Assembly (NCBI GenBank): GCA_029266495.1
Contig: JAQSWS010000006.1
Location: 1 to 64,000 of the forward strand
DNA: 64,000 bases
Direction: 5' to 3'
From: Rariglobus sp.
GTDB lineage: Bacteria > Verrucomicrobiota > Verrucomicrobiia > Opitutales > Opitutaceae
Shown here: piece after piece, positions 1 through 64,000 of the stretch
How positions within the stretch are numbered: position 1 is the first letter of the stretch
Layout: each line of letters begins with the position of its first letter
Translations under genes and position numbers: made by a program
Notes under the pieces: generated by a model
Database searches by the model: none
The model's input: the letters and a program-made list of their open reading frames with translations, nothing else
What the model was told of the DNA's origin: nothing

Positions 1-669
1 CTGCACGCGGCTGTAGTCCGGCCGGCCCTCCTCGTGCGGCGCGCTCCAGTGCATCAGGCTGTGCCCCGCCCGGCTGTCGATCCCGCGATAACGAAGTTCG
101 CGCGTCATCTCGGGCTCCCCGGACCAGATCGCCTGCATCTGCGCAACAAAGGTGTCCAGCATGGCGGTCGTCGGCGCGCCGCGAATCAACCCCTCGTATT
201 CCTGCACGTTCTCGACGCCGCTCAAACGCAACACCGTGCGGTTGGCCGCCACCACGCGCACCAGAAGAAACTTCTCGGACGCCAGGCCGGGATGCTCCCC
301 GAAGTGGGCCTTGAGATCGGCCACGCCTTGCTTCCGCAGTTCATGAAGCCACGCCGCGATGGCGGAAAAATCCTCCTCGATGATCGCAACCGGGGTGTTC
401 TCGAACAGATTTCGCATCCGCGTTTCCGATACACGCAGCGCGCGCGTCTGCATCGTGATCTGCCCCTGGAGCCGCAGGTTGATCCAAAACACCAGCAATC
501 CCCCCAGCGCCATCACGACGAACACCCAGCCAATCCAGCTCACCCAGGAGTCGGCCTGGATCGGAACCCGGAATGGCGACGACTCCTGCGCGCCGAGCTC
601 GGTCGTCAGCGCCACAACCGACACATAGAAAAAAAGGCCGTGCAGTCGCTGGATAAAAAGGCGTTTCAT
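1..669 (-). CDS. Membrane-anchored PAS-type sensor protein, 3' part cut by window edge
   Basis: An open frame of 223 codons reads from an ATG at 669 to the window start without a stop, so only the N-terminal part is visible. Residues about 5-25 are hydrophobic (signal anchor or first membrane segment), a second strongly hydrophobic stretch lies at about 43-63, and a PAS-like region starts near residue 80 (motif LFENTPVAIIEED, typical of PAS sensors). A conserved-looking acidic and aromatic region follows up to the edge. The output domain (kinase, GGDEF or other) would lie outside the window and cannot be named. Membrane topology suggests a sensor of periplasmic or membrane signals. The gene runs away from the copper island and is preceded by an 80-bp gap after the sugar isomerase gene on the same strand. 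Confidence 0.7.
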   Translation of the reverse strand, partial: MKRLFIQRLHGLFFYVSVVALTTELGAQESSPFRVPIQADSWVSWIGWVFVVMALGGLLVFWINLRLQGQITMQTRALRVSETRMRNLFENTPVAIIEEDFSAIAAWLHELRKQGVADLKAHFGEHPGLASEKFLLVRVVAANRTVLRLSGVENVQEYEGLIRGAPTTAMLDTFVAQMQAIWSGEPEMTRELRYRGIDSRAGHSLMHWSAPHEEGRPDYSRVQ

Positions 670-751
670 GCGCGGTGCCACAAAGCGGCGAGACAAACTT
701 CGCCCCCCCGCGGTGTCGAGGCGCAAAGCCTTCAAATGTGTCCGCTTTCGC

Positions 752-1513
752 TCACGCCAACCATTGGCGCAAGGTCGCCGCATCACGCAGGAAAGCGTCC
801 ACCGTGTCGCCCTGCACGAACTCCAGCAACGCATGCCGGTCGCCCGGCGCCTGCTTGAGCAAGGGCCAGAACTGCGCCCATCGCTCCGCGCCCGCAGCCA
901 GCGGATGCCGCTCCGCCGAGGTCGGCCACCAGTGGAACACATGAATATTACTCACACGCGGCAGCACCTCCCGCAGGCCGGCCGCGCACTCGCCCGTCTC
1001 CTCGCCGTTATGCGGTTGCCAGCAGGTGAAAACGTTGGGGTGGTCCACTTCCACCAGCAGCTTGCCCGCCGATTCATTGGTGTCCGTAAGCGTGCCGCCG
1101 TGAAACTCCGTCGAGATGCTCACGCCCGCCCGCGCCGCCTGCCCCGCGATGCGCCGCAGGTCATGAATGATCTTCCAGCGCCCCTCCTCATCCACCGCGT
1201 CCGAGCCCGCCCCGCCCGGCCATACCCGGATCGTCGGCGCCCCCAGCTCCACCGCGGTCTCCAGCACGCGCTCGAACGCCGGCCCGGCGCTCTCGCTTTG
1301 CCCCGCCCGGTAGTAACTCCCGTAGGCCGCGGTCACCAGGCCGTGCTCAAGCGTCAGCTCGCGCACCTCCCGCGCCCGCGCCAGGTCGCCATGCGGGACA
1401 TGCACGTCACCGCCCCACTCGATGCTTTTCAGCCCGGCCTTTTTCACGGCCGCCGCGATTTCGACGGGCGTGAGTTTGCGAAATGTGACGGAAACCAATC
1501 CGGGCTGAATCAT
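752..1513 (-). CDS. Sugar phosphate isomerase/epimerase (xylose-isomerase-like TIM barrel)
   Basis: A 253-aa protein beginning MIQPGLVSVTFRKL. The frame is open further upstream to 1708, but the extra 65 residues look like non-coding sequence (Arg/Gly-rich, no domain), so the ATG at 1513 is preferred. The pattern LKSIEWGGDVHVPHGD near residues 28-43, the internal STEFHGG, HNGEETGE and FHWWPTS segments and the terminal LLEFVQGD are typical of the AP-endonuclease-2/xylose-isomerase-like TIM-barrel superfamily, where Glu, Asp and His side chains bind a divalent metal. Members isomerise or epimerise sugars, sugar phosphates or inositols; the substrate here cannot be inferred. Cytoplasmic, no signal peptide. 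Confidence 0.8.
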   Translation of the reverse strand: MIQPGLVSVTFRKLTPVEIAAAVKKAGLKSIEWGGDVHVPHGDLARAREVRELTLEHGLVTAAYGSYYRAGQSESAGPAFERVLETAVELGAPTIRVWPGGAGSDAVDEEGRWKIIHDLRRIAGQAARAGVSISTEFHGGTLTDTNESAGKLLVEVDHPNVFTCWQPHNGEETGECAAGLREVLPRVSNIHVFHWWPTSAERHPLAAGAERWAQFWPLLKQAPGDRHALLEFVQGDTVDAFLRDAATLRQWLA

Positions 1514-1720
1514 GCCCCGAGCAAAACGATCCCTCCCCGCACGACAATCCCCAAGCCTGCCCGTCACGGAAACGGCAAATAACCCGCGGCCAGTCCTTCC
1601 GCTAATAAGGTCCATCTGATCCCCCACTACGATCGAAGGAGGCAAGGGGGATCCCCTTGGCGGGCGTATCATCTCCCGAAGCACACCCCGTGCTTCAATC
1701 TCACCCAAAAAACCAATCCC

Positions 1721-1975
1721 ATGAAAACGTCCCTCCTCCGCACGACCACCCTCGTTGCCTTGCTCATCGCCTCAACCTCCGCCTCCTTCGCCGGACCCGG
1801 CCTGCAATACTGGACCGCCCGTCGCGACGCCCGCCGCGCCGACACACCCGCCGTCACCGCCCCGGCCGTCACGAAAGCGAAAGGCGACCGCATGATCGTC
1901 AAACAGGGCAAACGCACCTCGCTCGTCACCTGCACCGGAGCCACCGCCCAATGTCAGGCCCATTGCGGGAACTGA
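1721..1975 (+). CDS. Small secreted Cys-containing protein
   Basis: An 84-aa protein with a clear signal peptide: MKTSLLRTTTLVALLIASTS followed by an ASA-type cleavage region near residue 22-24. The mature part is basic in the middle and ends with three cysteines in the pattern CTG-x4-CQAHC. I do not recognise a named family. Position directly upstream of the copper island, the periplasmic location and the Cys/His ending suggest a metal-related role, but this is inference. A strong terminator follows immediately, so it is transcribed separately from the downstream genes. Confidence 0.6.
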   Translation: MKTSLLRTTTLVALLIASTSASFAGPGLQYWTARRDARRADTPAVTAPAVTKAKGDRMIVKQGKRTSLVTCTGATAQCQAHCGN

Positions 1976-2000
1976 CCCGTCCGCCTCCACCGGCCCGTCC

Positions 2001-2031
2001 AGAACCCCGGGGATTTTCCCACCGGGGTTCT
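2001..2031 (+). terminator. Rho-independent terminator after the small secreted gene
   Basis: Perfect inverted repeat GAACCCCGG (2002-2010) and CCGGGGTTC (2022-2030), with an extra A-T pair at 2001/2031 and an 11-nt loop, followed by TTTT at 2031-2034. It lies 26 bp after the stop at 1975 and before the next start at 2084. Confidence 0.85.
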
Positions 2032-2083
2032 TTTCTGAATATTTATCGAGGGGAAACGCCCCGCCCGCCGTATCACTCCGCGT

Positions 2084-2398
2084 ATGAAAACACTTCTTCT
2101 CTCCGCCTTGCTCGCCCTCGGCCTCTCCGCCGGCCTCCGCGCCGAAGACAAGCCCGCCACTCCCGCCTATCCGATCACCACCTGCGTCGTCTCCGACGAA
2201 CCGCTCGGCGACATGGGCACGCCCATCGACTACATCCATAAGGAAGCGGGCAAACCCGACCGGCTCGTGAAGTTCTGCTGCAAGATGTGCGTCGGCCAGT
2301 TCAAGAAGGACCCCGCCAGATACCTCGCCAAACTCGACGCCGCCGTGGCCAAACCCGCCGCCCCCGCCGCCGATCCCCACGCGGGCCACAACCACTAA
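2084..2398 (+). CDS. Secreted TRASH/YHS-like metal-binding protein
   Basis: A 104-aa protein with a signal peptide (MKTLLLSALLALGLSAGLRA) and a compact cysteine pattern: TTCVVSDEPLG, then VKFCCKMCVGQFKKDP near residues 62-77, which resembles the TRASH/YHS class of heavy-metal-binding domains. The tail ends DPHAGHNH, a His-rich end often seen in periplasmic copper or silver proteins. It is the first gene of the efflux cluster and is followed 73 bp later by the TolC-type gene, so a role in delivering or sensing Cu/Ag in the periplasm is likely. A CusF-like chaperone function is a guess; the fold is different. Confidence 0.7.
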   Translation: MKTLLLSALLALGLSAGLRAEDKPATPAYPITTCVVSDEPLGDMGTPIDYIHKEAGKPDRLVKFCCKMCVGQFKKDPARYLAKLDAAVAKPAAPAADPHAGHNH

Positions 2399-2471
2399 GC
2401 CTCCCTCCTCCGTCCGGCGCGGCCCTGAGCGTGAGCTCGGGGACCGCCCGCCCCGCCCGTCCGCTCCCGCC

Positions 2472-3701
2472 ATGCCCTCCCGTCTTCTCGCCACCACCGT
2501 CGCGCTTCTCCTCGCGCCTCTCCCCCTTCCCGGTGGCGGGGAGCCGCCCCCCGAGCCCCCCGCGAGTGCACCCGTCGCCGGCCCCGTCTTCCTCGAGGCG
2601 GTCGGTCGCGCGCCCGCCCTCGACGCCGCCCGCCGGCGGGCCGAAGCCGCCCGCGCCCGCACCGATGCCGCCGGCCGCCTCCCCGACCCCACGATCGAAG
2701 GCATGTATTCACAGGTGAATACGCCCGGCGAAAAATTCCCCATGTGGGAGGTCGTCCTCCGCCAGCCCCTCCCCAAGGCCGGTGAACGCGCCGCCGACCG
2801 CGATCGCGCCGCCGCCGTCGTTTCCATGGCCGAGGCCGACTACGCCGTCATGGCCGGTGAAATGGCCGCCGACCTCGCCCTCGCCCTCGTCGAGGCCGAC
2901 ACATCCACCGCCCGCGCCGGGCTCCTCGCCCGCCAGCTTGACCGCACCGGGCAACTCCTTTCCGCCCTCGATGCCCGCGTCGGCACCGGCTCGTCCCGTC
3001 TTGCCGAACGCCTTTCCCTCCAGACCCGTCTGGCCGCCCTTCGCCTCAGGATCGAGGAGGAGACCCGCAGGGCCGATGACGCCCGCTCCGACGCCTTCGG
3101 ACTCCTCGGCCTGCCACCCGGCGCACCGCTTCCGTCCTGGGCCGCCCCGGAACCCGCCCGGATCGACCCCGACACCACTCCCCTCCTCCGTCTCTCCGCC
3201 GCCCGCGTCGACGAAGCCCGCGCCATGGCCCGCATGGCCCGCGCGTCCGCCCGTCCCATGACTTCCGTCGGCCTGCGCTTCGAACGCGAAGAACAACGCA
3301 TGGGCAACATGGATACCGTCGGGATCGCCTTCATGACCGACCTTCCCTTCCGGTCCCGCGGCTACGCCCGCGCCGAGCAACGCGCCGCCCGTGCCGAGGA
3401 ATCCGCCGCCCTCGCCGACGCCGGGTCCACCCGTCACCGCATCGCCGCCGCCCTCGCCCGCGCCGAACGCGCCGAACGCCTCGCCGGCTCCACCCGTCGC
3501 TTCGCCGCGGACACCGCCGCCCGCCTCGACGCCGAATACGACGCGCTCTCCCGCTCCAACGAGACCTCCGTCACCCTGGCGGTCGACATTCTCGAACGGC
3601 TCACCGACACCCGGCTCCAGATCATCGACGCCGACGCCGCCGCCCGGACCGCGCGCGCCGAACTCTGGCGCTACGCCCCCGCCTCCTCCTTCGTGCCATG
3701 A
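2472..3701 (+). CDS. TolC-family outer-membrane efflux protein (CusC-like)
   Basis: A 409-aa protein with an N-terminal signal sequence and long Ala/Arg/Glu-rich helices, as in outer membrane efflux proteins (OEP family). Diagnostic segments are the N-terminal DPTIEGMYSQ, the helix-turn containing VVLRQPLPKAGERAADRD, and the repeated second half with SVGLRFERE and LDAEYDALSRS. Two similar halves match the TolC duplication. It would form the outer-membrane exit duct of the tripartite pump encoded downstream. Its stop overlaps the next start (ATGA at 3698-3701), indicating translational coupling. Confidence 0.85.
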   Translation: MPSRLLATTVALLLAPLPLPGGGEPPPEPPASAPVAGPVFLEAVGRAPALDAARRRAEAARARTDAAGRLPDPTIEGMYSQVNTPGEKFPMWEVVLRQPLPKAGERAADRDRAAAVVSMAEADYAVMAGEMAADLALALVEADTSTARAGLLARQLDRTGQLLSALDARVGTGSSRLAERLSLQTRLAALRLRIEEETRRADDARSDAFGLLGLPPGAPLPSWAAPEPARIDPDTTPLLRLSAARVDEARAMARMARASARPMTSVGLRFEREEQRMGNMDTVGIAFMTDLPFRSRGYARAEQRAARAEESAALADAGSTRHRIAAALARAERAERLAGSTRRFAADTAARLDAEYDALSRSNETSVTLAVDILERLTDTRLQIIDADAAARTARAELWRYAPASSFVP

Positions 3702-3877
3702 AAAAATCCATCGTGCTGTTCCTCGTCGCCTTTGCCCTCGCCGCCGCCGCGACCCTGGCGCTCCGCACCGCCCGCCACGAGCCCTACGCCGCGCCCTCCC
3801 CGGCGCCCGAAACCATGGCCCCGCCCGCGCAACCCGGTGGTCCCGCCGCCCCCCGCAACGAGAGCCATCAACACTAA
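3698..3877 (+). CDS. Short membrane-anchored Pro/Ala-rich protein in the pump operon
   Basis: A 59-aa frame whose ATG overlaps the stop of the TolC-type gene (ATGA). It has an N-terminal hydrophobic segment (KKSIVLFLVAFALAAAATLA) and then a Pro/Ala-rich tail ending NESHQH. Start and stop lie within four-base coupling upstream, and the next gene follows 12 bp later with a good ribosome-binding site (AAAGAAGG), so translation is plausible. No family is recognised. It may be a small pump accessory or a periplasmic metal-binding tail (terminal His-Gln-His). Confidence 0.55.
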   Translation: MKKSIVLFLVAFALAAAATLALRTARHEPYAAPSPAPETMAPPAQPGGPAAPRNESHQH

Positions 3878-3889
3878 AGAAGGCCTCCC

Positions 3890-5215
3890 ATGCGCCCCCT
3901 CCCGTCCTGGCTTTCCGTTATCGCCGGCCTTGTCGCCGGCGCGGTCACCGTCGCCCTCCTCCCCGCCGAGGCGCTGTTCACCGCCACCGCCCACAACGGA
4001 CACGCCGAGCGCACCGCCGTCGAACCCGGCGCCCGCTACGCCTGCCCGATGATGGATTTCATCGGCGACAAACCCGGCAACTGCCCCGTCTGCGGCATGA
4101 AGATGACCAAGGTCACCGCCGGCGAACTCACCCGCGAGCAAACCCGCCGCATGGGCGTCGAAACCTCCGTCGTCAAGAGCGGTCCCGCCACCGCCACCGT
4201 CCGTGCGTATGGATCCGCTGAATACGATCATCGCTTCACCAGGGTCGTCATCCCCCGCGTCGCCGGCCGCGTCGTCAAACGCTTCGAAACCACCTTCGAC
4301 GACCGTGAGACCCTCGCCGAGGGCGCTCCGGTCGTCGAGCTCTACAGCGAAATCGTCATCGCCGCCCAGGCCGAGCTCCAGGCCGCCCTCAAGCTCAACG
4401 ATGCGCCCCTCCTCGCCGCCCTCCGTGCGCGCTTCGCCCGCTGGAATCTCGCCGGCGTCGCCCAGGCAATCACCGACGGGGCCGCCGTGCAGGACACCGT
4501 CGTCATCACCTCGCCCTTTTCCGGCCAGCTCCTCCAGGACGACCTCGCCATGCTCAACGAGTCCCTCTCCGTCGGCCGCGAGGTCATGCCCGACACCCCG
4601 CTCCTGCGTCTCGTCGACCCCGACAAACTCACCCTGGTCGTCCACGTCCCCGAAACCCGCGCCGGCTGGATCGCCGCCGGCCAGTCCGTCCTCATCGAGA
4701 GCGACGACGCCGGCCCGCTTCCGCAGATCAAGGCCGTCGTCGCCCGCGTCGCCCCCGAAATCAACCCGTCCCTCCGCGCCCGCGAGGTCCGCATCCATCT
4801 CTCCGGCGCCCGCTCCCTCCTTTCCCCCGGCAGCCTCGTCGGCGCCCGCCTTCAGGTCGCGCTCGGCGCCGATCTCAAGCCCGCCAACCCGCTTGACGCC
4901 GCCACCTGGGGCCGGTTCGCCCTCGTCCCCAAAACCGCCGTCCTCTCCACCGGCGTCCGCCACGTCGCCTGGAAAATCTCCGGCCGTGACGCCGGCGGAC
5001 GCGCACATTTTTCACTCGCACCGCTCGCCCTCGGACCCCGCCTCGAGGACGAAAACGGCAACGATCTCTACGTCGTCCGCGCCGGTCTCTCGCCCGGCGA
5101 CGAGGTCGCCACCCAGGGCGCCTTCCTGATCGACAGCCAGGCCCAGCTCGCCGGCACCCCCAGCCTTCTCTATCCGCTCGGCGCCACCGCTCCCGCCCCG
5201 GCCCACGCCCACTAA
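3890..5215 (+). CDS. cusB: RND efflux periplasmic adaptor (CusB-like) with heavy-metal-binding domain
   Basis: A 441-aa membrane fusion protein. An N-terminal membrane anchor (residues about 5-27) is followed by a heavy-metal-binding module with YACPMMDFIGDKPGNCPVCG and GMKM, the CPM...CPxCGMxM signature of copper/silver adaptors. Then come the barrel-sandwich and hairpin (VVIPRVAGRVVKRFE, LAEGAPVVELYS), a short alpha-helical hairpin (AAQAELQAALKLND) and the distal domains (ITSPFSGQLLQDD, LVVHVPETRAGWIAAGQ). The C-terminus ends APAHAH. It bridges the TolC-type duct and the inner membrane pump and probably passes Cu(I)/Ag(I) to it. The Met/Cys-rich module argues for Cu/Ag rather than Co/Zn/Cd. 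Confidence 0.88.
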   Translation: MRPLPSWLSVIAGLVAGAVTVALLPAEALFTATAHNGHAERTAVEPGARYACPMMDFIGDKPGNCPVCGMKMTKVTAGELTREQTRRMGVETSVVKSGPATATVRAYGSAEYDHRFTRVVIPRVAGRVVKRFETTFDDRETLAEGAPVVELYSEIVIAAQAELQAALKLNDAPLLAALRARFARWNLAGVAQAITDGAAVQDTVVITSPFSGQLLQDDLAMLNESLSVGREVMPDTPLLRLVDPDKLTLVVHVPETRAGWIAAGQSVLIESDDAGPLPQIKAVVARVAPEINPSLRAREVRIHLSGARSLLSPGSLVGARLQVALGADLKPANPLDAATWGRFALVPKTAVLSTGVRHVAWKISGRDAGGRAHFSLAPLALGPRLEDENGNDLYVVRAGLSPGDEVATQGAFLIDSQAQLAGTPSLLYPLGATAPAPAHAH

Positions 5216-5271
5216 ACACCACGCGACCGCACCCACTGGTCATTGGACATTGGGCATCGGTCATTCCCGCC

Positions 5272-8200
5272 ATGCTGGCCTTCGCCATCCGTCACGCCCT
5301 CCTCACGCTCGCCGCTTCGCTGGCCCTCGCACTCGCCGGCTTCTGGGCCTGGCGTCAGGTCCCGGTCGACGCCATCCCCGACCTCTCCGACAACCAGGTC
5401 ATCGTCTGGGCGGGATGGCCCGGCCAGAGCCCCGAGGACATCGACCGGCAGGTCACCTCCCGCCTCGCCCGCGAACTCCAGGGTCTCCCCGGCGTCACCA
5501 CCGTCCGCGGCCTCTCCCTCTACGGCGCAAGCTACGTCTACGTCATCTTCGAGGACCGCCGCGACCTCTACGAAAACCGCACCCGCACCCTCGAGCGCCT
5601 CTCCCAGATCCAGGGCATCCTTCCTGCCGGCGTCACCGCCAGCCTCGGTCCCGATGCCACCGCCATGGGTCAGGTTTACGCCTTCACCCTCCAGGGCCCC
5701 CGTGACGTCGAATCGAAACGCTACGTCCTCGACCAGGTCGTCGTGCCCGCCCTCCGCGCCGTCCCCGGCGTGGCCGAGGTCGCCCCGGCCGGCGGCGTTG
5801 TCCGTGAATACCAGATCGACATCGACCCCGTCCGCCTCGAGGAGCAATCCATCACCCTCGAACAACTCATGGACGCCGTCCGCGCCGCCGGCCGCGACGT
5901 CGGCGCCATGAGCGTCGAACAAAGCGGCGTCGAAACCATGATCCGCGGCGCCGGCTTCATCCGCACCGTCCGCGACGTCGAAGACATCATTCTCCGCGGC
6001 GACCGGATGAAGGGCGCCGGCGTCCGTCTCGGCGACATCGCCGACATCCGCCTCGGCGGACAATTCCGCCAGGGCCTTCTTGCCGACGCCGCCCACGAAC
6101 AGGTCGGCGCCATCGTCGCCCTTCGCGTCCACGAGGACCCCAAGCGCGTCATCGCCGGCGTCAAAAAACGCCTCGCCGACCTCGGCCCCGCCCTTGCCGC
6201 CGAAAAACTCGAACCCGTCGCCTACTACGACCGCTCCCAACTCATCGGGGAAACCAACGCCACCGTCACCGATAACCTCGAGGAGGCGATCGTCACCACG
6301 ATGCTCGTTGTCGTGGTTTTTCTCTTACACCTGCGAGCCAGCATCGCCACCGCCGTCAGCCTCCCGCTCGGCATGCTCTTCGCCTTCCTCGTCATGCACG
6401 CCCTCGGCCTCAGTGCCAACCTGATGAGCCTCGCCGGCATCGCCATCGCCATCGGCGTGATGGTCGACTTCGGCATCATCATGACCGAAAACATCACCCA
6501 GCATCTCGTCGACTTGCAGACGAAGTGCCGGCGCGAAAACCGCCCCATGCCCGTTTCCCCCTGGAACGAAGAAATCATCGAAACCGTCGTCACCGCCTCC
6601 CGTGAGGTCGCGCGCCCGCTCGTCACCTCCGCCGCCACCACGGTCATCGGCTTTCTCCCGATCTTCGCCCTCACCGACCAGGCCGGCCGCCTCTTCATCC
6701 CGCTCGCCCTCACCAAGACCCTCGCCATCAGCGGCGCCGTCCTCGTCGGCGTCTTTCTCGTGCCCGTGCTCTGCCGCCTGCTCCTCCCGCCCTGGCAGGT
6801 CCGCCGCACGCCCCTGCTCCTCCTCGCCGGCGCCGCCGCCGGCATCGCCTTCGGCTGGTATCTCCCGGCCGGATACACCCTGCCTTTCGATCACGGGCGC
6901 TGGTCGCTCACGATCCCCGGCTGGCTCTTCGCCCCCGTCCTCGCCGCCCTCGCCGGCTCCGCCGTCTGGCGCCTCGGCCGCGAACGCCTGGTGGATTACG
7001 AGGCCAACCCCACCAGCCGCGCCATCCACGTTGCCTACGACTGGGCCTACACCCGCCTCCTCCGCCACAAGATCCTCTTCGCCGCCACCCTCTTCGTCCT
7101 CGCCGCCGGCGGCTACCTCCTTGGCCTCGGCTGGCCGCGCGTCAGCACGCCAATCCGCGCCACGCTCGCCCAGATCGGCGCCGACCTCTCGCAAACCCGC
7201 CTCGACGCGACCCTCACCCGCTGGTTCCCCGGGGTCGGCTCCAGTTTTCTCCCTCCGCTCGACGAGGGCAGCCTGCTCTTCATGCCGTCCGTGCCCGCCA
7301 CCGCCGGCCTCGGGGAAACCCAGCGGGTGATGATGATTCAAAACCGCGCCATCAAGGCCGTCCCCGAGATCGCCGGCGTCATGGGCAAACTCGGACGCGC
7401 CGAAACCGCCCTCGATCCCGCCCCCATCGGCATGATCGAAACGGTTGTATTGCTAAAACCCTACAAAGACTGGCCCGTCCACGAAATGACCGGCCCGGAC
7501 GGCAAAACCGTTCATCGTCCCCGCACGTTGCAGGAAGTCCGCTCCCTGCTTGCCGCCACGTCCGACATTCCCGGCGTCGCCCCGAGCTGGCTCCAGCCCA
7601 TCGAGACCCGCGTCGTCATGCTTTCCACCGGCATCCGCAGCCTCATGGCCCTGCAAATCCTCGGTGACGACGCCGCCGCGCTCGAGCGCTTCGCCGAAAA
7701 AGCCGAAAAAATCATCCAGGCCACCCCCGGCTCCGCCGACGCCCAGATGCAGCGCGAGGGCGGCAAGCCCTACGCCGAGATCCGGCTCGACCCCGCCAGG
7801 CTGGCACGCTTCGGCTACTCCCGGGAGTTCGTCCTCTCCGCGGTCGAGACCGCCTTCGGAGGCATGCCCATCACCTGGTCCGTCGAGGGCGCGCTACGCT
7901 ACCCCGTTCGCATCCGCTACCACCGTGAACGCCGCGACGATCCCGACGAACTTCTCGGACTCCAGATCGGCATGGCCGGCGAACACGGCGCCGTCCCGCT
8001 TTCAAGCCTCCTCGCCACGCCGACCACCTACACCCTCGCCCTGCCCTCGTCCGCCACCGACTTCCTGGCGACGCTCCCGCTCGATCATCAGCGCAACGTC
8101 ACCCTCCTCGACACCCGCCGTGTCGAACTCACGATCCCCGCCGGCGATCCGCTCCCGGCCGCCACCGCCCCCCATGTTGTCGCGCAACGCCCCGCCGAGA

Positions 8201-8955
8201 CCGGCCTCACCTATACGATCGGCCCCATGGCCATCCGCTCCGAAGGCGGCAAACGCACCCAATATGTGATGTTCAACGCCGCTCCCGGCGCCTCCGAAAC
8301 CGACGTCGTTCGCACCGCCGACGCCCGGCTCAAGGCCGCGATCGCCTCCGGCGATCTCCCGCTTCCCCCCGGCGCCACCTACCGCTGGGTCGGCCGCTAC
8401 GAACAAAAATTAAAGGCGGACCGCACCCTCGCCTGGGTCATCGCCGCCTCCTTTGCCGTGATGATTGTGCTCATCTATGTCGGCACGCGTTCCGCCCTGA
8501 TCACCGCCATCATCATCGGCTGCAACGCCACCGTCACCACCGCCGGCGGCTTCGTTCTCGTCTGGCTCTGGGGCGCCCAGCTCACCACCGCCGTCAGCAT
8601 CGGTTTCCTCGTCCTGCTCGGCGTGATGTTCAACGACGGCATTCTCCTCGGCACCTACCTTCAGGAAAAATTCCGCACACCCCCGCGCGACCTCGATGAC
8701 ATGCACCAGCGCATCTTCGAAGCCGGCCTCCGCCGGCGCCGCCCCGCGATCATGACCAATGCCACCACCCTGCTCTCCCTCGTCCCCGTCCTCTGGGCGA
8801 CCGGCCGCGGCGCCGAACTGATGGCCCCCATGATGCTTCCCGTGATCGGCGGCATGATCTTCGACATCGCCTCCCTCTTCTCCGTCCCCGTCTTCTACGC
8901 CTGGTATTGGGAACGCCGCCTCGCCCGCCCAACCCCCAACCAAAGTGTCACCTAA
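5272..8955 (+). CDS. cusA: Heavy-metal efflux RND pump (CusA/CzcA family), Cu/Ag type
   Basis: A 1227-aa inner-membrane proton antiporter. TM1 begins LAFAIRHALLTLAASLALAL, followed by PVDAIPDLSDNQVIVW. TM4 carries GVMVDFGIIMTEN (Asp near residue 399), the form seen in Cu/Ag pumps. Three candidate metal-binding methionines sit in the expected contexts: VVMLSTGIRS, FGGMPITWSVEG and LQIGMAGEHGAVPL. The protein is about 180 residues longer than typical CusA (about 1040 aa): one insertion lies near residues 505-580 (extra hydrophobic pair around LLLLAGAAAGIAFGWYLP) and a second near 910-985 before GPMAIRSEGGKRTQYV. The last codons and TAA stop lie inside a hairpin repeat. It follows the adaptor gene by 56 bp. 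Confidence 0.92.
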   Translation: MLAFAIRHALLTLAASLALALAGFWAWRQVPVDAIPDLSDNQVIVWAGWPGQSPEDIDRQVTSRLARELQGLPGVTTVRGLSLYGASYVYVIFEDRRDLYENRTRTLERLSQIQGILPAGVTASLGPDATAMGQVYAFTLQGPRDVESKRYVLDQVVVPALRAVPGVAEVAPAGGVVREYQIDIDPVRLEEQSITLEQLMDAVRAAGRDVGAMSVEQSGVETMIRGAGFIRTVRDVEDIILRGDRMKGAGVRLGDIADIRLGGQFRQGLLADAAHEQVGAIVALRVHEDPKRVIAGVKKRLADLGPALAAEKLEPVAYYDRSQLIGETNATVTDNLEEAIVTTMLVVVVFLLHLRASIATAVSLPLGMLFAFLVMHALGLSANLMSLAGIAIAIGVMVDFGIIMTENITQHLVDLQTKCRRENRPMPVSPWNEEIIETVVTASREVARPLVTSAATTVIGFLPIFALTDQAGRLFIPLALTKTLAISGAVLVGVFLVPVLCRLLLPPWQVRRTPLLLLAGAAAGIAFGWYLPAGYTLPFDHGRWSLTIPGWLFAPVLAALAGSAVWRLGRERLVDYEANPTSRAIHVAYDWAYTRLLRHKILFAATLFVLAAGGYLLGLGWPRVSTPIRATLAQIGADLSQTRLDATLTRWFPGVGSSFLPPLDEGSLLFMPSVPATAGLGETQRVMMIQNRAIKAVPEIAGVMGKLGRAETALDPAPIGMIETVVLLKPYKDWPVHEMTGPDGKTVHRPRTLQEVRSLLAATSDIPGVAPSWLQPIETRVVMLSTGIRSLMALQILGDDAAALERFAEKAEKIIQATPGSADAQMQREGGKPYAEIRLDPARLARFGYSREFVLSAVETAFGGMPITWSVEGALRYPVRIRYHRERRDDPDELLGLQIGMAGEHGAVPLSSLLATPTTYTLALPSSATDFLATLPLDHQRNVTLLDTRRVELTIPAGDPLPAATAPHVVAQRPAETGLTYTIGPMAIRSEGGKRTQYVMFNAAPGASETDVVRTADARLKAAIASGDLPLPPGATYRWVGRYEQKLKADRTLAWVIAASFAVMIVLIYVGTRSALITAIIIGCNATVTTAGGFVLVWLWGAQLTTAVSIGFLVLLGVMFNDGILLGTYLQEKFRTPPRDLDDMHQRIFEAGLRRRRPAIMTNATTLLSLVPVLWATGRGAELMAPMMLPVIGGMIFDIASLFSVPVFYAWYWERRLARPTPNQSVT

Positions 8956-8972
8956 TAGGTGACACTTTGGTT
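8938..8972. repeat. Perfect hairpin repeat overlapping the cusA stop codon
   Basis: A 35-bp palindrome with 16-bp arms and a 3-nt centre (AAT). The core reads GTGTCACC, TAATA, GGTGACAC and is flanked by CCAAA/TTTGG. The pump stop codon TAA (8953-8955) is in its centre. A copy with the same core and 18-bp arms occurs at 11704-11742 after the P-type ATPase, a shorter relative at 49749-49769, and a related GTAACC form in four copies at 55432-56015. It may act as a terminator or mRNA stabiliser, but its multiple relatives suggest a REP-like family. Confidence 0.85.
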
Positions 8973-9052
8973 TCCACCGCACTCCTGCCTCGGCCGGTGC
9001 GCACGCTCGCATTTATCGCCCGCCTCCCGGGTCATCCCCCTCCGTAAAAGCC

Positions 9053-9589
9053 ATGGGCAAACATCCTCCGCCCGACCTTCTCCCCGTGCTGCTCGCACGA
9101 CGTTCCGAGTTCATCGGATTCCTCGCCGCGCGCCTGAACCATAACCGCGCCGATGCCGAGGATGTCCTTCAACACGGACTCGTCAAAGCCCTCGCCACCG
9201 CCGGCACCCTCCGCGACGACGAGCACCTCCTCCCGTGGTTCTACCAACTGCTCCGCCACGCCGTGGTCGACCACATCCGCTCCCGCCGCGCCGCCGCCGA
9301 TCGAGAACACCGCTGGAGCGACGAAGCCCTTCCCGCGCCCGAAACCACCGCCCGTCTTTGCGCCTGCATCGAGCCGCTCATCGCCACCCTCCCGCCCGCG
9401 CAAGCCACCCTGATCCGTCGCGCCGAACTCGCCGGCGAACCCGTCGCGTCCGTCGCCGCCTCCCTCGGCCTCACCCCCAACGCCGCCAGCGTCGCCCTCC
9501 ACCGCGCCCGCGCGTCCCTCCGCGCCAAACTTCAATCCTTCTGCGGAGACTGCGCCAGCGGCGCCTGCCTCGATTGCGACTGCGAATAA
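9053..9589 (+). CDS. ECF-type sigma factor with C-terminal Cys-rich metal-sensing tail
   Basis: A 178-aa sigma-70-family protein. Region 2 spans about residues 15-85 (ADAEDVLQHGLVKALA, LLPWFYQLLRHAVVDHIRSR) and region 4 spans about 105-160 (LPPAQATLIRRAELAGEPVA, then LGLTPNAASVALHRARASL). It ends FCGDCASGACLDCDCE, a C-x2-C-x4-C-x2-C-x-C tail. Cys-rich C-terminal domains are known in CorE-like ECF factors that sense copper without an anti-sigma factor. No anti-sigma gene is adjacent. Lying between the Cu/Ag pump and the copper ATPase, it is the best candidate for the island's copper-responsive regulator; direct copper sensing is inference. Confidence 0.82.
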   Translation: MGKHPPPDLLPVLLARRSEFIGFLAARLNHNRADAEDVLQHGLVKALATAGTLRDDEHLLPWFYQLLRHAVVDHIRSRRAAADREHRWSDEALPAPETTARLCACIEPLIATLPPAQATLIRRAELAGEPVASVAASLGLTPNAASVALHRARASLRAKLQSFCGDCASGACLDCDCE

Positions 9590-9663
9590 TAGCCCGTCAA
9601 CCCGCGGTTCTTTCTCCGCGTCGCCCGCGTAAGATTCCGGCGACGACTCCGTCTCCCGGGTAA

Positions 9664-11700
<2,037 letters not shown>

Positions 11701-11703
11701 AGC

Positions 11704-11742
11704 CAAACCAAAGTGTCACCTAATAGGTGACACTTTGGTTTG
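11704..11742. repeat. Second copy of the GTGTCACC hairpin, after copA
   Basis: A perfect inverted repeat of 18-bp arms around AAT, starting 4 bp after the copA stop. About 34 bp are identical to the copy at 8938-8972. The two copies bracket the sigma factor and ATPase genes. The identical sequence in two sites rules out chance and suggests either a shared terminator or a mobile palindrome. Confidence 0.85.
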
Positions 11743-11809
11743 CCGCCGCGCGCCTTCCTCCGCGGCCCTTGACGTTGCATCCTCACCGGCTTTTTCGAAA
11801 CTCCGGGAC

Positions 11810-13102
11810 ATGCCGCTGCCCCGCCTCGTGTGCCTCACCCTCGGTCTGCCTGCGCTCGCGCTCGCCGCGGCGACACCGCCACCCGTCGCGCTCAAAGACT
11901 TTCTCGGCCTCTGCGGACACACCGTCCAATTCAAACCCGAACGCTACGAAGGCGTCACGAGCATCGTCCGCGACTACCATCCGGTCTCGTGGGATCTCGC
12001 CGACGACTCTGCAACGCCCGCACCGCTTCCGTTCGCCAAAAACCGCGTCGACTGGGACCACGTCTATGGCGGGTGGCGCAAAGCCGGCCTGCGTGTCCAC
12101 GCCAGCCTCATGTTCTCCGGCTTCCCCGCCGAAAAATGGAAAAATCTCGAGACCGACTCCCACGCCTATGCCCGCGCCTTCGCGAAGATGGCCGGCCCCG
12201 GCGGACGCGACTGGATGGAGGCCGTCGAGATCGGCAACGAACCCGGCCACTACTCCGACGCCGACTACGCCCGCGTCTTCGACGCGATGAGCAAGGGCGT
12301 CCGTGAAGGTGACCCTCAACTCAAAATCGCCACCTGCAACGTCACCGCCGGCAAAAGCAGCCACTACGACAAGCCCATCGAACTCTTCCGCAGCCGCCTC
12401 GATCGCGTGGATATTTTCACCGTCCACACCTACGCGCAGACCGACGGCTGGCCCACCTGGCACCGGACTTTTCCCGAGGATCCCGCCACCCCTTACCTGA
12501 AGGACGTCCGCGCCGTCGTCGCTTGGCGCGATGCCCACGCCAAAGGCAAACCCGTCTGGGTGACCGAATTCGGGTGGGACGCCGCCACCAGCCTGGAAGG
12601 ACGCAAAGGCGACTTCGCCAAATGGGCGGGCAACGTGACCGACACCGCGCAAGCCGCCTACCTGCTCCGCTCCATCCCGCTCTTCCTCGCCGAGGGCGTC
12701 GAACGCGCCCACATCTACTTTTTCGACGACAAGGACGAACCCCAGATGCACGGCGCCGCCGGCATCCTGCGCCACGGCAAACCCAAACCGTCCTGGTATG
12801 CCCTCCGCCAGATGCAACGCCTCCTCGGCGACGCCCGCCTGGAGCGTCTCGACCGCGAGGCCTCGCTCTACACCGCCCGCTGGCGCAAACCCGACGGCAG
12901 CTGCTGGCTCATGCTCTGGACGCCCAAGGCGGACAGCGACACCACCACGCCGCACACGATCACCTCCCGCCCCCTCGGCGAAATCATCCCCATGGCCCTC
13001 ACCGCCACCGATCCCGCCACCCTTCGCACCGCCCCCGCCGGCACCGGCCGCTGGTCGGTCCCCGTCGGCCCCCGCCCGGTCTACCTCCGGGTCGCACCTT
13101 GA
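11810..13102 (+). CDS. Secreted clan GH-A-like glycoside hydrolase
   Basis: A 430-aa protein with signal peptide (PRLVCLTLGLPALALAAA). The frame is open from 11735, but the ATG at 11810 puts the signal peptide at the N-terminus and is preferred. Candidate acid/base Glu is in AVEIGNEPGHYSD (the NEP motif of clan GH-A) and the candidate nucleophile Glu in VWVTEFGWDA. YFFDDKDEPQMHGAAGI and SWYALRQMQRLL follow, as in GH39- or GH5-like barrels, and the end resembles a small beta domain. It probably acts on an extracellular polysaccharide; the family and substrate are not assigned. It stands alone downstream of the copper island. Confidence 0.75.
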   Translation: MPLPRLVCLTLGLPALALAAATPPPVALKDFLGLCGHTVQFKPERYEGVTSIVRDYHPVSWDLADDSATPAPLPFAKNRVDWDHVYGGWRKAGLRVHASLMFSGFPAEKWKNLETDSHAYARAFAKMAGPGGRDWMEAVEIGNEPGHYSDADYARVFDAMSKGVREGDPQLKIATCNVTAGKSSHYDKPIELFRSRLDRVDIFTVHTYAQTDGWPTWHRTFPEDPATPYLKDVRAVVAWRDAHAKGKPVWVTEFGWDAATSLEGRKGDFAKWAGNVTDTAQAAYLLRSIPLFLAEGVERAHIYFFDDKDEPQMHGAAGILRHGKPKPSWYALRQMQRLLGDARLERLDREASLYTARWRKPDGSCWLMLWTPKADSDTTTPHTITSRPLGEIIPMALTATDPATLRTAPAGTGRWSVPVGPRPVYLRVAP

Positions 13103-13290
13103 ACGACCGCCCCCTCGCTCTGGGATCACGTCCCCCCGTTTCCCCCGAAATTGAGCAAAACGCAAAGGCCGCGGCGGGCGCCGCGCTCGATTCGGGCATC
13201 ACTTTTTTTGATCGCCGCCCGCGGCCGGAAGGTCCCGTAACTCCGACTCGCCTTTTGCCAGTCGGTTGCCACGCTCCGCTCATTCCACTC

Positions 13291-13455
13291 ATGAGCATCC
13301 GCTTCCGCTTGCTTCTGATCGCACCCGGTTTGTCCTCCGCGATCCCCGCCTCCGCCAAATCCCTCGCGATCGTCAACTCCGGCTTCGAAACGGATACCGG
13401 CATCGACAACAGCGGCAACGCCATGGGCCTCATCCGCTCCAACCGGCGCGCATGA
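13291..13455 (+). pseudogene. Remnant of a PEP-CTERM-type secreted protein (N-terminus only)
   Basis: A 54-codon frame beginning with an ATG and a signal-peptide-like start (RFRLLLIAPGLSSAIPASA) followed by LAIVNSGFETDTGIDNSG. The NSGFETD form is typical of the mature start of PEP-CTERM domain proteins. The frame then stops after SNRRA without any beta domain or PEP-CTERM anchor, and overlaps the next gene's start by 4 bp. It therefore looks like a decayed or truncated gene. It could still be expressed as a short secreted peptide, but nothing supports that. Confidence 0.45.
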
Positions 13456-13886
13456 ACTACGGCTACGTTATCGATTCAAAACAGGGGTTCATCTACCAGG
13501 TATTCGCCGGCACCTTCTCCGGCCCCCAGATCATCGCCTGCACCCGGCGCCTCTGGGCCGATCCAAATTACTCGAAATCGCACCTCGGGATCGTCGACAT
13601 TTCCCGCATGACGCCGAGCGCCGGACTCGCGGATTTGCCGGCGCTCATCGCCTTCCTCAAGAGTGACCCGCACACCAGCCAGCGGCGCTGGGCCGCCATC
13701 ACCGCCACCCCGCTCGTCACCGCCGGATCCATGGTCTATCGACATCAAATGGCCGGCCGCCATCCGTTCGGGGTCTTTTCAACCTGGGAATCCGCCTGCG
13801 GCTTCCTCCAGCTTGATATGGCGGAGCCGCCCGCCCTGACGTTTTTCTCCGACCTCGCCACCAAAACAACACCCCCCGTGGTCTGA
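13452..13886 (+). CDS. Hypothetical 144-aa cytoplasmic protein
   Basis: Starts MNYGYVIDSKQGFIYQVFAG at an ATG overlapping the end of the upstream remnant. No signal peptide or membrane segment. The pattern YVID, VDISRMTP, ADLPALIAFL and FSTWESACGFLQLD resembles small STAS-like or SpoIIAA-like proteins of about 120-140 aa that compare a value over time, but the match is too weak to name. A terminator follows 42 bp downstream. Confidence 0.6.
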   Translation: MNYGYVIDSKQGFIYQVFAGTFSGPQIIACTRRLWADPNYSKSHLGIVDISRMTPSAGLADLPALIAFLKSDPHTSQRRWAAITATPLVTAGSMVYRHQMAGRHPFGVFSTWESACGFLQLDMAEPPALTFFSDLATKTTPPVV

Positions 13887-13927
13887 TCCCTGCGACGTCA
13901 CGCCGTCGCCACAGGCATCCGACGCCC

Positions 13928-13949
13928 AAAACCGCGGACTCGGTTTTTT
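13928..13949 (+). terminator. Terminator before the radical SAM operon
   Basis: Inverted repeat AAAACCG (13928-13934) and CGGTTTT (13941-13947) with a 6-nt loop, followed by further T residues (TTTTTT across 13944-13949). It separates the small hypothetical gene from the radical SAM operon. Confidence 0.7.
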
Positions 13950-14050
13950 ATCAGCGCCCTTCGTTTTGTTAATATTGTTATGATCCTGGGGGACTTACCC
14001 TAAGAAAAGATCGTATCGGGCGTTGTGCCTTGTTGAATACCGCAATCCTG

Positions 14051-15097
14051 ATGCGTTCTCCGGCATATCCCGCCTTCGGCCTCACCCTCGTCGTCAATCA
14101 CGCCTGCAATCTTCGCTGCAGCTATTGCTACACCGGCGCCAAATTCCACGCCTCCATGCCCGCCGAGGTCGGTGAATACGCCGTCCAGCGCGCGCTCTCC
14201 AGCATCCGCCTCCGCGGCACGCTCCACCTGGGCTTTTTCGGCGGCGAACCCCTCGTCGAGGCCCAGCGCATCCGCGAATGGATCCGCACCACCCGCCGCG
14301 CCGCCCGCCTTCAGGGCAAACACGTCCGCTTCAACCTCACCACCAACGGCACGCTCACCGACGCCGACGCCCAGGCCGTGCTCATGGATCCCGACGTCGA
14401 TCTCACCATCAGCTGCGATGGCACCCCCGAACTGCACGACCGGCACCGCCGCGATGTCCAGGGCCGCGGCAGCTACGCGCAAGTCGAGGCCACCCTGCGC
14501 ACATTGATCGCCGCCCACCGGCCTTTTTCCGTCAACATGGTCGTGCGCCCCGACACCCTCGCCGGCCTCCCCGCCGGCCTCACTCATCTCCACGGGCTGG
14601 GCGTCACGCGGTTCACGCTGTCGCTCGATGTCTGGACCCAATGGACCGGTCCCGACCTCGAAAACCTCGCCCGCATCGTGGACGCCGCCGCCGACCTCTG
14701 GCAACGCTGGCTCCCGGAGATCAGTATCGACTGGTTCGATACACGCATCGCCGCCCTCGCCGGACTCGACTCCGTCGGCACCGACACCCGTTGCGCCTTC
14801 GGCGAAGGCGAGGTCACCGTCGCCCCCAGCGGACGCCTCTATCCCTGCGAACGCCTCGTCGGCGAAGACCGCCCCGGCCATCCGCTCCAGCTTCCCGGGC
14901 TCGTGACCGACGGCGAGGACTTCCTCGACATGCGGGCGCCCTGCGCGGACCCGGCCGGGGCATGCGCCTCCGGCACCGCCTGCCGTTGCACCAACTACGT
15001 CCGGACCGGATCGACCGCGCAGGAGGACAACCTGCTCCACGCGCTTGACGACGCCGTCCACCATTCGCTCGAACGCCTGATCTCCGTCAACCCATGA
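14051..15097 (+). CDS. Radical SAM/SPASM peptide- or protein-modifying enzyme
   Basis: A 348-aa protein. The radical SAM [4Fe-4S] motif CNLRCSYC is at residues 19-26 (C19, C23, C26), followed by FFGGEPLVE (the glycine-rich SAM contact) and NLTTNGTLT. The C-terminal SPASM-like cluster region has C248, then G and C266 (spacing C-x12-G-x4-C), C298, C305, C311 and C313. Such enzymes mature RiPP precursors or activate enzymes such as sulfatases. The frame also opens at a TTG at 14030, but the ATG at 14051 is more natural. Its stop overlaps the next gene (ATGA), so the three genes to 15914 form one translationally coupled operon. Substrate unknown. Confidence 0.85.
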   Translation: MRSPAYPAFGLTLVVNHACNLRCSYCYTGAKFHASMPAEVGEYAVQRALSSIRLRGTLHLGFFGGEPLVEAQRIREWIRTTRRAARLQGKHVRFNLTTNGTLTDADAQAVLMDPDVDLTISCDGTPELHDRHRRDVQGRGSYAQVEATLRTLIAAHRPFSVNMVVRPDTLAGLPAGLTHLHGLGVTRFTLSLDVWTQWTGPDLENLARIVDAAADLWQRWLPEISIDWFDTRIAALAGLDSVGTDTRCAFGEGEVTVAPSGRLYPCERLVGEDRPGHPLQLPGLVTDGEDFLDMRAPCADPAGACASGTACRCTNYVRTGSTAQEDNLLHALDDAVHHSLERLISVNP

Positions 15098-15363
15098 ACA
15101 ACCACCCCAGCCCCGAAGAACTGCCGGACGACTACGAAGCCCGCATCCGGAAAACCCGCCACGAAGGCGAATCCTCCCTGGCCAGCAAGGCCCTCACCTT
15201 CCTCCTCCTTGCGGGCGGCGCGGCCACCGCCGCCGCCGTGATCGTGCCCGGACGCACCTCCGGCGCCTCGCGAACCGCCCGCCTGGAATGGCAGCATCGC
15301 GAAGCGGAAATCAACCGCGTCGTCACGGCGCCCGCATCGCCGGCGGACCCCGTCCAGCCGTGA
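15094..15363 (+). CDS. Small single-span membrane protein between radical SAM enzyme and signal peptidase
   Basis: An 89-aa protein: a hydrophilic, acidic/basic N-terminus of about 30 residues (PEELPDDYEARIRKTRHE), one membrane segment (about 33-52, ALTFLLLAGGAATAAAVIV), and a 35-residue C-terminal part with SGASRTA just after the membrane segment. It contains no cysteine. Its ATG overlaps the radical SAM stop and its stop overlaps the signal peptidase start. It could be the substrate of both enzymes (modified core plus a cleavage site after the hydrophobic segment) or simply a membrane partner. No known family recognised. Confidence 0.7.
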   Translation: MNNHPSPEELPDDYEARIRKTRHEGESSLASKALTFLLLAGGAATAAAVIVPGRTSGASRTARLEWQHREAEINRVVTAPASPADPVQP

Positions 15364-15914
15364 ACCCGCCCGTCCGCCGCGGGTGGCGCATCGGCCTCCG
15401 CATCGCCGAACGCTTCCTCGCCGTCGTTGGTTTCTGCGCGCTCGTTTACCACACCTGCTTCGACTTCACCGTCATCATCTCGGGCTCGATGTCGCCCACC
15501 CTCCAAGGCAACGACGAAGCCACCGGAGACCGCGTCCTCTTCGAAAAAATAACCGGCCGCTTTCGCGCACCCCGCCGCTGGGAAATCCACCAGTTCCACA
15601 CCCCGGAGGGACTCACCGTTGCCAAACGCGTGGTCGGGCTTCCAGGCGAACGCATCTCCCTTCGCGACGGTGTTCTCTGCATCGACGGAAAACCCGTTCC
15701 CATTCCCGCCCATCTCTCGCACCTCCGCTACTACCCTTTCGGCAACCTCGCCGCAGGTCACGAAGTCAACTGCGGGACCGGCTACTACCTTCTAGGGGAC
15801 GATTCCCGCGACTCCATGGACAGCCGCTACGGAGGCGTCCTCGCTCCCGGCCGGTTCACCGCCCGCGCCTGGCTCGTGCTCGGCCCCGGCGCCCGCCGCG
15901 GCCTCGTGCGTTGA
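15360..15914 (+). CDS. lepB: Signal peptidase I (S26 family)
   Basis: A 184-aa protein that begins at a GTG overlapping the upstream stop (GTGA). An upstream open extension to 15288 only overlaps the previous gene and is rejected. One membrane anchor (ERFLAVVGFCALVYHTCF) precedes the catalytic SGSMSPTL (Ser43). The general-base Lys89 lies in AKRVVGLPGE, and GDDSRDSMDSR gives the box E region. This is a short, single-anchor form of signal peptidase I. As a separate copy inside a three-gene operon with a radical SAM enzyme, it may be dedicated to the neighbouring small membrane protein rather than general secretion. Confidence 0.87.
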   Translation: MNPPVRRGWRIGLRIAERFLAVVGFCALVYHTCFDFTVIISGSMSPTLQGNDEATGDRVLFEKITGRFRAPRRWEIHQFHTPEGLTVAKRVVGLPGERISLRDGVLCIDGKPVPIPAHLSHLRYYPFGNLAAGHEVNCGTGYYLLGDDSRDSMDSRYGGVLAPGRFTARAWLVLGPGARRGLVR

Positions 15915-15940
15915 ACCCGATCATGTAGATCGGAGCGGGG

Positions 15941-16798
15941 TCATTTGATCCCCGCGCGTGCATCCGTCGCCACGATGTAACGCTGGAACCACCTGAAGAA
16001 GAGCATCACCGGCAGCGTCGCCAAAACGGCGCACGCCAGGATGTCACCCCATTGCACCGGCGGCTGCGTGAACAAATTCGCCAGGCTCAACTGCACCGTG
16101 CGCGTCTCCCCGCGCGTCGTGATCATCAGCGGCCACAAAAAGTCGCCCCAGTGCGCCAGCAAATCGAGCACCACCACCGTGGCCAGTGCCGGCCGCACCG
16201 CGGGCAACGCCACGTTCCAGAACAACCGCCACGGCCCCGCGCCATCCATCACCGCCGCCTCCTCCAACGTCGCCGGCACCGACAGAAAATGCTGCCGCAG
16301 AAAATAAATATTAAACGCCTTCGCCAGGAACGGCACCGTCAATCCCGCCAGCGCCGCGCCATGACCACCCGTCAGTCCCAGATCGCGCGCCGTGAAAAAC
16401 AACGGCACCGCCAGCACCTCCACCGGCAAAATAATCAAGACGACCACGCCCGCGAACACCCCTTCGCGCCCCCAGAATTCCAGCCGCGCAAACGCATAGG
16501 CCGCCATCGCATTGATCAGCAGCCCGCCCCCGCCGATCACCACGACCTGCATCGTCGAGTTGAGCAACGCGCGTCCCAACCCCGCCCGACGCCACGCATC
16601 CGCATAGTTCTCCAGCGTCCATCCGTCCATGCCCCACCACCCGCCGCCAAAAATCGACGCCTCCTCCCTCAACGACGCCGCCACCATCCACACCAACGGC
16701 GACAAAAACACCACCGCCACCACCAGGCTCACCGCCCACGCCCCGTAGGCCGCGAGCAAACTCGCGCTCCGTCCACCCGTTGCTCCCGTCCGCTTCAT
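15941..16798 (-). CDS. Sugar ABC transporter permease (MalG-type)
   Basis: A 285-aa inner-membrane protein with six predicted membrane segments. The cytoplasmic EAA loop is visible as LEEAAVMDGAGPWRLFWNVA, and the C-terminus has FFRWFQRYIVATDARAGIK, typical of MalG-like permeases. The start at 16798 overlaps the stop of the preceding permease (ATGA), so an upstream extension of the frame to 16879 is rejected. It forms the channel with the MalF-type partner. No ATP-binding subunit gene follows. Confidence 0.9.
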   Translation of the reverse strand: MKRTGATGGRSASLLAAYGAWAVSLVVAVVFLSPLVWMVAASLREEASIFGGGWWGMDGWTLENYADAWRRAGLGRALLNSTMQVVVIGGGGLLINAMAAYAFARLEFWGREGVFAGVVVLIILPVEVLAVPLFFTARDLGLTGGHGAALAGLTVPFLAKAFNIYFLRQHFLSVPATLEEAAVMDGAGPWRLFWNVALPAVRPALATVVVLDLLAHWGDFLWPLMITTRGETRTVQLSLANLFTQPPVQWGDILACAVLATLPVMLFFRWFQRYIVATDARAGIK

Positions 16799-17685
16799 TC
16801 CCGCTCCTCCTTCAACACCCGCCGTTGCACCCACGCGACTCCACCTACCAACACCAAAAACGCCATCGCCGCCGCGCACGCCCGTCCAAGGTCCTGGCTC
16901 ACAAACGTTGTTTCATACACGGACTGAATCAGCGACAGCGTGCTGTTCCCCGGACCGCCCCGCGTCATCAGATACGGCTGCACAAAAATCCGGAACGCCA
17001 GGATCGTCGTCACCGTCACCACAAAAATAATCGTGTTGCGCATCGCCGGCACCACCACGTGCCACACCCGCTGCCACGCCCCCGCCCCGTCGATCTTCGC
17101 CGCATCCAGGAGCTCCTTCGACACGCCCTGCAAGCCCGCCAAAAACACCATCATCTGCAACCCGACACCCTGCCACACCGACATCAGCGCGATCGCCGGC
17201 AGCGCCAGCGCCGGGTCACGTAACCAAGCCTGCGGCGGCACGCCAAACACGCCCAGCGCCGCATTCACCGGCCCCATCTCGCCGCCCTGCGCCGGCTGAT
17301 ACAGCAGCGTCCACAGCACCGCCAGCACCGGCATCGCAACGACGACCGGCACGAAGAACACCACCCGCAACCACTGCCACTCCCGCTCCGGCCGGTTCAC
17401 CCACAACGCCAGAAAGAACGCCCCCGCCGTCTGGGCCGGCACCACCAGCAGCGCGAACATCCACGTATTCAAAAACGCACGACGAAACCGTCCGTCTTCC
17501 CACAGCCCGGTATAGTTCTCCACGCCCACACCCCGCGCCCGTTCCGGCGAAAGCAGATCCGCATTCGTAAAACTCCACACCCCCGCCCGCACCAGCGGCC
17601 AGACCACAAACACCGCCAGCAACGCCAGCGCCGGTGTCAAAAACCATCCCGCACTCCGCCCGCGTTCCTGTTCCCACCGCGTCAT
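16795..17685 (-). CDS. Sugar ABC transporter permease (MalF-type)
   Basis: A 296-aa permease. N-terminal membrane segment LTPALALLAVFVVWPLVRAG, then five more segments and the EAA loop KELLDAAKIDGAGAWQRVWH. NTIIFVVTVTTILAFRIFVQ and YLMTRGGPGNSTL are standard for carbohydrate permeases of the CUT1 class. Start and stop overlap both neighbours by four bases, so solute-binding protein and both permeases are one operon on the minus strand. Confidence 0.9.
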   Translation of the reverse strand: MTRWEQERGRSAGWFLTPALALLAVFVVWPLVRAGVWSFTNADLLSPERARGVGVENYTGLWEDGRFRRAFLNTWMFALLVVPAQTAGAFFLALWVNRPEREWQWLRVVFFVPVVVAMPVLAVLWTLLYQPAQGGEMGPVNAALGVFGVPPQAWLRDPALALPAIALMSVWQGVGLQMMVFLAGLQGVSKELLDAAKIDGAGAWQRVWHVVVPAMRNTIIFVVTVTTILAFRIFVQPYLMTRGGPGNSTLSLIQSVYETTFVSQDLGRACAAAMAFLVLVGGVAWVQRRVLKEERE

Positions 17686-19007
17686 CGCCGTCCCTCCTCG
17701 CGCCGCTCAACCACCGCCTGCACCTCCGCCTCCGCCTGCCTCAAACGCGCCTCCACCTCCGCCCCGCGGGCGATATCCCTCAACGCCGCCGCAAACCGCC
17801 CCGTGAGCGTCGCATAATACGGCGTCCGCGGACGGGCCCGCGCCGCCGTCTCCAGCTGCTCGCGAAACAACCGATACGGCGGCTCCGCATACTCCGGAAA
17901 AAACGTGAACGCCGTCCGCCGCGCCGGCACCGCGCCATTCGCCCGCACGATCGGCACCACACCCGTCTCGACTCCCGTCACCCACTTTACCCAAAGCGCC
18001 GCCAGCTCCGTATTCTTCGCCCGCGCCGACACACCCCACGCCCAGCTCCCGCACGGTGCGACCGCCTTCTCACCGACCCGCGGCAATCGCATCGCTCCCA
18101 ATCGTCCCCCTTTCGCCGCCAGATGCCCGCGCGCCATCCAGTGCCCGCTCCAATCCATCGCGACCTTCCCGTTCCCAAACGGATTCGGGTCCACCGGATC
18201 CGTCGCCGCATACCCTTTCGCAAACACCGTCTGCCATGCCCGCAAACTCCACACGTTTTCCCCGCTCGCCAGCACGCCCCGCACCTCCGCTCCGTCCTTC
18301 GCAATCAACGCCCCTCCCCCGCTCCACACCACCGGGCTAAACGCATACGTGAACCACTCGTCCGCACTTTCATCCATGTGCATCGCCACCGGCTCGATCC
18401 CCGCCGTCTTCAACTTCCCGCACGCCGCCACGAACTCGTCCCACGTCCATCCTTTCGCATCCACGTCCGCCGACACCTCCACGCCGGCCTTCGCCAGCAA
18501 CACGCGGTCATAATACAAGACCACCGCCGAATCGAACGCACCCAACGCATACAGCCGCCCGTCCACCGTCCCTTGCTCCACAATCGTGGGCAGAAAATCG
18601 TCCAACTCCTCCTCCGTCCAAAACCCGCCCAACTCCGCCAGCAATCCCGCCTCCACCCATCGCGCCACCATCGGCCCGTCCAGATCAAACGCATCCGGCA
18701 GGTCCCGCGCCGCCGCCGCGATCGCCAGCTTCTCCGCATACTGAAAATCCGGAAAAAACGTCAGCTCCACCCGCACGCCGCGTTGCGCATGCGCCGCGTT
18801 AAACGCCTCCGCGATTTCCCGCATCGCCCGATTCTCCGCCTCCTGCCCTTGATGCGACCACACGCGTATCACGTTTACCTTCTCCGCTTCATCCTCGCGC
18901 TGTCCCACGCGGCTTCGTCCGCATCCTGACACGCACATCAGCACCACCCACACAGCCACGACCCACATCATCACCGATCTCAAACTGCGACTTCCGCGGG
19001 CCGTCAT
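17682..19007 (-). CDS. Sugar ABC transporter solute-binding lipoprotein
   Basis: A 441-aa extracellular solute-binding protein of family 1. The lipobox is VSGC around residue 29, so it should be a lipoprotein. Typical motifs are NVIRVWSHQGQEAENRAMRE, AEAFNAAH, YAEKLAIAAAARDLPDAFDL, and the hinge LYALGAFDSAVVLYYDRVLL. It captures a sugar or oligosaccharide for the two permeases. The ATPase subunit is missing from the operon, which is common where one shared MsiK-like ATPase serves many importers. The GH16 genes upstream suggest glucan oligosaccharides as substrate, but this is only context. Confidence 0.88.
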   Translation of the reverse strand: MTARGSRSLRSVMMWVVAVWVVLMCVSGCGRSRVGQREDEAEKVNVIRVWSHQGQEAENRAMREIAEAFNAAHAQRGVRVELTFFPDFQYAEKLAIAAAARDLPDAFDLDGPMVARWVEAGLLAELGGFWTEEELDDFLPTIVEQGTVDGRLYALGAFDSAVVLYYDRVLLAKAGVEVSADVDAKGWTWDEFVAACGKLKTAGIEPVAMHMDESADEWFTYAFSPVVWSGGGALIAKDGAEVRGVLASGENVWSLRAWQTVFAKGYAATDPVDPNPFGNGKVAMDWSGHWMARGHLAAKGGRLGAMRLPRVGEKAVAPCGSWAWGVSARAKNTELAALWVKWVTGVETGVVPIVRANGAVPARRTAFTFFPEYAEPPYRLFREQLETAARARPRTPYYATLTGRFAAALRDIARGAEVEARLRQAEAEVQAVVERREEGRR

Positions 19008-19064
19008 GCCTCATTATGAGAACACGCCCCTCCGCCGCAAAGCCTCGTCTCCCTCCAAAAACAG

Positions 19065-19138
19065 ATCGGGGCGCGCCCCGATGGAGCGCGCCCCTGCTTA
19101 ATTCTTCCCCGGTGGAGCGCGTTGACCTCAACGCGCTC
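19065..19138. repeat. Two adjacent palindromic hairpins downstream of the GH16 gene
   Basis: First an 18-bp perfect palindrome ATCGGGGCGCGCCCCGAT (19065-19082), then an inverted repeat GAGCGCGTTGA (19115-19125) / TCAACGCGCTC (19128-19138) with a 2-nt loop. The segment GGAGCGCG also recurs between them. They sit between the GH16 stop and the transporter operon and may serve as terminator; they look like a dispersed-repeat type rather than a classic T-tailed terminator. Confidence 0.7.
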
Positions 19139-19147
19139 GGCCCATCC

Positions 19148-21352
19148 TCAAGGCGACGGCACCGGCGCCACGCGCACGCCGTCCGCCATCACGTAGCCGT
19201 TTGTGCCCGTCGTGCGGAACTTCACCTCCGCGTTCGTCGGCGACAGCGCATACACGCCGAGCAACACCCAGGTGTTGCTGTCCGTCTGCTGATTCACCGT
19301 CACGGTCGAGGTGGCTCCGCTCGTCTGCACGATGTCCACCGGCACGTTGCTCGCGCGATTCGTGTCGGCCGGCCAGCGCGCATACACGAGATAATTTCCC
19401 GCCGTCGCGATCGCCGGTTTAAACGAGAACGTCTTCGTGCCTTTCCCCGTGTTGCCGTCATGCACGTAATTCGTTCCGAGGAACCCGGGTGTGCCCGTCG
19501 AGGCTGTCCACGTGCCGGTGCTCACCACCGACGCCGTGTCCGTGTTGTCCACCGTCGTGTAGCCGGTCGTCGGCGCCGGGATGAACTTCATCGCGTCCGC
19601 AATCACAAACCCGCTCGTGCCGGTCGTGCGGATCGTCGCCCGCGCGTTCACCACGGCGAGGTCATACACGCCGAGCAGGTTCCACTGCGCGCCGTTCGTC
19701 TGCTGGTTCACGGTCACCGTCGAGACCGACAGGTCCGCCGAGCGAATATCGAAGGGCACATTCGTGGCGCGGTTGCTCGCCGCCGCCCAGCGCGCATACA
19801 CCAGATATTCCCCGTCCGCCGTCAGCGGCGGCACAAACGCAAAGGTCTTCGTGCCTTTCGCCGCGTTTTCGTCATGCGCGTAGTTGCTTCCGTAATACCC
19901 GGTGTTCGTCGTCGAGCCGACCCAGCTGCCCACCTTCACCACGTTCGCGGTCGTGGCGTTGTCCACCGTCACCGTGCTCGGCGCCGCCCGCGTGCCGCTC
20001 CACGAACGCACCCAGTCGACTTCCATCACCTGGTTGTGCACCTGCGCGCCCGGATTGTTGCCACCCCAGCCGCCCATCTGCAGCGAGAGGATGAAATACG
20101 CCGGCACGTTGATCACGCGGCTGTTCGCGTATTCCACCGTCTTGATGCCATCGATGTAGAACGCCAGCACCCCCGGCTCCCAATACACGCCATACGTGTG
20201 GAACCCGTCACCGGTCGCCGGATACGTGATGTCGTGCCACTCCGCCGACTTGTGCGATGCGTCGTAACCATCCCAATGCAGTGCGTGCTGCGCCACGTTC
20301 GCGCCCCAGATTCCGAGGCTCTCCATCACATCGACTTCCATGCCGCCGTTGAAGGTCGTGGCGGTGTCGCCCCAGTCATCCTTCACGCCGAGGTCCACCG
20401 CGTTTCCGTAGTTTGTGTTCGCCAGCGTGCCCCAGCGCACCGTTGCGTCCTCGGTCACGGTATAGGCCGTGCCGTTGATCACGAGTTGCGGACGATCCGC
20501 CGCGTTCGCCGCCTCGCTACTGTGAAACGCGAGCAGCTTCGTGCGCATAAACGTGTCCGCCAGCACGAGGCTCACGATCTTGTCGCCCGCCATCTGCTGC
20601 GCCACGTAGTCGGTCACGTCGATCGTGATTTCGCTGCCCGCCGACACCAGGTTGTTCCACTTCTGCGCGACCCAGATCGGATTGGGCACCGGCTTGTTGT
20701 TCCAGGTGATCGTCGACTCGCTCCACGAATCGTCGCCAAGCTTCATCGCCACGAGGTTGTTCGTGCCGCCCGTCTCCATCGACGAGACCTTCACCTTCAA
20801 CGTCGCGCTCGTCACCGTGCCCGGACTCACGCCGGTCAGATCGAACTTCAGATAGGCCCGCCGATACGAGTCTTTCCACCCGTAGCTGCCGCGGTCCGGC
20901 ATCAGCCAGAACGCCGGCCACAATCCGGTGACCGCCGGATATTTGATGCGCGCCTCGATGTAGCCGTGCTGCTGCGCATGATTGAAGAACGTGCTCACCT
21001 CGCCCGTGGCGTAGCTGTAGTTCGTTCCGCTGTAAGTAATCGCACGCTGCTCGGCCTTCAGCTTCAGCTTGCCGTCGGCGACGGTGATATTCTCCGGCGC
21101 CGTTCCCGCCGAACCGGCGATCCCGGCGTGATGCGAACCGAGCCGCCACTTGGTGCCGTCGACCACGGTGCCGTTAAACTCGTCTTCAAACACCGGCGTC
21201 CAGGTTCCGGGCACCAGCGGATCGACCGCATGCAAGGTTCCGCCGAGAGCCAGCGAACCGACCAGGGCCGCCGCGGTGCGTTTCAACCGGCATCGCGGCA
21301 GCAAACGGGCACGACGTAGCGGGTCCACTCCAACAGGGGTATTCATTTTCAT
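19148..21352 (-). CDS. Secreted GH16 beta-glucanase with inserted DNRLRE-like domain and two golvesin-type C-terminal domains
   Basis: A 734-aa secreted enzyme. Signal region to about residue 42; GH16 part one about 48-158 (FEDEFNGTVVDGTKWRLG, GLWPAFWLMPDRG); inserted module about 161-333; GH16 part two about 335-452, starting with the catalytic motif EVDVME (Glu339 nucleophile, Glu344 acid/base) and including HTYGVYWEPGVLAFYIDG. Two golvesin/xanthan-lyase-like beta domains follow (about 462-597 and 600-734, each with KGTKTFxFxP and YARW). The inserted module has the DNRLRE/CBM96 halves in swapped order. It probably cleaves laminarin-type or mixed-link beta-glucan outside the cell. A close paralog is at 22998-26246. 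Confidence 0.88.
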   Translation of the reverse strand: MKMNTPVGVDPLRRARLLPRCRLKRTAAALVGSLALGGTLHAVDPLVPGTWTPVFEDEFNGTVVDGTKWRLGSHHAGIAGSAGTAPENITVADGKLKLKAEQRAITYSGTNYSYATGEVSTFFNHAQQHGYIEARIKYPAVTGLWPAFWLMPDRGSYGWKDSYRRAYLKFDLTGVSPGTVTSATLKVKVSSMETGGTNNLVAMKLGDDSWSESTITWNNKPVPNPIWVAQKWNNLVSAGSEITIDVTDYVAQQMAGDKIVSLVLADTFMRTKLLAFHSSEAANAADRPQLVINGTAYTVTEDATVRWGTLANTNYGNAVDLGVKDDWGDTATTFNGGMEVDVMESLGIWGANVAQHALHWDGYDASHKSAEWHDITYPATGDGFHTYGVYWEPGVLAFYIDGIKTVEYANSRVINVPAYFILSLQMGGWGGNNPGAQVHNQVMEVDWVRSWSGTRAAPSTVTVDNATTANVVKVGSWVGSTTNTGYYGSNYAHDENAAKGTKTFAFVPPLTADGEYLVYARWAAASNRATNVPFDIRSADLSVSTVTVNQQTNGAQWNLLGVYDLAVVNARATIRTTGTSGFVIADAMKFIPAPTTGYTTVDNTDTASVVSTGTWTASTGTPGFLGTNYVHDGNTGKGTKTFSFKPAIATAGNYLVYARWPADTNRASNVPVDIVQTSGATSTVTVNQQTDSNTWVLLGVYALSPTNAEVKFRTTGTNGYVMADGVRVAPVPSP

Positions 21353-21388
21353 AGGGGCAAAGTCACCCTACCGTGATTCGCGTCCAAA

Positions 21389-21434
21389 GTGTTAGCGCAT
21401 CGCCGACCGCAAATATGGCTATCGCTGATTCCGG
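21389..21434 (-). promoter_or_regulatory. Conserved upstream element shared by the two GH16 genes
   Basis: About 46 bp starting GTGTTAGCGCATCGCCGACC (plus strand) and continuing through CTATCGCTGATTCC. The same block, with a few changes, lies at 26295-26340. In both cases it sits 36-48 bp upstream of the GH16 start codon while flanking sequence differs more, so it is a candidate promoter/operator for coordinated control. Confidence 0.5.
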
Positions 21435-21454
21435 CTCGCCGCCGGGCGACCGCC

Positions 21455-22900
21455 TCAGCCGCGGTTTACCTTCACGGCGAGCCGCGCGCTTTCCAGGAGC
21501 TGGATTCGGACGATCCCCGACAAGGTCGATCCGGCGATCGCCATCTCCGCGGCCGCAGGATCCGATTGTATCCATTCGACTGCTACGGATCGCAGTTGTC
21601 CGTCGCGCGTGGAGCCGTCCAGGATCTTGCCGGCTGACTGAAACGCCAACGCAGGGGAGGTCGTTTGCGCGGCGCGGCTGAAGGACAGCAACGCCGCATC
21701 GCGCACGCCGCCCGCCGGAAGCAGCTCCGCCCACGCGGAGGCCGCCGTAATGTCGCTGCCCGTCCAGAGCCCCATCAAACGATCCAGCGCCGGCGCCCTC
21801 GAAACCCCGGGGCATCTCGCCACCCACGCGGCGACCTCCGCGGGCGCCGTATGGCCCCACGCCGAAACCAACGTGAGCACGGCGCCCTCGCGGGCCGTCC
21901 CCTCCGGAAGACCGGACAGAAATCCGGCCGCGGCCCGGGGATCCTTTTGCGCCCACGTGCTCACCAGCGAGCTCAACGCCTGGTTGAGCGCTTCGCCCTG
22001 GGCCAGCGTGCGCGCCCATGCGGATGCCGCGACAGGATCGGCCTCCGCCCATTTGCCCGCGACCATGGCGACCAGTGCGGGATTGTTTTGAGCGGACACA
22101 TAAGCCGACGCGGAGTGCGGATCGCGCTCCGCCCATTGATACGCCATCTGCTCCAGCGCCCGGGTCTTCGTCGCGCCTTCCGGCAACGACTTCATCCATT
22201 CCACGGCCTTGTTCACATCGGCGCCCGACCAGAGCGCGGAGACCTGTCCCAACAGATCGAGCATCTGCGGGTCCACGGTGGCGCCGCCCGGCTCGGTGAC
22301 CACGAGCAGCGACAACAGGCCGGCCGCGGTGGCGGGCGCCGTTCCCGCCCATATGCGAAAAAACGGTCCGTAAAGCTCCTTCCGGCTCGCCTCCGGCAAC
22401 GACTGCTCGGCCCACACAACCATCGCCTCCGGGTCCCTCGCAGCCATCGCCTGCGCCAACACATCCCGGGCCTGTTGATGAAGCTGATCGGCTCCACCGC
22501 GTTTTCCAAACCAGGCAAGCGCCCCCGTGAGATCCCGCCGCGCCCACTCGCTTAGAAGCGCCGCACGGGTCTCGGCCCTCAAATCCCCATCCGCAATGGA
22601 ATCCATCGCCTCCAGCATGTCCGCCATTGCCTCCGAGGTGATCGACGCCGCCCACTCCGACAGCAACCCGGTCCGCCGTTTTTCGTCGGTTCCACGGAGC
22701 GCCGCCTCCCAGGAACCGCGGAATTCGCCAGCGGGAGACTTTGAGGTTTCGACCGGCTCGGGCCGCGAGCCCGCCCCTTCGCCGTCCCTGAAGAGCAAAC
22801 CACCCGAAACCAGCACCGCCGCCAGAGCGGCCGCCAGAGCGGCCGCCGGAACCAGGAGCCGCCTGGAAGGTTTTGCGGCCGTTTGCTTGATAGACTTCAT
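21455..22900 (-). CDS. Secreted or membrane-anchored repeat protein (helical WAxxDPxAA repeats)
   Basis: A 481-aa protein with a basic N-terminus and one hydrophobic segment (residues about 15-37, LLVPAAALAAALAAVLVSGG), so membrane-anchored or exported. The rest is an array of about ten helical repeats of 30-40 residues built on W-A-x2-D-P-x-A-A-x2-W-A-x2-L-P-x-G (examples WAERDPHSASAYVSAQ, WAEADPVAASAWARTLAQG, WAQKDPRAAAGFLSGLPEG). This resembles HEAT/TPR-like solenoids found as uncharacterised proteins in Verrucomicrobiota. It sits between the two GH16 genes on the same strand, so it may assist the glucan system, but no function is known. Confidence 0.7.
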   Translation of the reverse strand: MKSIKQTAAKPSRRLLVPAAALAAALAAVLVSGGLLFRDGEGAGSRPEPVETSKSPAGEFRGSWEAALRGTDEKRRTGLLSEWAASITSEAMADMLEAMDSIADGDLRAETRAALLSEWARRDLTGALAWFGKRGGADQLHQQARDVLAQAMAARDPEAMVVWAEQSLPEASRKELYGPFFRIWAGTAPATAAGLLSLLVVTEPGGATVDPQMLDLLGQVSALWSGADVNKAVEWMKSLPEGATKTRALEQMAYQWAERDPHSASAYVSAQNNPALVAMVAGKWAEADPVAASAWARTLAQGEALNQALSSLVSTWAQKDPRAAAGFLSGLPEGTAREGAVLTLVSAWGHTAPAEVAAWVARCPGVSRAPALDRLMGLWTGSDITAASAWAELLPAGGVRDAALLSFSRAAQTTSPALAFQSAGKILDGSTRDGQLRSVAVEWIQSDPAAAEMAIAGSTLSGIVRIQLLESARLAVKVNRG

Positions 22901-22920
22901 GGTTTGAATCCTGACTTTTC

Positions 22921-22983
22921 GTAGGGCCGTCGCTTGCGACGTGCCTCGCCTGTCGGACGGCGTGGCGCAAGCGCCAGCCCTAC
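22921..22983. repeat. 63-bp inverted-repeat element (GTAGGGC...GCCCTAC)
   Basis: Ends GTAGGGC and GCCCTAC are inverted; inside are two small hairpins, CGTCGCTTGCGACG and TGGCGCAAGCGCCA. A related element with the same left end lies at 47241-47321. It is 20 bp upstream of the repeat-protein start on the minus strand and looks like a non-autonomous dispersed repeat. Confidence 0.75.
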
Positions 22984-22997
22984 ATATAATCAGAGCC

Positions 22998-25900
22998 TCA
23001 CGGAGTCGCCGTGAGGTTGTCGAAGGTCACGGTGGAGAGCACCGTGTTATCGTGGCTGCACACCGGCAGCCCGATGTAGACGTCCGTGCCCATGGTCAGC
23101 GTGACCGAGGTCACCAGAGTCCAGTTGACGCCGTCCACGGACTTGTAGCCGGTGAACGTGCTGCCGGTGCGCGTCAGCCGCACCCAGTTGTTCGGCGCGC
23201 TGTTGAGCGAGCCGCCGGCCACGCTGCTCGTGGCGCTTCCGCTGGTCGTCGCACGCGATTGGAACCGGAACCCGTTGCCCGGCGTCACCGCCATGAGCGC
23301 AAACTTCGATCCGGGTGCCAGGCTTTCACGGATCATCACGCCGGCCTTCGCCCATGTGTTCGTGTTGCCTTGCGAGGCCACCCGCACGCGGATGTCGCAG
23401 TCGCCGCTGGCCGGCATTCGGGCGAAGTGAAACGCATCCGCCGCGCCGGTGATGTCCGCACCGGATCCGGCCACGGTAAAGACGCCGGCCGAGTAACTCG
23501 TCGAGCCGGCGACGCCCGCCGCACCGATGTCGCCGCCGGTCAAGGACCCGGACTGGGCGAACGCAACGAACGCATTCGCCGCGAGCGCCCCGAGGTTGAT
23601 GCGCACTTCGTCGACCAGTCCGCGCAACTCATAGCGGTGCAACTGGCGCGTGGTCGTGCCCGCTCCGAGCAGGTTCGACACGCTGGAGTTGAGATCCGCC
23701 CCGATTGTGCCCGTGCCGATCTGGTTCGCAGCCGCAGGCGACCCGTTGAGGGCGGTCCAGTAGAACTTGAGATTCCCGGCCACGCCGGCCTGACCATCGT
23801 AAGTCACCGCCACGTGATACCAGTCATTGGCCACGAAGGCATGGGTTCCCGTCGTGGGAATCGTCGCCGCGAACGCAGCCGTGCCGTCGTAGAACGACAG
23901 CGTGCCCGCGTTCACCCGGAAGAGGAAACCGCGGATCGAATCGCCGTCGTGCGCGAGGATGTTTTGCTCGCCGGCGGTCGTGCTCAGCGAGACGAACGCC
24001 TCGTAGGTAAACGATCCATCGGTCCCTTGCAGACTCGACTGCGGCACCGCACCGGCCGTGAGCGCACCGCCGCCGACCGACGAGGTCGTCGTGTGGTAGT
24101 TGTTGTCACCCGAGGCGAGCACGTTGAAGGCGCTGCCGTAGCCGGTAAAGGCCGTGGCTCCATAACCGCCCGTCCCGGTGTTGTCCCGGCCGGTCGTGCC
24201 GCCGGTGTTGGTGAAGTCGAGCGCGGACCCGCCCGAACCTTGGTTGACGATGGTCCCGGACGCCGCGTCAAACGTGTAGTGACCGACCATCGGATCCGCG
24301 GGTGGCGGCGGAGCGACGGTGACACTCACGTTGTCGAACACCACGCGCGACGAGGAGCTGACGTTGTGACTGCACACCGGCAGGCCGGCATACACGGTCG
24401 CACCCATGGCGATCGTGGTGGAGCTCACCTGCGTCCAACTCGTGCCATTGGAGGATTTGTAGGCGATGAACGTGCTGCCGCTGCGCACGAGACGCACCCA
24501 GTTGTTCGGCGAGGTGTTGAGACCGCCGCCGGATAACGTGGTGGTGTCGCCACCGGCCGTCGAACGGGACAGGGAGCGGAAACCGTTGCCGGGCGTCACG
24601 ACCATCGTCGCGTGGGGCGAGTTGGGTTGCAGGGTGTCGCGAATCATCACGCCGGCCTTCGCCCAGGTATGCGTGTTGGTTTGAAAAGTCACGCGGGCGC
24701 GGATGTCGAAATCGCCGGTGACGGGCTGCCGCACAAAGTGGAACGCGTCCTCCAGAAGGGCGATGTCGGCCCCCGAACCATAAACGGTGAAAACACCGCC
24801 GGTTTCACTTGCGGAACCCGCTGCATCGACCGTGCCGATATCACCGCCGGTCCAGGGCGCGGGCGGACTGGCCGGAGGTTCGGAGCGCGTGCCGCTCCAG
24901 GAGCGCACGTAATCCACCTCCATGACCTGGTTGTGCACCTGCGGACCGGCGTTGTTGTTGTCCCAGCCGCCCAGTTGCAGCGACAGCAGGAAATAGGCGG
25001 GCACGCTCATCACGCGCGCGTTGACGTGTTCGCCAGTCTTGACGCCATTGATGTAGAACGCGAGCCGGCCGGGCTCCCAATAAACGCCGTAGGTGTGGAA
25101 GCCATCGGGCGAGGCCGCATACGGGATCTTGCTCCAGCTGGTGGTCTTGTGCTGCGTATCATAACCGTCCCAATGCAGCGCGTGGCTCGTGACATTGGGG
25201 CCCCAGATGCCGAGGCTCTCCATGATGTCCACCTCCATGCCGTCGCTGAAAGTCGTCGCGGTGTCGCCCCAGTCATCCTTCACGCCGAGATCGACGGCGC
25301 TGCCGTAATTGTTGTTCGCAAGCGTGCCCCAGCGCACGGTGGCGTCCTCGGTCGCGGTGTAGGCCGTGCCGTTGATCACGAGTTGCGGACGAACCGCCGT
25401 GTTCGTCGCCTCGCTGCTGTGGAAGGCAAGGAGCTTCGTGCGCGCGAACGTGTCCGCGAGAACAAGGCTGACGATCTTGTCACCGGACATCTCCTGCGCG
25501 ACGTAGCCGGTCACATCGATCGTGATCTCCGTGCCCGCCACGACCTGGTTGTTCCAGCGTTGTTCGATCCAGATCGGATTGGGTGCCGGCTTGTTGTTCC
25601 AGGTGAGGGTGGATTCGCTCCACGAGTCCTCGGCGAGCTTCATCACGAGGAGATTGTTCGTGCCGCCGGTATCGAAGGACGAAACCGTGAGCTTGAGCGT
25701 GGCGCTCGTCACCGTGCCCGGGTCGACGCCGGTCAGATCGAATTTGAGGTAGGCGCGGCGGTGGGCGTCCCGCCATCCGTAACTGCCGCGATCCGGCATC
25801 AACCAGAAGGCGGGCCAAAGCCCGGTGACCGCGGGGTATTTGATGCGCGCCTCGATGTAACCGTGTTGCTGGCGGTGATTGAAAAACGTGCTGATCTCGC

Positions 25901-26246
25901 CGGTGGCGTAGTTGTAATTGGTGCCGCTGTAGGCGACGGCTCGCTGCTCGACCTTCATCTTCAACTTGCCGTCGGCGATGGAGACGTTTTCGGGGGCGAT
26001 GCCGCCGGATCCGGCAATGCCGGCGTGATGCGTGCCCAGGCGCCACTTGGTGCCGTCGACGGTCGCACCGTCAAACTCGTCTTGAAACAGCAGCGTCCAC
26101 GAACCGGGCACGGGGGGCACCGGCTGGGACTGCAAGGATCCGGCCAGGGCAAGCGCGCCGATCAAGGCCGGCACACCCCGCAACCGGCCGGGCGGCAGCA
26201 AACGGACGCGACGCAGCAACTCCATTCCGACAAGGGGTATCTTCAT
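22998..26246 (-). CDS. Large secreted GH16 enzyme with inserted DNRLRE-like domain, LamG and two beta-sandwich domains
   Basis: A 1082-aa paralog of the 19148-21352 enzyme; the first ~450 residues are very similar, including signal region, FQDEFDGATVDGTKWRLG, the inserted module (about 160-332) and the GH16 motif EVDIME. The C-terminus differs: two DUF1349-like beta-sandwich domains (each with GDIG, AFHFxR, TWAKAGVMIR, NNWVRL) flank a LamG/concanavalin-type domain (VGHYTFDAASGTIVNQGSGG to VDEVRINLG). Such accessory domains bind carbohydrate. The pair of enzymes thus share a catalytic core but present it with different binding modules. Likely extracellular beta-glucan hydrolase. Confidence 0.87.
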   Translation of the reverse strand: MKIPLVGMELLRRVRLLPPGRLRGVPALIGALALAGSLQSQPVPPVPGSWTLLFQDEFDGATVDGTKWRLGTHHAGIAGSGGIAPENVSIADGKLKMKVEQRAVAYSGTNYNYATGEISTFFNHRQQHGYIEARIKYPAVTGLWPAFWLMPDRGSYGWRDAHRRAYLKFDLTGVDPGTVTSATLKLTVSSFDTGGTNNLLVMKLAEDSWSESTLTWNNKPAPNPIWIEQRWNNQVVAGTEITIDVTGYVAQEMSGDKIVSLVLADTFARTKLLAFHSSEATNTAVRPQLVINGTAYTATEDATVRWGTLANNNYGSAVDLGVKDDWGDTATTFSDGMEVDIMESLGIWGPNVTSHALHWDGYDTQHKTTSWSKIPYAASPDGFHTYGVYWEPGRLAFYINGVKTGEHVNARVMSVPAYFLLSLQLGGWDNNNAGPQVHNQVMEVDYVRSWSGTRSEPPASPPAPWTGGDIGTVDAAGSASETGGVFTVYGSGADIALLEDAFHFVRQPVTGDFDIRARVTFQTNTHTWAKAGVMIRDTLQPNSPHATMVVTPGNGFRSLSRSTAGGDTTTLSGGGLNTSPNNWVRLVRSGSTFIAYKSSNGTSWTQVSSTTIAMGATVYAGLPVCSHNVSSSSRVVFDNVSVTVAPPPPADPMVGHYTFDAASGTIVNQGSGGSALDFTNTGGTTGRDNTGTGGYGATAFTGYGSAFNVLASGDNNYHTTTSSVGGGALTAGAVPQSSLQGTDGSFTYEAFVSLSTTAGEQNILAHDGDSIRGFLFRVNAGTLSFYDGTAAFAATIPTTGTHAFVANDWYHVAVTYDGQAGVAGNLKFYWTALNGSPAAANQIGTGTIGADLNSSVSNLLGAGTTTRQLHRYELRGLVDEVRINLGALAANAFVAFAQSGSLTGGDIGAAGVAGSTSYSAGVFTVAGSGADITGAADAFHFARMPASGDCDIRVRVASQGNTNTWAKAGVMIRESLAPGSKFALMAVTPGNGFRFQSRATTSGSATSSVAGGSLNSAPNNWVRLTRTGSTFTGYKSVDGVNWTLVTSVTLTMGTDVYIGLPVCSHDNTVLSTVTFDNLTATP

Positions 26247-26294
26247 GGTGGGGGTAAGGGGTGAGCGGGCACCTTACTCCGATTTGATCGCCAG

Positions 26295-26340
26295 GTGTTA
26301 GCGCTTCGCCGACCAAAAATGTGCCTATCCCTGATCCTGC
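26295..26340 (-). promoter_or_regulatory. Second copy of the GH16 upstream element
   Basis: Begins GTGTTAGCGCTTCGCCGACC and continues to CTATCCCTGATCC; the first 20 bases differ from the copy at 21389-21434 at one position. It lies about 48 bp upstream of the start at 26246. Either a shared regulatory site or part of the duplicated promoter. Confidence 0.5.
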
Positions 26341-26433
26341 CCGTCCGCCAAAATCCCCGACGAATGGCCGCGGAATTCGTATCGTAAAATCGGATACAAA
26401 AAAGCCATCATCACGACATCGGCCCAAGGCATG

Positions 26434-26455
26434 GGCGGGAGGACGGACTCCCGCC
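26434..26455. repeat. GC-rich hairpin downstream of the DTW gene
   Basis: Inverted repeat GGCGGGAG (26434-26441) and CTCCCGCC (26448-26455) with a 6-nt loop and no T-tract. It lies between the end of the DTW gene (26491) and the GH16 upstream element, and may end transcription from the DTW side. Confidence 0.55.
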
Positions 26456-26490
26456 AGGTTCAACAACTCATCCGGCCGGTGGTCCGGCGC

Positions 26491-27222
26491 TCACCCGCCC
26501 GACAACACCCGCGCCCTCGCCGTGCGCTCCACCAGCAACGCGCTGAACGCCGCCTTCTCTTCCGGCGACTGCGGATGCATCCGCGCAACCACCTCCGGCA
26601 TTGCTTCGCGCAACGGCGACGTCGCCAGAAAATCCGACGCCATCACCGCCTGCCCGCGCGTCCGCAACCCGGCATACACGTGGAGCTCCAATTGCACGCG
26701 CAACGCGTCGTGCTCCGCCTTCAAGCCCAGCGCGGCCAGCACGAATAACAGCGCCTCCGCCGTGGAAAACTGGCCTTCGCCCTGCTGCGTGCGCAGCCAG
26801 TAGCGGCTCTTTCCCGTCATCGGCAGACTCACCCGCCGGCCCCACCCCTCGGTGTCCTTCTTCATGTCCGCCGCCTCGCCCCAGCTGCCGTCGAGCAGCA
26901 GCAGCTGCAAATTCCCCGGCACGGCGTCCGCCGGCATCGGTTCGCCCAGTGGATGCAGCACCCACAGTTCCTTGCCCGGCCTCACGACCTGCTCGCGCGC
27001 CGGAACCGCGTCATGGCGGTAGACATGCGTGCGCGCGCCGGAGACGACCCGCTGGATAAGGTGTCCCGTGCTGCTCGGCCTGAAAAACTCCCGGGAGTGC
27101 ATCAGCACATCCACCGCCACCGGGCATTCCACCGTCCGCAACCCTTCGCACACGCACCAGCGCGGCACATGCTGGCAACGTATGCAGCGCAACGTGGGAT
27201 TATGAACGACGCTTCTACCCAT
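26491..27222 (-). CDS. DTW-domain protein, likely tRNA acp3U transferase (TapT/TuaA type)
   Basis: A 243-aa protein starting MGRSVVHNPTLRCIRCQHVP. The N-terminal zinc-type cysteines are CIRCQ and CVCE. The mid region has HLIQRVVSGARTHVYRHDAV and the DTW-type motif LLLLDGSWGEAADMKK, then STAEALLFVL. Members transfer an aminocarboxypropyl group from SAM to uridine in tRNA. A GTG start at 27261 is possible but the ATG at 27222 begins at the family's usual N-terminus. It follows the M48 peptidase gene by 47 bp on the same strand and is probably co-transcribed. Confidence 0.85.
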   Translation of the reverse strand: MGRSVVHNPTLRCIRCQHVPRWCVCEGLRTVECPVAVDVLMHSREFFRPSSTGHLIQRVVSGARTHVYRHDAVPAREQVVRPGKELWVLHPLGEPMPADAVPGNLQLLLLDGSWGEAADMKKDTEGWGRRVSLPMTGKSRYWLRTQQGEGQFSTAEALLFVLAALGLKAEHDALRVQLELHVYAGLRTRGQAVMASDFLATSPLREAMPEVVARMHPQSPEEKAAFSALLVERTARARVLSGG

Positions 27223-27269
27223 CGCGCGGTTATCACCCCCGCCCGGATCAATTACAAACACCGTTCTGC

Positions 27270-29162
27270 TCAGCCGTCATCGTGATCATAAATTTTGGAC
27301 GGGGCGAACTCCTGCGTCTTCAGCCGGCGCCGCAAGGCCGGATGGCGCGGCCCGTCCACCACCACGCAGTCGCCCGGCAACGCGACGACATTGCGAATGA
27401 CGTTCATCAACTTCTCCCGCTCCTCCCTCAACCCCGCCCGGTGGTTGAATGAGACAACCATTACGAAGAACGGACTGTCGGTAAAATAGCGCACTTCCTT
27501 GCGCAGAAGATGCAGGCGCTGGATCTCCGGAAATTCCCCGCAAAGCCGGTATAACGATTCCTGAAAATCCACCGGCATGCCGTGCGCGTGGAAGACATCC
27601 CCCTTCTTGTGTTCAAAGCGATCCTCAAGCACGGACTTCATGTCGCGGTAGAACACCTCCAATTGCTCCTCGCATCCCTGTGCTTTGCCCGGATTCCCCC
27701 TGCGGTGATGGAAATCGCTCATCACGAGCAAGCCCGCCTCGCGGTAGGCCGGATCGGAAGCCACCAGCGATTCCAGCAGCGGAAGACCGCGCTCATCATC
27801 GTTGGCCAGCAGCAGCCGCCCGTAATGAAACCGCCCCTCATACACCTGCGGATAACGCTCGTGATAGGCGGCATAGGCGGACAACCCCTGCCCGCGCCCG
27901 TAAAGCTCCTCCGTCCACGCCGCGACATTCATCATTTCGTAGCCGTGAAGCTTTTCGCCCGCGTCCTGCATGTTGCTGCACCTGTGCAACCGCTCCTCGA
28001 TCGCGCGATACCCCTCGTGGCGCTCGCGCCAGAGAGGCAGCATCGCCAGCACCCAGCGGCGGTCCAGCTCCTCGCGCAGATGCTTGTATCCACGCCCGAA
28101 ATACTCCTCGGCGGCGCCTCCGCGCAGGTCGACATCGCCCGTCCAGGCCGCCCCGATGTTCCGCAGCCGCTCCGACAGCGACGGATGACTGGAAGTCAGG
28201 TCGCTCGTCCGCGAAAGCTCCCGGCGCAACAGTTCCCGCATGCGCTGGGGCGTTTTGATCGCGCCGTCCACATGCCGCTGGAATTCGTCGAGAATGCACA
28301 CATTGGGAAAGTTGCTCGTCCGGATGCGGTCCTCCATCGACTGCCGGAAGTCCTCCGCGTAAAGCACTCCGAGCGCGGCGGACTTCACCAGCGCCTGCGC
28401 ACAGGCCTCCGCTCCGCACGCGGTCGTCGCGATGCGGTCGGCCTCGCGCTCGTGAAGCCGGCCCGCCACCAAACCATGATCCACCAGCGAAGGCATGAAA
28501 CCGTCCAGCCACCGCCCCAGCACGCGACCGATCAACCCGCGACGTCCGCCGCTGAAATAGTCGTAGATGTTCACCACCGAGGCGTGCACCTGCATGATCC
28601 AGCGCACACTCAGGCAATGCCGCCGGGAGACATGGGCGATCTCATGCGCTAGCACCGTTTTGAATTCACTCCGTGAAAGGCAAAAGATCAGTGGAAACCC
28701 CACGTAAAGCGTGCTGCCCGTCCCCAGCAGGCCAAACCAGCGGGGCCGCTGCGCCACCGCCGCGTTCAACTCCATCGTGAACTCGATGCGGGAAAACTTC
28801 GGCGCATCGATCCGCTGCCTGATTTCATTGATGTCCCGAAACAGCAGCGCATGCGTGCGACGGTCCAGCTGCAGCGCACCCACGTCGGGCAGCGCGACCA
28901 CCAGGCAACGGGCGACTTTCCACGAAACAAACAGGCCTCCAAAAAACAACAGCGCATCCACGATCACACTTCCATCGATCCACAAAAATCCCCCGAGTCC
29001 GGCCAGCGCCACCATCACCGGCAGCGCCTGGCACAGGATCAACCAGCGCAAGGCGCGAAACACCACCGCACGGTGCGCCGCCTTGAACTGCTCGGGATTC
29101 GCCGCCGCCAATTCCTCCAACCGGCGAATCTCCATCCTCCGCTTGGGCTCACGTATGATCAT
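27270..29162 (-). CDS. M48-family membrane metallopeptidase with long C-terminal region
   Basis: A 630-aa protein. Two membrane segments (about 38-62 and 66-90) precede the peptidase domain with zinc motif HEIAH (in KTVLAHEIAHVSRRH) and third ligand Glu in LHEREADRIA. This is the HtpX/Ste24-like M48 arrangement. The C-terminal 300 residues form helices that look TPR-like (YRAIEERLHRCSN, AYREAGLLVMSDFHHRRGNP). A TTG at 29171 is an alternative start; the ATG at 29162 follows a GAAGAG ribosome-binding sequence. The likely role is membrane-protein quality control or processing. Confidence 0.85.
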   Translation of the reverse strand: MIIREPKRRMEIRRLEELAAANPEQFKAAHRAVVFRALRWLILCQALPVMVALAGLGGFLWIDGSVIVDALLFFGGLFVSWKVARCLVVALPDVGALQLDRRTHALLFRDINEIRQRIDAPKFSRIEFTMELNAAVAQRPRWFGLLGTGSTLYVGFPLIFCLSRSEFKTVLAHEIAHVSRRHCLSVRWIMQVHASVVNIYDYFSGGRRGLIGRVLGRWLDGFMPSLVDHGLVAGRLHEREADRIATTACGAEACAQALVKSAALGVLYAEDFRQSMEDRIRTSNFPNVCILDEFQRHVDGAIKTPQRMRELLRRELSRTSDLTSSHPSLSERLRNIGAAWTGDVDLRGGAAEEYFGRGYKHLREELDRRWVLAMLPLWRERHEGYRAIEERLHRCSNMQDAGEKLHGYEMMNVAAWTEELYGRGQGLSAYAAYHERYPQVYEGRFHYGRLLLANDDERGLPLLESLVASDPAYREAGLLVMSDFHHRRGNPGKAQGCEEQLEVFYRDMKSVLEDRFEHKKGDVFHAHGMPVDFQESLYRLCGEFPEIQRLHLLRKEVRYFTDSPFFVMVVSFNHRAGLREEREKLMNVIRNVVALPGDCVVVDGPRHPALRRRLKTQEFAPSKIYDHDDG

Positions 29163-29341
29163 GCTCTTCAAACTTTAGCCCATCCCCCCAAGGTAAAGGC
29201 AATAAGCAGAAATTCTGCATCGAACCGATTTCTCGTGCCTCGGCCCCCGGCGGGAACCGATTACAAACAGAGTTTCAGATCGTGCTCCCATTGGTGCTCC
29301 AATTGCTCTTAAGCACAGCAACACAACACCACCGCGACTGT

Positions 29342-29941
29342 ATGGTCCACCCCGACACCGAACTGCGTTTCGTCAATGATAACATCGGCTGGGGCGTCTT
29401 CGCCACCCGGCCCATTCCGAAAGGCACCATCATCTGGGCCCTCGACACCCTCGATCAGAAGTTCAACCCCGAGCAGGTTGCCGGGCTCCCGCCCTACGCG
29501 CAGGCCGCCCTCGAAAAATACTCCTACATCGACGCCCGCGGCCGCCACATCCTCTGCTGGGACCACGCGCGCTTCTTCAATCACTCCTGCAACGCCAACT
29601 GCCTCAGCCTCGGCTACGATTTCGAGCTCGCCATCCGCGACATCGCCGCCGGCGAGGAACTCACCGACGATTACGGGACCCTTAACCCGCTCGTCGCCTT
29701 CCCCTGCCTCTGTGACGCTCCCGATTGCCGGCAAGCCGTCCAACCCGACGACTTTGCCCGCCTAGGCGACCGCTGGAACACCCGGGCCCGCGAAGCCTTT
29801 TTCCTGATCCCCTCCGTGCCTCAACCGCTCTGGAACGTCCTCTCCGACCGCGCCGATATCGAGGGCGCCCTCGCCGACCCCAATCGCGTCCGGCCGATCC
29901 ACGGCCACTACCGCCACGCCCTCGCCACCGGGGCGTTTTAA
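29342..29941 (+). CDS. SET-domain lysine methyltransferase-like protein
   Basis: A 199-aa protein with the SET core: NIGWGVFATRPIPKGTII near residue 13, FFNHSCNANC near 79, GEELTDDYG near 105, and a post-SET-like CLCDAPDC. These are the SAM-binding and pseudoknot motifs of SET methyltransferases. The frame opens further upstream at 29282, but the ATG at 29342 starts just before the domain. Bacterial SET proteins methylate lysines in ribosomal, DNA-associated or other proteins; target unknown. No operon partner on the plus strand. Confidence 0.82.
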   Translation: MVHPDTELRFVNDNIGWGVFATRPIPKGTIIWALDTLDQKFNPEQVAGLPPYAQAALEKYSYIDARGRHILCWDHARFFNHSCNANCLSLGYDFELAIRDIAAGEELTDDYGTLNPLVAFPCLCDAPDCRQAVQPDDFARLGDRWNTRAREAFFLIPSVPQPLWNVLSDRADIEGALADPNRVRPIHGHYRHALATGAF

Positions 29942-30087
29942 CGCGGCCCGCGGGCGTGCGCTCCGGGATCGCCGGCGAAATCACCGCCCGGCCTTGGCGC
30001 CCCCCACCCAGCGGGTAAAACTTCGCGCGTTCACGATACGAACCGCCTCGACGCCGCACGCTCCTCCCGGGAGATTTCCTCCATCCC

Positions 30088-31071
30088 GTGACTCTGCGTC
30101 ATCTCAGCTTCGCTCTTCTCGCTGCCTGCCTCGGCGCCGGTCTTCATGCCCAAACACCCCCGGCCGACACGCCGCCGCGCGTCGAATTCAAGCCCATCGC
30201 CCCGCGCGCCTATCCGCGACCCGTCGAGTCCGCGCTCGAGGCGCAGATCGCCCTCGCCCGCCGCGGCTTTTCCTCCGGCCCCATCGACGGCGTCTCCGGT
30301 GCCCAAACCGCCGCCGCCCTTCGCGCCTTCCAGGAATCCGCCGGCCTGCCCCTCACCGGCCGCCTTGACGACCCCACGCGCGCCGCCCTCACCCTCGACA
30401 CCCCTCCGCTCGGCCAGCTCGCCCTCTCCGCCGACGACCTCGCCGGCCTCCAGCCCCTCGGAAAAACCTGGCTGGAAAAATCCGCCCAGTCGGCCCTCGC
30501 CCACGAAACCCTCCTCGAACTCATCGCCGAACGCACCCACTCGAGCCCCCGCTTCATCCAGGCGCTCAACTCCTCGGTCGACTGGCAGGCACTGACACCC
30601 GGCGCCCACCTCACCGTGCCCGCGATCACCCTTGCGCCGTTCCCGGCCAGGGCCGCCCGCCTCGAAGTGCGCCTGGCCGAGCACGTCCTCCAGGCCCGTG
30701 ACGCCGACGGACGTCTCCTCGCGCATTTCCCCGTGAGCATCGCCAGCAAGGTGGAAAAACGTCCCGTCGGGGAACTCCATGTCACCGTGGTCATCGCCGA
30801 TCCCAACTACACCTTCGACCCGGTGAATTTTCCCGAATCCGCCGAGGCCGCCCAACTCGGCCGCAAGCTCATCCTCGCACCCGGCCCCAACAATCCCGTC
30901 GGCGCCGCCTGGATCGGACTCGACCGCCCGGGCTACGGTATCCACGGAACCCCTACACCTGAGCACGTCGGCCGCACCGAGTCGCACGGCTGCTTCCGCC
31001 TCGCCAACTGGGACGCCCGCACCCTGCTCGACCTCGCCTCGGCCGGCCTGCCCGTCACGGTGCTGCCTTGA
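30088..31071 (+). CDS. L,D-transpeptidase (YkuD) with N-terminal peptidoglycan-binding domain
   Basis: A 327-aa secreted protein that starts at GTG (30088); signal peptide LSFALLAACLGAGLHAQ. Residues about 47-95 are a PG_binding_1 domain (IALARRGFSSGPIDGVSGAQ, ALRAFQESAGLPLTG), followed by a LysM-like stretch (ELIAERTHSSPRFIQALN, GAHLTVP). The YkuD catalytic domain shows GYGIHGTPTPEHVG and SHGCFRLANWDA, with catalytic Cys in SHGC. It forms 3-3 crosslinks or attaches proteins to peptidoglycan in the periplasm. Single gene. Confidence 0.9.
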   Translation: MTLRHLSFALLAACLGAGLHAQTPPADTPPRVEFKPIAPRAYPRPVESALEAQIALARRGFSSGPIDGVSGAQTAAALRAFQESAGLPLTGRLDDPTRAALTLDTPPLGQLALSADDLAGLQPLGKTWLEKSAQSALAHETLLELIAERTHSSPRFIQALNSSVDWQALTPGAHLTVPAITLAPFPARAARLEVRLAEHVLQARDADGRLLAHFPVSIASKVEKRPVGELHVTVVIADPNYTFDPVNFPESAEAAQLGRKLILAPGPNNPVGAAWIGLDRPGYGIHGTPTPEHVGRTESHGCFRLANWDARTLLDLASAGLPVTVLP

Positions 31072-31408
31072 GGCCCGGCCCCGGAACCAGGAGGGAAGGC
31101 GCGTGCGGTCGGCACCGGCCAGTCGGATCCCCGAACCCACCATCCGGATCGCCCGCCGGCGCCGCCACGCCCGGCCTCGCGTCGTTTCCCCTGAAATCCA
31201 AGCGCTTGGCCGCAAAATAGGACGCCGTCCTATTCCCCCGCCCGTCGAATGCTGCTAGTCTCAGACGGTCCACGCCGCGCCTGATCGCCCATGACAGGCG
31301 CGTGGGTGGCACAGGTCGTGCGACCGGCAATCCTTCAATAAATTTGCACTTACCTGCGGCACCTCGCTTCCTCCCCGTGAACTTGCCGCCTGCCCGACAC
31401 CCTTCGCC
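31072..31408. other. Intergenic region with dyad operator and long leader before PEP-CTERM gene
   Basis: 337 bp without a convincing gene. It holds the dyad at 31216-31234, a small hairpin GGTCG-TG-CGACC near 31315, and an AT-rich AATAAAT at about 31337-31343 that could be a -10 region. The leader between the dyad and the start codon at 31409 is about 174 bp. Confidence 0.6.
31216..31234. promoter_or_regulatory. Dyad operator upstream of PEP-CTERM gene (ATAGG-N7-CCTAT)
   Basis: Perfect palindrome of 9-bp arms (AATAGGACG and CGTCCTATT) around one C. The same core, preceded by the identical CAAAATAGGACGC, occurs at 37653-37673 before the other PEP-CTERM gene of this module. Two half-sites at constant spacing suggest a dimeric regulator, most plausibly the LuxR-type response regulator encoded between the two genes. 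Confidence 0.65.
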
Positions 31409-34057
31409 ATGATTCCATTTCGCACGCTCCGCCGCTTCAGCCTCCTCGCCCTGCTTCCCGCTGCCCTCGGCGCGCAAACCGCGGTCTTCATCGGGCTCGG
31501 GGTCGACCCCACCGATTGGAACGACACCGCCAACTGGGATACCGTTGCGACGCCGTCTGTCACGGACAGCGTGCTCATCAACGCAAACCTCACCGTTTCC
31601 CTCACGAGCTTCGCCGAAGTGGACGAGGTCGCTTTGGGCGATTCAGGCACCGCGGGAGCCCTCACGGTCGGCGCCAGCGGCTCCCTCGCCATTACCGCGG
31701 ACCTTTTGATCGGCTGCGGATGCACCAGCAGCTCCTTCACGGTCGAATCCGGTGGCACCGGCTCCAGCGCAGCGGTCTACGTAAACGCCAGCAGCACGTT
31801 CACGGTCAGCGGGGCGGGCTCGACCTGGACCTCCGAATACCTGTCCACCTCCGGACCCTCCGCAGCCATCGACGTAAGCGACTCCGCCGTTCTCGACACG
31901 GGCAGCCTCAATCTTGGCAACTTCGGCTCCGCCACCCTCGACATCAGCAGCGGCGGCGTCGTCTACACCATCGACGCCGATATCGCCTCCTACAACGGCC
32001 TCCTCGCCCAAACCAGCGGCGAAGTCACCGTCACCGGACTCGGTTCCGCCTGGAACATTGAGGGCTACCTCAACATTGGCTCCTACTTCGACGAAGCCGA
32101 TTACTCCTCTGGCACGGTCATCATCGCCGACGGCGGCACGGTCAACGTCGGCGACGATGCTGGCGGTAGTTTTGACGGCATCGTCACCATCGATCCCAAC
32201 GGCCTGCTTAAGATCGGCGATGGCGCGCTCGCCGGCACCCTGAACGCCGCGGAAATTGTTCTGACCGGCCTTCCCTCCGATCCCGGCGTCTCCGCCACGC
32301 CCGCCACCCTCGCCTTCAATCACACCGACGACCTCACCTTCGACGTGCTGATCAGCGGCGAAGGCCTCGTCACCAAGGCCGGCACCGGCACCACCACCCT
32401 CACCGCCGCCAGCACCTACACCGGCGATACCGTTGTCACCGACGGCACCCTCGTCCTCGCCAACACCGGCACCTGGGGCAGCGAAGCCGTCCAGGTCACC
32501 GGCGCCGATTCAACCCTCCGCGTCGGCAGCAGCTCCACCCTGGCCGCCACTCTCACCGTGACGGATGGCACGGTCGAAGTCGCCGGCGTGCTCGATATCG
32601 CCGCTCAGTCCAGCGTCGTTACGAACGGCACCCTTCACATTCTCACGGGCGGCCAGGTCAAGGACGCGGACATGATCGACGGCGGCATCACCTTCAACGG
32701 CACTTCCGTCCTCAAAGCCGACGGAGCCGGCGCGATCACCGGCGGTTATTTCCTGTTCAACGACACCGCCACCTTCGACGCTTCAGTCGCCGGCACGATG
32801 ACGGGCGGTTCGCTCCTCTTTACGGGCACCCGCACCGTCGCTCTGCCCGATGCGGGCGTCATCACCGCCGGCTACATCGGGCTCGCCGATCACGTTTCCA
32901 CCACGCTCGGCCAGGCCAACATGATCATGGGAATCCTCGATACCGAGGGAGACGTCATCAGCGCGATTGAACTCGAACTGAGCGGGCAGGCCCACGCCAC
33001 GATTGCCTACACCGAGGCGGTGAATCACAGCGTCGTTGCTTTAAGCGAAGACGCCACCGCCTCCATCACCGCCGAGGGTGGCATGAACGACAGCTTGCTG
33101 ATCATCTCCGATCGTGCCGTCGTCGACCTCGAGGCCGACAATGCCCTCGTCGAAAGCGGAGTGTGGCTCTTCTTTGGAGGCACCCTCGCCCTGAATGGAC
33201 ACGACACGACGATTATCGACCTCCTTGGTGACGGTGGCCGCATCACCAACAACGCCGCGACCGCGACCACGCTGACGCTGGACACCGGATGCGGCTGCAG
33301 CTCTTTCAACTTCAAGGGCACCATCGAAGATGGTGACACGGGCGCACTCGGACTCATCGTGACGGGTGATGGCGACGTTCATATCAATGGTCTGCAGACC
33401 TATACCGGCCCCACCCGCGTCATCGGCGCCGCCTTGGTGGTCACGGGCGGTGGAATCCAGAACAGCACGATCACCCTTGAATCCGACGGCATGCTCGCCG
33501 GCACGGGACCGGTCGTCGATGTCCTGATCAAAACGGGCGGCATCGTCTCGCCCGGAGAATGGCTCACAATGCCCATCGCCACCCTGACGACCGGCGACAT
33601 CACACTCATCGGGGATGCCACCTTCGAATTCGATATCAAAAACACTCTCGGCACCGCCGGCACCGATTGGGACCACCTGTTCGTCAATGGAACCCTCAAT
33701 CTGGATTCCGACACCGACGATGGTGTCGCCGTCATCCTCACCCTCGCACTTTTCTCCGGCGACGGCGCCATTACCGTCACCACCAACTTTGATCCCACCG
33801 AGAACTATAGCTGGCTCCTCATTTACGCCAGTGACGGCATTGAAAATTTCGACCCTGAAAACATCGTCATCGACGGCACCGGTTTCGAAGGCGCCACCGG
33901 CGAATGGTCCGTGTCGCTCGACCTCTCCGGCGAAAACCTGAGCCTGATCTACACCGCCGTTCCCGAGCCCGCGACCTATGCCACGCTCGCCGGCGTGGGA
34001 GCACTTGCGTTCGTTTGCTGGCGTCGCCGCCGCGGCGAACGGCACCCGCGCGCTTGA
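31409..34057 (+). CDS. PEP-CTERM surface protein with autotransporter-type beta-strand repeats
   Basis: An 882-aa secreted protein. Signal peptide (LRRFSLLALLPAALGAQ), then a long region of beta-helix-like repeats rich in Gly, Thr, Asp and Val, including the autotransporter-associated repeat form GLVTKAGTGTTTLTAASTYT with GDTVVTDGTLVLANT. It ends with a PEP-CTERM anchor: VPEPATYATLAG, a hydrophobic helix and WRRRRGERHPRA. PEP-CTERM proteins are recognised by exosortase and anchored at or released from the cell envelope; the exosortase is not in this window. A barrel gene follows 34 bp later. Confidence 0.88.
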   Translation: MIPFRTLRRFSLLALLPAALGAQTAVFIGLGVDPTDWNDTANWDTVATPSVTDSVLINANLTVSLTSFAEVDEVALGDSGTAGALTVGASGSLAITADLLIGCGCTSSSFTVESGGTGSSAAVYVNASSTFTVSGAGSTWTSEYLSTSGPSAAIDVSDSAVLDTGSLNLGNFGSATLDISSGGVVYTIDADIASYNGLLAQTSGEVTVTGLGSAWNIEGYLNIGSYFDEADYSSGTVIIADGGTVNVGDDAGGSFDGIVTIDPNGLLKIGDGALAGTLNAAEIVLTGLPSDPGVSATPATLAFNHTDDLTFDVLISGEGLVTKAGTGTTTLTAASTYTGDTVVTDGTLVLANTGTWGSEAVQVTGADSTLRVGSSSTLAATLTVTDGTVEVAGVLDIAAQSSVVTNGTLHILTGGQVKDADMIDGGITFNGTSVLKADGAGAITGGYFLFNDTATFDASVAGTMTGGSLLFTGTRTVALPDAGVITAGYIGLADHVSTTLGQANMIMGILDTEGDVISAIELELSGQAHATIAYTEAVNHSVVALSEDATASITAEGGMNDSLLIISDRAVVDLEADNALVESGVWLFFGGTLALNGHDTTIIDLLGDGGRITNNAATATTLTLDTGCGCSSFNFKGTIEDGDTGALGLIVTGDGDVHINGLQTYTGPTRVIGAALVVTGGGIQNSTITLESDGMLAGTGPVVDVLIKTGGIVSPGEWLTMPIATLTTGDITLIGDATFEFDIKNTLGTAGTDWDHLFVNGTLNLDSDTDDGVAVILTLALFSGDGAITVTTNFDPTENYSWLLIYASDGIENFDPENIVIDGTGFEGATGEWSVSLDLSGENLSLIYTAVPEPATYATLAGVGALAFVCWRRRRGERHPRA

Positions 34058-34091
34058 TGCCGCGGATTCCGCTCTCCAGCGTCCCTTTCCC

Positions 34092-34673
34092 ATGAAATCC
34101 CGCCTCCTCGCCGGCCTCGTCGCACTGTCCCTCGCTGCTCCCGCGTTTGCCCAAAGCGCCACTTCGCCCAGCCTCCTCGGCAAGCGCTACGTCGAGGGCT
34201 TCGCCTCCTACACCAATTACAACCACTACCCCGCCGACTTCGGCTTCGGCGCCACCGTCAACACGCCCCTCTGCGCGTCCTTTGACGTTGGCTCCACCTT
34301 CTTTCACAGCCGCCAGGAAGGTGACGCCTCCCACCACTACGAGATGCTCGACGCCCACCTCGCAGCTCATCGCGACCTCGGCCCGGTCCGCGCCTTCGCC
34401 CGCGCCACCCTCGGTTACGAATGGTGGTCGGTCGAAAACCTCACCTGGTATCGCCTCGACGCCGGCGCCGAGCGTGCCCTTACCGAACGCCTTCTCATTT
34501 CCGCCCACGTTTCCTGGCAGGATTTCTTCTCGTCGGATGTGCTCGAAGGCCGGTTCTCCGTCACCTCGAAGGCGACCTTCTGGGTGACTTCGTCGGTCGC
34601 CGTATCGCTCTCGGGCGCCTACATCGAAACCGGCGACCTGGCCACCCGGCTCGGGCTCGCGTTCGTGTTCTGA
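34092..34673 (+). CDS. Outer-membrane beta-barrel protein (partner of PEP-CTERM gene), copy 1
   Basis: A 193-aa protein with signal peptide (RLLAGLVALSLAAPAFAQ) and alternating beta-strand sequence through its length, ending in LATRLGLAFVF with the terminal Phe typical of outer-membrane barrels. The N-terminal mature motif SLLGKRYVEGFAS and the central FARATLGYEWWSVENLTWY are shared with the protein at 38931-39530. The start ATG at 34092 is chosen for the signal peptide. It lies downstream of a PEP-CTERM gene and is probably co-transcribed with it. Confidence 0.78.
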   Translation: MKSRLLAGLVALSLAAPAFAQSATSPSLLGKRYVEGFASYTNYNHYPADFGFGATVNTPLCASFDVGSTFFHSRQEGDASHHYEMLDAHLAAHRDLGPVRAFARATLGYEWWSVENLTWYRLDAGAERALTERLLISAHVSWQDFFSSDVLEGRFSVTSKATFWVTSSVAVSLSGAYIETGDLATRLGLAFVF

Positions 34674-34680
34674 GCTGGCC

Positions 34681-35364
34681 TCAATTTTTCGGCTCGCCGT
34701 TGCCGCGGCCCAACACCCACGCGACCGCCTGCCGGATCAACTCGGCCGCGTTCGGCACCCCCAGCTTCCGCTTCACGTTTTCCCGGTGGGCGGAGATCGT
34801 CTTCATGCTCAAGCCGAGCTCGGCCGCGATCTCCGCCGTGCTCCGGCCTTCGCCGATGCGCTGGAAAATCTGCAGCTCGCGCCCGGTCAACGTCGCCAGC
34901 CCCTGCGGCGTTTTCGCCCCGCCGGCCGCGCCGGCCAGCCGCTTGCTCAAGCGCTCGCTCAGGTAGACCTCCCCCGCCAGCACCTGCCTCACCGCCCGGT
35001 GCAGCTCATCAAAACCGTCCGTTTTCATGAGGTAACCGTTCGCTCCTTCGCGCAGCGCGCGCTCGGCGAACAGCTCCTCGGGGTTCATCGAAAACACCAG
35101 GATCGACGCCTGCGGACAAAGCTGCCGGATCTGCGACACCGACTTGTCGCCGTCGCGCCCGCCTAGGTTGAGATCGAGAATAATCAGCCGGGGCGCGTGC
35201 TTCGCGGCGAGCGCGCAGGCTTCGTCGGCGTTTTCCGCCTCTCCGCACAACTCGTAGCCCGCCGCCGCGCTCAACGAAAACCGCAACCCCGCGCGCACCA
35301 CCGGATGGTCGTCCGCGATCAATACCCGGATCGGAGAATTCACAGGGAAAGCCTGCGTGGTCAT
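34681..35364 (-). CDS. LuxR/NarL-family response regulator
   Basis: A 227-aa regulator. Receiver domain residues about 10-130: acidic pair in VLIADDHPVVRAGL, phospho-acceptor Asp in LIILDLNLGG (Asp64 region), Lys in YLMKTDG. The C-terminal LuxR-type HTH shows LTGRELQIFQRIGEGRSTAE and LGLSMKTISAHRENVKRKL. The frame extends further upstream to 36663, but only the ATG at 35364 gives a normal receiver start. It is divergent from the hybrid kinase gene and likely binds the dyads before the two PEP-CTERM genes. Confidence 0.9.
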   Translation of the reverse strand: MTTQAFPVNSPIRVLIADDHPVVRAGLRFSLSAAAGYELCGEAENADEACALAAKHAPRLIILDLNLGGRDGDKSVSQIRQLCPQASILVFSMNPEELFAERALREGANGYLMKTDGFDELHRAVRQVLAGEVYLSERLSKRLAGAAGGAKTPQGLATLTGRELQIFQRIGEGRSTAEIAAELGLSMKTISAHRENVKRKLGVPNAAELIRQAVAWVLGRGNGEPKN

Positions 35365-35457
35365 TTTTTTGCCGGAGAGGAATGCGGCCGCATGATTGTG
35401 CTCTACATCCAGCAGGGAAATCGTTGCAAGTCGAGCCGCGGCTAGGCCGCGCCGATC

Positions 35458-37638
35458 ATGAGTTTCTTCGCGTTCCAGCCCACTGTCCTCGCCCTGCCCC
35501 AGGCGGTCGCCGTGCTGCTCACCGTGGTGTTCTCGGTCCTCGTCTGGCGTCATCGCAACGACCGCGCCGCCTCGCGCGAACTCTTCCTTGCCCAATGTTT
35601 CTCCGTCGTCTGGTCGCTCATGGGCGCGCTGGAGTTCTGCGCCGGCACGCTGGAGGCCAAGATATTCCTCTCCCAGCTTTCCTACATCGGCATCGTCGGC
35701 GCCCCTTGGGCCGGATTCCGCTTTGCCTATGCCTACACCGGCGTGCAGACGCCCCTGCCCCGCTGGTTCATGCCCGTGTCGCTCACCTGGGCCGGCCTGA
35801 TCCTCCTCGCCGTATTCACCAATAACTACCACGGCCTCGTCTGGACGGAGGTTGTTCCCATTGAAATCCGCGGCGACTTCTTCGCCCGCTACGACCGCGG
35901 CCCCGTCTTCTGGCTCAACATCATTTACGGCTACGGACTCACCTTCGCCACCTGCGTGCTCTTCCTCCGCCACGCGCTCGACCTGGGCGGCATCTACCGC
36001 CGCCAAAGCATCGTCACCGCGCTCGCCGTCGCGAGCCCCTGGATCACCAGCCTCGCTTACGTCCTGCGCGTCGGACCGCTCCCCGAAATTGACAACACCC
36101 CCGTGGGATTCGCCGCCGGCAACCTTCTTTTCACCTGGAATCTTCTTCGCTGGGGCTTTCTCGACCTCACCCCCGTCGCCACCCGCACGCTCTTCGAACG
36201 CATGGCCGACCCCGTGCTCGTGATCGATACCCGCCAGCGCCTCAGCCAGGCCAACCGCGCGGCCACGGAAAGCTTTCAACTCAAACCCGGCAGCGTGGGC
36301 GCCCCGGTCTCCAAAAGTCTCGCCGCCCATCCTGCGATTCTCGCCGCCTGTCTCGACCCCGCCGGGCCCGCGCCCGCCGCCCAGGCCATCCCCGACGACG
36401 ACGGTCGCTGGTGGAACATCGAGTTCACCACCCTCGCCAGCCGCCGCGGCCTGCGTTACGGACGGCTCTGCGTGCTCCACGACATCACCGCCCTCGTTGA
36501 GGCGCGCAAGGCCGCCGAACGCGCCCACCATGCCAAGGCCGAGTTTCTCGCCCACGTCAGCCACGACCTGCGCACCCCCCTTCACTCGATCCTCGTCCTC
36601 TCCGAAATCCTCCAGGCCGGCGAACTTTCCGCCGGCCAGCGCACCCAGCTCGGCACCTTGCACGAAGCCGGCCGGTCACTCCTGCGCCTCGTCAACAACC
36701 TGCTCGACATGAACCGCATCGAGTCGGGCCAGATCGACCTCGCCGACACGCGCTTCCACCTCGACGACGTGCTCCTCCCCGTCGTCGAGCTGCTCCGCGT
36801 CCCCGCCCGCCTCAAGGGCCTCGAACTCCAGCACGAGACCGCCCCCGGCTTCACCGGCGCGCTCCGCGGCGACCCCGACCGCCTGCGCCAGATCCTGTTC
36901 AATCTTGCGGGAAACGCCGTGAAATGCACCGGGCGCGGCCGCGTCCTGATCCGCGCCTCGCAACCCGCCGCCGGCTACGTTCGTATCGATGTTTTCGATA
37001 CAGGTCCCGGGCTCCCTCCCGGCCAGGAGGCGGCTCTGTTCGAACCGTTTGTCCGCGGCTCCACCGACCGCAAAAAAGAGGGCACCGGCCTCGGTCTTTC
37101 GATCGTCCGGCGTCTCGCCGAGGCGATGGGCGGCACGGCCTCGGCCGCCAACGGCCCTCAGGGCGGCAGCGTGTTCACGGTTGAACTGCCGATCATCGAT
37201 GAAGCCGCCGCACCGCCGCCCGCCGCCGTCGCCGCACCCGCGCCGGCCACGCGCCTCTCCGCCGACCGCCACGTGCTGCTTGTGGACGACGATCCCCGCA
37301 GCCTCGCAACCAGCACCGCACTCCTCGTCCACTGTGGCTGCGCGGTCGCCACCGCCGCGAGCGGCGAGGAAGCCCTCCTGCGCCTCGAAACCGAATGCTA
37401 CGACCTCGTGGTCATGGACGGTCAGATGCCCGGCCTCGACGGCGTCGAGGCCACCCGCCGCATCCGTGCATTCCCCTCCGGTCATCTCAATGCCGGCATC
37501 TCCGTCCTGGGTCTCACCGCCGACTCCTCAACCCTCCGTCGCGACGCCTGGCTGGCGGCCGGCGCCGGCCTCGTTCTGGACAAGCCTTCCAGTGTCGCCG
37601 AGATCAACGCTGCGCTCGCCCGCATCGCCCTGCGTTGA
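35458..37638 (+). CDS. Hybrid histidine kinase with N-terminal seven-transmembrane sensor
   Basis: A 726-aa protein. Residues 1-230 form a seven-helix membrane sensor (PQAVAVLLTVVFSVLVW to LLFTWNLLRWGFLDLTP), like the histidine kinase N-terminal 7TM class. A PAS-like region follows (DPVLVIDTRQRLSQAN). The HisKA domain has HVSHDLRTPLHSILVLSEIL, HATPase has NLAGNAVKCTG, DTGPGLPP and GTGLGLSIVRRL, and a C-terminal receiver has LLVDDDP and VVMDGQMPGLDG with LDKPSS. The phosphorelay would pass to the divergent LuxR-type regulator. The gap to the regulator is 93 bp and contains a small palindrome ATGCGGCCGCAT. Confidence 0.9.
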   Translation: MSFFAFQPTVLALPQAVAVLLTVVFSVLVWRHRNDRAASRELFLAQCFSVVWSLMGALEFCAGTLEAKIFLSQLSYIGIVGAPWAGFRFAYAYTGVQTPLPRWFMPVSLTWAGLILLAVFTNNYHGLVWTEVVPIEIRGDFFARYDRGPVFWLNIIYGYGLTFATCVLFLRHALDLGGIYRRQSIVTALAVASPWITSLAYVLRVGPLPEIDNTPVGFAAGNLLFTWNLLRWGFLDLTPVATRTLFERMADPVLVIDTRQRLSQANRAATESFQLKPGSVGAPVSKSLAAHPAILAACLDPAGPAPAAQAIPDDDGRWWNIEFTTLASRRGLRYGRLCVLHDITALVEARKAAERAHHAKAEFLAHVSHDLRTPLHSILVLSEILQAGELSAGQRTQLGTLHEAGRSLLRLVNNLLDMNRIESGQIDLADTRFHLDDVLLPVVELLRVPARLKGLELQHETAPGFTGALRGDPDRLRQILFNLAGNAVKCTGRGRVLIRASQPAAGYVRIDVFDTGPGLPPGQEAALFEPFVRGSTDRKKEGTGLGLSIVRRLAEAMGGTASAANGPQGGSVFTVELPIIDEAAAPPPAAVAAPAPATRLSADRHVLLVDDDPRSLATSTALLVHCGCAVATAASGEEALLRLETECYDLVVMDGQMPGLDGVEATRRIRAFPSGHLNAGISVLGLTADSSTLRRDAWLAAGAGLVLDKPSSVAEINAALARIALR

Positions 37639-37652
37639 TTCAGCCTCCGTCA

Positions 37653-37673
37653 AAATAGGACGCGCGCCTATAT
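37653..37673. promoter_or_regulatory. Second dyad operator (ATAGG-N7-CCTAT) before the HAF-repeat PEP-CTERM gene
   Basis: Half-sites ATAGG (37655-37659) and CCTAT (37667-37671), 7-bp spacer ACGCGCG. A possible -10 (GATAAAAT, 37693-37700) lies 21-23 bp downstream and the start codon at 37709, placing the dyad at about -35 to -50. Shares CAAAATAGGACGC with the site at 31216. Confidence 0.65.
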
Positions 37674-37708
37674 CCATTCCTGCCCCGGATGAGATAAAAT
37701 CGGCGTGC

Positions 37709-38878
37709 ATGTTCCCCTCGTCACATCCCTCCGTCTTCACGTTAACACGCTTTGGCTTCGCAACTGCACTGGCCCTCGTCGCACTCGCCGCCCCGTCGCT
37801 GCACGCGCAGTTCCAAGGCCTCGGTTTTTTGGCCGGCGAACCTTATAGCGAGGCCTACGCCATCTCCGGCGATGGCTCGACGGTCGTCGGCACCTCGTTC
37901 GACGAAAACGGTGACACACGTTCGTTCCGCTGGACTGCCGCCACCGGAATGGTCGCCCTGCCTCCGATCAACCCCGAATGGACCAGCGGCGACGCCTATG
38001 CGGTTTCCTACGATGGCTCGGTGATCGTGGGCCAGGACTACCCCCTGGATGAGGACGTCATTGATGGAGGCACCCGCCAGGGCTATCGCTGGACGGCCGG
38101 AGCCACGGTATTTGATCCCGGCACCACCGTGGGCACCCCTTACGCGCCCGGGGCCACTTATTCGTGGGGCGAATCCACCGGCGTCTCCGCCGACGGCTCG
38201 GTCGTGATCGGCGCGGAAGGCGGGCTCGGCATCCCGTTCCGCTGGACCGCCGCCGGCGGCACCGTGCACCTCATCCCGGGTCCGGGCGAAGCCACCGGCA
38301 TCTCCGCCGACGGTTCCGTCGTCGTGGGCTTCGAATATGGCGGCACCGCGTTTCGCTGGACCGAGGCCGACGGAGCCGTGCCCATCGAAGTCCCCGGAAT
38401 TTCCCTTGAGCCCAACGCCATATCCGCCGACGGCACCACCATCGTCGGCAATTATGACGGCGACAACGCCTTCGCCTGGACGGAAAGCGGCGGAATTCAG
38501 TTCTTGGATACGCTCCCCGGATCAACGGAAACGCACGCGCTCGCCGTTTCTGGCGACGGCCGCTGGGCGGTGGGCCATGCCGGCGAATATTACGGGGAAA
38601 TCGCCACCCTCTGGGACACCACCACGGGTGAAGTCTGGGATCTCAACGAACTCTTCACCACGACCTTCGACTTTGATCTCGAAGGCTGGACGCTCCGGGT
38701 CGCCACCGGCATCAGCGCCGACGGCCTCACGATCACGGGCTGGGGCATCAATCCCAATGGCGATGCCGAAGCATGGATCGCGCACCTGGGCGCCATCCCC
38801 GAGCCCGCCACCTTCGCCGCCCTCGCCGGCGCCGGTGCGCTCGCCCTCGCCGCAGGGCGCAGACGCCGGCGCGCGTGA
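37709..38878 (+). CDS. PEP-CTERM surface protein with HAF repeats
   Basis: A 389-aa protein. The frame is open from far upstream, but a signal peptide begins at the ATG at 37709 (FATALALVALAAPSLHAQ). The body is about seven HAF-type repeats of 35-45 residues: AISGDGSTVVGTSFDENGDT followed by RSFRWT, GVSADGSVVIGAEGG, and GISADGSVVVGFEYGGTAFR with WTEADG. These form a probable beta-propeller. The C-terminus is a PEP-CTERM anchor (IPEPATFAALAGAGALALAA, then GRRRRRA). A barrel gene follows 52 bp later, mirroring 31409-34673. Confidence 0.9.
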   Translation: MFPSSHPSVFTLTRFGFATALALVALAAPSLHAQFQGLGFLAGEPYSEAYAISGDGSTVVGTSFDENGDTRSFRWTAATGMVALPPINPEWTSGDAYAVSYDGSVIVGQDYPLDEDVIDGGTRQGYRWTAGATVFDPGTTVGTPYAPGATYSWGESTGVSADGSVVIGAEGGLGIPFRWTAAGGTVHLIPGPGEATGISADGSVVVGFEYGGTAFRWTEADGAVPIEVPGISLEPNAISADGTTIVGNYDGDNAFAWTESGGIQFLDTLPGSTETHALAVSGDGRWAVGHAGEYYGEIATLWDTTTGEVWDLNELFTTTFDFDLEGWTLRVATGISADGLTITGWGINPNGDAEAWIAHLGAIPEPATFAALAGAGALALAAGRRRRRA

Positions 38879-38930
38879 ACGTGTTTTCAGGCTGGCCCCT
38901 CGGCCGGCTTTGCTTACGAACCGTCTCGCC

Positions 38931-39530
38931 ATGAAACACCTCCACGCTTCATTCCTCCTCGCCCTTGGCCTCGCGTTCGCCGCGTCCGCCGGTGCGCAGA
39001 CCCCCGCGGCCACCCCGTCTTCCGGCCTCCTCGGCAAACGTTATGTCGAGGCTTCGACGTTCCTGATCGATTATCACAACGCCCCTGACGCCGGCTACGG
39101 CGTCGGCACTGCCGTCAACGTCCCCCTCAACGCCCACTTCGACGTCGGCGCCTCGTTCCTGCACACCTGGGAGGAAGGCGATGCCACCGAGAACTTTCAG
39201 GACCTCGCCGTCTCCCTCACGGCCTACGCCGCCCATGGCAATTTCCGCCCCTTCGCCAAGGCCTCGCTCGGTTATGAATGGTGGTATGTGTCCGACGATC
39301 CCTTCTACCAAATCGATGTCGGCACCGAGTATCTCGTCACCGACCGCTTCTCCGTCTCCGCTCAGCTCTCCTGGAGCGAATTCCTCGCGACCGATTGGAA
39401 TGGCGGAATGTTCTCCGGCTCGACCCGCGCCAACTATTGGGTGACCGCCGACATCGCCACCTCCGTCAACGTCACCTACACCGAGGGCGGCACCTGGACC
39501 TACGGCCTCGCCGCCGTCTTCCAATTCTAA
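38931..39530 (+). CDS. Outer-membrane beta-barrel protein, copy 2
   Basis: A 199-aa paralog of the 34092-34673 protein. Signal peptide HASFLLALGLAFAASAGAQ, mature motif GLLGKRYVEASTFLIDYHNA, AKASLGYEWWYVSDDPFYQI, and C-terminal TYGLAAVFQF ending in Phe. It is short for a porin and may be an 8-strand OmpW/OmpA-like barrel. Co-located with a PEP-CTERM gene for the second time in this module, and followed by a strong terminator. Confidence 0.78.
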   Translation: MKHLHASFLLALGLAFAASAGAQTPAATPSSGLLGKRYVEASTFLIDYHNAPDAGYGVGTAVNVPLNAHFDVGASFLHTWEEGDATENFQDLAVSLTAYAAHGNFRPFAKASLGYEWWYVSDDPFYQIDVGTEYLVTDRFSVSAQLSWSEFLATDWNGGMFSGSTRANYWVTADIATSVNVTYTEGGTWTYGLAAVFQF

Positions 39531-39544
39531 ACCAAAACCCTTCC

Positions 39545-39579
39545 AAGGCGGTCCGCTTTTCGCGGACCGCCTTTTTTTT
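39545..39579 (+). terminator. Strong Rho-independent terminator after the barrel gene
   Basis: 12-bp inverted repeat (39545-39556 AAGGCGGTCCGC, 39562-39573 GCGGACCGCCTT) with a 5-nt loop, followed by a run of T to 39579. It closes the second PEP-CTERM/barrel unit. Confidence 0.92.
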
Positions 39580-39632
39580 GCACGGCTGGCACGAACGAAG
39601 CGTCGTTCAAACCATCGATCCTAAGGCCGGAC

Positions 39633-40553
39633 CTACTCCTCCGCCCGTGCCAGCCCGCCGCCGCTCGCCCTCCGGTAACGCAGCGGACTTCTCCCCGTCA
39701 CCGCCTTGAACTGGCGGCTGAAAAGAAACACGTCCGCATAACCGAACTCGCGCGCCACTTCGCCCACCCGTCGCTCGCTCTCCGCCAGGTGCTGCGCGGC
39801 ATGCCTGATCCGCTGCTCCATCAGCCAGCGCCGCGGCGATTGCCCGAACGTGCGACGAAAACAGCGCGCAAAATAATCCGCCGACAGCCCCGCCACCCCG
39901 GCCAGTTCGGCCGGCGTCGGCCGGTCCGCCGGATTCGACGCGACATGCCAGATCAGCGCCGCCTTCTGCGCCGGCGTCAGGCGCCCGGACGGCGTTTCCT
40001 CGGCGAGATCAAGCCGGGCCAGTTCCGTAAACAGCACCAGCAACAACCCACGGATGCGCTCACGTCCCCAGGCCGCCGGCGCGCCGGCCTCGCCGATCAA
40101 CGGCTCAAGCCATGCGACCGCCGCATGCGCCCCGGCAAAGATCCGCCACGATCCCGGTGCCGGCACCGGCCTGCCGCCCCGCGTCAGCCGCAGTCGTGCG
40201 CGCAACATGACCAGCGGCGCGTCGCCCGGACGCACACAGCGGAAATCCACCCCCGGACCAATCCATAACAGGTCACCCGTGGAAATTTCCGCCGGCTTCC
40301 CGTCGATTTCCCCCCGGAAGCTCCCCTCAAGCAAGAGGTAGAACAAATGCTCGTCCTCCAGCCGCCCCACCGCCCGCCAGTCGGGCGGCAGCCGCATCCG
40401 CCCGGGAAGCCCCACCAGGTTCAAGCCCGCGCCAACCGCGGGATCACCGATGGTCTCGATCCAGCGCGACCAGAGTTTTCGAGAAAAGGGGGCTTTCGGC
40501 ACAAACACCGTTTCGGTCCAAATCTTAGCCGAGTCAAGGCATGGCGCCGGCAT
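39633..40553 (-). CDS. AraC-family transcriptional regulator with cupin-like sensor domain
   Basis: A 306-aa regulator from the ATG at 40553 (frame opens further up at 40613). N-terminal cupin-like part (EHLFYLLLEGSFRGEIDGKP, STGDLLWIGPGVDFRC), then the AraC HTH pair: LAGVAGLSADYFARCFRRTF with GQSPRRWLMEQRI and VGEVAREFGYADVFLFSRQF, ending in KAVTGRSPLRYRR. The ligand is unknown; sugar-responsive regulators of this form are common in the group. It is divergent from the ferritin-like operon (23-bp gap), so it may control that operon. Confidence 0.87.
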   Translation of the reverse strand: MPAPCLDSAKIWTETVFVPKAPFSRKLWSRWIETIGDPAVGAGLNLVGLPGRMRLPPDWRAVGRLEDEHLFYLLLEGSFRGEIDGKPAEISTGDLLWIGPGVDFRCVRPGDAPLVMLRARLRLTRGGRPVPAPGSWRIFAGAHAAVAWLEPLIGEAGAPAAWGRERIRGLLLVLFTELARLDLAEETPSGRLTPAQKAALIWHVASNPADRPTPAELAGVAGLSADYFARCFRRTFGQSPRRWLMEQRIRHAAQHLAESERRVGEVAREFGYADVFLFSRQFKAVTGRSPLRYRRASGGGLARAEE

Positions 40554-40576
40554 CGCCGGGCTGCTAGACTGTTTGC

Positions 40577-41866
40577 ATGTTCCACCCCGATCCTTCGGCA
40601 CCCGCCACCCCACCCCGCATCGCCGGCATTGCCGACTACCGCCGCATCCCCGCCTTCAACGTCGCCGAAAACGCCCGCATCCTCCTCCGTTACGAATTCA
40701 TCGAACGCCGCCTGCTCCGCTCGATGGCCGGCTGGCTGCCCGGCGTCGCCCGCTGGGAGGCCAAGTTTTTGCTCGGCCGTCTCGTCTGGGAGGATTCCGA
40801 GCACACCCAGACCCTGCGCACGCGCATCCTCGAACTGCGCACCAGCGAACGCATCCTCGATCGCGCCCCCAGCCCCAACCTCGCCCTCGTCCTCGATGAA
40901 CTGGTGCTGGCCGACGACTGGCGCGAGTTCCTGACCGGTGTCGCCGCGCTCAAACGCGCCTTGCTCGCCGCTTATCAGCGCCACCTCACCCAGACCCAGC
41001 CCCTCGTCGATCAACCCACCGTTCGCGTGCTGCGCATCTTGATCGCAGAGGAAACCGAGCACATCGCGCTGCTGGACGAGCAGATCGCGGCCGATGGCGG
41101 TTCCAACGAAGCGGAACGCACGCGCCTGGATGCCTGGGCACAACGCATCGCCCTGCTGCTCGACGCCGCGGGTGGCGTGCAGGGCATCGATCCCGTGAGC
41201 TACGCCGTCCGCAGCGAAGACCTGCGCACCGGCAAAAAAACCTTCCGCTGCGACTACACCTACGCCCTCGACGCCCGCTTCACCCCGCAGGTGCCCCGCT
41301 TCATCGCCGGACAGGCTCCGTTCGGCGACGACGCGGCCGGAGTCTATCGCAGCATCGCGATGGGCCGCTTCCCGGAAATGCAAGCCGCCAAGGGCATCGC
41401 CCTGAGCATCTACGAGAACGACGGCCAGCCTTGGGAATATTATTACCTGAGCGCCCGCCACCTTTGGGACGAAGTCCGCCACTGCGCGATGGGCCAGGCC
41501 ATGCTGGAAGACCAGGGCGTCGACTGGACCCGCCTGCCTCACTTCGTGGGCAACTATCATTTCTACGCGAGCCTCAGCCCGCTCGAGCGGGCGATCCGCC
41601 TGGGCGTGATCATCGAGCTCGCCATGATGGAAAACGGAGCCAAACGCCGCGAGGTCGAACTCGCCCGCAAGCACGGCCTCGCCCTTGCAGAAACGTTCCA
41701 GGACTACGACTGGGCCGACGAGGTCAACCACGTCGACTATGCGCGGCGCAACATCGAGACCATGATGCACGGTGACACCTCCGCGCTGGACGGCATGATC
41801 GCGGATATCAACCGCCGTTACGCCGAGTTCCGTGCTCCATGGGAAGCGAAAGGCGACAAGTTCTAA
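40577..41866 (+). CDS. Ferritin-like/diiron-type protein with duplicated ExxH motifs
   Basis: A 429-aa cytoplasmic helical protein. Four Glu/Asp-x2-His motifs are visible: WEDSEHTQTL (about residue 73), IAEETEHIALLD (about 158), WDEVRHCAMGQAML (about 300) and WADEVNHVDYARRNI (about 380). Two ExxH pairs in each half suggest a duplicated ferritin-like four-helix fold, possibly a diiron centre. It resembles uncharacterised ferritin-like (DUF455-type) proteins, but I cannot assign a family firmly. It starts an operon with a Cys-rich small protein and a TIM-barrel protein and is divergent from the AraC regulator. Confidence 0.65.
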   Translation: MFHPDPSAPATPPRIAGIADYRRIPAFNVAENARILLRYEFIERRLLRSMAGWLPGVARWEAKFLLGRLVWEDSEHTQTLRTRILELRTSERILDRAPSPNLALVLDELVLADDWREFLTGVAALKRALLAAYQRHLTQTQPLVDQPTVRVLRILIAEETEHIALLDEQIAADGGSNEAERTRLDAWAQRIALLLDAAGGVQGIDPVSYAVRSEDLRTGKKTFRCDYTYALDARFTPQVPRFIAGQAPFGDDAAGVYRSIAMGRFPEMQAAKGIALSIYENDGQPWEYYYLSARHLWDEVRHCAMGQAMLEDQGVDWTRLPHFVGNYHFYASLSPLERAIRLGVIIELAMMENGAKRREVELARKHGLALAETFQDYDWADEVNHVDYARRNIETMMHGDTSALDGMIADINRRYAEFRAPWEAKGDKF

Positions 41867-41877
41867 ACGCGCACCCG

Positions 41878-42108
41878 ATGATCAAGCCCTTGCCCGTCCT
41901 CCGCGTCTGCCGCACCAATGCCGAACGCTTTTCGCTGCCCGTCCCGGAGTGGGAAGGCCGCGGATGGAGCGTGGACTGCGTCACCTGCCTCGCCGAGTGC
42001 GGGGACTGTGAAGCCGGTCCCTTCGTCGAACTGAACGGTGAACCCGTCTTCACCGACAACCTCGCGCAACTCGCCGCAAAACTGGCGGCAGCGCCCAACG
42101 CCGCGTGA
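41878..42108 (+). CDS. Small Cys-rich protein (DUF1450-like)
   Basis: A 76-aa protein starting MIKPLPVLRVCRTNAERF. Cysteines occur in LRVC, SVDCVTCLAECGDCEAGPFV, and the sequence resembles YuzB/DUF1450 small proteins, which carry a C-x-C-x2-C type cluster. The ATG at 41878 is 12 bp after the upstream stop. An iron-sulfur or zinc role is possible but untested. Its stop overlaps the GTG of the next gene. Confidence 0.65.
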   Translation: MIKPLPVLRVCRTNAERFSLPVPEWEGRGWSVDCVTCLAECGDCEAGPFVELNGEPVFTDNLAQLAAKLAAAPNAA

Positions 42109-42932
42109 GCCGCCTGATCCTCTGCGCCAGTCTCTGGTCGCTGGCCGGCCATCCTTCGCCGCGGCGCGAATGGACGCTGGCCCGCAAGCTCGAGGCCGTC
42201 CGCGAGGCCGGTTTCGCCGCGGTCTCCGGTCCGCCCGGCCTCGCTCTCACCCAGCAGGCCGGGGCCCACGGGCTCCGCCGGTTCAGCGCCTTCATCGCCC
42301 CTGATTGGCCGGCCGTAAAAACCGGCCTGCGCGATTGCGCGGCGGAACGCGTCGCCCGCGTCAACATCCAGCTCGGCACCCCCGCGCTGACCGGCCAGGC
42401 CGCCTGTAAACTGGCGGTGCAAACATGGCGCCGCGCCGAGGCGCTCGGACTCCGCAGCTCCTTCGAAACCCACCGCGGCACCGCCACGGAGACGCCTGAA
42501 AAACTCACCTCGCTGGCGGCTCGTTTTGCCCAAGCCACCGGCCGGCTTCTTCCGGTCACCTGGGATTTTTCCCACCATGCCGTCGTGCGGCAAATACCCC
42601 GCCAGGAATGGCCTCAACAACTGCTCCGGGACCGGGCTTTGATCACCGCGGCCGATCTGTTCCACCTGCGCCCGCATACGCCGCATCATGTGCAGGTCCC
42701 GTTGTCACAAGACCGGCTCCTGACCACGGAAGCAAAAGCCTGGCTGGAGTTCGCCCGGACGGCCTTGCACTTGTGGCGCTCCGACCCGGGCAATGCCGGC
42801 CGGGAACTGTTCGTGTGCCCGGAAATGGGCCCTCGTGGTGACTACGCACTGGCATCCTCCCCGCCGGCCTGGCCTGAAACCGTGCGCCTCGCCCGGCACC
42901 TGCGAATTGCCTGGCGAACCGTCGCCTCTTGA
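42105..42932 (+). CDS. TIM-barrel sugar isomerase/epimerase-like protein
   Basis: A 275-aa protein starting at GTG overlapping the upstream stop (GTGA). Pattern LKLEAVREAGFAAVSG-like (KLEAVREAGFAAVSGPPG), SSFETHRGTATET (metal-binding Glu/His) and TWDFSHHAVV are typical of the xylose-isomerase-like TIM-barrel superfamily. It is the last gene of the ferritin-like operon. Substrate unknown; the context does not suggest a sugar pathway. Confidence 0.7.
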   Translation: MSRLILCASLWSLAGHPSPRREWTLARKLEAVREAGFAAVSGPPGLALTQQAGAHGLRRFSAFIAPDWPAVKTGLRDCAAERVARVNIQLGTPALTGQAACKLAVQTWRRAEALGLRSSFETHRGTATETPEKLTSLAARFAQATGRLLPVTWDFSHHAVVRQIPRQEWPQQLLRDRALITAADLFHLRPHTPHHVQVPLSQDRLLTTEAKAWLEFARTALHLWRSDPGNAGRELFVCPEMGPRGDYALASSPPAWPETVRLARHLRIAWRTVAS

Positions 42933-43049
42933 TCATCGCCGGCCGGCCCTCTGGTTTACATAATAGGCGGCCCCGTTCGCCCTACTACTCTCCGGTCGTC
43001 GCCTCCACCCGCTTGCGAGATCGTGTGCGCACGGTTTCTTGGAGTCATT

Positions 43050-44354
43050 ATGGACGACCTGATCGCGGCCCGCTCCACGATGGCCTTCTCGCTGGGGTTC
43101 CACATCATCTTCGCCGCGATCGGCATGACGATGCCGCTCTTCATGTCGGCGGCCCACTATCTCTTCCTCAAGAAAAAGGATCCCGCCTGCCTCGAGCTCA
43201 CCAAAATGTGGCTGAAGGGCGTGGCCATCTTCTTCGCCGTCGGCGCCGTCTCGGGCACCGTCCTGTCGTTCGAACTCGGGCTGCTCTGGCCGGGCTTCAT
43301 GAAACACGCCGGCCCGATCATCGGCATGCCGTTCTCGTGGGAAGGCACCGCCTTCTTCCTCGAAGCGATCGCCATCGGGCTTTTTCTCTACGGCTGGAAA
43401 CGCATGCACCCGTGGGTGCATTGGGCCACCGGTCTCGTGGTCGGCCTTTCGGGCTTTGCCTCCGGCATCTTTGTCGTCGCCGCCAATGGCTGGATGAACG
43501 CCCCCGGCGGCTTCGACTGGATCGACGGCGCCGCGCATAACGTCGATCCCGTCAAAGCCATGTTCAACCGCGCCTGGCTCCATGAGACGATCCACATGCA
43601 ACTCGCCGCGCTCCAGGCCGTCGGCTTCGCCGTCGCCGGCATCCACGCCTTTCTCTACCTGCGCGGACGCGCCCAATCGCTCAACCTCAAGGCCATCAAG
43701 ATCGCCCTGGTCTTCGGCGCCTCCGCCGCGATCGTCCAACCGTTCGCCGGACACTTCGCCGGCCAGCGCGTGGCAGAACTCCAGCCCGCCAAACTCGCCG
43801 CCCTCGAGGGTCATTTCAAAACCGGACCGCGCGCACCGCTCTACATCGGAGGTATTCCCGATCCCGATACGCAAACCATGAAAGGGGGCATCCCGCTTCC
43901 CGGCATGCTGAGCTTCATCGCTTTCAACGACATCAACGCCGAGGTCACCGGACTGGACAAATTTCCCCGCGAAGACTGGCCGCACGTGGTCATCGTTCAC
44001 CTTGCGTTCCAGATCATGGTCGCGATCGGCAGCGTGATGTCGCTCGCGGGCCTGCTGTTTTTCGTCTTCTGGAAACGCCACCATTTTCCTCGCTGGTATT
44101 TGCGGCTGCTCGTCGTGTTCATCCCGCTGGGCATGATCGCCATTGAAGCCGGCTGGATTGTCACCGAGGTGGGCCGGCAGCCATGGATCATCTACGGCAT
44201 CATGCGCACCCGGGATGCCGTCACGCCGGTCCCCGGCATGGTCTACCATTTCTATCTCTTTCTCGTGCTCTACCTCGTGCTCTGGTGTGTCACCGGCTGG
44301 CTGTTCCACCGCCAGATCCAGGCCGTTCAAAACAAATTCGAGGACGCGCCATGA
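43050..44354 (+). CDS. cioA: Cytochrome bd-type quinol oxidase subunit I (CioA-like)
   Basis: A 434-aa membrane protein. The ATG at 43050 follows GGAG at 43041-43044; a GTG at 43023 is in frame but weaker. Heme-ligand regions are visible: FSLGFHIIFAAIGM (His17 area), WLHETIHMQLAALQ, and VMSLAGLLFFVFW. The quinol loop is short (GHFAGQRVAELQPAKLAALE), as in cyanide-insensitive Cio-type oxidases. With subunit II it reduces oxygen to water at high affinity without pumping protons, helpful at low oxygen. Coupled to cioB by an ATGA overlap. Confidence 0.92.
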   Translation: MDDLIAARSTMAFSLGFHIIFAAIGMTMPLFMSAAHYLFLKKKDPACLELTKMWLKGVAIFFAVGAVSGTVLSFELGLLWPGFMKHAGPIIGMPFSWEGTAFFLEAIAIGLFLYGWKRMHPWVHWATGLVVGLSGFASGIFVVAANGWMNAPGGFDWIDGAAHNVDPVKAMFNRAWLHETIHMQLAALQAVGFAVAGIHAFLYLRGRAQSLNLKAIKIALVFGASAAIVQPFAGHFAGQRVAELQPAKLAALEGHFKTGPRAPLYIGGIPDPDTQTMKGGIPLPGMLSFIAFNDINAEVTGLDKFPREDWPHVVIVHLAFQIMVAIGSVMSLAGLLFFVFWKRHHFPRWYLRLLVVFIPLGMIAIEAGWIVTEVGRQPWIIYGIMRTRDAVTPVPGMVYHFYLFLVLYLVLWCVTGWLFHRQIQAVQNKFEDAP

Positions 44355-45349
44355 TCGACATCCTCGTCTTCTTCATCGGCGCCTCGCTCCTGCTCTACGT
44401 GCTGCTGGGCGGTTCCGACTACGGCGCCGGCATCCTCGAACTGCTGCCCGCCGGCCCGCTCCGCGAAAAACAAAAACACGTCATCAACGAGGCGATGGGC
44501 CCCGTCTGGGAGGCCAACCACATGTGGCTCATCCTGATCGTGGTGATCCTCTTCATCGCCTTCCCCGAGATCTTCACCACCTTGATGGTCGCGCTGCACC
44601 TGCCGATGCTGGCCCTGCTCGTCGGCATCGTCGTGCGCGGCACCGCCTTCACGTTCCGGCACTACGATGCCATTCAGGAACCGCGCTCCCAGCGCGTCTA
44701 CACGTTGCTCTTCGGCCTCTCCAGCCTGTGGACGTCGTTCTGGCTCGGCATCATCGTCGCCAGCCTCAACCGCGGAATCATCGACCCCGCCGCGTCCACC
44801 TTTTGGGACGCCTACATCGCGCCGTGGTGGGGCCTGTATCCGCTCGCGGTCGGCTTGTTCGTCGCCTGCATCTTCGTCTTTCTTGCGAGCATTTACCTGA
44901 TCAGCGAAACGGACGACACCACGCTTCAGCGTCGCTTCACCCGTCACGCCGCGGCGGCCAACGGCATGGTCATCCTCTCGGGCGGACTGGTCTTTGCGGC
45001 GTCGTTTCTCGAGGGCGAAAGCCTTCCGTCCGTGTTTTTCCGCACCCCCGCGACCCTCGCCGTGATGGCCCTGGCCACGCTGCTGTTCGGGGTGCTCTGG
45101 ATGTTCGTGCGAAAACGCAACCCGCTCTTCACGCGCATCGTCGCCGGTGGACAAGTCACCCTGATCCTCCTCGGCTGGTGGTTGCTCTACGCACCCGACG
45201 CCCTGGTGACCGCGCAGGGCCCACTGGGTTTCTACGAGGGAGCCGCCCCGCCCGCGACCTTGCGGCAGCTCGTGATCGCCCTGCTCGTCGGCAGCCTCTT
45301 CATTTTTCCCAGCCTATTTTTCCTGCTCCGCGTGTTTAAATCCCGATAA
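44351..45349 (+). CDS. cioB: Cytochrome bd-type quinol oxidase subunit II (CioB-like)
   Basis: A 332-aa protein with nine or more membrane segments. Typical starts LLYVLLGGSDYGAGILELL and MGPVWEANHMWLILIVVILF identify CydB/CioB; later RHAAAANGMVILSGGLVFAA. It stabilises subunit I and its hemes. Start overlaps the cioA stop. No CydX-like small gene could be found after it, as is usual for Cio forms. Confidence 0.92.
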   Translation: MIDILVFFIGASLLLYVLLGGSDYGAGILELLPAGPLREKQKHVINEAMGPVWEANHMWLILIVVILFIAFPEIFTTLMVALHLPMLALLVGIVVRGTAFTFRHYDAIQEPRSQRVYTLLFGLSSLWTSFWLGIIVASLNRGIIDPAASTFWDAYIAPWWGLYPLAVGLFVACIFVFLASIYLISETDDTTLQRRFTRHAAAANGMVILSGGLVFAASFLEGESLPSVFFRTPATLAVMALATLLFGVLWMFVRKRNPLFTRIVAGGQVTLILLGWWLLYAPDALVTAQGPLGFYEGAAPPATLRQLVIALLVGSLFIFPSLFFLLRVFKSR

Positions 45350-45443
45350 CGCCGTCCGCCTCGTCGCCCAAAGCGTCCGCTTCGTCACCGCTCCACCCCG
45401 GAACGCGTCGAAACCTTGCACCTGCCCGGGGGCAACTTCAACG

Positions 45444-46490
45444 ATGGCTCGCATGACGCTCCTCACGCGCCTTCCGCCGTTCTGGCGCTTCCAGCTTGCC
45501 GGTTGGACCCTCCTCGCGGTCGGCGCTTTTCCGTTTAAGCTCGTCGCGTTTCCATCCCTGAGCGCCGTGATCGCGGTCACTCTCACCCGCGAGCCGCTGG
45601 GCCTTTTGCTCTCCAGCTTGTTGCGCGTGATCTACCGGCATGTTCACCGCCGTGCCGGCCGGGACTTCCAGTTCGCCCTCGTCCTGATCATCGCCTCCGG
45701 CGTCGCGGGCATCATCGATATCACGATCGGCCGCATCGTCAGCGATCTCATCGGTCACCCCGAGGCACCGCTCCAGACACTCGGTATCTTCTGCTTCCGC
45801 AGCACCCTCTATATCAGCTGGAGCCTCCTTTATTTTTGGCTCAAGGCCCAGCGCGCCGCCCGCGAACGTGAACTCAACCTCGCCCGTGCCGAGACCCGCC
45901 GCCGCGAGGCCGAGCTCCAGTTGCTGCGCGCCCAGGTCAACCCGCACTTCCTCTTCAACGCGCTCAACACCATCCTCGCCACCCTCGAGCCCGGTCAAAC
46001 CGGCTCCCGGCGCGTCGTCGAAGGTCTTTCCGCCTACCTTCGCTACTCTCTCCAGCACCGTCATGACGCGCTCGTCCCGCTCGGCGCCGAGTTCGACGCC
46101 TCCGTCAGTTACCTCGCGGTCGAGCAGGAGCGCTTCCGCGGCGAATTGCTCGTCGAATGCTCCATCGAGGAAGCCGCCCGCGACACGCCCGTTCCCGGCG
46201 TGCTCATCCAGCCCTTGGTGGAAAACGCCGTGAAATATTCGCGCCAGACCTCCGAGCCACCCTATCGCGTGCAGTTGCGCGTCTTCGCCGCCACGCCCGG
46301 CTCCATCCGGATCGAGGTCACCAACTCCGGTGACTGGGTCAACCCCTCCGCCTCCGCCGGTCCGCACGGCACCGGTCTTGAAAACCTCCGCGGACGGCTT
46401 TCTCTTTTGTATCCGGACCGCCACCACCTCGACATCGCCACGAACGATGGCTGCGTCACCGTCACCGCAAGTCTCTCCACCGGCTCCTGA
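45444..46490 (+). CDS. LytS/YehU-type sensor histidine kinase
   Basis: A 348-aa kinase. Four membrane segments within about the first 140 residues (FQLAGWTLLAVGAFPFKLVA, FALVLIIASGVAGIIDIT). The phospho-His motif is LRAQVNPHFLFNALNTILA (PF06580 type), N-box LVENAVKYS, G-box GTGLENLRGRL. The cognate LytTR response regulator follows 1 bp later. Signal unknown. Confidence 0.88.
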   Translation: MARMTLLTRLPPFWRFQLAGWTLLAVGAFPFKLVAFPSLSAVIAVTLTREPLGLLLSSLLRVIYRHVHRRAGRDFQFALVLIIASGVAGIIDITIGRIVSDLIGHPEAPLQTLGIFCFRSTLYISWSLLYFWLKAQRAARERELNLARAETRRREAELQLLRAQVNPHFLFNALNTILATLEPGQTGSRRVVEGLSAYLRYSLQHRHDALVPLGAEFDASVSYLAVEQERFRGELLVECSIEEAARDTPVPGVLIQPLVENAVKYSRQTSEPPYRVQLRVFAATPGSIRIEVTNSGDWVNPSASAGPHGTGLENLRGRLSLLYPDRHHLDIATNDGCVTVTASLSTGS

Positions 46491-46491
46491 C

Positions 46492-47217
46492 ATGCTGCGC
46501 GCACTGCTCATCGACGACGAACCCCCCGCCCGCGACCTGCTGCGCCGGCTCCTCGCGCCGCATGCCGCCGATGTCGAAATCGTGGGCGAGGCGCGCAGCG
46601 TCGCCGACGCCGCCGAAAAATGCGCGCGGCTCCGCCCCGGCCTGCTGTTCCTCGACGTGCAGATGCCGCGCGAAGACGGCTTCGCGCTCCTTCCGCTGCT
46701 CACGCCCCCGCTCCCCGTGATCATCTTCGTCACCGCCTACGACCACTTTGCCGTGCGCGCGTTCGAGGTGAACGCCCTCGATTATCTCCTGAAGCCCGTC
46801 GCGCCCGAACGCCTCGCCCGCGCCCTCGCGCGAGCCGCCGCGGCCTCCCCGCCAGCCCCCCCCGCCGGCGCACCCCTCCAGCCGGGAGACGTGATCTTTT
46901 TGCGCTCCGATCAAAATGTGCGCTCCGCTCCCGTGACCGCGCTCACCCATATCGAAGCCGAGGAAAACTACACACGCGTCCACCTTGCCGACGCCCCGCC
47001 GCTGCTCCTCCGGCGCACGATGTCGGAATGGGAGGCGCTCCTGCCGCCTTCGCTCTTCGTGCGTGTCGAACGTTCGCTCTTCGTCAACCTGACGGCCGTT
47101 CGCGAACTCGAAATCGTCTCCCGCGACGTCGCCCGCCTTCACCTCGCCGGCCGCCGTGACCCGCTCGTCCTCGCCCGCCGCGCCTCCCTCCGCCTGCGGC
47201 GTCTCCTCCACCGTTAA
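46492..47217 (+). CDS. LytTR-family response regulator
   Basis: A 241-aa protein: receiver with LLIDDEPPARDLLRRLL, phospho-Asp in LLFLDVQMPREDG and DYLLKPVAPERLARAL, then a LytTR DNA-binding domain (THIEAEENYTRVHLADA, LFVRVERSLFVNLTAVRELE). The ATG at 46492 is in the correct place for a receiver; the frame upstream overlaps the kinase. Functions with the LytS-type kinase; targets unknown, although a PEP-CTERM gene is the next gene downstream. Confidence 0.9.
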   Translation: MLRALLIDDEPPARDLLRRLLAPHAADVEIVGEARSVADAAEKCARLRPGLLFLDVQMPREDGFALLPLLTPPLPVIIFVTAYDHFAVRAFEVNALDYLLKPVAPERLARALARAAAASPPAPPAGAPLQPGDVIFLRSDQNVRSAPVTALTHIEAEENYTRVHLADAPPLLLRRTMSEWEALLPPSLFVRVERSLFVNLTAVRELEIVSRDVARLHLAGRRDPLVLARRASLRLRRLLHR

Positions 47218-47240
47218 ACAAGTTGTGGCCGTTGTTTGAT

Positions 47241-47321
47241 GTAGGGCCGCCGCTTGCGGCGTGCCTTCCGTAAACTCGGCTCCCGCCGCTCAACGAGGCA
47301 CGTCGCAAGCGACGGCCCTAC
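47241..47321. repeat. 81-bp inverted-repeat element, relative of 22921-22983
   Basis: Left end GTAGGGCCGCCGCTTGCGGC and right end ...GCGACGGCCCTAC form an imperfect inverted repeat; internal hairpins CGCCGC-TT-GCGGCG and CGTCGC-AA-GCGACG. Same organisation as the element at 22921, with a different centre. Confidence 0.75.
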
Positions 47322-47432
47322 GGACGGAAGCGTGCCGCGCTTGACTCTACGAGCGTCCGCCTGGTCACCCCACCGGACCGCTTCATCACCATTGGATCGC
47401 CGCACACCCCCGCGCATCCCTGACATGGGCGC

Positions 47433-48119
47433 ATGTGCATCACATTTGCCCGTCATTTTCCCCGGCTCACCGTCCTCGTGGTCCTCGCCACCGCATGCGC
47501 CACGTTCGGTCGCGCCCAGACCACCGTCGGATTCACCGGTGATTTCCAAATCTCCGGCGACAGCACCTACATCTACCGTTTTGGCGAGGGCGGCGGCGAA
47601 TTCGGCGCCTGGACCTTCGACGCCACGCTCACCGGCGACGGCTATGAGGAAGGCGCCCTGTGGACGACCAACCTTCCCGACTCCATCATCCTCCAGTCCC
47701 ACGCGGCGACCACCGCCGAAGGCACCGGCACGCTCCTGTTCTCCACCGAGTTCAGCATGGTTCCCAATATCGCGGGCACCCTCTCCTTTACGGCGACCGT
47801 CACGCAGCAGGGCAACGCAACCGGCGGTTTCTATTACACGAACTGGCCCACCACCGGCGACCCGGTCTACAGCTCCACCCACGGCACCGGCACCTACACC
47901 TTCAACATCGCCGTGGAGCCCAATGGCGGCTTCGCGTTCAATGTGCTCGCCCGCGACCTGACCGGTGACACCGGCGACTACGACTTCACCTCCGTGACGA
48001 TCTCCGACTTCAGCTTCACCACCGCCGCCGTGCCCGAGCCTTCCACCTGCGCAGCATTCGCCGGCGCCCTCGCCCTGGCACTCGCCTTCGCGCGCCGGCA
48101 CAATGCCCGCCGCCTGTAG
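47433..48119 (+). CDS. PEP-CTERM surface protein (short, single domain)
   Basis: A 228-aa protein with signal peptide (LTVLVVLATACATFGRAQ), a Gly/Thr-rich beta domain (FTGDFQISGDSTYIYRFGEG, YNI-free) and the PEP-CTERM anchor VPEPSTCAAFAGALALALAF followed by ARRHNARRL. Only one beta domain is visible. It lies directly after the LytS/LytTR pair and the inverted-repeat element. Confidence 0.85.
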   Translation: MCITFARHFPRLTVLVVLATACATFGRAQTTVGFTGDFQISGDSTYIYRFGEGGGEFGAWTFDATLTGDGYEEGALWTTNLPDSIILQSHAATTAEGTGTLLFSTEFSMVPNIAGTLSFTATVTQQGNATGGFYYTNWPTTGDPVYSSTHGTGTYTFNIAVEPNGGFAFNVLARDLTGDTGDYDFTSVTISDFSFTTAAVPEPSTCAAFAGALALALAFARRHNARRL

Positions 48120-48142
48120 GTCCGTATCCGGTATCGGACCTT
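48119..48142. terminator. Bidirectional hairpin between convergent genes
   Basis: Inverted repeat GGTCCG...CGGACC with inner AT/AT pairs around CCGG. It begins at the PEP-CTERM stop and ends just before the convergent stop at 48146. T-tracts are weak, so confidence is moderate. Confidence 0.5.
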
Positions 48143-48145
48143 CAA

Positions 48146-49693
48146 CTACGGCACCACCGCCTCGCGCAAGGCCCGGTCGACCGCCTCGCGCATCTTCATC
48201 GCCAGCGCACGCTGTCCCGGCATTCCGTGCCGCTCCGTAATTTCGACCGGATCCGCCGCCGCCAGCCACACCTGGCCTTTCTCCTCCCACGCCACCGCGC
48301 GCAACGGCAGATCCACCGCCACCGCCGGATTCACCTGCATCAACGGCGTGCCCGCGGCCGGATTCCCAAAAATAATCGCCTCGGTCGGCGGCAACGACTG
48401 GCCCACCGACGTTGCACCCGCCGCGTGGTCGATTCGCGCCATGATCGTCATGCCTTGCGCCGTCAACGCCCTCGCAAGCCGCTCCATCGTCTCGTGCACC
48501 GGACGCGGACTTTGTTGCACGCGCTGGCCGGCGGTCTGCAACGGCGGTCCGAGCACCGGATCGTAAGCGCCTGCAATCCGTCGCGCGAGCTGGGTGAGAT
48601 CGAGGCCTTCCTTGTTCGCCAGGAGCGTCACACAGACCAATTCTCTCGGATCCGTAAACCGGCTCAACAACGACGAAAAACCCGCCTCGCTTCCGGTGAT
48701 GACCATCAGTCCCGGATGCCCCGGAAACTCCCACGCACCAGAGGTCGCCACGTTTTCGCCGCCCTCCAGTTTCGCCGGCTGGTAAAGCATGCGTCGCAGC
48801 GCCGGATCCTTGATGAGGATGCTGCCCGCGAGCCCCACATCCCACAGACTGATGTCCAGCGCCGATGCATAAATCGCCGCGCGCGCCGGCAGCAGTCCGG
48901 GGTTCACCCGGGCCGCGCCCGCGCCGGTCGCAGGCTCGGTGGGATTGATCAACTTCGGGTCCTCAAGAAAACGCCGGTGCCGTTCCGACTCCGTCAACCG
49001 CTCGCGATGAACCGCCTCGAGCTCGCTCGCAAAAAATGTCTGCGTGAGCCCCAGCCGCTCAAACTGCCCCTTGCGCACAAACGCCTCATACGTTGTGCCC
49101 GACGCCTGTTCGACGAGCCATTGCAGCAACAAAAAATCCGTCGCGCTCGCCGCCATGCCTTTGCCCGGTGCAAACCCCGGCGCGCTGCCAGCGACAGGTG
49201 CAATCAACACCTCCAACGTTTCCGCGCGAACGAGGTCCGCATCCGGTGCGCGCGTGTAATCCGGCAGACCCGACTGGTGGTGCAACAACTGGCGCACCGT
49301 CACGCTCCGCCAGGCTTCCGGCAGTGCGGCGAGGTGACGACCGATCGGATCGTCCAGCGCAACGCGACCGGCCTCCACGAGCTGCATCACCGCAACCGCC
49401 GTGTAAGCGTCCACCATCTGGCCGACCCGAAAAATCATGTTCGTGCCCACGAGCAGTCCCCGGGACGGATCGGCTACTCCGTAGCCTCCGACGCGCGAAA
49501 TATAGGGAGCCTGCACAATGGCCACGGCGAGACCGGGCACTTCGTGCTCGCGCATAAACTCCGCGATCATCGCATCGACCGTCTGCCCTTGAAAGGCGAT
49601 CACCGGATTGCCCCGCTGCGCCAGGACCGCCGGCCCCGCAGCCAGCACGCCCAGCATCACCCCCACACGCAATAGATTCATAAGCTTCCCCAT
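48146..49693 (-). CDS. Secreted serine beta-lactamase-fold pseudoenzyme fused to DUF302
   Basis: A 515-aa protein. Signal peptide RVGVMLGVLAAGPAVLAQ. Residues about 35-370 align with class C beta-lactamase/penicillin-binding esterases (FMREHEVPGLAVAIVQ, QLVEAGRVALDDPIGRHLAA, LLHHQSGLPDYT), but the catalytic motifs are gone: the usual S-x2-K site in FRxxSxxK reads FRVGQMVD (Gln92 and Asp95), the Y-S-N site reads ASA (182-184), and the H-T-G site reads ITG. The last 140 residues are a DUF302 domain (GMTIMARIDHAAGATSVGQ, AIIFGNPAAGTPLMQ). Probably a binding rather than hydrolytic protein. ATG at 49693 chosen; one at 49681 is also possible. Confidence 0.82.
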   Translation of the reverse strand: MGKLMNLLRVGVMLGVLAAGPAVLAQRGNPVIAFQGQTVDAMIAEFMREHEVPGLAVAIVQAPYISRVGGYGVADPSRGLLVGTNMIFRVGQMVDAYTAVAVMQLVEAGRVALDDPIGRHLAALPEAWRSVTVRQLLHHQSGLPDYTRAPDADLVRAETLEVLIAPVAGSAPGFAPGKGMAASATDFLLLQWLVEQASGTTYEAFVRKGQFERLGLTQTFFASELEAVHRERLTESERHRRFLEDPKLINPTEPATGAGAARVNPGLLPARAAIYASALDISLWDVGLAGSILIKDPALRRMLYQPAKLEGGENVATSGAWEFPGHPGLMVITGSEAGFSSLLSRFTDPRELVCVTLLANKEGLDLTQLARRIAGAYDPVLGPPLQTAGQRVQQSPRPVHETMERLARALTAQGMTIMARIDHAAGATSVGQSLPPTEAIIFGNPAAGTPLMQVNPAVAVDLPLRAVAWEEKGQVWLAAADPVEITERHGMPGQRALAMKMREAVDRALREAVVP

Positions 49694-49748
49694 GCCAACG
49701 CCCCCACCCCGCCGCGACCATAAAATCCACCCGGTTGCACAATCCATC

Positions 49749-49769
49749 TTGTCACTTAATAAGTGACAA
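49749..49769. repeat. Palindrome TTGTCACTT-AAT-AAGTGACAA
   Basis: Perfect 9-bp arms around a 3-nt AAT centre, 56 bp upstream of the beta-lactamase-fold gene start. The core TTAATAA within GTCAC/GTGAC is related to the GTGTCACC hairpins after cusA and copA. Confidence 0.7.
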
Positions 49770-49842
49770 ACCTTCGCGTCGTGCGCGCACCGCCTGCCTC
49801 CGGCTCCCCATCAAGTCCGCGCGAGAGCGTGCACGACAGACC

Positions 49843-50490
49843 TTACGTGATCATCCCGCGCAGCCGCGCCTGCGCGACCAGCTCAGCGGTGTTGGTCGCG
49901 CCGAGTTTTGCCATGACGTTCGCCCGGTGGAACTCCACCGTGCGCAATCCGATCCCGTAAAAATCCGCGATCTCGCGGCTCGTTTTTCCCGTGATGACCT
50001 GCGTCAGCACTTCCTGCTCCCGCCGCGAAAGGATCTTCCCCAAGGCCTCGGCCTTCGCGTTCTCATGCGCCATCGTCTCCACGAACCGCGCCGAAAAAAA
50101 CGCCCGCCCCGCCGCCACCGTTGTCATCGCCTCCTCCAGTTTTTCCGGACGCGCATCCTTCTCCAAATAACCTTCGACGCCACTTTCGCGCACGCGGGTG
50201 AGCGCCAGCGGATCCATCAACGACGACAACACCAGCGCCCGCGCCTGCGGCCGGGCCTGCCGCGCCGCCCTCACGAATTCGAGCCCGTCCATCCCGGGCA
50301 GCTGGATGTCCACCACCAGCAGTTCCGGACGCCGCTCCGTCAACCAGCCCAGCGCCTCCTCGCCCGAACCCGCCGCCCCCACCAGCTCGAAGCGCGGATG
50401 CGCCGCCAGCCACGTTTCCATGAACGCGCGAAACATCCCCTGGTCCTCGACCAACAGCGTGCGGATGCGTGAATGACTCACGGGGCGCAC
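49843..50490 (-). CDS. NarL/LuxR-family response regulator (module 2)
   Basis: A 215-aa regulator starting at GTG 50490, 1 bp after the kinase stop. Receiver with LLVEDQGMFRAFMETWL, phospho-Asp in LLVVDIQLPGMDG, YLEKDARPEKLE; LuxR HTH with LSRREQEVLTQVITGKTSRE and IGLRTVEFHRANVMAKLGA. It is a clear paralog of 56056-56703. Likely target: the dyad at 52552-52567 in front of its own operon and of the PEP-CTERM gene. Confidence 0.9.
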   Translation of the reverse strand: MRPVSHSRIRTLLVEDQGMFRAFMETWLAAHPRFELVGAAGSGEEALGWLTERRPELLVVDIQLPGMDGLEFVRAARQARPQARALVLSSLMDPLALTRVRESGVEGYLEKDARPEKLEEAMTTVAAGRAFFSARFVETMAHENAKAEALGKILSRREQEVLTQVITGKTSREIADFYGIGLRTVEFHRANVMAKLGATNTAELVAQARLRGMIT

Positions 50491-50491
50491 C

Positions 50492-52507
50492 TTACTTTCC
50501 GCCTCTCGGCAGTGTAAACGAAATCTCCGCGCCGCCTCCCTCCGGCACCGTCGCCTCCAGCCGCGTGCCCAGCGCCTGCGCGATTTCCAGGCACAGTTTC
50601 AGCCCGAGTCCGCTGGCCGTATGCCACGGATTGATCGAGCCCGTCCGGCCGGCCAGCACGATTTGCAGGTGCGCGCTCACCTCCGGCGGCAAACCCGGCC
50701 CGTCGTCGCGCACACCGATGCGCACGGAACCGTCCGGCGCGGCCGACACCCTGACGACCACGCGCGTCCGGGCCGATTTCAGCGCGTTCGATGTCAGGTT
50801 GCGCACCAGCGTTTGGGTCAGCACCAGGTCCGTCCGCACCCGCAGCCCCGGCGAAGGCATCAGCTCCAATGTCACGCCGCGTTGCACCGCCGCCGCACGG
50901 TGCAACTCCACCGCCGGAGCCACCACTCCGTCAGCCGGCTGGTCCACCGCCCGGCCCGGTCCGGAGCGCAACCGCGCCCACAGCACCACATCCTCCAGCA
51001 ACAGCAGCAAGGCGCGGCCGGTCTGCGCCGCCTCCGCCGCAAAACCCGTCCGTGCCGCGGCCGCCGCACGATCGACGGACACCTGCTCGGCCGAGAGCGT
51101 CAGCGCGGTGAGCGGACTGCGCAGGTCGTGTCCCAGCACGGCCATCATGCGATCCTTGTCCGCGTTGGCCGCCGCCAGCTCGCGCGTGCGTTCGTTCACC
51201 TCATGTTTCAACTCATCCGCATACGCCTCCTGGATCTGATGGCGTTGCTCCGTCTCCGCCATCGCCTGCGCCTGTGCCGCCAGCTTGTCCTGCTGCATCC
51301 GCGCAAAGCGGTCCCCGATCGCCAGCGACAGCAGCAGCATCTCCAGCGCCGAGCCCAGCATCATCGACATCGCCGACAACCCCAGCGGGATCGCCAGCAG
51401 CCAGATGATCGCCGTCGGCAGCATGCCGGCGAGCAGCAGGCCGAACGACAATACGAAGAAGCGCGCATGGTAGGAACCCTTCCGCCAGGCCGCGATCGCG
51501 CCGGCCAGCAGCACGGCATGCGTCACCGCCACACCGCCGACCGACAACCGCAGCCACCACGTCCGGTCCATCCACGGCGTGGTCAGCGCCAGCAGTGTCA
51601 ACAGGCCCATCACCCGGCCGGTCCAGCAGGCCGCGATGCCGAAGCGCGGCACCCGTTCGCGCAGCTCGAGAAACGTCCGCGCGAATTGCGCCAGAAAAAA
51701 ACCGCTCGCCGCCAGCGCCACCGTCAGCGGCGTTTCCATGATCGGCGAACCCGCCGCCCAGCCAATCACCTGGTGCTGCGCCCGCGCCATGAACATGAAA
51801 AGCGCGCCGGACCCCAGGTAGCCGAGATACCAGCCGATGTCGCGAAACCGCAGCCTCCCCCACAGCACTCCGTTATAAACAATCAGTGCGAACAGGATTC
51901 CGAAATAGGCAGCCTCGACCCCCGCATCACGCAGTTGCGCCGCCAGAAAAGTCCGCGCATCCGGCCACCACACCGGCCGCAGCCACACTCCGAAATGATC
52001 CTCCAGCCGCAGATAGACCGTGCGCTCGCCGCCGGCCGGCACCTCCACGAAAAACGCCGCGTCGCGCCCCCAGATGGATTTCTCCGCCGCCTGCACCCAT
52101 TCGCCGGAGCGCTCGTGCCGCCAGCCGCCGGACTCGCCCATCCACAGGTCCACGCGGTCGGTGTAATACTCCGCATCCGCCAGCACGCCCCGCTGCATCG
52201 CCGCGCCGGGATTGCGCAACGTGATCCGCACCCACACCGCCTCGCCGTAAAAAGCCTGGATATAGTTGCGCCCGTCCCAGCGACGCCAGGCGTCCGCCGG
52301 TTTCGCGCGCACCGTTTCAAAGGCAAAATCCGCCACCGGGTCGGGCAGCACCTCCACCATCGCACCGCTGGCATCCGGCAGCGCATGCATGCCCTTGCGG
52401 TCTCCCGCCACGCCCAGCAGCAACCCGCCAAGCATCGCCGCCGCCAGCGTGAGCAGGCAGGCCAGCACCAGCGGCGTCGACGGGCGCGCGGACGTCATGG
52501 CCGCCAT
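50492..52507 (-). CDS. 7TMR-DISM sensor histidine kinase (module 2)
   Basis: A 671-aa kinase. Extracellular 7TMR-DISMED2-like domain after an N-terminal membrane segment (about 30-190; AVWVRITLRNPGAAMQRGVL, ERTVYLRLEDHFGVWLRPVW), seven membrane helices (AYFGILFALIVYNGVLWGRL to MMLGSALEMLLLSLAIGDRF), coiled coil, HisKA with LGHDLRSPLTALTLSAEQV, N-box RNLTSNALKSA, DDGPGLPP, and SGLGLKLCLEI. 7TMR-DISM kinases sense extracytoplasmic ligands. Starts at 52507 or 52498; both ATGs are in frame. Operon with the LuxR-type regulator. Confidence 0.88.
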   Translation of the reverse strand: MAAMTSARPSTPLVLACLLTLAAAMLGGLLLGVAGDRKGMHALPDASGAMVEVLPDPVADFAFETVRAKPADAWRRWDGRNYIQAFYGEAVWVRITLRNPGAAMQRGVLADAEYYTDRVDLWMGESGGWRHERSGEWVQAAEKSIWGRDAAFFVEVPAGGERTVYLRLEDHFGVWLRPVWWPDARTFLAAQLRDAGVEAAYFGILFALIVYNGVLWGRLRFRDIGWYLGYLGSGALFMFMARAQHQVIGWAAGSPIMETPLTVALAASGFFLAQFARTFLELRERVPRFGIAACWTGRVMGLLTLLALTTPWMDRTWWLRLSVGGVAVTHAVLLAGAIAAWRKGSYHARFFVLSFGLLLAGMLPTAIIWLLAIPLGLSAMSMMLGSALEMLLLSLAIGDRFARMQQDKLAAQAQAMAETEQRHQIQEAYADELKHEVNERTRELAAANADKDRMMAVLGHDLRSPLTALTLSAEQVSVDRAAAAARTGFAAEAAQTGRALLLLLEDVVLWARLRSGPGRAVDQPADGVVAPAVELHRAAAVQRGVTLELMPSPGLRVRTDLVLTQTLVRNLTSNALKSARTRVVVRVSAAPDGSVRIGVRDDGPGLPPEVSAHLQIVLAGRTGSINPWHTASGLGLKLCLEIAQALGTRLEATVPEGGGAEISFTLPRGGK

Positions 52508-52551
52508 TCCGCGCCACGCGCCACCCTGACACAAGTCCCCAATCGCCCTCC

Positions 52552-52567
52552 CCCGTAGTTCTACGGG
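52552..52567. promoter_or_regulatory. Dyad operator CCCGTAG-TT-CTACGGG between kinase and PEP-CTERM gene
   Basis: Perfect 7-bp inverted repeat with a TT centre. It lies 44 bp upstream of the kinase start (minus strand) and 62 bp before the PEP-CTERM start (plus strand), so it could serve a divergent promoter pair. The same arrangement with GTAG-NN-CTAC recurs at 58823-58850. Confidence 0.65.
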
Positions 52568-52629
52568 TTTTGATTTTTTGCCCGGAGCCGTGGCCGCGCC
52601 ATCTCATCCGCCACACCCATTCCTTCGCC

Positions 52630-55446
52630 ATGAAATTGCGCCTGCTCCTCCTCACGCTGCCGCTCGCCTCCGCCGCCCCGGCTCAAACCTGGGAGATCAC
52701 GTCTCCCGCCGCCCCGATTACCTCGGGAAGTTCCTCCTACAACTACGTGAACCTCTGGAGCACGCTGACCCAGAGCGGCGGCACGTTCAGCGCCAACTCC
52801 ATGGACGTGGGCTCGGTTGGCGCCGAGGGACGGTTCACCCTCGACGGCGGCACCGCCTCCTTCGGCACGCTGACCCTCGCTCCTTACCGCTACTCCACCA
52901 GCACGACGGCTTACGGCACACTGCTGGTGAACGGCGGCATCCTCAACGTGAACTCGCTGGTCCTCGGCAACGCCTCCTTCTCCAACCTCCAACCCCGCGT
53001 CTTCCAGCCCGGCGGCGTGGTCAACGCCGGCACGGTCACGATCGGCTACGGCAACGGCAACAACGCCGCCTACTACATCGGGGGCACCGGCACGCTCGCC
53101 ACCGGCGGCATCCAGGGCACCGGCAACTCCGGCGCCGTGCGCCTGCTCCACATGAGCGGCGGCACCATCCGCGCCACGGCCCACAACGACAACTTCATCC
53201 ATAGCACGATCAGCACCCAGGTCGCCGGCGACGGCGTGACGCTCGACACCAACGGCTTCAACATCGGCTTCCACGGCACCTTCGTCCGCGACACGGATGA
53301 CCCCCTCATCGGCGTGATCACCAAGGCCGGCACCGGCACCCTGACACTCTACGGCGCCAACACCTTCAGCGGCGGCTTCAACCTCCAGGCCGGCACCCTG
53401 TCCGTTTACGGCGACGCCAGCCTCGGCTCCACGAACGCCCCGATCCAGTTCACCGGCGGCATGCTCCGCGTCAACGGCACCGGTCTCGCCTCCCTCGGCG
53501 CGCATGCCCTCAACGCCTCCACCTTCGCCGGCGGCTTCGATATCGTCGAGGGCTCGCACACCTTCACGGTGGGCGACGCCCTCTCCGGCACCGGCACGTT
53601 CACGAAGGCCGGCGCCGGCACCGTGGTCCTCTCGGGGGCCAACACCCTCGCCGGCGGCACCGTCTCGGCCGGCACGCTCCGGATCACCGGCTCCTTCTCG
53701 GGCAATCTGACCAACAACGCCGCCCTCGTCTTCGACCGCTCCACCGCCCTCACCTATGCCGGGGTCATTTCCGGCACCGGCACCCTCACGAAGGACGGAG
53801 CCAACACGCTCACCCTCACCGGTCTCAACACCCACACCGGCGGCACCACCGTCAACAGCGGCACACTCGAACTCGCCGGCCCCTCCGGCACCGGCACCGG
53901 CGTCATCCGCGGCGCGGTCACCGTCGGTTCCGGCGCCACCTTGCTCGCCTCATCCTCCAATGCCCTCGGCTTCAACAACGAGCGCGTCACCAGCATCACC
54001 CTCAACGGTGGCACCCTCAACCACACCGCCGCCGGCGACCAGGGCTGGGGCATCGCCTACACCCTCAACGGCGGCACGATGTCCTCCAACGGCGGCGTCA
54101 GCAGCACCACCACCGCCTCGAAGTTCGCCTTCGGCAACAACACCTCCGTCACCGTTGCCGCCAACACCACGAACACCATCGCCGGCCGCGTCGATCTCCG
54201 CTCCGACGGCGGCGTGACCGACGTGGCCTTCGATGTCGGCACCGATGCCTCCCTCAACATCACCGCCGCCATCACCTCGAGCCTCGGCACCAGCCCCGGC
54301 ACCGTCGGCCTCACCAAGACCGGCGCGGGCACCCTAAAGCTCACCGCCGCCAACACCTATGCCGGCGGCACCACCGTCAACGGCGGCACGCTCGAACTCG
54401 CCGACCCCACCGCCAACGGCACGATCCGCGGCGCGCTCGTCGTCAACAGCGGCGCCACCGTCCACACGAGCACCGCCAACGCCCTCGGCTGGATCGACAA
54501 CCAGAGGGTCACGTCCCTCACCCTCAACGGCGGCACCCTCAACCACACCGCCGCCGGCGACCAGGGCTGGGGCGTCGCCTACACCCTCAACGGCGGCACG
54601 ATGTCGTCCAACGGCGGCACCAGCAGCAGCACCGCCGCCTCGAAATTCGCCTTCGGCAACAACACCTCCGTCACCGTCGCAGCTAACACCGCGAACACCA
54701 TCGCCGGCCGCGTCGATCTCCGCGCCGACGGCGGCGTGACCGCCGTGGCCTTCAACGTCGGCGCCGACGCATCCCTCGACATCACCGCCGCCGTCACCTC
54801 GAGCCTCGGGGCCGGCCCCGGCACCGTCGGCCTCACCAAGACCGGCACGGGAACCCTGACGCTCACCGGCCTCAACACCTACACCGGCGCGACCACCGTT
54901 TCCGCCGGCTCGCTCATCGTGAACGGCTCGCTCGCCAACACCGCCGTCACGGTCGCCTCTGGCGCCACCCTCGGCGGCTCCGGCAGTATCAGCAGACTCA
55001 CTACACTCGCGAGCGGAGCCCGCCTCGCCGCGGGCAACAGCCCCGGCACGCTCACCTTCACGGACGGACTCGCGCTCAATAACGGCTCCATCCTCGACTT
55101 CGAACTCGGCGCGACCAGTGATCTCATCGTCGTCTCCAGCGGCACCCTCTCCGGCCCGTCATCCGGCACCGTCACGCTCAACCTCACCGACTCCGGCGGC
55201 TTCACCGCCGGAGTCTACACCTTGATTGACGCGACCGGTGCGACCCTCTCCAGCATCGGCGCCACCTCCTTCGATCTCGGCACGACCATCGCCGGTTACA
55301 CCTACACCTTCGCACAAGACGGCGACCTCTTCCAACTCATCGCCACCTCCGCCGTCCCCGAACCCGCCACCTCCGCCGCCCTCCTAGGCCTGCTGGTCCT
55401 CTCCCTCGCCACCACCCGTCGTCACCGGTCAAAAGTAACCCAATAG
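52630..55446 (+). CDS. PEP-CTERM autotransporter-repeat surface protein, internally duplicated
   Basis: A 938-aa secreted protein (signal LRLLLLTLPLASAAPAQ). A long beta-helix of autotransporter-associated beta-strand repeats (TKAGAGTVVLSGANTLAGGT, TKTGTGTLTLTGLNTYTGAT) includes a tandem duplication of about 174 residues near the middle. PEP-CTERM end: VPEPATSAALLGLLVLSLAT then TRRHRSKVTQ. The last residues and the TAG stop are encoded by a palindromic repeat (55432-55454), so the C-terminus was shaped by repeat insertion. Divergent from the module 2 kinase. Confidence 0.9.
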   Translation: MKLRLLLLTLPLASAAPAQTWEITSPAAPITSGSSSYNYVNLWSTLTQSGGTFSANSMDVGSVGAEGRFTLDGGTASFGTLTLAPYRYSTSTTAYGTLLVNGGILNVNSLVLGNASFSNLQPRVFQPGGVVNAGTVTIGYGNGNNAAYYIGGTGTLATGGIQGTGNSGAVRLLHMSGGTIRATAHNDNFIHSTISTQVAGDGVTLDTNGFNIGFHGTFVRDTDDPLIGVITKAGTGTLTLYGANTFSGGFNLQAGTLSVYGDASLGSTNAPIQFTGGMLRVNGTGLASLGAHALNASTFAGGFDIVEGSHTFTVGDALSGTGTFTKAGAGTVVLSGANTLAGGTVSAGTLRITGSFSGNLTNNAALVFDRSTALTYAGVISGTGTLTKDGANTLTLTGLNTHTGGTTVNSGTLELAGPSGTGTGVIRGAVTVGSGATLLASSSNALGFNNERVTSITLNGGTLNHTAAGDQGWGIAYTLNGGTMSSNGGVSSTTTASKFAFGNNTSVTVAANTTNTIAGRVDLRSDGGVTDVAFDVGTDASLNITAAITSSLGTSPGTVGLTKTGAGTLKLTAANTYAGGTTVNGGTLELADPTANGTIRGALVVNSGATVHTSTANALGWIDNQRVTSLTLNGGTLNHTAAGDQGWGVAYTLNGGTMSSNGGTSSSTAASKFAFGNNTSVTVAANTANTIAGRVDLRADGGVTAVAFNVGADASLDITAAVTSSLGAGPGTVGLTKTGTGTLTLTGLNTYTGATTVSAGSLIVNGSLANTAVTVASGATLGGSGSISRLTTLASGARLAAGNSPGTLTFTDGLALNNGSILDFELGATSDLIVVSSGTLSGPSSGTVTLNLTDSGGFTAGVYTLIDATGATLSSIGATSFDLGTTIAGYTYTFAQDGDLFQLIATSAVPEPATSAALLGLLVLSLATTRRHRSKVTQ
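53945..54880 (+). repeat. Tandem 522-bp duplication inside the PEP-CTERM gene
   Basis: Two near-identical units encode GGTLNHTAAGDQGWG-xx-YTL-NGGTMSSNGG; for example the bases at 54001 reappear at 54523. The frame is kept. Approximate borders only. Confidence 0.75.
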
Positions 55447-55454
55447 GTTACTTT
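55432..55454. repeat. GTAACC palindrome copy 1 (overlaps PEP-CTERM stop codon)
   Basis: Arms AAAGTAACC and GGTTACTTT around centre CAATA. The TAG stop of the PEP-CTERM gene is inside it. Confidence 0.85.
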
Positions 55455-55495
55455 CCTCCTCCCGGTCTTTTTCTTTTTCCCAAAACTCACCCAGA

Positions 55496-55522
55496 CCAAA
55501 GTAACCTATTGGGTTACTTTGG
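55496..55522. repeat. GTAACC palindrome copy 2
   Basis: 11-bp arms (CCAAAGTAACC / GGTTACTTTGG) with centre TATTG, i.e. opposite orientation to copy 1. Lies downstream of the HTH gene's stop (55558, minus strand). Confidence 0.85.
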
Positions 55523-55557
55523 ATGACGGATTCCCTGCCGTTCATTCACGGGTATTT

Positions 55558-55914
55558 TCAAAGCGAGATATCCCGTCCTGCCTGTTTTTGGGCCAGCCAG
55601 TTCAAAATTTGCAGCAACGTTTCCGCCTCCGGCATCCGGCTGCCGTTTTTGAGGTAGTCACTCAAACGCTGCTTGGGAATACCCAGGAACCGCGCCAGTC
55701 GCACCTTCGAGCCATGCGGCCTGAGTTGTTCGCGAAGCAACGCCGCGCACGCGTTCCACATCGGGGTATCCTCGCCCGGACGTCGGGTGAGATACGAGCC
55801 GCGCCGACGCCTCTTGAGCTGCTTCTTCACCTGCTTCGCGCCCGCCTCCGCGGCTGCAGCCAGCAACTCGCCCAGGTCCATCCACAACTTCAATCGAGGG
55901 TGCATCGGTGTCAT
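55558..55914 (-). CDS. Small HTH DNA-binding protein (Xre-like) inside a palindrome cluster
   Basis: A 118-aa protein. The N-terminal half is helical and very basic (AKQVKKQLKRRRRGSYLTRR), the C-terminal half has a Cro/XRE-like helix-turn-helix: HGSKVRLARFLGIPKQRLSD followed by YLKNGSRMPEAETLLQILNW. It is flanked by four palindromes: copies 1-2 lie beyond its 3' end and copy 3 starts 2 bp before its start codon, so it may bind its own operator. No toxin or phage gene is adjacent. Best guess: partner protein of the palindrome family. Confidence 0.7.
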   Translation of the reverse strand: MTPMHPRLKLWMDLGELLAAAAEAGAKQVKKQLKRRRRGSYLTRRPGEDTPMWNACAALLREQLRPHGSKVRLARFLGIPKQRLSDYLKNGSRMPEAETLLQILNWLAQKQAGRDISL

Positions 55915-55915
55915 A

Positions 55916-55940
55916 TAAAGTAACCCAATAGGTTACTTTA
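55916..55940. repeat. GTAACC palindrome copy 3 at the HTH gene start
   Basis: 10-bp arms TAAAGTAACC / GGTTACTTTA, centre CAATA. It overlaps the position expected for the promoter and ribosome-binding site of the HTH gene and is a candidate operator. Confidence 0.85.
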
Positions 55941-55992
55941 CCCCGAACAAGCCGTTTTCCGTCACGCGTCCCTCCCTTTTTCCCTCAAACCA

Positions 55993-56015
55993 AAAGTAAC
56001 CTATTGGGTTACTTT
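55993..56015. repeat. GTAACC palindrome copy 4
   Basis: 9-bp arms AAAGTAACC / GGTTACTTT, centre TATTG. With copy 3 it forms an inverted pair separated by 52 bp; copies 1 and 2 form a second pair separated by 41 bp. Confidence 0.85.
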
Positions 56016-56055
56016 GTGCCGGGTCCCGGCACATCATGCGTCATCCCTCCATTCG

Positions 56056-56703
56056 TCATCCCAAGCCCAGCTGCTTTGCCCGGATCAGCAGGTCCGTGGG
56101 GCTGGGCGAGCCCAGTTTCGCCATCAGGTTCGCACGGTGAAACTCCACCGTGCGCGCGCTCAGCCCGATCAATTCCCCGATCTCGCGGCTCGTCTTGCCC
56201 GTCAACACATGCGCCAGCACCTGCTGCTCGCGCTGCGACAAAATCTTCCCCACCGCGAGCGGCTTGCCGCCTTCGCGCCGGATCGCGTCCCGAAAACGCG
56301 GCGAAAAATACCCCCGACCCGCCGCCGCCGCCCGCACCGCCTCCGCCAGCTCCTCCGGCGTGCAATCCTTCTCCAGGTAACCCTCGACTCCGCTCTCGCG
56401 GATGCGCGTCACCGCCAGCGGATCGGTGAGCGACGTGAGAATCAACGACCTCACCTCCGGTCGCATCTGCCGCACCGCGCGCACCAGCGCCAGCCCGTCC
56501 ATCCCCGGCAGGTGCATGTCCACCACCAGAAAGTTGGGCTGAAGTTCCTGCGCCAGCCGCAACCCTTCCTCCGCCGACGCCGCCGCGCCCACCACCTCGA
56601 ATTTCTCCTGCCCGTGAAACCAGTCTCTTAAAAACGCACGAAAAATCCCCTGATCCTCCACGATCAGCGTGCGCACCTTGTCATCGAAACGCAGCGCGCT
56701 CAT
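56056..56703 (-). CDS. NarL/LuxR-family response regulator (module 3)
   Basis: A 215-aa regulator (MSALRFDDKVRTLIVEDQG), start ATG overlapping the kinase stop. Receiver with FLVVDMHLPGMDGLALVRAV, HTH with LSQREQQVLAHVLTGKTSRE and LSARTVEFHRANLMAKLGS. Strongly similar to the module 2 regulator across its length, so a duplicated gene pair. Confidence 0.9.
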   Translation of the reverse strand: MSALRFDDKVRTLIVEDQGIFRAFLRDWFHGQEKFEVVGAAASAEEGLRLAQELQPNFLVVDMHLPGMDGLALVRAVRQMRPEVRSLILTSLTDPLAVTRIRESGVEGYLEKDCTPEELAEAVRAAAAGRGYFSPRFRDAIRREGGKPLAVGKILSQREQQVLAHVLTGKTSREIGELIGLSARTVEFHRANLMAKLGSPSPTDLLIRAKQLGLG

Positions 56704-58781
56704 GTGACCGCCTCCCCGGTCACGCGGCCCGCCGCCGGCAGGATCACGCTCAACTCCGTGCCGCCCGCCCCGGGGCACGACCCCGCCTCGATTCGCGCGC
56801 CCAGCGTCGCGCCGATTTCCTGGCTCAACCGCAGACCCATCCCACCGCCCTCCCCGTTGTCGCCCGCGGCCGACGCCTCGCCGCGCAACCGCGCCAGCAC
56901 CGTGGCCGGCAATCCCGGTCCGTCATCGCGCACCGTGATCCGCACCGTCTCCGCCGACGCCCGCGCAATCACCTCGACGCGGCTGCGCGCAAACTTCACC
57001 GCATTGCCCACCAGGTTCCGCACCATCGTCTGCGCCAGCACCAGATCGGTCCACGCCACCAGCGACTCGGGCACGTCAACCGTCAGCGCCACCCCCCGCC
57101 GCTCCGCCAGCGGCCGGTGCAATCTCACCACCGGCGTCACCAACCCGGTCACCGCGTGCGCCGACGACGCCGGTTGCGCGCCCGTCCGCAACCGCGCCCA
57201 CAACACGATGTCCTCGATCAAGAGCAGCATCTGGCGCCCCGCGCCCGCCACGTCGCCCGAAAATTCCCCCAGCACCGCGCCCGCCGTCTCCGCCATCGGC
57301 GAACGACTGCCACCCCGCAATTGCTCCGCCCGCTGCGTCAGCGCCGCCAGCGGACTCCGCAAGTCGTGGCCCAGTGCGATCAACATCCGGTCCTTGTCCG
57401 TGTTCGCCGCCTCGAGGTCGCGCGTGCGTTCGGCCACCTCGAGTTCAAGTTCGTCCGCATAGGCCGCCTCGATCACCCGCCGCTGCTCCGCCTCTTCGAT
57501 CAACCGCGCCTGCGCATCCGTCTTCTCCCGCTGCGCACGCGCAAACCGGTCCGCCACCGCCAGCGAGAGCAACAGCATCTCCAGCGCCGAGCCGATCATG
57601 AGCCCCATCAAGGCCGCGTTCTTGGCCTCCAGCATCCACAGCCGCACCGCCACCAACGGCAGCGAACCCGCGAACAGACAGCCGAACGACAGCACAAAAA
57701 ACCGCGCCTGCCGCGCCCCCGTCCGCCACGCCACCAGCGCCAGGATCAACACGCCCGCGTGGGTGACGCCGATCCCCGCCACCGTGGCCGGCAGCCAGAC
57801 CGCACCTTTTACCCAAGGCGTGCTGAGCGCCCCCAACGCCAGCCCCGCCATCATCACCGCCAGCCACCCCGCGATCCGGTCCCCCCGGCCGCACCGCTGC
57901 TTCAATTCCAAAAACTCCCGGGCAAAATGCGTCAGGAAAAATGCGCTCAAAGCCAGCGCCACCGTCAGCGCCGTTTCCAAGCCCGGCGAACCCAGCGTCG
58001 CCCCGAGTTCCAGCCCCCAGGCCCGCGCCAGCACGATGAACACTCCCCCCATGCCCAGATAAGCCGCATAGTAGCCGATGTCGGCCAGCCGCAGCCGCAC
58101 CCACAGCAGCACGTTGTAACCCAGCAGCGCCAGCAACCCGCCGAAGTAAACCGCCTCCGCGATGAGCCCGCGCGTCTTCGCCGCGTGATACGCCGTCGCG
58201 TCCGGCCACCATTCCAGTTGGAAAACCGGCCGTGAAAAATCCTCCGCGCGCAGATACACGACGTGCTCCCCCCGCGCCGGCACGCTCACCGGAAACGCCA
58301 CCGCCCGTCCCGGCAGCGCCTTCTCCGCCGCCGCCACGCTTTCGCCGGACACCAGGTGGAGCGCGTTGCCCCCAACGCGCTTGTCATCCCCCGCATTCTG
58401 CCGCCCCCACGCCTCCACCCGGTCCGCGAAAAAATCCACATCCGCCAGCACGCCCGCCCGCGCCTGCGGCTCCGCGTTGCGCAACGTCGCGCGCGCCCAC
58501 AGCACCGTGCCAAAGCCGCCCGTATAATGACCCGCGCCCGTCCACCGCCGCCAGGCGTCCGCCGGCAATTGCTCCACCTCCGCCCGCGTCATCACCGCCC
58601 CCGGCTTCTCGACAAAAAACTCCAGCGTCGATCCCGCCTGCCCCTCGCCCGCCCACGGCTCCACCCCGCCCCGGCTGCCCGCAAAGACCAGCAACAGCCA
58701 GCCCAGCCCGCCCGCCACGACCGCGAGCATCCCCGCGATGGGTAGCAAGGAAACGATGCGGGGGGAGTTCATTCCGGCCAT
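56700..58781 (-). CDS. 7TMR-DISM sensor histidine kinase (module 3)
   Basis: A 693-aa kinase, paralog of 50492-52507. N-terminal membrane segment, DISMED2-like extracellular domain (TVLWARATLRNAEPQARAGV), seven membrane helices (VYFGGLLALLGYNVLLWVRL to LMIGSALEMLLLSLAVADRF), HisKA LGHDLRSPLAALTQRAEQL, N-box RNLVGNAVKFA, DDGPGLP, GMGLRLSQEIG. Starts MAGMNSPR at 58781 (ATG at 58772 also possible). The divergent dyad begins 41 bp upstream. Confidence 0.88.
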   Translation of the reverse strand: MAGMNSPRIVSLLPIAGMLAVVAGGLGWLLLVFAGSRGGVEPWAGEGQAGSTLEFFVEKPGAVMTRAEVEQLPADAWRRWTGAGHYTGGFGTVLWARATLRNAEPQARAGVLADVDFFADRVEAWGRQNAGDDKRVGGNALHLVSGESVAAAEKALPGRAVAFPVSVPARGEHVVYLRAEDFSRPVFQLEWWPDATAYHAAKTRGLIAEAVYFGGLLALLGYNVLLWVRLRLADIGYYAAYLGMGGVFIVLARAWGLELGATLGSPGLETALTVALALSAFFLTHFAREFLELKQRCGRGDRIAGWLAVMMAGLALGALSTPWVKGAVWLPATVAGIGVTHAGVLILALVAWRTGARQARFFVLSFGCLFAGSLPLVAVRLWMLEAKNAALMGLMIGSALEMLLLSLAVADRFARAQREKTDAQARLIEEAEQRRVIEAAYADELELEVAERTRDLEAANTDKDRMLIALGHDLRSPLAALTQRAEQLRGGSRSPMAETAGAVLGEFSGDVAGAGRQMLLLIEDIVLWARLRTGAQPASSAHAVTGLVTPVVRLHRPLAERRGVALTVDVPESLVAWTDLVLAQTMVRNLVGNAVKFARSRVEVIARASAETVRITVRDDGPGLPATVLARLRGEASAAGDNGEGGGMGLRLSQEIGATLGARIEAGSCPGAGGTELSVILPAAGRVTGEAVT

Positions 58782-58822
58782 TTCCGTCCACCCCCGCCCC
58801 CACCGCAAGCCCGCCTCCGACC

Positions 58823-58850
58823 CAAAACCTCGTAGGCCTACGAGGTTTTG
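58823..58850. promoter_or_regulatory. 28-bp perfect palindrome in the module 3 divergent promoter
   Basis: Two 14-bp arms without spacer; the core is CCTCGTAGGCCTACGAGG. It contains GTAG-GC-CTAC, parallel to GTAG-TT-CTAC in module 2, and is 41 bp before the kinase start and 157 bp before the PEP-CTERM start. On the plus side a -10-like GATAAC lies about 27 bp beyond. Confidence 0.65.
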
Positions 58851-59007
58851 CCGGTGGAACTGCCGTTTTTCGCCGGTGAGATAACCCTCCACACACGCAC
58901 GTCTCTCCCATGCAAACGTCCGCTTCCCCTCGCGCGCTCCCCGCCTCCCCCACCCTCGCCGGCTTGCGCTTGGCCGTGTTTGTGCTCAACCCAGCCATCC
59001 GCTCCCC

Positions 59008-60147
59008 ATGAACGTCCGTCCCCTCTTTTTCGCCGCCGCCGGCACCCTCACGCTTTCGCTCGCCTCGGCCCAGGTGGACTACGTGGGCCAAATCACGATT
59101 CCCGACGGCCATGACATTGTCATCCGGCAAGGGATCAATCCGTCGTCCGCCGGCGATAGCACTCTGTATCTGGTGACCACCAAGGAGATTTATTTGGCCA
59201 CCCCCCCGGCGACAGGTAATACGTTCGCTTGGCCCAAGGCTAATAATCCAGCAAACCCCGCTGAATATATTACCTTTAAAATCACGTTCGGATCGAGCGT
59301 CCTCCTCGCCACCGCTCCCATCGCGATTAATACGGGAGAACAGGGGGGCAATCCTTCGAATATGCTGATCATGTCCGGCGTTCGCAGTGGCCTTTACAGC
59401 TTTAACCTCACCGCGCAGTCCCGCCAAAACGTCGAGACCGTGAATCCGCCGACAGGCCCCTACGATGCGATGGCCTACCAGGCGACGACGGGCAAGGTCC
59501 TGATCGCAAAAGGTAACCAGATATTCGCTCGGGGCCTCAATAATTATGAGGAACCGTGGCCTCTGCTTTTCGGCAGCACGGGCACGGGAAACACCCAGTT
59601 TGTCAACCTCACGGAAATGGCCTTCTCCGGTAACGCCTTCGGCGGTCTGCTCTTCACCCTCGACTGGGGGGACCCGAACAAGGTGGACGGGAAGCAGCAG
59701 GTGAAGGTCTTCGACATCGACGATCCCGACGGCAACTACTTCCGCTACGCCTTCGATCTGCCGGACAGCCTCGAACTCACCAATCCCGACGGTCACGGCG
59801 TGACCATCAACAACTACGGACACCTCTTCATCGCCGATGGCCGTGGCGGTGGCATGGAGTTCAGCCTCACCGGCGACCTCCTGGCCACTTTCAGTCCCCC
59901 GGCAGATCAACTCTACGGCGCCAACAACGGCCTCACCGGCTTCAATCCCGCCCCCTACGACGCGTCCCTGGATGCCACCTTCATCACGCATACCAGTGAC
60001 GGGAACCTCTTCGTCATGGATGGCGACTACGGCCTCCACTGGTATCGCGACACCGCCGCTTATTCCGTCCCCGAACCCGCCGCTTGCGCCGCCCTCGCCG
60101 CCACCGCCACCCTCGGCTTCGCCGCCTGCCGCCGCCGTCGTAAGTGA
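59008..60147 (+). CDS. PEP-CTERM surface protein, tandem copy 1
   Basis: A 379-aa protein. Signal peptide (PLFFAAAGTLTLSLASAQ), mature part with a repeated beta fold (VFDIDDPDGNYFRYAFDLPD, HGVTINNYGHLFIADGRGGG) and the anchor SVPEPAACAALAATATLGFA then ACRRRRK. The three copies (59008, 60274, 61415) share the C-terminal 220 residues almost exactly, while the first third varies. I cannot name the beta domain; the ADGRGGGMEFSLTG pattern resembles a propeller-like blade. Confidence 0.88.
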   Translation: MNVRPLFFAAAGTLTLSLASAQVDYVGQITIPDGHDIVIRQGINPSSAGDSTLYLVTTKEIYLATPPATGNTFAWPKANNPANPAEYITFKITFGSSVLLATAPIAINTGEQGGNPSNMLIMSGVRSGLYSFNLTAQSRQNVETVNPPTGPYDAMAYQATTGKVLIAKGNQIFARGLNNYEEPWPLLFGSTGTGNTQFVNLTEMAFSGNAFGGLLFTLDWGDPNKVDGKQQVKVFDIDDPDGNYFRYAFDLPDSLELTNPDGHGVTINNYGHLFIADGRGGGMEFSLTGDLLATFSPPADQLYGANNGLTGFNPAPYDASLDATFITHTSDGNLFVMDGDYGLHWYRDTAAYSVPEPAACAALAATATLGFAACRRRRK

Positions 60148-60156
60148 TCGACCCGC

Positions 60157-60230
60157 TTTAACGCAAAGATCGCCAAGTCCGCAAAGTCCCACCTCCGAAC
60201 CTTCGTGTCCTTCGCGATCTTTGCGTTAAA
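60157..60230. repeat. Long inverted repeat with 9-bp periodic units between PEP-CTERM copies
   Basis: 17-bp arms TTTAACGCAAAGATCGC (60157-60173) and GCGATCTTTGCGTTAAA (60214-60230) with a 40-bp spacer. Both arms continue in imperfect 9-bp periods (CGCAAAGAT, CGCCAAGTC, CGCAAAGTC). It lies between the first and second tandem genes. Confidence 0.8.
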
Positions 60231-60273
60231 AATCCTCCTCCGCGCGCTACTCCGCCACGCCTGCCTTTCATCC

Positions 60274-61377
60274 ATGAACGTCCGCTCCCTCTTGTTCGCC
60301 GCCGCCGGCACCCTCACGCTGTCGCTCGCCTCGGCCCAAGTGGACTACGTGGGCCAAATCGCGCTTCCCGACGGTCACAACATCGTCGTCCGGCAAGCGG
60401 TCAATCCGTCGTCCGCCGGCAATAACTACCTGTATCTGGTGACCACCAAACAGCTTTATACCTCCACCCCCCCGGCGACAGGCAATACGTTCGCTTGGTC
60501 CCCCCCAGTCGAGTTCCAAGCGGGGAACATCGGCCTCGGCACCTCGACCATCGCCATTGCCCCGGCAGAAAAAAACAATCCCGGCGGCGATCTGTTGACG
60601 ATGAGCGGATCACGAAATGCCATTTACTCCTATAACCTCACCGCGCAGTCCCGCCAACTCGTCGAGACCGTGAGTTCGACGGGAGGGATCCCCGATGCGA
60701 TGGCCGTGCAGCAAGCGACGAACCGAGTTCTGATCGCAAAGACTAACCAGATATTCGCAGGGGTTCGGGGTGATTTGGAAATTCGGCCGGATTTAACTGA
60801 AGGGACCACCCTGCTCATCGATGGCGATGGCGTCGGCACGGGAAACAATCACTTCGTCAACCTCACGGAAATGGCCTTCGCCGGTGACGCCTTCGGCGGT
60901 CTGCTCTTCACCCTCGACTGGGGGGCGCAGAAGGTGAAGGCCTTCGATATCGACGATCCCGACGGCAACTACTTCCGCTACGCCTTCGATCTGCCGACGG
61001 GACTGGAACTCAACGTCGAAGGCCACGGCATGACCATCAACAACTACGGCCACCTCTTCATCGCCGATGGCCGTGGCGGTGGCATGGAGTTCAGCCTCAC
61101 CGGCGAAGTCCTGGCCACTTTCAGTCCGCCCGAAGATCAACTCTACGGTGCCAGCAACGGCCTCACCGGCTTAAATCCCGCCCCCTACGACGCGTCCCAG
61201 GATGCCACCTTCATCACCTATACCAAGGACGGGAACATCTTTGTCATGGATGGCAAATACGGCCTCCACCGGTATCGCGACACCGCCGCCTATTCCGTCC
61301 CCGAACCCGCCACTTGCGCCGCCCTCGCCGCCACCGCCGCCCTCGGCCTCGCCGCCTGCCGCCGCCGGCGGACCTGA
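60274..61377 (+). CDS. PEP-CTERM surface protein, tandem copy 2
   Basis: A 367-aa protein, paralog of 59008-60147, from the ATG at 60274 (GTG extension at 60205 rejected because the signal peptide NVRSLLFAAAGTLTLSLASA begins at 60274). Anchor: SVPEPATCAALAATAALGLA then ACRRRRT. Compared with copy 1 the region around residues 65-150 is replaced by different loops. Spacing to copy 3 is only 37 bp, so these two are likely co-transcribed. Confidence 0.88.
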   Translation: MNVRSLLFAAAGTLTLSLASAQVDYVGQIALPDGHNIVVRQAVNPSSAGNNYLYLVTTKQLYTSTPPATGNTFAWSPPVEFQAGNIGLGTSTIAIAPAEKNNPGGDLLTMSGSRNAIYSYNLTAQSRQLVETVSSTGGIPDAMAVQQATNRVLIAKTNQIFAGVRGDLEIRPDLTEGTTLLIDGDGVGTGNNHFVNLTEMAFAGDAFGGLLFTLDWGAQKVKAFDIDDPDGNYFRYAFDLPTGLELNVEGHGMTINNYGHLFIADGRGGGMEFSLTGEVLATFSPPEDQLYGASNGLTGLNPAPYDASQDATFITYTKDGNIFVMDGKYGLHRYRDTAAYSVPEPATCAALAATAALGLAACRRRRT

Positions 61378-61414
61378 GCGCACCTCTCGTCACGGCCACG
61401 CCTGCCTTTCATCC

Positions 61415-62485
61415 ATGAACGTCCGCTCTCTCTTTTTCGCCACCGCCGGCACCCTCACGTTTTCGCTCGCCTCGGCCCAGGTGGACTACGTGGGTGAAAT
61501 CACGATTCCCGACGGCCACGACGTCGTCGTCCGGCAAGCGGTCAATCCGTCGTCCGACGGCAATGACTTCCTCTATCTGGTGACCACCACACAGATTTAT
61601 CAGGCCATCCCCCCGGCGACAGGCAATGCGTTCGCTTTTTACTCCGGCGTGACCCACTTCGGAGGGGACGGCATCATCCTCAGCACCTCGACCATCGCCA
61701 TTGCCCCGGCAGAGAAAAATAGTCCCGGCGGCGATGTATTGATCATGTCCGGCACTCTAAATCGCATTTTCTCCTATAACCTCACCACGCGATATCGCCT
61801 GTCCACCGAGACCGTGAATTCGGCGGGGGCGGCCCCCCGCGATGCGATGGCCGTGCAGCAAGCGACGAGCCGGGTTCTGATCGCAAAGACTAACCAGATA
61901 TTCGCGGGGGTTCGGGGTGATTTGACGGATGGCACTTCCCTGCTCATCGACGGCACGGCCACGGGGAACAACCAGTTCGTCAAACTCACGGAAATGGCCT
62001 TCGCCGGTGACGCCTTCGGCGGTCTGCTCTTCACCCTCGACTGGGGCGCGCAGCAGGTGAAGGCCTTCGACATCGACGATCCCGACGGCAACTACTTCCG
62101 CTACGCCTTCGATCTGCCGACGGGACTGGAACTCAACGTCAAAGGCCATGGCATGACCATCAACAATTATGGCCACCTCTTCATCGCCGATGGCCGTGGC
62201 GGTGGCATGGAATTCAGCCTCACCGGCGAACTCCTGGCCACCTTCAGTCCACCAGCAGACGAACTCTACGCCGCCAACAACGGTGTCGGCGGCTACGACG
62301 CGTCCCTGGATGCCACCTTCATCACGTATACCGAGGACGGGAACATCTTCGTCATGGATGGCGAATACGGCCTCCACTGGTATCGCGACACCGCCGCCTA
62401 TTCCGTCCCCGAACCCGCCACTTGCGCCGCCCTCGCCGCCACCGCCGCCCTCGGCCTCGCCGCCTGCCGCCGCCGTCGTTTCTGA
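61415..62485 (+). CDS. PEP-CTERM surface protein, tandem copy 3
   Basis: A 356-aa protein, closest to copy 2. Signal NVRSLFFATAGTLTFSLASA; anchor SVPEPATCAALAATAALGLA then ACRRRRF. Loops in the first third again differ, and a short deletion removes the NNGLTGxNPAP-type segment. ATG at 61415 is chosen for the signal peptide. Confidence 0.88.
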   Translation: MNVRSLFFATAGTLTFSLASAQVDYVGEITIPDGHDVVVRQAVNPSSDGNDFLYLVTTTQIYQAIPPATGNAFAFYSGVTHFGGDGIILSTSTIAIAPAEKNSPGGDVLIMSGTLNRIFSYNLTTRYRLSTETVNSAGAAPRDAMAVQQATSRVLIAKTNQIFAGVRGDLTDGTSLLIDGTATGNNQFVKLTEMAFAGDAFGGLLFTLDWGAQQVKAFDIDDPDGNYFRYAFDLPTGLELNVKGHGMTINNYGHLFIADGRGGGMEFSLTGELLATFSPPADELYAANNGVGGYDASLDATFITYTEDGNIFVMDGEYGLHWYRDTAAYSVPEPATCAALAATAALGLAACRRRRF

Positions 62486-62688
62486 GGTAGGGCGGGACCG
62501 CTGGGTCCGCTGCGCATGAGAGCAGTTTCAGTTGAGGCGTAGCCCATGCACCCCGATCAAATCATGGCCACAAAAGGCACTGTTTTTGTGCTTCTTGTGC
62601 TTTTTGTGGCTATTCTGAATCCGCCTGTGCTTGTGGCTATAGTTTAACTTGAACCGCTTTCGGACGGCCCGGCGGTCCGTCCCTACCT
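62485..62688. repeat. Gene-free region with inverted ends and TTGTGCTT repeats
   Basis: Ends AGGTAGGGCGGGACCGC (62485-62501) and its near-inverse GCGGTCCGTCCCTACCT (62672-62688) match at 15 of 17 positions. Between them are AT-richer blocks with repeated TTGTGCTT/TTGTGGCT words. No gene is visible. This looks like a non-autonomous element or remnant next to the PEP-CTERM array. Confidence 0.6.
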
Positions 62689-62735
62689 TCAATCCATTCC
62701 CTGAGTGGTTAAAAACTCCGTAAGTCGCCTTGTGG

Positions 62736-64000
62736 TTACTCCGGCAGCACCAGCGTGACGCCTTCGATCACCGCACTCTCCGGCACCACCATTTCGCGGT
62801 CACGCTCGCCGTCGTTGATTTTCCACGGACCGATCGCGCCCACGCTGCCGTTCGCGTTTTCACCGCTCGCATACGGCACCGTCAGCACGAAGCGCCCGTC
62901 CGCATCGGCGCGGGTCGTGACGGTATCGAAAAAAAGCCGCCGCGTGGATTTCAGCCTGAGCCCCAGCGTGGCGGTGATGGTCGCGCCGGGCTTTCCCCGG
63001 CCCTCAATCCGCGCGCCCTTCACCTGTTCGTAGATTTTTACGGCGGGCAGAATCTGCGCATCATAAACCAGAAAGGCCCCTTCCTGCCAGATGCGCTCGC
63101 GAATCCTGCCGGCCAAACGGTCGCGTTGCGCCGCGTCGATGATCACGCTCGTCACCGGTTCGTAATTCCCCGTGCCCGGATCGTAACCGAAGCGATTGAA
63201 CACCTCCGCGCGGCTCTCGAAGACGAGACGGAAATGCTCCAGCCCGACCCCGTCCCGCAGGAGAAAACGAAAGCCCGTCATCTGGCGAAACTCGCTCGTG
63301 ATGCGCGGCACCCTCCACGTCTGCCCGTGATGGTTGAACGGCTGGGCCCGATAAAACCGCTCCACCGGCAGGCCGGCCACGCCGAGGTGCGACGCGAAAT
63401 CATCGTAGATCATCGGCGGCTCCACCACGACGTAACGCACGGATTCCGCCAGGTTCGAACCCTGCAACGGCGCCGCACGCGCCTCCGCCTCCGAGGTCAG
63501 GTAGAAAACGTTCATCGGCTCCGCCTGCGGATAACGCGAAGTCACCGCCGGCCAGCCCGCGACCGTGTTGATGAGATTGCCTCGCTGCCAGTCGCCCAGC
63601 ACGCCCGCCGCTCCCTTGGCGACCGGCAACGGCTGCGCCCGCAACCACCGGAGCGCCTCGCGCAAGCCCTCGCCCGGCAGAAAGCCGGGCAGTGAATAAA
63701 GCTCCCTCCCCGGCCGCAGCGGCGCCGTCCAGCCCAGTGCGATTCCCGCGCCAATCACCGCCGTCGCCGCGCCCAGCCACACGCCCGGCCGTCCCCAGAA
63801 CCGGACGGTTCCCCGTGATTCAAGCGCGCTCCAAAAATACCCCGCCAGCACCACCGCGTGCACCGCCCCCAGGTAGGCGTAGTCGTGCACTCGACACCAC
63901 AATGCGATCAACAGGAAACCCGGCAGCACCGCCAGCCACCAACCCGGCTTGCGACCGGCGGGCGTCAACCACCCCGCCAGCGGCACCAGCAGCGCGAGCA
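62736..64000 (-). CDS. STT3/AglB-like oligosaccharyltransferase-type membrane protein, C-terminal part
   Basis: The frame is open from the right window edge (the start is outside) to a stop at 62736. Membrane segments at the beginning (AVLPGFLLIALW, LGAVHAVVLAGYFW) are followed by a soluble C-terminal domain. At the place where STT3 proteins carry WWDYG, this protein has GDWQRG (63579-63596), then TSRYPQAEPMNVFYLTSEAE as in the AglB donor region. Later GLEHFRLVFES and a terminal beta domain with VKGARIEGRGKPGATITATL, TRADADGRFVLTVPY and IEGVTLVLPE resemble archaeosortase-associated AglB. It would glycosylate surface proteins; the altered catalytic motif makes activity uncertain. Confidence 0.6.
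   Translation of the reverse strand, partial: LALLVPLAGWLTPAGRKPGWWLAVLPGFLLIALWCRVHDYAYLGAVHAVVLAGYFWSALESRGTVRFWGRPGVWLGAATAVIGAGIALGWTAPLRPGRELYSLPGFLPGEGLREALRWLRAQPLPVAKGAAGVLGDWQRGNLINTVAGWPAVTSRYPQAEPMNVFYLTSEAEARAAPLQGSNLAESVRYVVVEPPMIYDDFASHLGVAGLPVERFYRAQPFNHHGQTWRVPRITSEFRQMTGFRFLLRDGVGLEHFRLVFESRAEVFNRFGYDPGTGNYEPVTSVIIDAAQRDRLAGRIRERIWQEGAFLVYDAQILPAVKIYEQVKGARIEGRGKPGATITATLGLRLKSTRRLFFDTVTTRADADGRFVLTVPYASGENANGSVGAIGPWKINDGERDREMVVPESAVIEGVTLVLPE

Follow-up and report, generated by a model that had tools for sequence, protein, structure and literature searches.

Two GH16 genes with an inserted CBM96 domain

The window analyzed here is a 64,000-nucleotide stretch of Rariglobus sp. 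DNA (GenBank assembly GCA_029266495.1, contig JAQSWS010000006.1, positions 1 to 64,000), and it carries two reverse-strand genes encoding GH16 enzymes, with all features given below on that same strand. In both proteins, a 169-residue CBM96/DNRLRE domain separates the PDRGSYGW loop from the catalytic ExDxxE strand, in agreement with a preliminary description of this DNA that had reported an interruption of about 170 residues ahead of ExDxxE. Gene 1 (19148..21352; P0001, 734 aa) encodes a signal peptide, the split GH16 domain, and two Golvesin_C-like domains. The N-terminal GH16 half (20876..21214) ends with PDRGSYGW (residues 152 to 159; 20876-20899). It is followed by a first insert block (RRAYLKF...TWNNKP...PQLVIN; 20474..20872), corresponding to positions ∼35 to 163 of the CBM96 profile, and a second block (EDATVRWG...ANTNYG...GVKDDWGD; 20366..20467), corresponding to positions 4 to 37. 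Within the insert, the motifs run in the order RRAYLKF (residues 164 to 170; 20843-20863), TWNNKP (216 to 221), PQLVING (288 to 294), EDATVRWG (301 to 308), and GVKDDWGD (322 to 329; 20366-20389). The catalytic ExDxxE motif (residues 339 to 344; 20321..20338; catalytic residues E339, D341, and E344) is located 10 residues past the insert, and the C-terminal GH16 half spans 19991..20353.

Gene 2 (22998..26246; P0002, 1082 aa) encodes a GH16 domain split in the same way, followed by DUF1349, LamG_3, and DUF1349-like domains. Its GH16-plus-insert region covers 24888..26111, comprising insert block 1 (profile 35 to 163; 25371..25775), insert block 2 (profile 4 to 37; 25263..25364), and the catalytic ExDxxE (25218..25235), with the equivalent motifs in the same succession from 25796 down to 25218. 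Downstream of the GH16 genes are genes for a sugar ABC transporter (two permeases and a solute-binding protein; 15941..19007), a plausible uptake partner of the enzymes.

Outside the insert, the enzymes resemble laminarinase-type endo-beta-glucanases (2vy0, SCLam 6xof, ZgLamA 4bq1) in predicted fold (Z of 26 to 27), ExDxxE motif, and WPAFW...W loop, but differ from them by the 169 residues inserted into the loop preceding ExDxxE. The closest PDB sequences to the GH16 part are beta-1,3(4)-glucanases.

Strand order and predicted fold of the insert

The GH16 profile match (PF00722) is divided in two by the insert, which scored above the curated cutoffs of the CBM96/DNRLRE profiles PF24517 (109 bits; cutoff of 26) and NF033679 (82.7 bits; cutoff of 34). 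Within it, profile positions 35 to 163 come first (Pfam E-values of 1.2e-27 and 7.7e-27 for the two proteins), directly followed by the natively N-terminal positions 4 to 37 (5e-5 and 9e-5). When the insert was rotated in silico, these two pieces became one continuous CBM96 match (profile 4 to 162; 131.6 bits versus 115.6 bits in two pieces), and the score against PDB 8wab rose from 48.5 to 63.2 bits. Together, the rotation tests and E-values rule out chance or misalignment as the source of the swapped order. The insert does not follow the canonical linear order of CBM96, in which the ANTNYG strand is first, and is continuous only once rotated; therefore, we refer to it as a circular permutant derived from CBM96. 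The native ends are closed by a linker of 1 to 2 residues in 28/28 GH16 inserts, versus 3 to 8 residues in ten tandem arrays. The reverse event, insertion of GH16 into a CBM96 domain, is ruled out because uninserted sister GH16s, among them a paralogue on contig C108, have the ordinary order, with a loop of ∼20 residues at this site. Among the GH16s examined, none carried a conventional-order CBM96 in the pre-ExDxxE loop.

The fold of the GH16-plus-insert region was predicted with AF2 (pLDDT 89.1; pTM 0.87). The model aligned with the 2vy0 glucanase over 231 residues (VIA-align Z of 27.1; 2.6 Å; model residues 1 to 411) with the insert skipped, showing that the laminarinase-type jelly roll is intact around the insert in the predicted structure. 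Because GH16 matches swamped a Foldseek search with the whole model, the insert was also modeled separately (pLDDT 89.3). Alignment of this model with CBM96/DNRLRE domains, a check proposed in the preliminary description, recovered the beta-sandwich of 8wab (Z of 15.2; 1.6 Å over 133 residues; model 5 to 140 on chain 48 to 185) and 7vbo (Z of 12.9), with a strand order that is not the ordinary one. Model residues 141 to 181 were unmatched in the 8wab comparison, and these last ∼40 residues correspond to the first strand missing from the 8wab alignment.

Profile order, rotation tests, structure prediction, near-seamless closure, and conservation in two or more phyla support the conclusion that circular permutation and domain insertion took place. 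The preliminary description had arrived at the same reading from the swapped order of the DNRLRE/CBM96 elements, and the breakpoints it placed at GVKDDWGD and SYRRAYLKF are correct. Since these genomes often carry tandem CBM96 arrays, the two blocks could instead be half domains left by a broken array, or an assembly artifact, with no folded permuted domain. We consider this extremely improbable: a single compact domain is predicted (pLDDT 89), the residues amount to exactly one domain closed by 1 to 2 residues, and the same architecture recurs in isolates and many species.

Distribution among GH16 enzymes and in a second host

A search for other GH16 proteins with this insertion, also suggested earlier, found the permuted insert in three further GH16 genes from the same genome and in dozens of relatives. 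Full-length homologues were detected in Verrucomicrobiota, Kiritimatiellae, and Planctomycetota, including Cerasicoccus isolates, and a sharp E-value gap (1e-85 to 1e-24) separated inserted from uninserted GH16s. The inserted enzymes form one clade (SH-aLRT 97). Since this clade spans several phyla and includes isolates, the architecture is neither an artifact nor a local oddity; occurrence in single-contig genomes likewise rules out an assembly origin. The catalytic E, D, and E were invariant in 14- and 18-row alignments, and pN/pS was 0.12 to 0.26 for the insert versus 0.13 to 0.23 for the GH16 part. Three hits whose match to the permuted query spanned the join (L036, L046, and L037) proved to be ordinary or tandem CBM96, and three others (L227, L212, and L213) gave partial profile matches only and are not GH16 insertions.

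CBM96 was also found inserted in permuted order in a second host, GH74 xyloglucanase-like double propellers encoded on other contigs of the same genome (6p2m, E-value of 1.9e-52; 6mgj, 5e-50). Matches to 6p2m flank a clean insertion, with chain residue 471 aligned at query position 536 and again at 704. These inserts are broken at ∼100 on the CBM96 profile (range of ∼95 to 110), versus ∼35 (32 to 39) in GH16. The different breakpoints, together with an AU test (P = 0.018), rule out a common permuted ancestor, and the phylogeny indicates that the GH74 form originated independently. It is possible, though we advance it only tentatively, that CBM96 has been recruited at least twice into unrelated catalytic folds (the GH16 jelly roll and the GH74 propeller), each time permuted with a different breakpoint, and that permutation may turn the CBM groove toward the host cleft and merge the two into composite active sites. 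Permutation combined with insertion, fixed in one clade across several phyla and repeated independently in another enzyme family at a different cut point, offers a natural experiment on how permutation makes insertion beside an active site possible.

Position of the insert and its possible role

CBMs within catalytic domains are known from CBM58 in SusG (GH13) and the tandem CBM4 modules in the GH10 xylanase Pm25/Xyn10C; unlike the GH16 insert, those modules are not known to depart from the ordinary strand order. CBM36 and CBM60 are reportedly related by circular permutation (Montanier et al., 2010), and both are appended modules rather than insertions. CBM insertions and circularly permuted CBMs were each already known, and it is their combination, fixed in a multiphylum clade, that is found here. 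In the open-access literature, we found no paper on CBM96 as a GH16 insert and none linking DNRLRE/CBM96 with circular permutation, except for one unrelated reference. Annotation that reports a partial CBM96 and a partial GH16 as separate domains overlooks this architecture.

In GH16_1 and GH16_3, the WPX loop that precedes ExDxxE runs along the edge of the negative subsites (PMC6827312). Since the insertion site is this loop, the data support the earlier proposal that the insert sits beside the active-site cleft. The account we favor, and consider probable as a whole, is that in these secreted endo-glycanases the permuted beta-sandwich took the place of the pre-ExDxxE loop once, in a GH16 ancestor, and that purifying selection has maintained it since. 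Its probable source is a slice taken out of register from a tandem CBM96 array. The native N- and C-terminal strands are joined as a hairpin by a 1- to 2-residue turn (PQLVI-NG-TAYTV). The domain is opened instead in the native beta-hairpin that carries its ligand-binding groove, between the positions matching Lys27 and Arg36 in the alginate CBM96, and the opened loop is fused to the GH16 rim. Strand order, breakpoints, insertion site, predicted fold, a single origin in GH16, and a separate one in GH74 are established by the data. Such a fusion would turn the groove toward the cleft on its negative-subsite side, and we infer that the groove most likely extends that side. Rather than being a flexibly tethered CBM, the module may lengthen the substrate-binding site or position the polymer for cleavage.

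Alternatively, the insert may be an autonomous targeting module housed in a tolerant loop, with the permutation set by the position of the termini and a groove that does not act together with the active site. CBM58 in SusG and the two CBM4s of the GH10 xylanase act largely independently within their catalytic domains, and removing them reduces activity on polymeric substrate (PMC5735674, PMC7848910). Elsewhere, CBM96 occurs as an appended module, including within the same proteins (L222 and L024). However, the joins flanking the insert, which are very short and conserved, and the pTM of the two-domain model suggest a rigid arrangement, and the break falls in the binding groove rather than on the far side. 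We regard an autonomous module as unlikely.

The insert shares its sequence family and beta-sandwich with CBM96/DNRLRE domains that bind alginate (7VBO) and chondroitin sulfate (8WAB). Alginate binding by CBM96 depends on Arg36, which is essential, and on Lys27, a key residue (PMC9971899), and both window proteins retain the two equivalents, flanking the break. Across GH16 inserts, Arg36 is kept in 12/28 and a basic residue at position 27 in 18/28, compared to 33/38 (Arg36) and 31/38 (Lys27) for conventional CBM96, from which the inserts also differ in being permuted and in lying inside the catalytic domain. Given this relaxation, many members may have lost or changed the uronate groove of their ancestor. 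In another reading, the insert has lost sugar binding and serves as a structural or specificity-blocking element shaping the cleft, like other long GH16 active-site loops; GH16 subfamilies vary in the length of the pre-ExDxxE loop, which influences specificity (PMC6827312). Nevertheless, 25/28 inserts keep the Asp82 equivalent of the Ca site, the window copies keep Lys27 and Arg36, and the insert is under the same selection as the catalytic part. We regard this reading as quite improbable.

As for the substrate, the kappa-carrageenase equivalog GH16_17 (NF041449) scored 54.8 bits, below its cutoff of 350. GH42, GH1, and sulfatase genes occur near relatives, and on this basis beta-galactans are a possible substrate.

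Permuted CBM96 inserts in two GH16 enzymes

The window encodes two secreted GH16 enzymes on the minus strand, from gene 1 (19148-21352; 734 aa) and gene 2 (22998-26246; 1082 aa). In both proteins, Pfam splits GH16 in two around a CBM96 domain that is itself in two pieces, profile positions 35-163 preceding 4-37; the larger piece is also matched by NCBIfam DNRLRE. The insert of protein 1 spans residues 161-329 (169 residues), starting immediately past PDRGSYGW and ending 10 residues ahead of the catalytic ExDxxE. All residue and base positions of the motifs named from sequence in the preliminary description were correct on rechecking. A sugar ABC transporter adjoins gene 1, whose C terminus encodes two Golvesin_C-type domains (19169-19950, minus strand); related domains are present in many further proteins of this genome. 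Between the GH16 genes lies that of a 481-aa protein without a Pfam match (21455-22900, minus strand). Opposite the GH16 genes, on the plus strand, run very long antisense open frames (19016-21319 and 24612-26264), for which GC-rich codon usage is the most likely cause.

The insert had been described as DNRLRE/CBM96 elements in swapped order, and this reading held. In natural order, the insert scored 115.6 bits against CBM96, split over two stretches, whereas with the blocks exchanged it gave a single stretch (131.6 bits; profile 4-162 of 164). The PDB search match to 8wab, a solved CBM96-family CBM, likewise rose from 48.5 to 63.2 bits on rotation, then spanning nearly the whole chain. An AlphaFold2 model of GH16 plus insert (18-row alignment; pLDDT 89.1, pTM 0.87) aligned in VIA-align with beta-1,3(4)-glucanases over its whole span, skipping the insert (Z 26-27). 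Modeled alone (pLDDT 89.3), the insert had a predicted 8wab-like fold with strands in permuted order (Z 15.2; 1.6 Å over 133 residues; model 5-140 on chain 48-185). Left unmatched were the last 40 residues of the model, which hold the native first strands, and ~30 residues at the start of the chain, as would be expected of a circular permutant. In the model's secondary structure, a two-residue turn links the native last strand (135-138) to the native first (141-144). We conclude that the permuted insert, with its order and junctions, is real and conserved.

Distribution and history of the inserted GH16 enzymes

The same genome carries five permuted-insert GH16 genes (two on contig C34, one on C10, and two on C108) and several GH16s without the insert. 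Among whole genomes sampled, the full-length permuted form occurred in 4 of 13 from the genus, 3 of 200 from the family, and 7 of 388 from the phylum, where it extended to other families, orders, and classes. Across 84,980 species genomes scanned, the whole architecture turned up at 16 loci. These belong to an Opitutaceae MAG, three Cerasicoccus species, and other Verrucomicrobiota, as well as to a Kiritimatiellae MAG and to Planctomycetota; match strength falls steeply from there to uninserted GH16s. In two proteins (L227:1655-4351 and L212:577-3249), the CBM96 match begins at profile ~39 and the first-strand part is undetectable; these are possibly divergent ordinary domains.

Once the insert was cut out, the GH16 cores of the insert-bearing enzymes grouped in the tree as one clade (SH-aLRT 97), sister to same-phylum uninserted enzymes that have a loop of ~20 residues at the insertion site. 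Inserted and uninserted paralogues are often adjacent (loci L110, L111, L114, L116, L118, L221, and L223 and contig C108 [L026]), and this repeated adjacency to sister-clade enzymes suggests a division of labour. GH1+AraC fusions, GH42, and a sulfatase are encoded near such pairs. The insert's pN/pS (0.12-0.26) is in line with that of the catalytic part (0.13-0.23). As to the substrate, the nearest solved enzymes to the window GH16s are beta-1,3(4)-glucanases, while genes near inserted GH16s encode GH42 in this genome, GH1 in Cerasicoccus, and a sulfatase at L111.

GH74 as a second host and a possible origin of the permuted domain

The CBM96 search of this genome also found swapped pieces, cut elsewhere (profile ~100-162, then 2-100), in long beta-propeller proteins that are GH74 xyloglucanase-like (best match, the GH74 structure 6p2m; E 1.9e-52). 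The 6p2m alignment broke off at query 536, where it had reached chain residue 471, and was taken up again from that same chain residue at query 704, a clean 167-residue insertion. At least six GH74-like double propellers of this genome carry a permuted CBM96 insert with a breakpoint near profile 100, on contigs C50 (L024:4687-8079, 9410-13030, and 15578-19210), C86 (L021), C55 (L022), and C63 (L023); others were found within the genus and more widely in the phylum. Rotation again yielded one continuous match (110.6 versus 101.8 bits; 92.5 versus 83.6 bits). Chains pairing a permuted insert with an ordinary C-terminal CBM96 (L222:1394-3826, GH16; L024:4687-8079, GH74) provide an internal control.

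In a tree of rotated domains, the GH16 inserts formed one clade (support 97) and the GH74 inserts a separate group (support only 77), near the conventional CBM96 domains that GH74-like proteins carry at the C terminus. Because the two sets group apart and a constraint uniting them was rejected (AU P = 0.018), CBM96 was most likely inserted in permuted form at least twice independently. Tandem CBM96 arrays, with linkers of 3-8 residues over which the permuted query aligns, are a common feature of these genomes. A register-shifted slice of such an array would be a permuted domain, so its insertion into a host enzyme is a plausible route. Closure in permuted forms is tighter than in arrays (GH16, 1-2 residues; GH74, 1-4), consistent with later trimming. 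CBM36 and CBM60, two CBM families related by circular permutation, are a precedent; in the open-access literature, we found no description of permutation in CBM96, or of any permuted CBM serving as an insert.

Proposed position of the binding groove

Like the GH16 insert, CBM58 in SusG and CBM4 in GH10 xylanases lie inside a catalytic domain, and their deletion reduces activity on polymeric substrates (PMC5735674, PMC7848910). In an alginate CBM96, two residues matter for binding: Arg36, which is essential, and Lys27, a conserved key ligand residue (PMC9971899). Their equivalents, the first R of RRAYLKF and the K of GVKDD, both lie on the hairpin opened by permutation; the connection between GH16 body and CBM therefore runs via the groove hairpin. 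In GH16_1 and GH16_3, the WPX loop, which runs from WPA to ExDxxE, lies along the negative subsites (PMC6827312). On the simplest reading, the CBM groove would come to lie on that side of the cleft; we infer this orientation, as we do sugar binding and an effect on catalysis. Position 27 is basic in 18 of 28 GH16 inserts (Lys in 31 of 38 conventional domains), and position 36 is Arg in 12 of 28 versus 33 of 38. Given this relaxed conservation at both positions across the GH16 inserts, a change of ligand, or in some members the loss of it, is probable.
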